Virus record (IMG/VR): IMGVR_UViG_3300025732_000291
Span: 1-22,288 of that record
DNA length: 22,288 nucleotides
Reading direction: 5' to 3' (one strand)
From: a virus
Shown: positions 1 to 22,288 of the stretch, in pieces
Layout: each line of letters starts with the position of its first letter
How positions within the stretch are numbered: the stretch's first letter is position 1
Made by a program: the position numbers and the translations under genes
Notes under the pieces: model-generated
What the model was told of the DNA's origin: nothing
What the model saw: the letters and a program-made list of their open reading frames with translations, nothing else
Databases searched by the model: none

Positions 1-1
1 A

Positions 2-817
2 AGTTGGACGTTTACTCCATCGACATTTCAGTATAATCCGTATTCAGTTCTTGTACTTTATGTTTATGACAATGCCGGAAATATAGGTGTAAGAAGTATT
101 GGTGTTTATAGAACAGTTAGTTATACACAAACTCCATTACCCGCAGGATTCCCTATATCGTTCACTACAGTTTGTCCTCCAATTTTAAACCAAGGACCTG
201 AACAATCTACGGTATCAATTGCTACGGGATATTATCAGTTCTCAATTATGAAATACTACAAGAATAATTCAACTGCTTGGAGTAATTCAACTAATGTAAT
301 GAGCCCTGAATACCTTTACAATATAGTACACGCTGGTGGAACTACTTGTGGAGCATCAAGTTTGTATATGAACTACAATTATTTAAAGAATAACGGTACT
401 TGTTTTTGGAGTTCATTACCTTATAGCAATACAAATGGTTGTTCATCTAGTATAATAACAAACGCAATGAAAAGCCAAGCTAATAGAAACAAAATATCCT
501 ACACAGGTAGAGAAATGGTTTATGTGTTAGATAAAGGTGCTACTAAAATAGCATTGTATAATAAAAAACCACTTGTGATTGTTGCAAGAATGGAAAACAC
601 AGCCTATAATTCAGGAGCAGGATTTGTGTGGAGTGCTTCAGATGGTACAAGTTTAGGTTCAACCGCACTTACAATTGTTGGATTTGATGATAGCAAGAAT
701 GCTTATAAATGTGCTACAACTTGGGGAACTGGAAAATGTGATGGTGGGTTCTTATGGGTTGATTATGATCATATGACTAGGATTGCCGCACAAGCTTGGT
801 ATATGAATATCCTATGA
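2..817 (+). CDS. Ig-like plus papain-fold (C1A-like) protein with a degenerate triad; 5' partial
   Basis: The reading frame is open from base 2, so the gene begins upstream; 271 codons are present. The first ~45 residues look like the end of an Ig-like beta domain (ends near VYDNAGN). From codon ~63 the order of motifs matches bacterial papain-like peptidases: NQGPEQST where active enzymes have NQGxxGSC, then SPEYLYN, a GGTTCG...YLKNNG stretch, STALTIVGFDD where enzymes have GHAxxxVGYDD, and ATTWGTG where enzymes have KNSWGTG. In this alignment the nucleophile Cys (codon 70), the His (codon 221) and the Asn (codon 239) are all Thr, while the oxyanion-hole Gln is kept. I infer a protein that keeps the fold but not the chemistry, perhaps a binding module of a secreted or virion protein. 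An alternative is that Cys in GGTTCG is functional, but it falls at a structural position of the family. An internal ATG at 248 is not needed as a start. Confidence 0.75.
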   Translation, partial: SWTFTPSTFQYNPYSVLVLYVYDNAGNIGVRSIGVYRTVSYTQTPLPAGFPISFTTVCPPILNQGPEQSTVSIATGYYQFSIMKYYKNNSTAWSNSTNVMSPEYLYNIVHAGGTTCGASSLYMNYNYLKNNGTCFWSSLPYSNTNGCSSSIITNAMKSQANRNKISYTGREMVYVLDKGATKIALYNKKPLVIVARMENTAYNSGAGFVWSASDGTSLGSTALTIVGFDDSKNAYKCATTWGTGKCDGGFLWVDYDHMTRIAAQAWYMNIL

Positions 818-873
818 GAAAATTTCTAAATAAACTAATGATAGCATTTTTTGAAACTATACAAATGTTTTAA
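814..873 (+). CDS. possible 19-residue small ORF
   Basis: An ATG overlaps the stop codon of the preceding gene in an ATGA junction and opens a frame of 19 codons, MRKFLNKLMIAFFETIQMF, that ends just before the hairpin terminator at 879. The product would be a short basic, hydrophobic peptide. The coupling position and the tidy placement before the terminator favour translation. The length, the lack of any recognised family and the high AT content mean it could be chance. Two other places in the window open with the same Met-Arg-Lys codons (1745 and 2648). Confidence 0.25.
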   Translation: MRKFLNKLMIAFFETIQMF

Positions 874-878
874 TCACG

Positions 879-914
879 ATATCCCTCACTTTGCGGTGGG
901 GGATATTTTTTATT
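879..914 (+). terminator. intrinsic terminator
   Basis: An 11-bp stem, ATATCCCTCAC at 879-889 paired with GTGGGGGATAT at 896-906 (one T-G wobble), has a 6-base loop and runs straight into a T-rich tail (TTTTTATTTT, ~905-914). It is the most GC-rich and most convincing hairpin in the window. It separates the papain-fold gene and the small ORF from the first metalloprotease gene. Confidence 0.8.
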
Positions 915-923
915 TTGACCAAT

Positions 924-1724
924 ATGAAAAACCTATTAACAATACTAGCCATACTCTTTACGATATCGTGTAGTAAAGATATAAACCAAGCTCCAACAAT
1001 TAATCCACAACCTAAATTACAGGTGTGTGATATTCCATTTTTACCTGATACAGCAGGAATATTATCAAATACTCAGTATGATTTAGAAGTACAACCAGTA
1101 GATAACTCTCTTCCACCAATCGGACTAATTTATGTAGAGTATCGTTCAACCCGAATAGTATCACCTTATTGGAATGGTGGAGTTCCATTCACCACGAAGC
1201 AAGTAATATTTGATTCTACCACAATAAATTATTTACCTATGTTTGCTAATGTAATATATGGTAGATGGAGAGTCCGATTTACAACTGATAGTGCTTATAT
1301 GGTTAGTTTTACCGGATATAAAGACACAGTGCATATAGTGTCTAATATGATACTTTCAGATGGAGCAACTACGGAAACAAATTTGTTATCGTATGCAAGT
1401 GGAGTAGCGTTCATAAATGGGTTATTTTACCCCACAGTAAATCACGGATTTGTATTTGCTAACATATTTCCAAACACAAGATATAAGAAACTAGATATAG
1501 GGTCAATATTAGTACATGAATCCGGTCACATGATTGGCTTATCACATCAAAGCGAATACGATGCTAATTGTGTTAAAATAAACGAATACCGATATGGTAC
1601 TTTTATGGGCAATCCCTTTTATCCGAATCGAGGTAAGTGGTATGTTGGTCCATCAAATAGAGGTTGTTCTATAATTCAAGACGATACATTAAGTTTGACA
1701 ACATCACTGGGTAAAATAAGATAA
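924..1724 (+). CDS. metzincin-type zinc metalloprotease lipoprotein (copy 1)
   Basis: The 266-residue product starts with a lipoprotein signal: a Lys-Asn n-region, a hydrophobic core and a lipobox ending FTISC with Cys16 as the lipidation site, followed by SKD. Residues 198-208 read HESGHMIGLSH, a complete HExxHxxGxxH motif (His198, Glu199, His202, His208), and Met228 in TFMGN is a plausible Met-turn. This predicts a zinc endopeptidase tethered to the cell envelope, resembling the Bacteroidota metzincins annotated as dual-action HEIGH or M57-like peptidases. Two Cys after the motif are shared with copy 2 and may form a disulfide. I chose ATG 924: an earlier in-frame TTG at 891 lies inside the terminator hairpin and would spoil the signal peptide. 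Substrate unknown. Tail genes downstream suggest a phage-encoded envelope function, which is inference. Confidence 0.85.
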   Translation: MKNLLTILAILFTISCSKDINQAPTINPQPKLQVCDIPFLPDTAGILSNTQYDLEVQPVDNSLPPIGLIYVEYRSTRIVSPYWNGGVPFTTKQVIFDSTTINYLPMFANVIYGRWRVRFTTDSAYMVSFTGYKDTVHIVSNMILSDGATTETNLLSYASGVAFINGLFYPTVNHGFVFANIFPNTRYKKLDIGSILVHESGHMIGLSHQSEYDANCVKINEYRYGTFMGNPFYPNRGKWYVGPSNRGCSIIQDDTLSLTTSLGKIR

Positions 1725-1785
1725 TCAAAATATTATATAGTATTATGAGAAAAACATTTGACATACAAAATTAAACCCCACACCT

Positions 1786-2607
1786 ATGAAACTAAAAACA
1801 CTCTTATTAGCAATTGCTGTATTGATATCAATCCTATTCGCATGCACTACTAAACAAACCGAAGAAATTCAACAAGTCAATAGACCTGTTTTGGAAATAT
1901 GTGATGTACCAATCTCAACTGATTCATCATATGGTAGAGGTATTTTGACTGCTGCTATTCCTGATGATGCTGAACTTTATCCACTAGTTGATTTAAATAG
2001 TGATTATTGGAATGGATTGGTATGGATTAAAATAACCCCAACAACTATAAACACTCCTTATTGGAATCAGGGTAGAACTTTCACTACGAAGCAGGTCATA
2101 TACGATACAAATCTGATAAGAAAATTCATCTATCATTGTGATAGAGCATATTTTTATTGGCGTATAAAGTTCACTGCGGACTCTACTGAGTATGCTAATT
2201 ACACTGGTAATAAAGTAATTATGCACGCTGTATCAAGTATAGTAAGTACAGCAGGAACAGGAGATAACTCATTATATCCAGGTGTAGGAGGTATTGCCTA
2301 CGTTGGAAGTCTATTTTGGTCAGACCCTTTATTAGACGATGCCTTTGTATTCGCAGACCTATACTTCTATAACATAGATAAAATATCTACAATCATTCAC
2401 GAAACCGGCCACACTATCGGACTTAGACACCAAAAGGTTTACGATACATTGTGTTCTCGGATATATGAATACCGGCCAGGTTGTTATATGGGTAATTCCT
2501 TGTTCCCAAATCGGGGAGGGTGGATTATTGGACTAAGTCAAACTTGTACAACAATCCAAGACGATACTCTATTACTCAATAACGCTTTAGGTAAAAGATA
2601 TAGATAA
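1786..2607 (+). CDS. metzincin-type zinc metalloprotease lipoprotein (copy 2)
   Basis: This 273-residue product is a paralogue of the preceding gene, 61 bases downstream of it. It has its own lipoprotein signal (hydrophobic run ending ILFAC, Cys20). It also has its own intact zinc motif HETGHTIGLRH at residues 205-215 (His205, Glu206, His209, His215) and Met235 in CYMGN as a likely Met-turn, at the same 20-residue distance from the third His as in copy 1. Shared blocks include FTTKQVI, a TxDS segment, NxxFPNRG and IQDDTL near the C terminus. Overall divergence is large, so the duplication is old or the copies came in separately. Both active sites are complete, which argues that both are used, perhaps on different substrates. 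It is probably an envelope-anchored protease, and no substrate can be named. No Shine-Dalgarno sequence precedes the ATG. Confidence 0.85.
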   Translation: MKLKTLLLAIAVLISILFACTTKQTEEIQQVNRPVLEICDVPISTDSSYGRGILTAAIPDDAELYPLVDLNSDYWNGLVWIKITPTTINTPYWNQGRTFTTKQVIYDTNLIRKFIYHCDRAYFYWRIKFTADSTEYANYTGNKVIMHAVSSIVSTAGTGDNSLYPGVGGIAYVGSLFWSDPLLDDAFVFADLYFYNIDKISTIIHETGHTIGLRHQKVYDTLCSRIYEYRPGCYMGNSLFPNRGGWIIGLSQTCTTIQDDTLLLNNALGKRYR

Positions 2608-2647
2608 TTTATTTACTATAAAACTTCATTTACTTATAATATATTTT

Positions 2648-3175
2648 ATGAGAAAAACTCAAAAAATAAGTAAAGTAAATGTGGACAGAATGTATCCATT
2701 TTTATGTACAAAATTTCAAATTTTTTTTAATTATAATACTAACAATTACGATAACGATACAAAAGAGTACATAGTCGATCAAGATCTGATTGATTATTCA
2801 TATATGGCTAATAAAACTCCACCCACACTAATACCATTATTTCATAAAATACTTAAACCCTCACCACCCATAAAAAATCCATTTTTAAGATTCTTTAAAA
2901 GAATACGACTATATTTTAAATATGAAAAATTTTTTTTAAAAAACATAGATCCAAGTCTTATTAGAATAGGAGAACAAATGATTTTAAAAAAAGATAAGAG
3001 AAAATGGGTATTTAAAGAGATAATCGTAAAAAGAACGGAAAATGGGGTTGTGTCAATAAATAACCCTAATATTTTTTGGACTAATGAAGAGTTTAAATAT
3101 TTAAGAGGTGAAAAAATAAAATCTAATGAATATATGAATTGTGAATTCAATAATTATAAACCGACTTCACTTTAA
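2648..3175 (+). CDS. small basic protein of unknown function
   Basis: The 175-residue product is rich in Lys, Arg, Phe and Tyr, with a strongly basic middle (LRFFKRIRLYFKYEKFF, ~residues 79-95). There is no signal peptide and I recognise no family. The DNA is much more AT-rich than the protease genes just upstream. It contains two T8 tracts (2721-2728 and 2930-2937) and an A7 tract near 2986, which are places where slippage could break the frame. The gene sits alone between the proteases and the baseplate block, with short AT-rich gaps on each side and no Shine-Dalgarno sequence. A long antisense frame covers part of it, but the + frame runs from a clean ATG to a stop without gaps in spacing, so I prefer it. 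It could be a DNA-, RNA- or membrane-binding phage protein; no function is assigned. Confidence 0.6.
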   Translation: MRKTQKISKVNVDRMYPFLCTKFQIFFNYNTNNYDNDTKEYIVDQDLIDYSYMANKTPPTLIPLFHKILKPSPPIKNPFLRFFKRIRLYFKYEKFFLKNIDPSLIRIGEQMILKKDKRKWVFKEIIVKRTENGVVSINNPNIFWTNEEFKYLRGEKIKSNEYMNCEFNNYKPTSL

Positions 3176-3195
3176 TTAAATTTTTATATTCACCA

Positions 3196-3203
3196 TATTT
3201 ATA
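3196..3203 (+). promoter_or_regulatory. TATTTATA motif in the gap before the gp25-like gene
   Basis: The octamer TATTTATA ends 3 bases before the ATG. The same octamer occurs in the gaps before 5553 and 13087. It is too close to this ATG to be a promoter for it unless the message is leaderless, so its role is uncertain. Confidence 0.2.
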
Positions 3204-3206
3204 CGT

Positions 3207-3662
3207 ATGGCAGCAACTTATGGAATAGATTATCCGTTTAGAAATAGTAAGAAGGGTGATTTTTTAAGAATGACAGAAACACCCGAAAAAGAAGTTAGAG
3301 CGGATCTTATTCATCTTTTATTGACTAGAAAAGGAAGTAGATATTATCTACCCGATTTTGGTACAAGGTTATATGAATTTATTTTTGAACAGAATGATAC
3401 TATAACCCATCAATTAATGGAAGATGAAATAAGAAATTCAATAAAAAAATATATCCCAAACTTAGATATAAATTCAATAACGATTAAATCACTTGAATTA
3501 GAACAAGATACAAGAGAACATGTCGTTGGAGAAGATAATGATGAGAGATTATATCGTTTAACTTCTACCGCAGCAAAACCATATACTGCGAGAGTTACGA
3601 TTGATTATACAGTAAATAACGGAACATTTTCAACATCTGATTTTGTTATAATTAATATATAA
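3207..3662 (+). CDS. gp25: gp25-like baseplate wedge protein
   Basis: This 151-residue product has the hallmarks of the GPW/gp25 family, a small wedge component found in contractile phage tails, type VI secretion and related injection systems. It opens with YGIDYPFRNS. Residues 38-52, LLTRKGSRYYLPDFG, match the family core (L-T-x-x-G-x-R-x-x-P-x-F-G). An IFEQND segment and then a helical region (EIRNSIKKYIP) follow. The family protein usually runs to 110-150 residues, so the length fits. It acts in the baseplate, where it binds the gp6-like wedge protein and anchors the first sheath ring. That partner is encoded immediately downstream: its ATG begins 1 base after this stop codon, so the two are almost certainly co-translated. 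A string of Lys residues near the start and a Glu/Asp-rich loop near residue 110 are not family features. Confidence 0.9.
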   Translation: MAATYGIDYPFRNSKKGDFLRMTETPEKEVRADLIHLLLTRKGSRYYLPDFGTRLYEFIFEQNDTITHQLMEDEIRNSIKKYIPNLDINSITIKSLELEQDTREHVVGEDNDERLYRLTSTAAKPYTARVTIDYTVNNGTFSTSDFVIINI

Positions 3663-3663
3663 A

Positions 3664-5496
3664 ATGGCTAAAAAACTATCATACGCAACTCGAGATTTTG
3701 CAGGTTTACGTGAGGAGTTAGTCAATATGACTAAAGAATATTATCCGGACCTAATAAAGAATTTTAATGACGCGTCAATATATTCTGTTTTACTTGATTT
3801 AAACGCCGCTATAGGTGATAATTTACATTACCATATTGATAGAGTTTGGCAAGAAACTATGTTGGATTATGCTCAACAAAGACAATCATTGTTTTTTATT
3901 GCAAAAACTTATGGTATGAGATTACCAGGAAACAGACCTTCAGTTTCTTTATGTGATTTTTCTATAAATGTACCTGTAAGGGGTGATAAAGAAGATGAAA
4001 GATATGAGGGTATTATAAAAATTGGTGCACAAATTTCTGGTGGGGGTCAAATTTTTGAAACAATTAATGACATTGATTTTTCCTCCCCATTCAATGATAG
4101 AGGTGAACCAAACAGATTAAAAATACCAAATTTCGATGGTAATAATCAATTAATATCATATACAATAACAAAGAGAGAACCTGTTGTAAATGGTGTTACT
4201 AGAATTTACAGAAGAGTGATAACAGAAATTGATCAAAAACCATTTTTAAAATTATATTTACCTGAACAAAATGTTTTAGGTGTAACCGCTGTGATTCACA
4301 AAGAAGGTACAGGTTTTGGGTCAAATCCAACAAACGCTGAATTTGAAAATACTACAAATAAATGGTATGAAGTAAAATCATTAATACAAGATAAAGTTTT
4401 TATTCCCGACCCTACAAGTGTTTCAGACAGAGATAATTTTAGAGCCGGTAATTATATTCCTGTTGACAAAAAATTTGTCACTGAATTTACACCAGAAGGA
4501 TATTTTTCTTTGACTTTTGGATCTGGAAATGTTGATCCTATGGAAAATTTAGATCAATATATGACAGGTAGTTTAAGGGTAAATTTATCGACTTATTTAA
4601 ATAACATATCGTTAGGTATGATACCAAAAGTCGGAACAACATTATTTGTTAAATATAGAATTGGAGGAGGAAGAGATTCGAATTTAGGTGTAAATGTTAT
4701 TACAAGTATTGATGATGTAGAATTTAATGTTAATGGTCCAAATTCATTAATTAACACACAGGTAATAAATTCTTTAAGAGTTACTAATGTCACACCAGCA
4801 ATAGGTGGGGCGAATCAACCAACCGTAGATGAGATAAGAAATATGGTGGCATATAATTTTGCTGCCCAAAATAGGGCAGTTACATTAAATGACTACAAAT
4901 CAATGATTGAAACTATGCCATCTATTTATGGTGCACCTGCGAAAGTGAATGTGATGGAAGAGGATAATAAGGTTAGAATTAAATTATTATCATATGATGA
5001 CCAAGGTAATTTAACCGATATCGTTTCAGAAACACTTAAAAATAACATTTTAAATTACTTATCCGAATATAGAATGTTAAATGATTATTTGGATATTGTT
5101 AGTGGTGAGGTTATCGATTTAGGATTTGAAATTGATTTGATTATTGATAAGAATGGTGATCAAACTGACATTATATCAAATACAATTAATAACGTTATTT
5201 CATATTGTAATATAGATAAGAGAAAAATGGGTGATCCATTATTTTTGGGAGATTTGTTCAAAGAAATAGGAAACGAATCGGGAGTTATAAATGTTGTTGA
5301 GATCAGAGTTTATAGTTTAACTGGTGGACAATATTCACTATCTGAACCATCTCAAGCGTATAAAGATCCTGCAACTAAGGAAATATTACAATCTGATATG
5401 ACGGTCTTTATGAAACCAAACCAAATATTCCAAATTAGATTTCCAAATAGAGATATTAAGGTAAGAACAAAAACTCTCACAACGACTACATATTAA
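3664..5496 (+). CDS. gp6: gp6-like / baseplate J-like wedge protein
   Basis: The 610-residue product fits the gp6/baseplate-J family, the structural core of the baseplate wedge ring. The N-terminal region (FAGLREELVNMTKEYYPDL, then a run with IGDNLHYHIDRVWQE) resembles gp6 proteins of large myoviruses. From residue ~378 it carries the classic J signature: an IGGANQPTVDEIR segment followed by AAQNRAVTLNDYKSM. The C-terminal part alternates beta strands and helices (DIVSGEVIDLGFEIDL; GDPLFLGDLFKEIG), typical of the wedge dimerisation region. Its length is close to T4 gp6 (about 660). In the assembled tail it should bind the gp25-like protein encoded just upstream and form the dome or ring around the tail hub. 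A 56-base AT-rich gap follows, so the next gene begins a new translational block. Confidence 0.88.
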   Translation: MAKKLSYATRDFAGLREELVNMTKEYYPDLIKNFNDASIYSVLLDLNAAIGDNLHYHIDRVWQETMLDYAQQRQSLFFIAKTYGMRLPGNRPSVSLCDFSINVPVRGDKEDERYEGIIKIGAQISGGGQIFETINDIDFSSPFNDRGEPNRLKIPNFDGNNQLISYTITKREPVVNGVTRIYRRVITEIDQKPFLKLYLPEQNVLGVTAVIHKEGTGFGSNPTNAEFENTTNKWYEVKSLIQDKVFIPDPTSVSDRDNFRAGNYIPVDKKFVTEFTPEGYFSLTFGSGNVDPMENLDQYMTGSLRVNLSTYLNNISLGMIPKVGTTLFVKYRIGGGRDSNLGVNVITSIDDVEFNVNGPNSLINTQVINSLRVTNVTPAIGGANQPTVDEIRNMVAYNFAAQNRAVTLNDYKSMIETMPSIYGAPAKVNVMEEDNKVRIKLLSYDDQGNLTDIVSETLKNNILNYLSEYRMLNDYLDIVSGEVIDLGFEIDLIIDKNGDQTDIISNTINNVISYCNIDKRKMGDPLFLGDLFKEIGNESGVINVVEIRVYSLTGGQYSLSEPSQAYKDPATKEILQSDMTVFMKPNQIFQIRFPNRDIKVRTKTLTTTTY

Positions 5497-5501
5497 AATC
5501 T

Positions 5502-5525
5502 ATTTTCTTTATATTAATAGAAAAT
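5502..5525 (+). other. AT-rich inverted repeat in the gap after the gp6-like gene
   Basis: ATTTTCT at 5502-5508 is perfectly complementary to AGAAAAT at 5519-5525 across a 10-base loop. It begins 5 bases after the gp6-like stop codon. No T tract follows, so it is a weak terminator or RNA-processing candidate at best. Confidence 0.25.
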
Positions 5526-5536
5526 CATACTCTTTC

Positions 5537-5544
5537 TATTTATA
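5537..5544 (+). promoter_or_regulatory. TATTTATA motif in the gap before the 1326-residue protein gene
   Basis: Second gap copy of the octamer TATTTATA, here 8 bases before the ATG and flanked by a 5-bp TTTCT/AGAAA pairing. Role uncertain. Confidence 0.2.
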
Positions 5545-5552
5545 TAAGAAAT

Positions 5553-8500
5553 ATGCAAAAGCACAGAATTTATACTGATATTGGTAAGGATCAAAAAATT
5601 ACAGTTGAGATTAAACAAGAATACGATATTCTTGAGATTTTATCATTGAAATTTACACAAGAAGATTTATATTCATCATTTTGTGGTGACTATGGTGTTG
5701 TAGTTGGAAGAATTACAGCAAACAATGGTTATGGTGTACCAAATGCTAGGGTTTCTATCTTTATTCCATTATCAGATAATGATGTTGATGATCCAGTAAT
5801 TTCATCATTATATCCATATAAAAATATAAATGATAAAAATGATGAGAATTATAGATATAATCTATTGCCAGCTAGAAAACAACATGGAGGACATACACCA
5901 ACAGGAACATTTTTTGATCAATTAGATATTACAACTAGAGAAGAAGTTTTAGAAGTATTTGATAAATACTACAAATATACAGTTAAAACAAATGCATCAG
6001 GTGATTTTATGATATGGGGAGTACCACTTGGTGATCAAACAATTCACGTTGATGTTGATTTATCAGATATAGGATGTTTTTCTCTTAGACCTGATGATTT
6101 TTTTAGATTAGGATATGGGGTAGATCAATTTGATACAACATATTCTTTTAAATCAAGTAGTGATTTAGATTCTTTACCACAAATAATTTCTTTTAGAAAA
6201 ACTATAGAAGTATATCCATTTTGGGGTAATTTGGATATATGTGAAATAGGAATATCAAGAGTGGATTTTGATTTATCAGATGCTGGTGTTAATATTCAAC
6301 CTGTTGCATATATTATAGGTGGAACATTTACCGAAGGTGGAAAACATACAATTAATAAAAATTGTAGACCAAGAAGGAAAATGGGTAGAAAATGTTCTCT
6401 CATAACACAAACAGGTCTCGTTGAGAAAATTAGATTTACTCCAAAAATTGATACCAACAATCGACCAATTTTAGAAGAAGTTTTACCGTATGAGGATATA
6501 GATGAGGACGGTTCATTCATTTTTCCTGTAGAAATGAATATGGATTATTTAATAACAAATGAATTTGGTGAGAATGAATATAGTAATGACCCAAATAAAG
6601 GTATTCCAACAAGTGGAATATATCGATTTAGGTTTTCACTTAAAAATGGTTCACTAGGAAAAAAGAGGACAGTTGGTAGTTATTTAGTCCCAAATATAAA
6701 AGAATATTTAAATGATAGCACAAAATCTTATGCTTGGTCTTTAAATTTTGAAGATTATCCACAAGATGCACAATCAGAAATTTTAAACAATATTAATGGT
6801 TTTTATTATCCTCAAGATTATTTTTATAGGTTTTCATATAACAAAGTTTACACGATATCATCATTTCAACAGGCAACTTTTAAAGATAATTTTTTACCAA
6901 GACCAAGTTTTCATTCAATAAAAGAAATTTTACCACCTGAAGAAGAAGATTGTTCTGATAGTGTTAATCCCTTTCCTATAAATTTTGGTTATAGAAATTG
7001 GACTTTTAATTTATTGATATCAGAAATTTTATTATTTGTAGAACACGTACTTAATATAGTAAAATTAGGATTTATGAATACCCTTATTAGGGTAATCATA
7101 ACAGTCGGATGTGCGATAGATGTGCGTCCAATTAGAAAAGTTGCCGCATCATTTAAAAGATTTGGTTTTGATATGATGGAAAGTGGTCAAAAAAAATTAT
7201 ATCTATTAAGTTATCCTGATTGTGATGAATGTACTGGTGAAGATGAATTATCTAGTTATCCGAGCGATCAAATGGGTGAATCATCTGTACCGAAAGAATA
7301 TTGTACAGTTGGTACATTAACAATTAAAAGAACATCATCTTCTACTAGTAATACATATACAAATGGAGTTAACGCAAATATTTCGGTTAGTTTTAGTTTA
7401 TCAACTAATGGTGATTGTGTATCGTGCAGTGAAATCGGATTTATTCAAGCATCAGGATTTATTTGGGATGATTTTGTAACATATCAAACACAATATGTTT
7501 TATTATCTGATAGAGTTGATGGTCCTATTGTTTTAAGTGGAACATCATCATCATATATAAGTGGATCAATTGGAAGTGAAACATTTTATGATGCAGATGA
7601 AGTTATATCTGATAATTTAACATATAATTTTGACATATATTATTATTTTACTTCGACTGCACAAACAACACCTACAAGCTGTGCAGTAGTGACATCTGCT
7701 GCACCAATTACTACATTATTAGAAGAAGGTTGTAATATTTATGATACCCCATATAATGAAAACAATTGTTCATTATATGTTCTTACAACAGGAACGACTA
7801 TGGATCCTGATACACCAGGATTTGGAGATTCCCCATACGGAGTATGGGGAGATGGTACTGGCAGTGCTTATGTTAGTGCCACAGCAAGGGCAGGTTGTCA
7901 AGATATTATTGGTACAGTTATATCTGATTTGGGATCATATTCATATTGTACGTCATCTAAAAAAGGAACGCCAGATATATTTTATTTTTCAAATAACTCA
8001 AGATCGTATCCATTACCAAAAGAATGGCAAGGAAATAGAATAAAACAAACAAAATCAGGAATGTCAGAATTTAGAGACGGTGTTTTTTATATCGTTCCTG
8101 GATCACAGACAAATCCAAGGTTAATGCAAATATTACGTGAATATCGTGTTCGTAAAAGAGTTACGAAATTATTTTGTGGTGGAATTGTTAATTATGTTTT
8201 TATGGATAATTGGTTATCCGGATCGTTTTATTTTTTTCCATTTAAAGCGAAAAAAGGAAAATATTGTTCAAATATTGTTAGATACATACAAAATCATGAT
8301 ACCTACTATTATAGGTCAACTTTATATGATAGTACTTCAAATAGTTGGGGATTACCTATGTCAATATTTTCAGGTACAAGTACTAACACAAAATTAAGAA
8401 TAGGAAGACCAACTACTTTTGTTGACTTAGGTCCAAGAGATGAATTTATAAAAGAAATCTGTACTGATCCATCATTAGATGTAAATTGTTCGGTGTCAAG

Positions 8501-9533
8501 ACCTATTGGACCAACATCTTTTCAAAATTTCGGAGAATTATTAGGGTTAGCAATAAATTATAAATTAGATACTTTTGATTGGCCGAATAAAAAATTTTTT
8601 AATATAAATACATTCTTTAAAAATAATGGTTTTTCTTTAGGTGGTGGATTTAAACAAAGTCTTAATGGTGATATTGTTCAATTAATATCAATAAATTCAG
8701 AAGTTGGTATAGAGGAATTTGATCTTCAAAATGGTAAATACTTAGGTTATAGTTATCAATTATTGGACCCAGAGTGTTATCCACAAGTGTTTAAATTAAA
8801 TACAAGTGTTTGGGGTCCGACACCAATAACTCTTGATTATGACGAAGATGGTGTAAGGCAAAGATTATGTTTAAATCAAGGGGCACATATTGATTATAAT
8901 GGTGATTTTGTAAATGGAAGATTAAGTGAATCGGCTCAACTTGTACCATTTTATTTATGGGATAAAAAAGGAACGGGATTTGGTCCATATAATGATGACA
9001 CAAAAGATGACCAATCTTGGGATTATGGAAACATTGAGGTACAACCATTGCAAGGTATGACTTATGGTTATAACATTTCAGGAGTACCTAATGTGTATGC
9101 CGACAAATATTTATTACCCCCAATAACATATACATTTTCAGGTTTAACTATCTCAAGTGGTAATTTAACTAATGATTTACCTTTTGATGTTATTTCGGAA
9201 GTAGGAATAGATGATCACGCAAATTATAATAATCAATATCCAGGTTTCACTTACTTATTTGTAACCGCGGGATCACAATTAAATCCAACAAATGGTTTCC
9301 TATATGTAAGATATGGTGCGGCCGGCACAGATGGTGTTGTTGGATGGGAAAAAACTACTTGGGATGTCAATACGGATTTTGTTATAAAAAGGACTCAAGA
9401 TTATTATAGTGGTAATAAACAAATCTTATCAACTCCATTTTTATTTTATTTTGGATTAAGACCTGGTAAAACTGGTTTAGATAGATTTATTGAAAGATTT
9501 GGTCCGACAGGGGCGTTTCAAAATGTAGATTAA
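5553..9533 (+). CDS. large virion protein with a transthyretin-like N-terminal domain (putative baseplate)
   Basis: The 1326-residue product is probably a baseplate component, judged by its place between wedge genes. Residues ~43-72 (VVVGRITANNGYGVPNARV) and ~142-178 (VKTNASGDFMIWGVPLG) look like two halves of a carboxypeptidase-regulatory/transthyretin-like beta sandwich, interrupted by ~70 residues. Residues 486-522 are strikingly hydrophobic (NLLISEILLFVEHVLNIV and TLIRVIITVGCAI) for a virion protein of this kind. A Ser/Thr-rich region (~590-770, starting CTVGTLTIKRTSSS) looks inserted. A conserved-looking core follows from ~residue 805 (FYFSNNSRSYPLPKEW), and the C terminus ends with FYFGLRPGKTGLDRF. 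More than 20 Cys are spread along the chain, with a CDEC-type cluster near residue 555. I do not recognise the whole protein. Its stop overlaps the next start (TAATG). Confidence 0.75.
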   Translation: MQKHRIYTDIGKDQKITVEIKQEYDILEILSLKFTQEDLYSSFCGDYGVVVGRITANNGYGVPNARVSIFIPLSDNDVDDPVISSLYPYKNINDKNDENYRYNLLPARKQHGGHTPTGTFFDQLDITTREEVLEVFDKYYKYTVKTNASGDFMIWGVPLGDQTIHVDVDLSDIGCFSLRPDDFFRLGYGVDQFDTTYSFKSSSDLDSLPQIISFRKTIEVYPFWGNLDICEIGISRVDFDLSDAGVNIQPVAYIIGGTFTEGGKHTINKNCRPRRKMGRKCSLITQTGLVEKIRFTPKIDTNNRPILEEVLPYEDIDEDGSFIFPVEMNMDYLITNEFGENEYSNDPNKGIPTSGIYRFRFSLKNGSLGKKRTVGSYLVPNIKEYLNDSTKSYAWSLNFEDYPQDAQSEILNNINGFYYPQDYFYRFSYNKVYTISSFQQATFKDNFLPRPSFHSIKEILPPEEEDCSDSVNPFPINFGYRNWTFNLLISEILLFVEHVLNIVKLGFMNTLIRVIITVGCAIDVRPIRKVAASFKRFGFDMMESGQKKLYLLSYPDCDECTGEDELSSYPSDQMGESSVPKEYCTVGTLTIKRTSSSTSNTYTNGVNANISVSFSLSTNGDCVSCSEIGFIQASGFIWDDFVTYQTQYVLLSDRVDGPIVLSGTSSSYISGSIGSETFYDADEVISDNLTYNFDIYYYFTSTAQTTPTSCAVVTSAAPITTLLEEGCNIYDTPYNENNCSLYVLTTGTTMDPDTPGFGDSPYGVWGDGTGSAYVSATARAGCQDIIGTVISDLGSYSYCTSSKKGTPDIFYFSNNSRSYPLPKEWQGNRIKQTKSGMSEFRDGVFYIVPGSQTNPRLMQILREYRVRKRVTKLFCGGIVNYVFMDNWLSGSFYFFPFKAKKGKYCSNIVRYIQNHDTYYYRSTLYDSTSNSWGLPMSIFSGTSTNTKLRIGRPTTFVDLGPRDEFIKEICTDPSLDVNCSVSRPIGPTSFQNFGELLGLAINYKLDTFDWPNKKFFNINTFFKNNGFSLGGGFKQSLNGDIVQLISINSEVGIEEFDLQNGKYLGYSYQLLDPECYPQVFKLNTSVWGPTPITLDYDEDGVRQRLCLNQGAHIDYNGDFVNGRLSESAQLVPFYLWDKKGTGFGPYNDDTKDDQSWDYGNIEVQPLQGMTYGYNISGVPNVYADKYLLPPITYTFSGLTISSGNLTNDLPFDVISEVGIDDHANYNNQYPGFTYLFVTAGSQLNPTNGFLYVRYGAAGTDGVVGWEKTTWDVNTDFVIKRTQDYYSGNKQILSTPFLFYFGLRPGKTGLDRFIERFGPTGAFQNVD
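7830..7850 (+). repeat. perfect short inverted repeat inside the 1326-residue gene
   Basis: TCCCCATAC at 7830-7838 is followed by a 3-base loop and its exact complement GTATGGGGA at 7842-7850. It is unusually GC-rich for this gene, lies in the codons for a SPYGVWGD stretch and is not followed by a T tract. A chance match of a beta-hairpin-coding sequence is possible. Confidence 0.4.
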
Positions 9534-11332
9534 TGGAAAAGAAAAAAATTATTTTACCGACTTTAAAATTTGATGGTGCACCTGATGAAAATCTATCTGT
9601 TAATTTAAAACTTAATAATAATGAATCGTTATTAAGACAAGGTGATAGAGACGTTATTTTAAATATTGCCGATCAATTTAATCAAGAAAGAAATGATTGT
9701 AAAAATTATAGGATATATGGTAAAATAAAAATGGTCTTTAGAAATCTTTATTCTGGAACCACTTCATTTGGTCCATTAAAAAGAAATCTTCATTTAGTTG
9801 GGGATGGATCACAAAGAGTTAGTGGGACAACAAGTCTTTATGATGGCTATTTACCATATAATGAATTTGCTTTTTTAAGGAATGATGTTTTTAGGGAAAA
9901 AAACGAACCATTATCTGGATCAACACCAGGTTTATTTACACAAAATATTTCAATAGAATCAGGTTATACACAGTATCAAATAATAACATCAGCAGATGCT
10001 CCTTACTGGAATTGGAATGTCTTTTTAACATACGTTTATAGTGGGGATACAAATTTTCCTATGAAATATACATTGACTGGTGGAACATCAATTTCATTTA
10101 ATTCAGGTGATGGTATACCATTTAGGGTTAGTGATAATGGAAAATATTATACATTCACGTCACCTGTTGAACATGGTATGAATTCCGGCAACTACATTGT
10201 GATAAGTGGAGGTTCATTTGACAATTCGGTTTCATTATCTAACAGAACTTTCAATATCGCATCTGTCGGAAACGAAATTTACAATTCTGAAAAATATGTT
10301 GTTAATGTTTTAAAATCGGAAGTTCCGAGTGGATCAACTTTTGGAAGTATTGTATTGGGTAAAAGATGTTTAGATATTTCAAGTGTAGGAGAATCAACAT
10401 CTTTTTATTATGTTCAAAAACATAGAACACTAACAAGTGATCAAGGATATATTTTAGATAAATTAGGTTTTGAAAATCCGATATGGGAAGACGAAAAAAA
10501 ATTATTATTTGAGAATAGTGAAAGAGAACAAGATTTTTTGGTACAGAAAAATAGAATGGAGAGTGTTTTATTTTCATTTAAAAATCCTTTCACACTTACG
10601 GGTATAACAAATAATTTTGGTTACACACCAACTGATGTTTACGTATCAATAATTTTTAGAAATAGAAATGGATATTTTGAATATCCACCAAAAGTTGGTT
10701 ATAAATTTCATTTACACGACAGTTGGATAGATGATCATTTTAATGGAAATGCCACTTTAGAAACAGAATTAACATCTACTTCTTTTACTGTAAGTGGTAT
10801 AACATTTAATAGTGGGAATACTATTCCAATCGATACGATTTTAACTGGTGCTTTCGTTGAATATAATAAATCAGAAATAAAAGAAAGGGTCATAAGTGAA
10901 TCTTTTCATAAAATATCAAATAGACCAACTTATTTAGGTGTACCAGGTGTTTTTGATCACGATCAAAATAATCCATTTTATTATAGTGGAGCAGCCCAAA
11001 CAAACTTAGTTGGTTTATTATATCAACCACATTACAGAGTTAAATTAAGGGAATTATCACCATATGTAGAAATACACGATACTAATAACATTTATAATTT
11101 ACCTGAAAATGTTATTTATGATGAATACGAAAAAGTGTGGAAATGGAGAGATTTATATGATCACGGTTATATTGATCCTGATGGTTTTGGAACAAACTTT
11201 CCATTTTTAAATAATTGTCATTATGTACACTCTGATATAAATTTTTATATTAAAAATGAATTACTATATAAAAACAAGAGAGATGGTGTACGTAAGTTTA
11301 AAAACATAAATGAAGACAAAATTGATTGTTAA
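9533..11332 (+). CDS. unrecognised virion protein, 599 residues (putative baseplate)
   Basis: The start ATG shares its A with the stop of the 1326-residue gene (TAATG), so re-initiation by the terminating ribosome is likely. I do not recognise a family. The sequence is rich in Ser, Thr, Gly, Asn and aromatic residues with regular beta-strand spacing, as in phage tail proteins. A sub-domain at ~197-262 (YYTFTSPVEHGMNSGNYIVI ending near a YNSEKYVVNVL stretch) resembles small beta domains of virion proteins. A longer segment at ~295-410 (FYYVQKHRTLTSDQGYILDK, then NRMESVLFSFKNPFTLTGIT, then WIDDHFNG) looks compact and well ordered. The C terminus is charged. There is no signal peptide, and the start gives a Lys-rich MEKKKIILPTLKFDG. 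From its position it probably attaches to the wedge next to the 1326-residue protein, which is inference. Confidence 0.68.
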   Translation: MEKKKIILPTLKFDGAPDENLSVNLKLNNNESLLRQGDRDVILNIADQFNQERNDCKNYRIYGKIKMVFRNLYSGTTSFGPLKRNLHLVGDGSQRVSGTTSLYDGYLPYNEFAFLRNDVFREKNEPLSGSTPGLFTQNISIESGYTQYQIITSADAPYWNWNVFLTYVYSGDTNFPMKYTLTGGTSISFNSGDGIPFRVSDNGKYYTFTSPVEHGMNSGNYIVISGGSFDNSVSLSNRTFNIASVGNEIYNSEKYVVNVLKSEVPSGSTFGSIVLGKRCLDISSVGESTSFYYVQKHRTLTSDQGYILDKLGFENPIWEDEKKLLFENSEREQDFLVQKNRMESVLFSFKNPFTLTGITNNFGYTPTDVYVSIIFRNRNGYFEYPPKVGYKFHLHDSWIDDHFNGNATLETELTSTSFTVSGITFNSGNTIPIDTILTGAFVEYNKSEIKERVISESFHKISNRPTYLGVPGVFDHDQNNPFYYSGAAQTNLVGLLYQPHYRVKLRELSPYVEIHDTNNIYNLPENVIYDEYEKVWKWRDLYDHGYIDPDGFGTNFPFLNNCHYVHSDINFYIKNELLYKNKRDGVRKFKNINEDKIDC

Positions 11333-12135
11333 TGGAAATTTTACGTAACGGTGAAAATAATAACATTCTACTAAATCAAGAATTACATTTTAGAACCGAC
11401 GCAGGATGGCAAGAGAATTGTGAGGAATTAGAAAAAGAAACTCTAAAAGAAATTATCAACCCTATTGATAATTACGAAACAATACGATATATCCATAAAA
11501 ATTATTTAATGCCGTCCAATACGTCATTTACACAAAACGACATATGGTTTTATTTTTATTTTTATAATATAACAGGACAAACATTTAATGATGGTTTAGA
11601 TTATAATCATATTGGATTAACTTATAGTGAAAATGCTAGAATGTTAAAACAAACTACCGAAAGTTTTTTTAGGTTAGAATTTTATAAAACACCAAACGAT
11701 GAACCACCAGATAAAATAAATAGAAAATTTGTTTTTGCAAGAACATTGGCACTACCATTAGGAGAAAAATATTTTTATGCACCAATAAATGATTACATAT
11801 TTCTTCCTGTTTTTACCGGATCGAATTACAGAAATAAAGAAAATATGTATTTGTTTTGGTTTATTGATGATAGTGCAATAATAGAACCATATTTGACTGG
11901 TAACACTTTTTGGATGACTGCCAGATTTTTTAATTCAAAAGACGGTACAATATTAAATTTTATGAATTCACCTATGCCACCTAATAGTAATTTCAGAGAA
12001 GACAGAGATATGTATTATAAAGTGGTAATTGATAGGAGTGATTATTCATACACAGTTTATAGATATGACGGTACTCAAGGAACTAGAATTGGTGAAAGTG
12101 ATGATCCGATAAAATTTTATGAATTAATAAATTAA
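11332..12135 (+). CDS. unrecognised virion protein, 267 residues (putative baseplate)
   Basis: I set the start at ATG 11332, which overlaps the preceding stop as TAATG, exactly as at 9533 and 14007. An in-frame TTG two codons earlier is unnecessary. The product begins MEILRNGENNNILLNQELHF and contains many aromatic residues (IWFYFYFYNITG at ~67-78, FWFIDD, FWMTARFF), consistent with packed beta sheets. I recognise no family, signal peptide or catalytic motif. The acidic N-terminal part (NCEELEKETLKEII) may form a helix. It lies in the middle of a co-translated run of four genes (5553-13047), so a structural role in the same sub-complex is the simplest reading. It could also be an assembly chaperone, but the composition resembles the neighbouring virion proteins. 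Confidence 0.65.
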   Translation: MEILRNGENNNILLNQELHFRTDAGWQENCEELEKETLKEIINPIDNYETIRYIHKNYLMPSNTSFTQNDIWFYFYFYNITGQTFNDGLDYNHIGLTYSENARMLKQTTESFFRLEFYKTPNDEPPDKINRKFVFARTLALPLGEKYFYAPINDYIFLPVFTGSNYRNKENMYLFWFIDDSAIIEPYLTGNTFWMTARFFNSKDGTILNFMNSPMPPNSNFREDRDMYYKVVIDRSDYSYTVYRYDGTQGTRIGESDDPIKFYELIN

Positions 12136-13047
12136 ATGAATAAAACGAAATATCAAATTTTGAGAACACAAACTGGAATAACCTACGCGGTTCCAGTTTT
12201 TTTAGAAACATCCGTCGATGAACTTGGTGTTATGGTTGGTTTTGATGGTGATATATCTCAAGTTTTTGAATTTTGTAATTTCACATATACACAGACAGGG
12301 AATACCGTACAATTATATAATAGTGTAAATATTGAGGGATTTAAACAAAATGTTAGGGCGGTATTCACAATTGAGTGGGGCGATGGTACAACAAGTGATT
12401 TCCCAATTCACACTGGCAATACATTATCAACAATACAAAAAACATATACCACAAATGGTAATTATACCATAACGATATCATTATTGTCACCTTGGACAGT
12501 TGAAGTTTTATCAAAAATAGTAACAATACCTAGATTTACATCTATACCTAATGATGTTGGTAATTTCAATGGGTTTACCATACCATATACCAATTTAATA
12601 GGATCTATAGATTATTTAAATAATTTGGATTATACTAACAATACAGGATATACAAATTTCACATATGCCGCAATTGGAGGAAGTAGAATCATAGAAAAAA
12701 AATTATATGGGGTAAATCAGTATAGTGGAGTTACTGTTGTTACCACATTAAATAATATATATTCAGGTTACACAATCGATGGTATCGAATATAGAGATTA
12801 TTCTGATGGTTATACTATGATAATTGGGACAACGTCGGGATATACTAAGGAAGAAGTTTTTAATAATTTAATAACCAGAAATGAACATTTTATTGGTTTT
12901 ATTGATGAGCCAACCATATATTCAGACATTTTTGTTGAGAGAGGTAAATTATCAGTTATGGAAAATAATTTTAGATTAAACGAAATAGACAATATAGGAG
13001 AATTAAGTATATATGGAAATGGATTTTATAAGATTCAAAATCAATAA
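12136..13047 (+). CDS. virion protein with a PKD-like domain, 303 residues
   Basis: The ATG follows the preceding stop directly (TAAATG). Residues ~65-118 contain a PKD-type signature: FTIEWGDGTTSDFP, with Trp81-Gly-Asp-Gly in the usual place, then KTYTTNGNYTITISL, the closing strand of that fold. PKD domains are Ig-like beta sandwiches used as spacers or protein-binding modules, often on extracellular proteins. The rest is beta-rich with many Tyr, Asn and Thr residues. The C-terminal 50 residues (FIGFIDEPTIYSDIFVERG, then NEIDNIGELSIYGNGFYKI) look like a well-defined separate unit, perhaps the part that docks to the baseplate. I do not know the full-length family. A 39-base AT-rich gap follows, marking the end of this translational block. 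Confidence 0.7.
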   Translation: MNKTKYQILRTQTGITYAVPVFLETSVDELGVMVGFDGDISQVFEFCNFTYTQTGNTVQLYNSVNIEGFKQNVRAVFTIEWGDGTTSDFPIHTGNTLSTIQKTYTTNGNYTITISLLSPWTVEVLSKIVTIPRFTSIPNDVGNFNGFTIPYTNLIGSIDYLNNLDYTNNTGYTNFTYAAIGGSRIIEKKLYGVNQYSGVTVVTTLNNIYSGYTIDGIEYRDYSDGYTMIIGTTSGYTKEEVFNNLITRNEHFIGFIDEPTIYSDIFVERGKLSVMENNFRLNEIDNIGELSIYGNGFYKIQNQ

Positions 13048-13052
13048 AATTA

Positions 13053-13060
13053 TATTTATA
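13053..13060 (+). promoter_or_regulatory. TATTTATA motif in the gap before the 306-residue protein gene
   Basis: Third gap copy of TATTTATA, 26 bases before ATG 13087. It overlaps a 10-base direct repeat TTTATAAGAT (13025-13034 and 13055-13064) spaced 30 bases apart. Role uncertain. Confidence 0.2.
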
Positions 13061-13086
13061 AGATATAAAAAATAAAAATATAAAAT

Positions 13087-14007
13087 ATGGCGGTAGGATC
13101 ATACGGAATAGTTAGACCATCAGATATTTCACCGGAAGACGTTGAAATTTATTATCATTATGTGGCTAGTAGAAGATTTACAGAAACAGTTACCTTAAAA
13201 AGGTTATCATCTCAAGATGTATTAACTCCTGTATTTCACAATTCGGACACAACTGACGATACTGCTGCGGTAAATAATGAAATTTTAGGTGGTTTATATA
13301 ATCTAAAATTAGATTCTTCCGATTTTTCTGAGTTAGGTATATATACTTTACATATACGACCAAGACAAATAAGAACGACAATTACAGATTGTGGAATTTT
13401 AGCTTCTTTACCTTCAGTTAGAGGGTTAGTTATAGATTTAAGTAATATAGAATCTACTGATAGAAATAAATTTACTCCACAAGGATTGGTTGGTTATAGA
13501 ATTGAATATATAAATCAAACTAATAATAGGAAAATACCTAATTTTTATAGGATAGTTACATCATCTTTTTATTGTACACCTATCGCTTCAAATCTAACTA
13601 ATACCACACAAAAGGCGATTAGATATCAGTATAGTGATCAACCTACTAATTTGATGTTTTTGACTGTAACACCGTCTTCTGCACCAACAAGTAAACCAAA
13701 CACTGTTCCATTTATTGGACAACCCTCACAAAAAATTATTATAACAAATACATTTCTTAATCCAACTACTATTGAAATTGAAATGGTAGAACACGATGCA
13801 TCTACAATAGCACACGCCTTGTATGGTAATCAAACCAAGGCAGTTGCACCAGGTATATATACAATATATGACAATAATAACAATATCTATAGACAATATA
13901 ACTTGTATGAAGTTAAAGACGAATTTAATGAAACGTTATATGAAGTTAGGGAAAGAAAAACAGATATTGACCAAACATTAAATTTTGATAACATCACTAA
14001 TATATAA
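13087..14007 (+). CDS. unrecognised virion protein, 306 residues (putative baseplate)
   Basis: The product begins MAVGSYGIVRPSDISPEDVE and then has YYHYVASRRFTETVTLKRL. I recognise no named family. Predicted structure is mostly beta, with two relatively Cys-poor domains: ~1-115 (ending YTLHIRPRQIRTT) and ~118-250, which includes a VRGLVIDLSNI strand and a PNFYRIVTSSFYC segment. The last ~55 residues (APGIYTIYDNNNNIYRQYNL, then LYEVRERKTDIDQT) may form an extended or coiled tail. The stop overlaps the ATG of the 1407-residue gene in a TAATG junction, so the two are probably made in fixed proportion and bind each other. It could be a connector between the wedge and the large 1407-residue protein, but that is inference from position only. 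Confidence 0.68.
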   Translation: MAVGSYGIVRPSDISPEDVEIYYHYVASRRFTETVTLKRLSSQDVLTPVFHNSDTTDDTAAVNNEILGGLYNLKLDSSDFSELGIYTLHIRPRQIRTTITDCGILASLPSVRGLVIDLSNIESTDRNKFTPQGLVGYRIEYINQTNNRKIPNFYRIVTSSFYCTPIASNLTNTTQKAIRYQYSDQPTNLMFLTVTPSSAPTSKPNTVPFIGQPSQKIIITNTFLNPTTIEIEMVEHDASTIAHALYGNQTKAVAPGIYTIYDNNNNIYRQYNLYEVKDEFNETLYEVRERKTDIDQTLNFDNITNI

Positions 14008-17000
14008 TGGCTAGATATATTGTACCAAGTAAGGCTGCAAGTGGTAAAGACACATTTAGTGATAATTTAGTTGGTAATCAAATTACCAATGGGACTAATG
14101 AATTAACTAATACAAATTTTGAACTTGATAGGGTTATACCTGAAAAAGACGTAAAGAATTTTAAAACAATACCTTTTTCTGAATTTTTAACTTTAGATAC
14201 CATAAGTAAAGAAAAAGATGTTGTTACCACACAATCATCTTATGAATTAGAAAAAGAAATAAAATTTAATAGTGATAAAAATGATACAGGTAAATCCTTA
14301 TTTGGATCTTTATCAAGTAGAATATTAGTTTCATTAAAAAGAATTATTACAAAGTTTCCTGCTGGTTTTCTTATTGAGAAAGAAAATTATGTCAACACAA
14401 ACCCTAATACCGCTTTTAATATATCTTATGACCAAATTACTAATATAACCGATTTTACTTCTGAAGTTTCAAGGATTTTTAATCCTTTGGATGTTAAATT
14501 GATCAGACCAAAAAGTCAAGTTTTACCTGAATCTGAAAACCCAATAAAAGACTTCTATTCATCATATACAAAATATGCAATAGAAATCAGTGGTACAACA
14601 TACGGAATTTTACAATATACAGAACCAAATAATTTTAATCAAGTTTCATTTAAAGTAGGTGGTAATCCATTTAGTGGTTTAACATCTTATTCTGAAAATA
14701 TATTAGTAAGACCAAATAATTCTGTTGTTGAAACATTTTTTGGTGGACTAGATGAAATTGAAAAACAACTACTTGATAGAGAAACAGTACCAATTTATAA
14801 CGCTAGTTTTTATGTTCCAAGAGATAGTTTTGATCAGACAACAAATAATATAATTAAAGTATATTATAATTGGCCGGTATCAAAAGACGGATGGAATATT
14901 CAAGTAACAGGTTCAAAGTATGATTTTTACGTTCAGAATTTAAGTAACATCGCAGATGAGATTGATGATTGGAAATCAAATTTAATTGTTAGATTTTTAA
15001 CTGCACCACAATTATATGAATTTGATACTGATGATAAAAAGGCTGAATCTCTTTTTCAATTATATGGACAAAGTTTTGATAAAGTAAAAAAATATATTGA
15101 TAACATAGCTTATATGAGAAATGTAAGTTATGATTCAATTAATAATTTACCTGATATTTTATTAAAAAATTTAGCAGAAAACTTAGGTTTTTCCACACTT
15201 AAACTATATGATGAAAAAAGTTTAAATGATATTTTATATACAAGACATAATACCAGATATGGTGATACGTCTATTGGAAAAAATATAATTGAGGCTGAGT
15301 ATGAATTCTACAGAAGGTTATTAGTAAACTTGGCCTTTTTATATAAATCAAAAGGTACAAGATCTTCTATAATATTTTTCCTTAAATTTTTAGGAGCGCC
15401 CGAACCATTAATAAGAGTTGATGAACATATATATCGAGTAACGTCATTTCCAAGATCAAATGATTTAGAGACTGATATATTTCAAGCAATACGTGGTAGT
15501 AAAATACTAAGGAGTGCTGTATATGATCCGATTATAAGCGGATATACTATCGTTGAAACCACAGGGTCGACAACTTATACAAGAAGTGGTTATCCAGTAA
15601 AAGAAAACACTAACTTACCAAGAAGAGCATTTGATTCGGTAAGTGATATGTTTTTTGAGAAAGGTGCTGGTTGGTATCAATTAACTGCCGATCATAGATC
15701 AAGAGATATTTTAGATTTAGATAGATCAATATTAACAGGACGAACTAAAGTAATTAAAACAAAAAATAAACAATTTACATATGGTGAAGAATATTTTGAT
15801 GTATTTAGAACATTACCTGGTTTGGATACTGGATTTGGTTTACAAAGTGAAATAGATAATATAAAAGGAACATTTGTTAGTGATGAATCACCATATATTT
15901 TAAATAGAAAAAATATAAGTGTTTACTTATCGGCAAGTAGGGCTATTGACTATGACATTTGGAAAAAATCAAGAGACTTATTATTGGTTTTTGGAACAAA
16001 TACTTTGTATCCTCAAACAGGAACAACATTTGCACAATACCTATCAAATGTAATTCATAGTCAAATAAGAAATTCTCACTTTATTAGATATAAAAAGAAT
16101 TATATCTCTCTTGAAGATGTATATTCTTCTTATATTTCTAATAGTGGTTATACGGCATACAATTTTATTGATTCTCACGAATTCATAAAAAAGATGAGTC
16201 CTTATTGGACCCAAGTAATTGATCAAATAGTTCCTGCAACAACACAATGGACTGGTGGAAATTTAATTGATAATAGTTTATGGCGTAGATCAAAATATCA
16301 ATACAAAATTGGTTGTATCCCTAAAAAAATTACTGAGGAACTTTTTCCCGATTTTGAAGAAACACTTGCCGAAGATTTTGAAACAATGCTCGGAGATCAT
16401 TCTCATTTAAGAGGATTGTTGGCTGTAAGTGGTATCACATATTATCCTGTTATAGAGATTGATGGTGTGGCATATTCTGGTGCGGAATATAAAGTAGAAA
16501 TTTCGGGTACAACAAATACAACAACATCGGCAAAATTATTTGATATTTTCCCACAATCAGGTTGTACCTCAATACCAGAAAATAATGATGATTACTTACC
16601 ATTAATTTGTGATTATAAGTTATATTTAAATCCTGATTTAACAAAAATAAATGAATTATGGGTTGATGCCGTTATTGGTATTATAGATAATTTAATTAAC
16701 GTACCTAATAAATTAATTGATTATACTTTTTCAACAGATAGTAATGGTAATCCAATTTTAAATATCAACGCCATTAAATACAGTGCCAATGACTGTTCTG
16801 TAAATAGATACATTGATTATAGATTTGATACTGAATACAGACCAATTAAATCAGGTTGTACCGAAACAGATGTTTTTACGTATTGTGATGTGTATGCAAA
16901 TGGAACACAAAATTGTAATTTGGTTTCAGATGTATATATTGAACTAAGTGGTATAACGGGTGTTCAAAATGGAGGTACAGGTTGGCCTGTTTATGTATAT

Positions 17001-18230
17001 TCAGATTGTGATCAATCTCAATTAAATCAAAACATAACTTTAAGTTCTGGCAGAACAATAGCATTTATTGATGAACCGATATGTAAATTATTTATATCTA
17101 ATGTAAAAGAAAATGATGATATAAATTTAAACATAATAGATGCCGCAAACTGTGAAAATGTAATCCATATTAAAGGATTATATCCCGCTTGTATTAACAA
17201 TAATACAACAACGGGTTATACAATAGAACCTTTAGTTGAATACACAAACACATATAACTATGGATTAAAAGGAGATACTATCGTATGGGTATTCACAGAA
17301 TTCGTAAATCAAACGGCACTAACAAATAGTAATAATTTAACAGGATATATTAATAGCGGTAAAATAATTAAAAAACAAGTAAAAGATTTAGTATCAGGTG
17401 ATTTCTTATTAACAAGTGTATATCTACCACCAAGTGGATTTACTAATGGTAATATTCAAAGCGCATTAACATCAGGATTTAAATTTAGTTTTAATTACGT
17501 AACTTCTACAGTTTCAGACATTAAATGTTTAGGTTCGGTTAAAAAACATAGGATTACCGGTGAAACACAAAATGGTGATATAACTGTATTTGAAGTTTTA
17601 CCTACAACACAATTACGAGTTTATACAAATAAAAGAATAACATCAGGGGTAACTCAAGGTTTTATAATATCTTCTTATTATAATGTTATTACAAGTGGAA
17701 TTAGTACAACAAATGTTAGTGTTACTTGTAAACCTGGTCAGATAACACAAGTACCATATTATTTTACTGATAGATATCCTGAAGAATTACAAGTAAGAAC
17801 AGACGCCATACCTAATCCTTGTTGTTCGTATAAAATTGGTGCTACAGACAATAGTGGCGATTACTTAATTAATGTTGATGGAGAACCGATAGAAGTATTG
17901 GCAGTAGATTTAAATTATTGTGAATCAAATTTATTTTATAATATAAGTTTAAGTGGACTTTCATCTCCATATCCATTTGATCTAAAAACATTTGATGGTA
18001 ATAATGATTACCAAATAATGTTAAAACATTTGTATGAACATCATACAAATTCATTTGGATTTGACTTACAAACATTCTATACAGACATTAATTGTCCTAC
18101 ACCACCTACAGTAAATCAAATTAAACGACCAACCTATCTAACAGATTGTAATAATACACCAATAGATTGTTGTGATATTATACAACCAGTGATGATTGGT
18201 GATATATCATACGTAGGTCCGGGACCTTAA
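14007..18230 (+). CDS. giant baseplate protein with tail-protein-I-like domain and Cys-rich C-terminal half
   Basis: The 1407-residue product starts at a TAATG overlap. Residues ~318-470 resemble the tail protein I / P2 gpI family: an LPDILLKNLAENLGF segment and then FYRRLLVNLAFLYKSKGTRS at ~434-453, followed by FFLKFLGAPEPLI. In phages this family links the baseplate wedge to tail fibres. Residues ~725-755 (MSPYWTQVIDQIVPATTQWT) close the first half. Residues 1-769 contain no Cys, whereas residues 770-1407 contain about 20, including paired CC at NPCCSY and DCCDII. The C-terminal half is beta-rich with SGT/SGYT-type turns. I infer an N-terminal baseplate-anchoring half joined to a C-terminal host-facing half that is held by disulfides or metal. 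The product is several times longer than P2 gpI. The adhesin gene follows after 47 bases. Confidence 0.78.
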   Translation: MARYIVPSKAASGKDTFSDNLVGNQITNGTNELTNTNFELDRVIPEKDVKNFKTIPFSEFLTLDTISKEKDVVTTQSSYELEKEIKFNSDKNDTGKSLFGSLSSRILVSLKRIITKFPAGFLIEKENYVNTNPNTAFNISYDQITNITDFTSEVSRIFNPLDVKLIRPKSQVLPESENPIKDFYSSYTKYAIEISGTTYGILQYTEPNNFNQVSFKVGGNPFSGLTSYSENILVRPNNSVVETFFGGLDEIEKQLLDRETVPIYNASFYVPRDSFDQTTNNIIKVYYNWPVSKDGWNIQVTGSKYDFYVQNLSNIADEIDDWKSNLIVRFLTAPQLYEFDTDDKKAESLFQLYGQSFDKVKKYIDNIAYMRNVSYDSINNLPDILLKNLAENLGFSTLKLYDEKSLNDILYTRHNTRYGDTSIGKNIIEAEYEFYRRLLVNLAFLYKSKGTRSSIIFFLKFLGAPEPLIRVDEHIYRVTSFPRSNDLETDIFQAIRGSKILRSAVYDPIISGYTIVETTGSTTYTRSGYPVKENTNLPRRAFDSVSDMFFEKGAGWYQLTADHRSRDILDLDRSILTGRTKVIKTKNKQFTYGEEYFDVFRTLPGLDTGFGLQSEIDNIKGTFVSDESPYILNRKNISVYLSASRAIDYDIWKKSRDLLLVFGTNTLYPQTGTTFAQYLSNVIHSQIRNSHFIRYKKNYISLEDVYSSYISNSGYTAYNFIDSHEFIKKMSPYWTQVIDQIVPATTQWTGGNLIDNSLWRRSKYQYKIGCIPKKITEELFPDFEETLAEDFETMLGDHSHLRGLLAVSGITYYPVIEIDGVAYSGAEYKVEISGTTNTTTSAKLFDIFPQSGCTSIPENNDDYLPLICDYKLYLNPDLTKINELWVDAVIGIIDNLINVPNKLIDYTFSTDSNGNPILNINAIKYSANDCSVNRYIDYRFDTEYRPIKSGCTETDVFTYCDVYANGTQNCNLVSDVYIELSGITGVQNGGTGWPVYVYSDCDQSQLNQNITLSSGRTIAFIDEPICKLFISNVKENDDINLNIIDAANCENVIHIKGLYPACINNNTTTGYTIEPLVEYTNTYNYGLKGDTIVWVFTEFVNQTALTNSNNLTGYINSGKIIKKQVKDLVSGDFLLTSVYLPPSGFTNGNIQSALTSGFKFSFNYVTSTVSDIKCLGSVKKHRITGETQNGDITVFEVLPTTQLRVYTNKRITSGVTQGFIISSYYNVITSGISTTNVSVTCKPGQITQVPYYFTDRYPEELQVRTDAIPNPCCSYKIGATDNSGDYLINVDGEPIEVLAVDLNYCESNLFYNISLSGLSSPYPFDLKTFDGNNDYQIMLKHLYEHHTNSFGFDLQTFYTDINCPTPPTVNQIKRPTYLTDCNNTPIDCCDIIQPVMIGDISYVGPGP

Positions 18231-18238
18231 AAAAATAA

Positions 18239-18252
18239 TTTTTATATAAAAA
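18239..18252 (+). other. 14-bp perfect AT palindrome before the adhesin gene
   Basis: TTTTTATATAAAAA is its own reverse complement and sits in the 47-base gap upstream of ATG 18278. It carries the TTTATA core seen in the other gaps. It has no GC stem, so it is a poor terminator candidate. A promoter element or binding site is possible, as is chance in AT-rich DNA. Confidence 0.2.
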
Positions 18253-18277
18253 AAGAGATATATATAATTAACAAAAA

Positions 18278-21200
18278 ATGTCACAAATAATTAATATAAG
18301 ATTAACAGCGATTGGTGGGACCACAGGTCCATTTGACATTTATACTGATTTAGATCTTGTTAACCCTATATATACCGGAATAACTAAAACCGATTTATTA
18401 TCAGGAATCACAATTACTGTTCCAGATGGTATAACATATGTAAAAATAGTTTCAACTGGAATATGTGGTACGGAATTAATACTAAATTTATTAACACCAA
18501 CACCAAGTCCGTCCCCAACAAACACTCCAACTTTAACACCAACACCGACATCGTCTCCAACCCCGACACCCACACCTTCACCAACTTCGACTTCTACACC
18601 CACACCTTCACCATCAAGAACGCAAGTTCCTACGGCAACATTGAGACCAACTCAAACACCAACTGTAACACCTACACCATCACCAACTATCTTAAATACA
18701 CCAACTGTAACACCAACACCAAGCCCAACTCAATTTCAGATTTCAACACCAACACCAACTCCAACATCTGCAGTTGTTAGTACATCAACACCAACACCAA
18801 GCCCAACTCAACTTCAGATTTTAACACCAACACCTACACCAACTTTTACCTCACCAATTATTGCAACATCGACACCAACACCTACACCATCACCTACACA
18901 ATTAAATGCAATAACTTTAACACCAACACCAACTATAAGTTTATCTCAACCAACACCAACGATTACACCGACATCGACAAGATTTCCTTTAACACCGACA
19001 CCAACACCTACTTCAACACCGGCACCAACAGGACCTACACCAACACTAACTAATCCACCTTTACCAACTTGTGCACCTCTTTATAATACTTTTAATGGAG
19101 ATATATATTTTTATGATGTTCTAAATAAAATATCAACACTTTTAGTTTATTCACCTAAAATCGAATCCCACGATATTGCACATACATCTAATAAACTTTG
19201 GATATACGATGATTTTAGTTTATATGAATACGATTTAGTAACATCAATATTTAATGCCACATTAAATAGAGTAATTTCGTTACCGTTAGGATTTTTACCA
19301 TCAAAAGGGTTATTCGCTATAGATAATAATACTTTAATTATGGGTGATCAACTTGATGACCCAACTAAAATAGTTGAAGTAAATGTATCCACAAATACAC
19401 CAACTGTAACTTTTAAATTTAATTTACCCACAGGTAGAATAGTTAATGGTGATTTTTTACTAACAACTAACAATAAATTCATTATATCAACCCAAGACTT
19501 AGATAATGGTGCATTTATATCTCAATATGATTATACAACGGGTACACTAGAATATGATTTAAATGTAACAAATCAGATACCGTATCCTTGGGGTATGTTC
19601 ATTTATAATTCAATATTATATATTTCAACAGGAAATTTAGGTGACATATATCAAATGGACTTAAATTCTCCATTTAATATAACGTATTATGACAGAACTA
19701 ATAGAGGATGGTTTGGGGCTTCTCAAACAAGAAATTGTTTAAACAGAGGATTAGAAGAAACTCCAACTCCAACACCCACACAAACTCCAACTCCAACACC
19801 TTCTTCAACACCAGTACCAACACCAAGTCCGACATTAACACCTTTACCAACACCAACAAGTTTTATTGAAAATTGTGATCCATTATATAATACAACATCA
19901 GGTAACGTTTATATTTATAATGTTGCCGGAAAGTATTCAACTTTAGTTAATGTTCCACAAGTTATAAATTCATATGATATTGCACATACTAGAAATAAAC
20001 TATGGGTTTATGATACAAGTAATTTTATTGAATACAATATAACATTAAATCCTTGGACTGCATCAATAAATAGGATATTTCCTTGGCCGAATAATTTTGT
20101 ACCTGCTAAAGGTTTAAAAGCTATATCAGACACTATTTTAATTGTTGGTGAAAAATCTACTAATCCAATTAAGATATATGAATTAAATGTATTTAATGTA
20201 CCTATAAACGTATTCCCTAAATTTGATTTAATTGTTAATAGGGAAATTTATGGTGATTTTACTTTAACAACAAGTAGAAAATTTATAGTATTAACAAAAG
20301 AAACAGTAGCACCTTTTAGATCGTTTATTTCTCAATACGATTATAATTTATCAAATAATAATTTAGAATGGGATGTTGATATTACATCATCTATACCCAA
20401 TCCATCCGCATTATTTATTGACAACAATAAAATTTTTGTTGTTAACAATACTGGTTCTATAGCTGACATATATAATTTGGGCAGTATGGCACCACCATTT
20501 AATATAACATTCTATGATAATGAATACAGAGAATGGCAAGGAGGATCTCAATTATTAGACTGCGCACTTATACCAACACCAACACCAACTGTTACACCGA
20601 CAGTAGTTGGACAATCACCAACTCCAACACCTACCCCAACTTTATTTGCTTCGCCAACACCAACACCAACTGTTACACCAACTTGTATCATTAATACTAC
20701 TTTATATGATTGTGTAAATTGTACTCCTGTTGGTTTACCTTATTTAACAGGTACTACAATCGGATTTATAAATGGTGTACGAATTATTACTGGTTTTACT
20801 GAAACAACTTATAATAATTTAACAATAACATCAACATATGTTGGTCCGGAAATTAATAGTCAAAATTCAACATATGAACTGGCGGGATCAATAAATTGCA
20901 CAGGTAAGGCATTACCAAATAAGTATATTTGGTTAGGTTATTTTTCAGGTGGTTTTGATTATACAATAACATTTAATAAACAATTAAACAACGTAAAATT
21001 TTTAACCTTTGGTGGTGGTAAACAAGGAGAACCATATTTTGAGAATTATAAATTCAATACGAATTCGGGAGTACCTACATTAAATTTTTGTGGTGATAAT
21101 TGTGGATCGGTGATTGTAAATAACGATTACTACACTGAATATGCACCTATTTCAGGTGGAGGGGCTTTGATACAAGTAACATCGGTATCATCATATAGTG

Positions 21201-22288
21201 CAATAACAATTAGTGGTGACGGAAATTATGCTCAACCAGTTGGTACTTTAGATGGGACAATATTTGCATTATGTATTGATGATATAGATTGTTATCCAGC
21301 GCCAGATTCTCCTTGTTTATCTGATTGTATTTCAACTGAAGGTACACCAACGTTCAGTGGTTTGCCATTAAATAATCAATCATTACAATACAATAATTTT
21401 ACAATTACAGGGCAATCAAGTGGGGACGTTAGTAGTTTTTATTTCACAACATTAAACAACCAACATTATTATTTTTGCAGTACAACTGAAAATATTATAA
21501 TTCCAAATGACATAACAACAATTGTTGTTGGATCGGTTGGACCTGTTAGTGGATCACCATTTACATATAAAATGATTTTTGATCGGCCCGTAAACAATAT
21601 TGGTTTATACTTTTTAGGAATGGGTGCCATCAATGAAAATTATGGTATTGAAGAGGAGATAAATGTACAAGTAAATCAAGGATGTATATCATTAACATTA
21701 GATGAAAGATCTTGTAATATAAGAATAAGTGGAGATACAATTTATGGAAAAGCATTACAATTTTTTAATACTTCATTTTCAATAGGCGATGGTTTAATTT
21801 CAGTAAATTCAACACTTGATTATACTGAAATAACATTAACAGGACCAGGAGGTCTTTATGGAACAATTATTGGTATATGTGATAATTTATGTAATCCTCC
21901 AGTTACCTCTCCTTGTTTTTCAACTTGTGAATCGTTTAGTGGTTTACCTCAACCAAATCTTTGGACATATTATAAAAACTTTTATGCTCAGGGAAATGCA
22001 AGTGGTGATTGGGGATATACCACGACTAGTTCACAATATCTATGTAATAATCCGCAATCTTACCTTATACCTGGAGGTGTAACAACAATAATACTTGGTG
22101 AAAATAATTTACCATTTACATATGAAATAATATTTGATAGACCGGTAAATAATGTAATGTTGTATCTTTTAGATATGGGGACAAGTGTGAACCCATATAT
22201 AAATGTTGAAGAAGTTTTATCAATAACAACAAATTCAGGTATTGTTACTTTAGAATTAGATGATAAATCTTGTAACACAAGAATAATG
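18278..22288 (+). CDS. giant modular Pro/Thr-rich adhesin or tail-fibre protein; 3' partial
   Basis: The frame runs from ATG 18278 to the last base without a stop, giving 1337 codons of a longer gene. Residues 1-72 form a small beta domain (MSQIINIRLTAIGG to the CGTELILNL region), probably the attachment unit. Residues 73-264 are a Pro/Thr/Ser stalk. Residues 265-494 and 528-765 are two homologous domains with repeated motifs such as DIAHTxNKLW, an FISQYDY strand and FNITxYD, which I read as beta-propeller-like. Pro/Thr linkers at 495-527 and 766-802 separate them. From Cys803 come three related Cys-containing domains (803-1010, 1011-1210, 1211 onward). There is no signal peptide, so it is most likely a virion protein rather than a secreted one. 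Its place after the tail-protein-I-like gene suits a receptor-binding fibre. The Thr-rich linkers could be glycosylated, which is inference. Confidence 0.85.
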   Translation, partial: MSQIINIRLTAIGGTTGPFDIYTDLDLVNPIYTGITKTDLLSGITITVPDGITYVKIVSTGICGTELILNLLTPTPSPSPTNTPTLTPTPTSSPTPTPTPSPTSTSTPTPSPSRTQVPTATLRPTQTPTVTPTPSPTILNTPTVTPTPSPTQFQISTPTPTPTSAVVSTSTPTPSPTQLQILTPTPTPTFTSPIIATSTPTPTPSPTQLNAITLTPTPTISLSQPTPTITPTSTRFPLTPTPTPTSTPAPTGPTPTLTNPPLPTCAPLYNTFNGDIYFYDVLNKISTLLVYSPKIESHDIAHTSNKLWIYDDFSLYEYDLVTSIFNATLNRVISLPLGFLPSKGLFAIDNNTLIMGDQLDDPTKIVEVNVSTNTPTVTFKFNLPTGRIVNGDFLLTTNNKFIISTQDLDNGAFISQYDYTTGTLEYDLNVTNQIPYPWGMFIYNSILYISTGNLGDIYQMDLNSPFNITYYDRTNRGWFGASQTRNCLNRGLEETPTPTPTQTPTPTPSSTPVPTPSPTLTPLPTPTSFIENCDPLYNTTSGNVYIYNVAGKYSTLVNVPQVINSYDIAHTRNKLWVYDTSNFIEYNITLNPWTASINRIFPWPNNFVPAKGLKAISDTILIVGEKSTNPIKIYELNVFNVPINVFPKFDLIVNREIYGDFTLTTSRKFIVLTKETVAPFRSFISQYDYNLSNNNLEWDVDITSSIPNPSALFIDNNKIFVVNNTGSIADIYNLGSMAPPFNITFYDNEYREWQGGSQLLDCALIPTPTPTVTPTVVGQSPTPTPTPTLFASPTPTPTVTPTCIINTTLYDCVNCTPVGLPYLTGTTIGFINGVRIITGFTETTYNNLTITSTYVGPEINSQNSTYELAGSINCTGKALPNKYIWLGYFSGGFDYTITFNKQLNNVKFLTFGGGKQGEPYFENYKFNTNSGVPTLNFCGDNCGSVIVNNDYYTEYAPISGGGALIQVTSVSSYSAITISGDGNYAQPVGTLDGTIFALCIDDIDCYPAPDSPCLSDCISTEGTPTFSGLPLNNQSLQYNNFTITGQSSGDVSSFYFTTLNNQHYYFCSTTENIIIPNDITTIVVGSVGPVSGSPFTYKMIFDRPVNNIGLYFLGMGAINENYGIEEEINVQVNQGCISLTLDERSCNIRISGDTIYGKALQFFNTSFSIGDGLISVNSTLDYTEITLTGPGGLYGTIIGICDNLCNPPVTSPCFSTCESFSGLPQPNLWTYYKNFYAQGNASGDWGYTTTSSQYLCNNPQSYLIPGGVTTIILGENNLPFTYEIIFDRPVNNVMLYLLDMGTSVNPYINVEEVLSITTNSGIVTLELDDKSCNTRIM
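18494..19069 (+). repeat. Pro/Thr stalk 1 (192 codons)
   Basis: A run of ACA/ACT/ACC and CCA/CCT/CCG codons encodes (TP)n with Ser interruptions, residues 73-264. A 48-base segment at 18709-18756 recurs at 18787-18834 with two mismatches, an in-frame offset of 78 bases. A shorter ACTGTAACACC segment recurs at an offset of 42 bases. Confidence 0.9.
19070..19759 (+). repeat. propeller-like domain copy A of the adhesin
   Basis: Residues 265-494 start CAPLYNT and include DIAHTSNKLWIYDD, KGLFAIDNNTLIMG, FISQYDYTTG and NITYYDRTNRGW. The pattern of short strands closed by Asp/Tyr suggests blades of a beta propeller. Copy B matches it at a constant in-frame offset of 804 bases, measured at the GATATTGCACATAC segment (19172 and 19976). 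Confidence 0.8.
19760..19858 (+). repeat. Pro/Thr linker 2 (33 codons)
   Basis: Codons 495-527 encode a TPTPTPTQ-type linker between propeller-like copies A and B. Confidence 0.85.
19859..20572 (+). repeat. propeller-like domain copy B of the adhesin
   Basis: Residues 528-765 begin with a CDPLYNT block and repeat the motifs of copy A in the same order (DIAHTRNKLWVYD, KGLKAISDTILIVG, FISQYDYNLS, NITFYDNEYREW). The DNA has diverged far more than the motif order, so the duplication is not recent. Confidence 0.8.
20573..20683 (+). repeat. Pro/Thr linker 3 with internal duplication (37 codons)
   Basis: Codons 766-802. A perfect 26-base repeat (PTPTPTVTP) begins at 20573 and again at 20654, an in-frame offset of 81 bases, flanking a VVGQSPTPTPTPTLFAS core. 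Confidence 0.85.
20684..21307 (+). repeat. C-terminal beta domain copy 1
   Basis: Residues 803-1010 contain a Cys-x2-Cys near the start (DCVNC), the FNKQLNNV motif at ~899-906 and a GTIFALCIDD end. This is the most divergent of three related domains, with the longest spacing. Confidence 0.65.
21308..21907 (+). repeat. C-terminal beta domain copy 2
   Basis: Residues 1011-1210 begin SPCLSDC and contain a FSGLP turn, YKMIFDRPVNNIGLYFLGMG with Asp1102, LDERSCNIRI and a GTIIGICDNLC end. The unit is exactly 200 codons to the matching SPC of copy 3. Confidence 0.8.
21908..22288 (+). repeat. C-terminal beta domain copy 3, cut by window end
   Basis: Residues 1211-1337 begin SPCFSTC with a FSGLP turn and contain YEIIFDRPVNNVMLYLLDMG with Asp1287 and LDDKSCNTRI. 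The domain must continue beyond the window. Confidence 0.8.

Follow-up and report, generated by a model that had tools for sequence, protein, structure and literature searches.

Architecture of the ORF

The window, meaning the whole stretch of 22,288 bases that was analysed, is an entire IMG/VR virus record. ORF 18278-22288 on the + strand starts with an ATG at 18278 and is open to the last base of the window, giving 1337 codons; its 3' end is cut by the end of the contig and lies outside the record. Pro/Thr-rich (PT) runs were found at residues ~73-264, 494-527, and 766-803. Residues 263-487 are paralogous to residues 530-763 (44% identity, E 5e-48), and the C-terminal beta domains, all three of which contain Cys, are related to one another as well (1 versus 2, E 3e-13; 2 versus 3, E 9e-30). 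An earlier note on this DNA had described a bead-on-string layout in which three Pro/Thr tracts space duplicated domains, two of them propeller-like and three of beta type. Translation and self-comparison confirmed the layout, the mutual similarities bore out the three beta domains, the third of them incomplete, and the two propellers were confirmed by the structure model and PDB matches described below. The features of the ORF and of the genes upstream are listed in Table 1.

Table 1. Features of ORF 18278 and of the tail cluster in the window
Feature	Positions	Strand	Evidence or remarks
gp25-like baseplate wedge protein	3207..3662	+	PHROG 261, E 4.5e-16
gp6-like baseplate wedge protein	3664..5496	+	PHROG 219 and 6, E 1e-18 and 1e-16
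306-aa conserved structural gene, upstream of gX	13087..14007	+	relative encoded in 325 viral_contigs stretches
gX	14007..18230	+	conserved ~940-residue N part, variable C part; homologs in >100 loci
N-terminal ~72-residue beta-type domain, proposed dock	18278..18493	+	member of the 49-sequence N-domain family
Pro/Thr tract 1, 192 residues	18494..19069	+	composition, translation
Beta-propeller domain 1	19064..19738	+	AlphaFold2 pLDDT 93.8; Z up to 15.8 against solved propellers; homologs in 25 viral loci
Pro/Thr tract 2, about 33-34 residues	19757..19858	+	composition, translation
Beta-propeller domain 2	19865..20566	+	44% identity to domain 1
Pro/Thr tract 3, about 37-38 residues	20573..20686	+	composition, translation
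Beta domain 1, Cys-rich	20687..21343	+	similar to beta domains 2 and 3; homologs found with a profile of all three
Beta domain 2	21344..21943	+	related to beta domains 1 and 3; homologs found with the profile
Beta domain 3, incomplete at contig end	21944..22288	+	42% identity to beta domain 2

Genomic setting

ORF 18278 is located directly downstream of gX, and the baseplate wedge genes are upstream on the same strand in one cluster. In relatives, the gene order was the 306-aa gene, gX, a variable array of genes for PT proteins, and then a ~700-residue gene whose protein starts with MSFLN. ORFs with PT tracts were directly upstream of the MSFLN gene in 18 of the 22 MSFLN lineages. The C part of gX also ended in PT tracts and heads in many relatives, in some of them a propeller. 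Contigs of this clade reach 310-335 kb, and the members are therefore large phages. The gp25-like and gp6-like genes upstream, together with the conserved frame in relatives, make the assignment to a phage firm, which agrees with the view in the earlier note that this is a phage and not a host protein.

The structure model of gX was of low confidence and gave no usable structural match. Tail_P2_I scored weakly (E 0.07) in 1 of 14 gX homologs and was absent from the window's own gX. Neither the MSFLN nor the gX profile matched the PDB, and against PHROG the two profiles gave nothing except one weak match of gX to a hyaluronidase family. When the proteins of ORF 18278, gX, the 306-aa gene, and the MSFLN gene, as well as the propeller of ORF 18278, were used as tblastn queries against 50,697 phage records, there was no match and thus no isolate of the clade; the gp6 protein alone finds distant isolates in those records, at 27-29% identity. 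Immutovirus and Mel-JY01 share the baseplate gene order, with no PT array in the stretches read. The 306-aa alignment had no match in genome_contigs and hence provided no link to a host.

Several other features of these loci were observed. At 891-1724 and 1786-2607 of the window are two similar lipoprotein-like ORFs in tandem, with the motif HExxHxxGLxHQ and scores to the M12/M10/M57 metallopeptidase families; these are unusual cargo immediately before baseplate genes. By eye, a 5'-open ORF at 2-817 resembles a cysteine-peptidase-like domain (GGTTCGASSLYMNYNYLKNNG); it had no Pfam match. A 30-nt AT-rich unit is present twice at 13025-13082, across the end of the ORF at 12136 and the gap before 13087. 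In one relative (L113, 6057-9101) gX is found as two ORFs, possibly because of a frameshift, an intron, or an assembly error.

The array of PT proteins

The array in relatives contained one to six genes per phage, most of them encoding an N-domain of 55-100 residues, a PT tract, and one or more heads. ORF 18278 fits this plan, having an N-domain of the same family followed by a Pro/Thr tract. Its N-domain belongs to the main family (49 sequences), with the best relatives in L100, L096, and L076. Matches to this family were N-terminal in 56 of 61 cases, although 30 of the 56 had themselves entered the alignment, which makes this count partly true by construction; for a second N-domain type the figure was 11 of 11. 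Profile comparison did not connect the two types. A strict slot order of N-domain subtypes was considered and dropped because exceptions occur, although many contigs conform to it. In G007 (C1:51558-51728) and G010 (C1:181835-182005), a second type-II N-domain, 53% identical, lies within a frame of 308 codons remote from the array.

Composition and length of the Pro/Thr tracts

Pro and Thr make up 30% and 35% of the 264 tract residues of ORF 18278; the corresponding values for the remaining ORFs of the window are 4.5% and 8.3%. The G+C content of tract 1 is 44%, versus 30% for the genome, and all four Pro codons and all four Thr codons are used in the tracts. A composition so far from that of the other ORFs, encoded with every Pro and Thr codon, rules out chance as well as a simple DNA repeat, although TRF detected tandem units of 12-78 nt within the tracts. 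The earlier note had regarded Pro/Thr linkers as unusual in phage fibres, and for phages at large this was not supported: a (TP)x6 DNA pattern was found in at least 120 IMG/VR stretches, with an ORF reading Thr-Pro in 64 of the 80 examined. Thr-Pro runs are common in uncultured phages, and PT tracts are no rarity among phage proteins.

Tract length in relatives ranged from about 20 residues to ~4,750. In one relative the array slot is occupied by a frame exceeding 5,350 codons, at 2950-19002 of L134 (G001, a 288-kb contig), with a Thr-Pro tract at residues 62-4818. Three further contigs have the same frame with 5,472 codons and another has it with 4,267, so the tract length of about 4,757 residues depends on the assembly; 11 contigs from different samples were identical across the first 5.7 kb. 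Two phages with 99.9% nucleotide identity outside the tract (over most of gX) differed by 147 nt (49 codons) in the PT tract of gX, and tract length therefore changes fast and in frame. The rise of a polyproline II helix is 0.31 nm per residue. If extended in this form, 192 residues could span ~60 nm, and 4,757 residues ~1.5 micrometres.

The tracts might instead be expanded repeat DNA that is tolerated as linkers and provides recombination sites for head swapping, with no selected function as a tether. The tandem units, the length difference between near-identical phages, and the recurrence of the same heads in shuffled order are consistent with this. However, Thr and Pro are kept in one frame with mixed synonymous codons, and several assemblies show the tracts open across ~14 kb. 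Both features suggest that selection acts on the protein. The tracts also occupy the same slot in 18 of the 22 lineages. Repeat expansion without a selected tether is an improbable explanation.

It was also considered whether the tracts coat or decorate the virion as mucin-like, glycosylated chains, involved for example in shielding or in attachment to extracellular matrix rather than in receptor binding. The very high Thr/Pro content would suit such a coat, as would the GT2-family glycosyltransferases encoded by five of the five large relatives examined, but GT2 genes serve other uses in many large phages. Furthermore, the heads are diverse and modular, as binding devices would be, and prolyl hydroxylase-type genes were present in only two of the five relatives. 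A mucin-like coat is considered very improbable. Glycosylation of the tethers by the phage GT2 enzymes is possible. Glycosylation by the host is unlikely because there is no export signal and the protein is presumably made in the cytoplasm. A link between prolyl hydroxylases and the Pro-rich tracts was dropped, as PF13640 was found in only G004 and G005 among the five large relatives. A prolyl 4-hydroxylase is annotated in Microcystis phage Mel-JY01 (L132, 3084-3683).

Propellers and other heads

An AlphaFold2 model of the propeller, built from an alignment of 17 homologs, had a pLDDT of 93.8, a pTM of 0.90, and 21 strands, and the strand count suggests about five blades. By Foldseek and a second structural alignment, the best PDB matches included E. 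coli YjiK (Z 15.8) and the LRP6 YWTD propeller (Z 15.2). A closed multi-blade beta fold is supported by Z scores of 13-15.8 across 182-214 residues against solved propellers. In a viral structure library the best match was A0A7S9SU35 of the uncultured Virus NIOZ-UU157 (TM 0.83 on query, 23% identity, E 6e-15). Similarity of the predicted propeller fold shows no function.

Homologs of the propeller were found in 25 viral loci, in one to three copies and in 25 of 25 cases in ORFs with PT tracts; these required an alignment scan, since propeller 1 as a single sequence gave no match. The propeller was fused within gX in L006-L010 and L018. With a profile of the three beta domains run on fetched loci, homologs were found adjoining propellers in L144, L145, L151, L152, L163, and L164, in differing order, while a scan of the collection with the beta-domain alignment found no locus. 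The presence of the propeller in gX as well, and the varied order in which the beta domain accompanies it, show that heads pass from one slot to another within a single apparatus.

SprB repeats and cadherin domains, which are adhesin modules and hallmarks of Bacteroidota surface adhesins, were detected in 7 of the 49 scanned array proteins of relatives, far above chance (best E 3e-40 and 4e-26). One of the seven is shown explicitly (L096:2705-6730), and the other six carriers are probably L105:2027, L108:2350, L118:1744, L109:1049, L113:540, and L115:1554. SprB repeats had no Pfam match in ORF 18278 and were found only in the relatives' proteins.

The modules typical of Bacteroidota surface proteins in relatives, and the lipoprotein-like metallopeptidases encoded by the first genes of the window, could point to a protein that is encoded by the phage and displayed on the infected host or secreted, rather than being part of the virion. 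Against this, no signal peptide or lipobox is visible at the N-terminus of ORF 18278 or of the listed array proteins, the gene is placed between the baseplate genes and a conserved gene, and the same heads are fused to gX. Display on the host or secretion is considered extremely improbable.

Phage receptor-binding fibres are usually trimers, and ORF 18278 could be an ordinary trimeric tail fibre with trimeric heads, in which the Pro/Thr tracts act as hinges and the chains are joined through the N-domain or a C-terminal tip past the contig end. The gene sits at the usual tail-fibre position, Immutovirus, a distant relative, has tail fiber and tail spike annotations following its baseplate genes, and the part of the ORF beyond the contig may hold a trimerisation tip or chaperone. 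However, the propeller was modelled confidently as a single-chain fold, and a trimeric rod is difficult to envisage for the ~4,750-residue tract of a relative. In addition, no known trimerisation, collar, or S74 chaperone domain was found by Pfam in the 3'-truncated ORF 18278 or in 49 related array proteins. An ordinary trimeric fibre is judged unlikely.

Proposed role

The reading considered moderately probable is that ORF 18278 encodes one of a set of baseplate-docked, PT-tethered, multivalent adhesive tail proteins of a large contractile-tailed phage, probably one infecting Bacteroidota. The earlier note's proposal of an adhesive role, with Pro/Thr tethers and several heads, is very probably correct given the tail/baseplate cluster, the array plan, and the SprB/cadherin heads in relatives. 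Three indirect lines of evidence suggest that the host is probably a member of the Bacteroidota: the SprB repeats in relatives, the genes at 891 and 1786 with signals in the style of lipoproteins, and the distant similarity of gp6 to Flavobacterium phages.

The location of the ORF 18278 protein in the virion and its binding are predicted from sequence. Docking to the virion, most likely to its baseplate beside gX, would be the task of the N-domain, and the Pro/Thr tract, judging from its composition, would be an extended, disordered, polyproline-II-like flexible tether. At the far end of the tether, the propellers and beta domains may serve as exchangeable heads whose binding to glycans or proteins of the host surface would be reversible and multivalent, which would keep the virion near the cell until an irreversible receptor is found. 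In relatives, tether length and the set of heads are seen to change quickly, through in-frame loss or gain and through module exchange.

More tentatively, and less probably than not, these proteins may represent a distinct class of tail appendage in large Bacteroidota phages. Such appendages would consist of Thr-Pro tethers in arrays, non-trimeric and unstructured, with lengths from 20 to more than 4,700 residues (contour up to ~1.5 micrometres if extended) with a shared N-terminal dock family, glycosylation by phage enzymes, and swappable heads, some of them made of host gliding-adhesin repeats. The array, the module exchange, and the extreme tract lengths are what is notable, rather than Thr-Pro runs as such. 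No description of Pro/Thr arrays, module exchange, or extreme lengths in phages was found in the open-access literature searched, an absence that is a weak sign of novelty.

The usual picture of phage adsorption is one of stiff trimeric fibres. If the proposed role is correct, the use of several long flexible tethers with swappable heads by a widespread uncultured clade would change the range over which a virion searches for its host and the pace of host-range evolution. Repetitive Pro/Thr genes in metagenomes are easily missed or fragmented by assembly, and the conserved frame of the cluster is a handle for finding such adhesins.

Comparison with known systems

Trimeric fibres and spikes (of the T4 gp12/gp34-37 type, and those of Immutovirus) resemble ORF 18278 in their place after the gp25/gp6 wedge genes and in the presumed role in adsorption. 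ORF 18278 differs in having long Pro/Thr tethers and single-chain propeller heads, and in the lack of a detected trimerisation or chaperone domain of known type. Bacterial Pro/Thr-linked surface and cellulosome proteins also consist of folded domains spaced by Pro/Thr linkers, but cohesin, dockerin, and anchor domains had no Pfam match in ORF 18278, which also lacks a detected signal peptide. The uncharacterised A0A7S9SU35 of Virus NIOZ-UU157, deposited without a function, shares the propeller as the best viral structural match and is likened to ORF 18278 by this domain alone. SprB and other Bacteroidota gliding and surface adhesins are linked to this system by the SprB repeats and cadherin domains of related array proteins. 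In contrast to SprB-type adhesins, ORF 18278 itself carries neither module, lacks an export signal, and belongs to a phage tail cluster.
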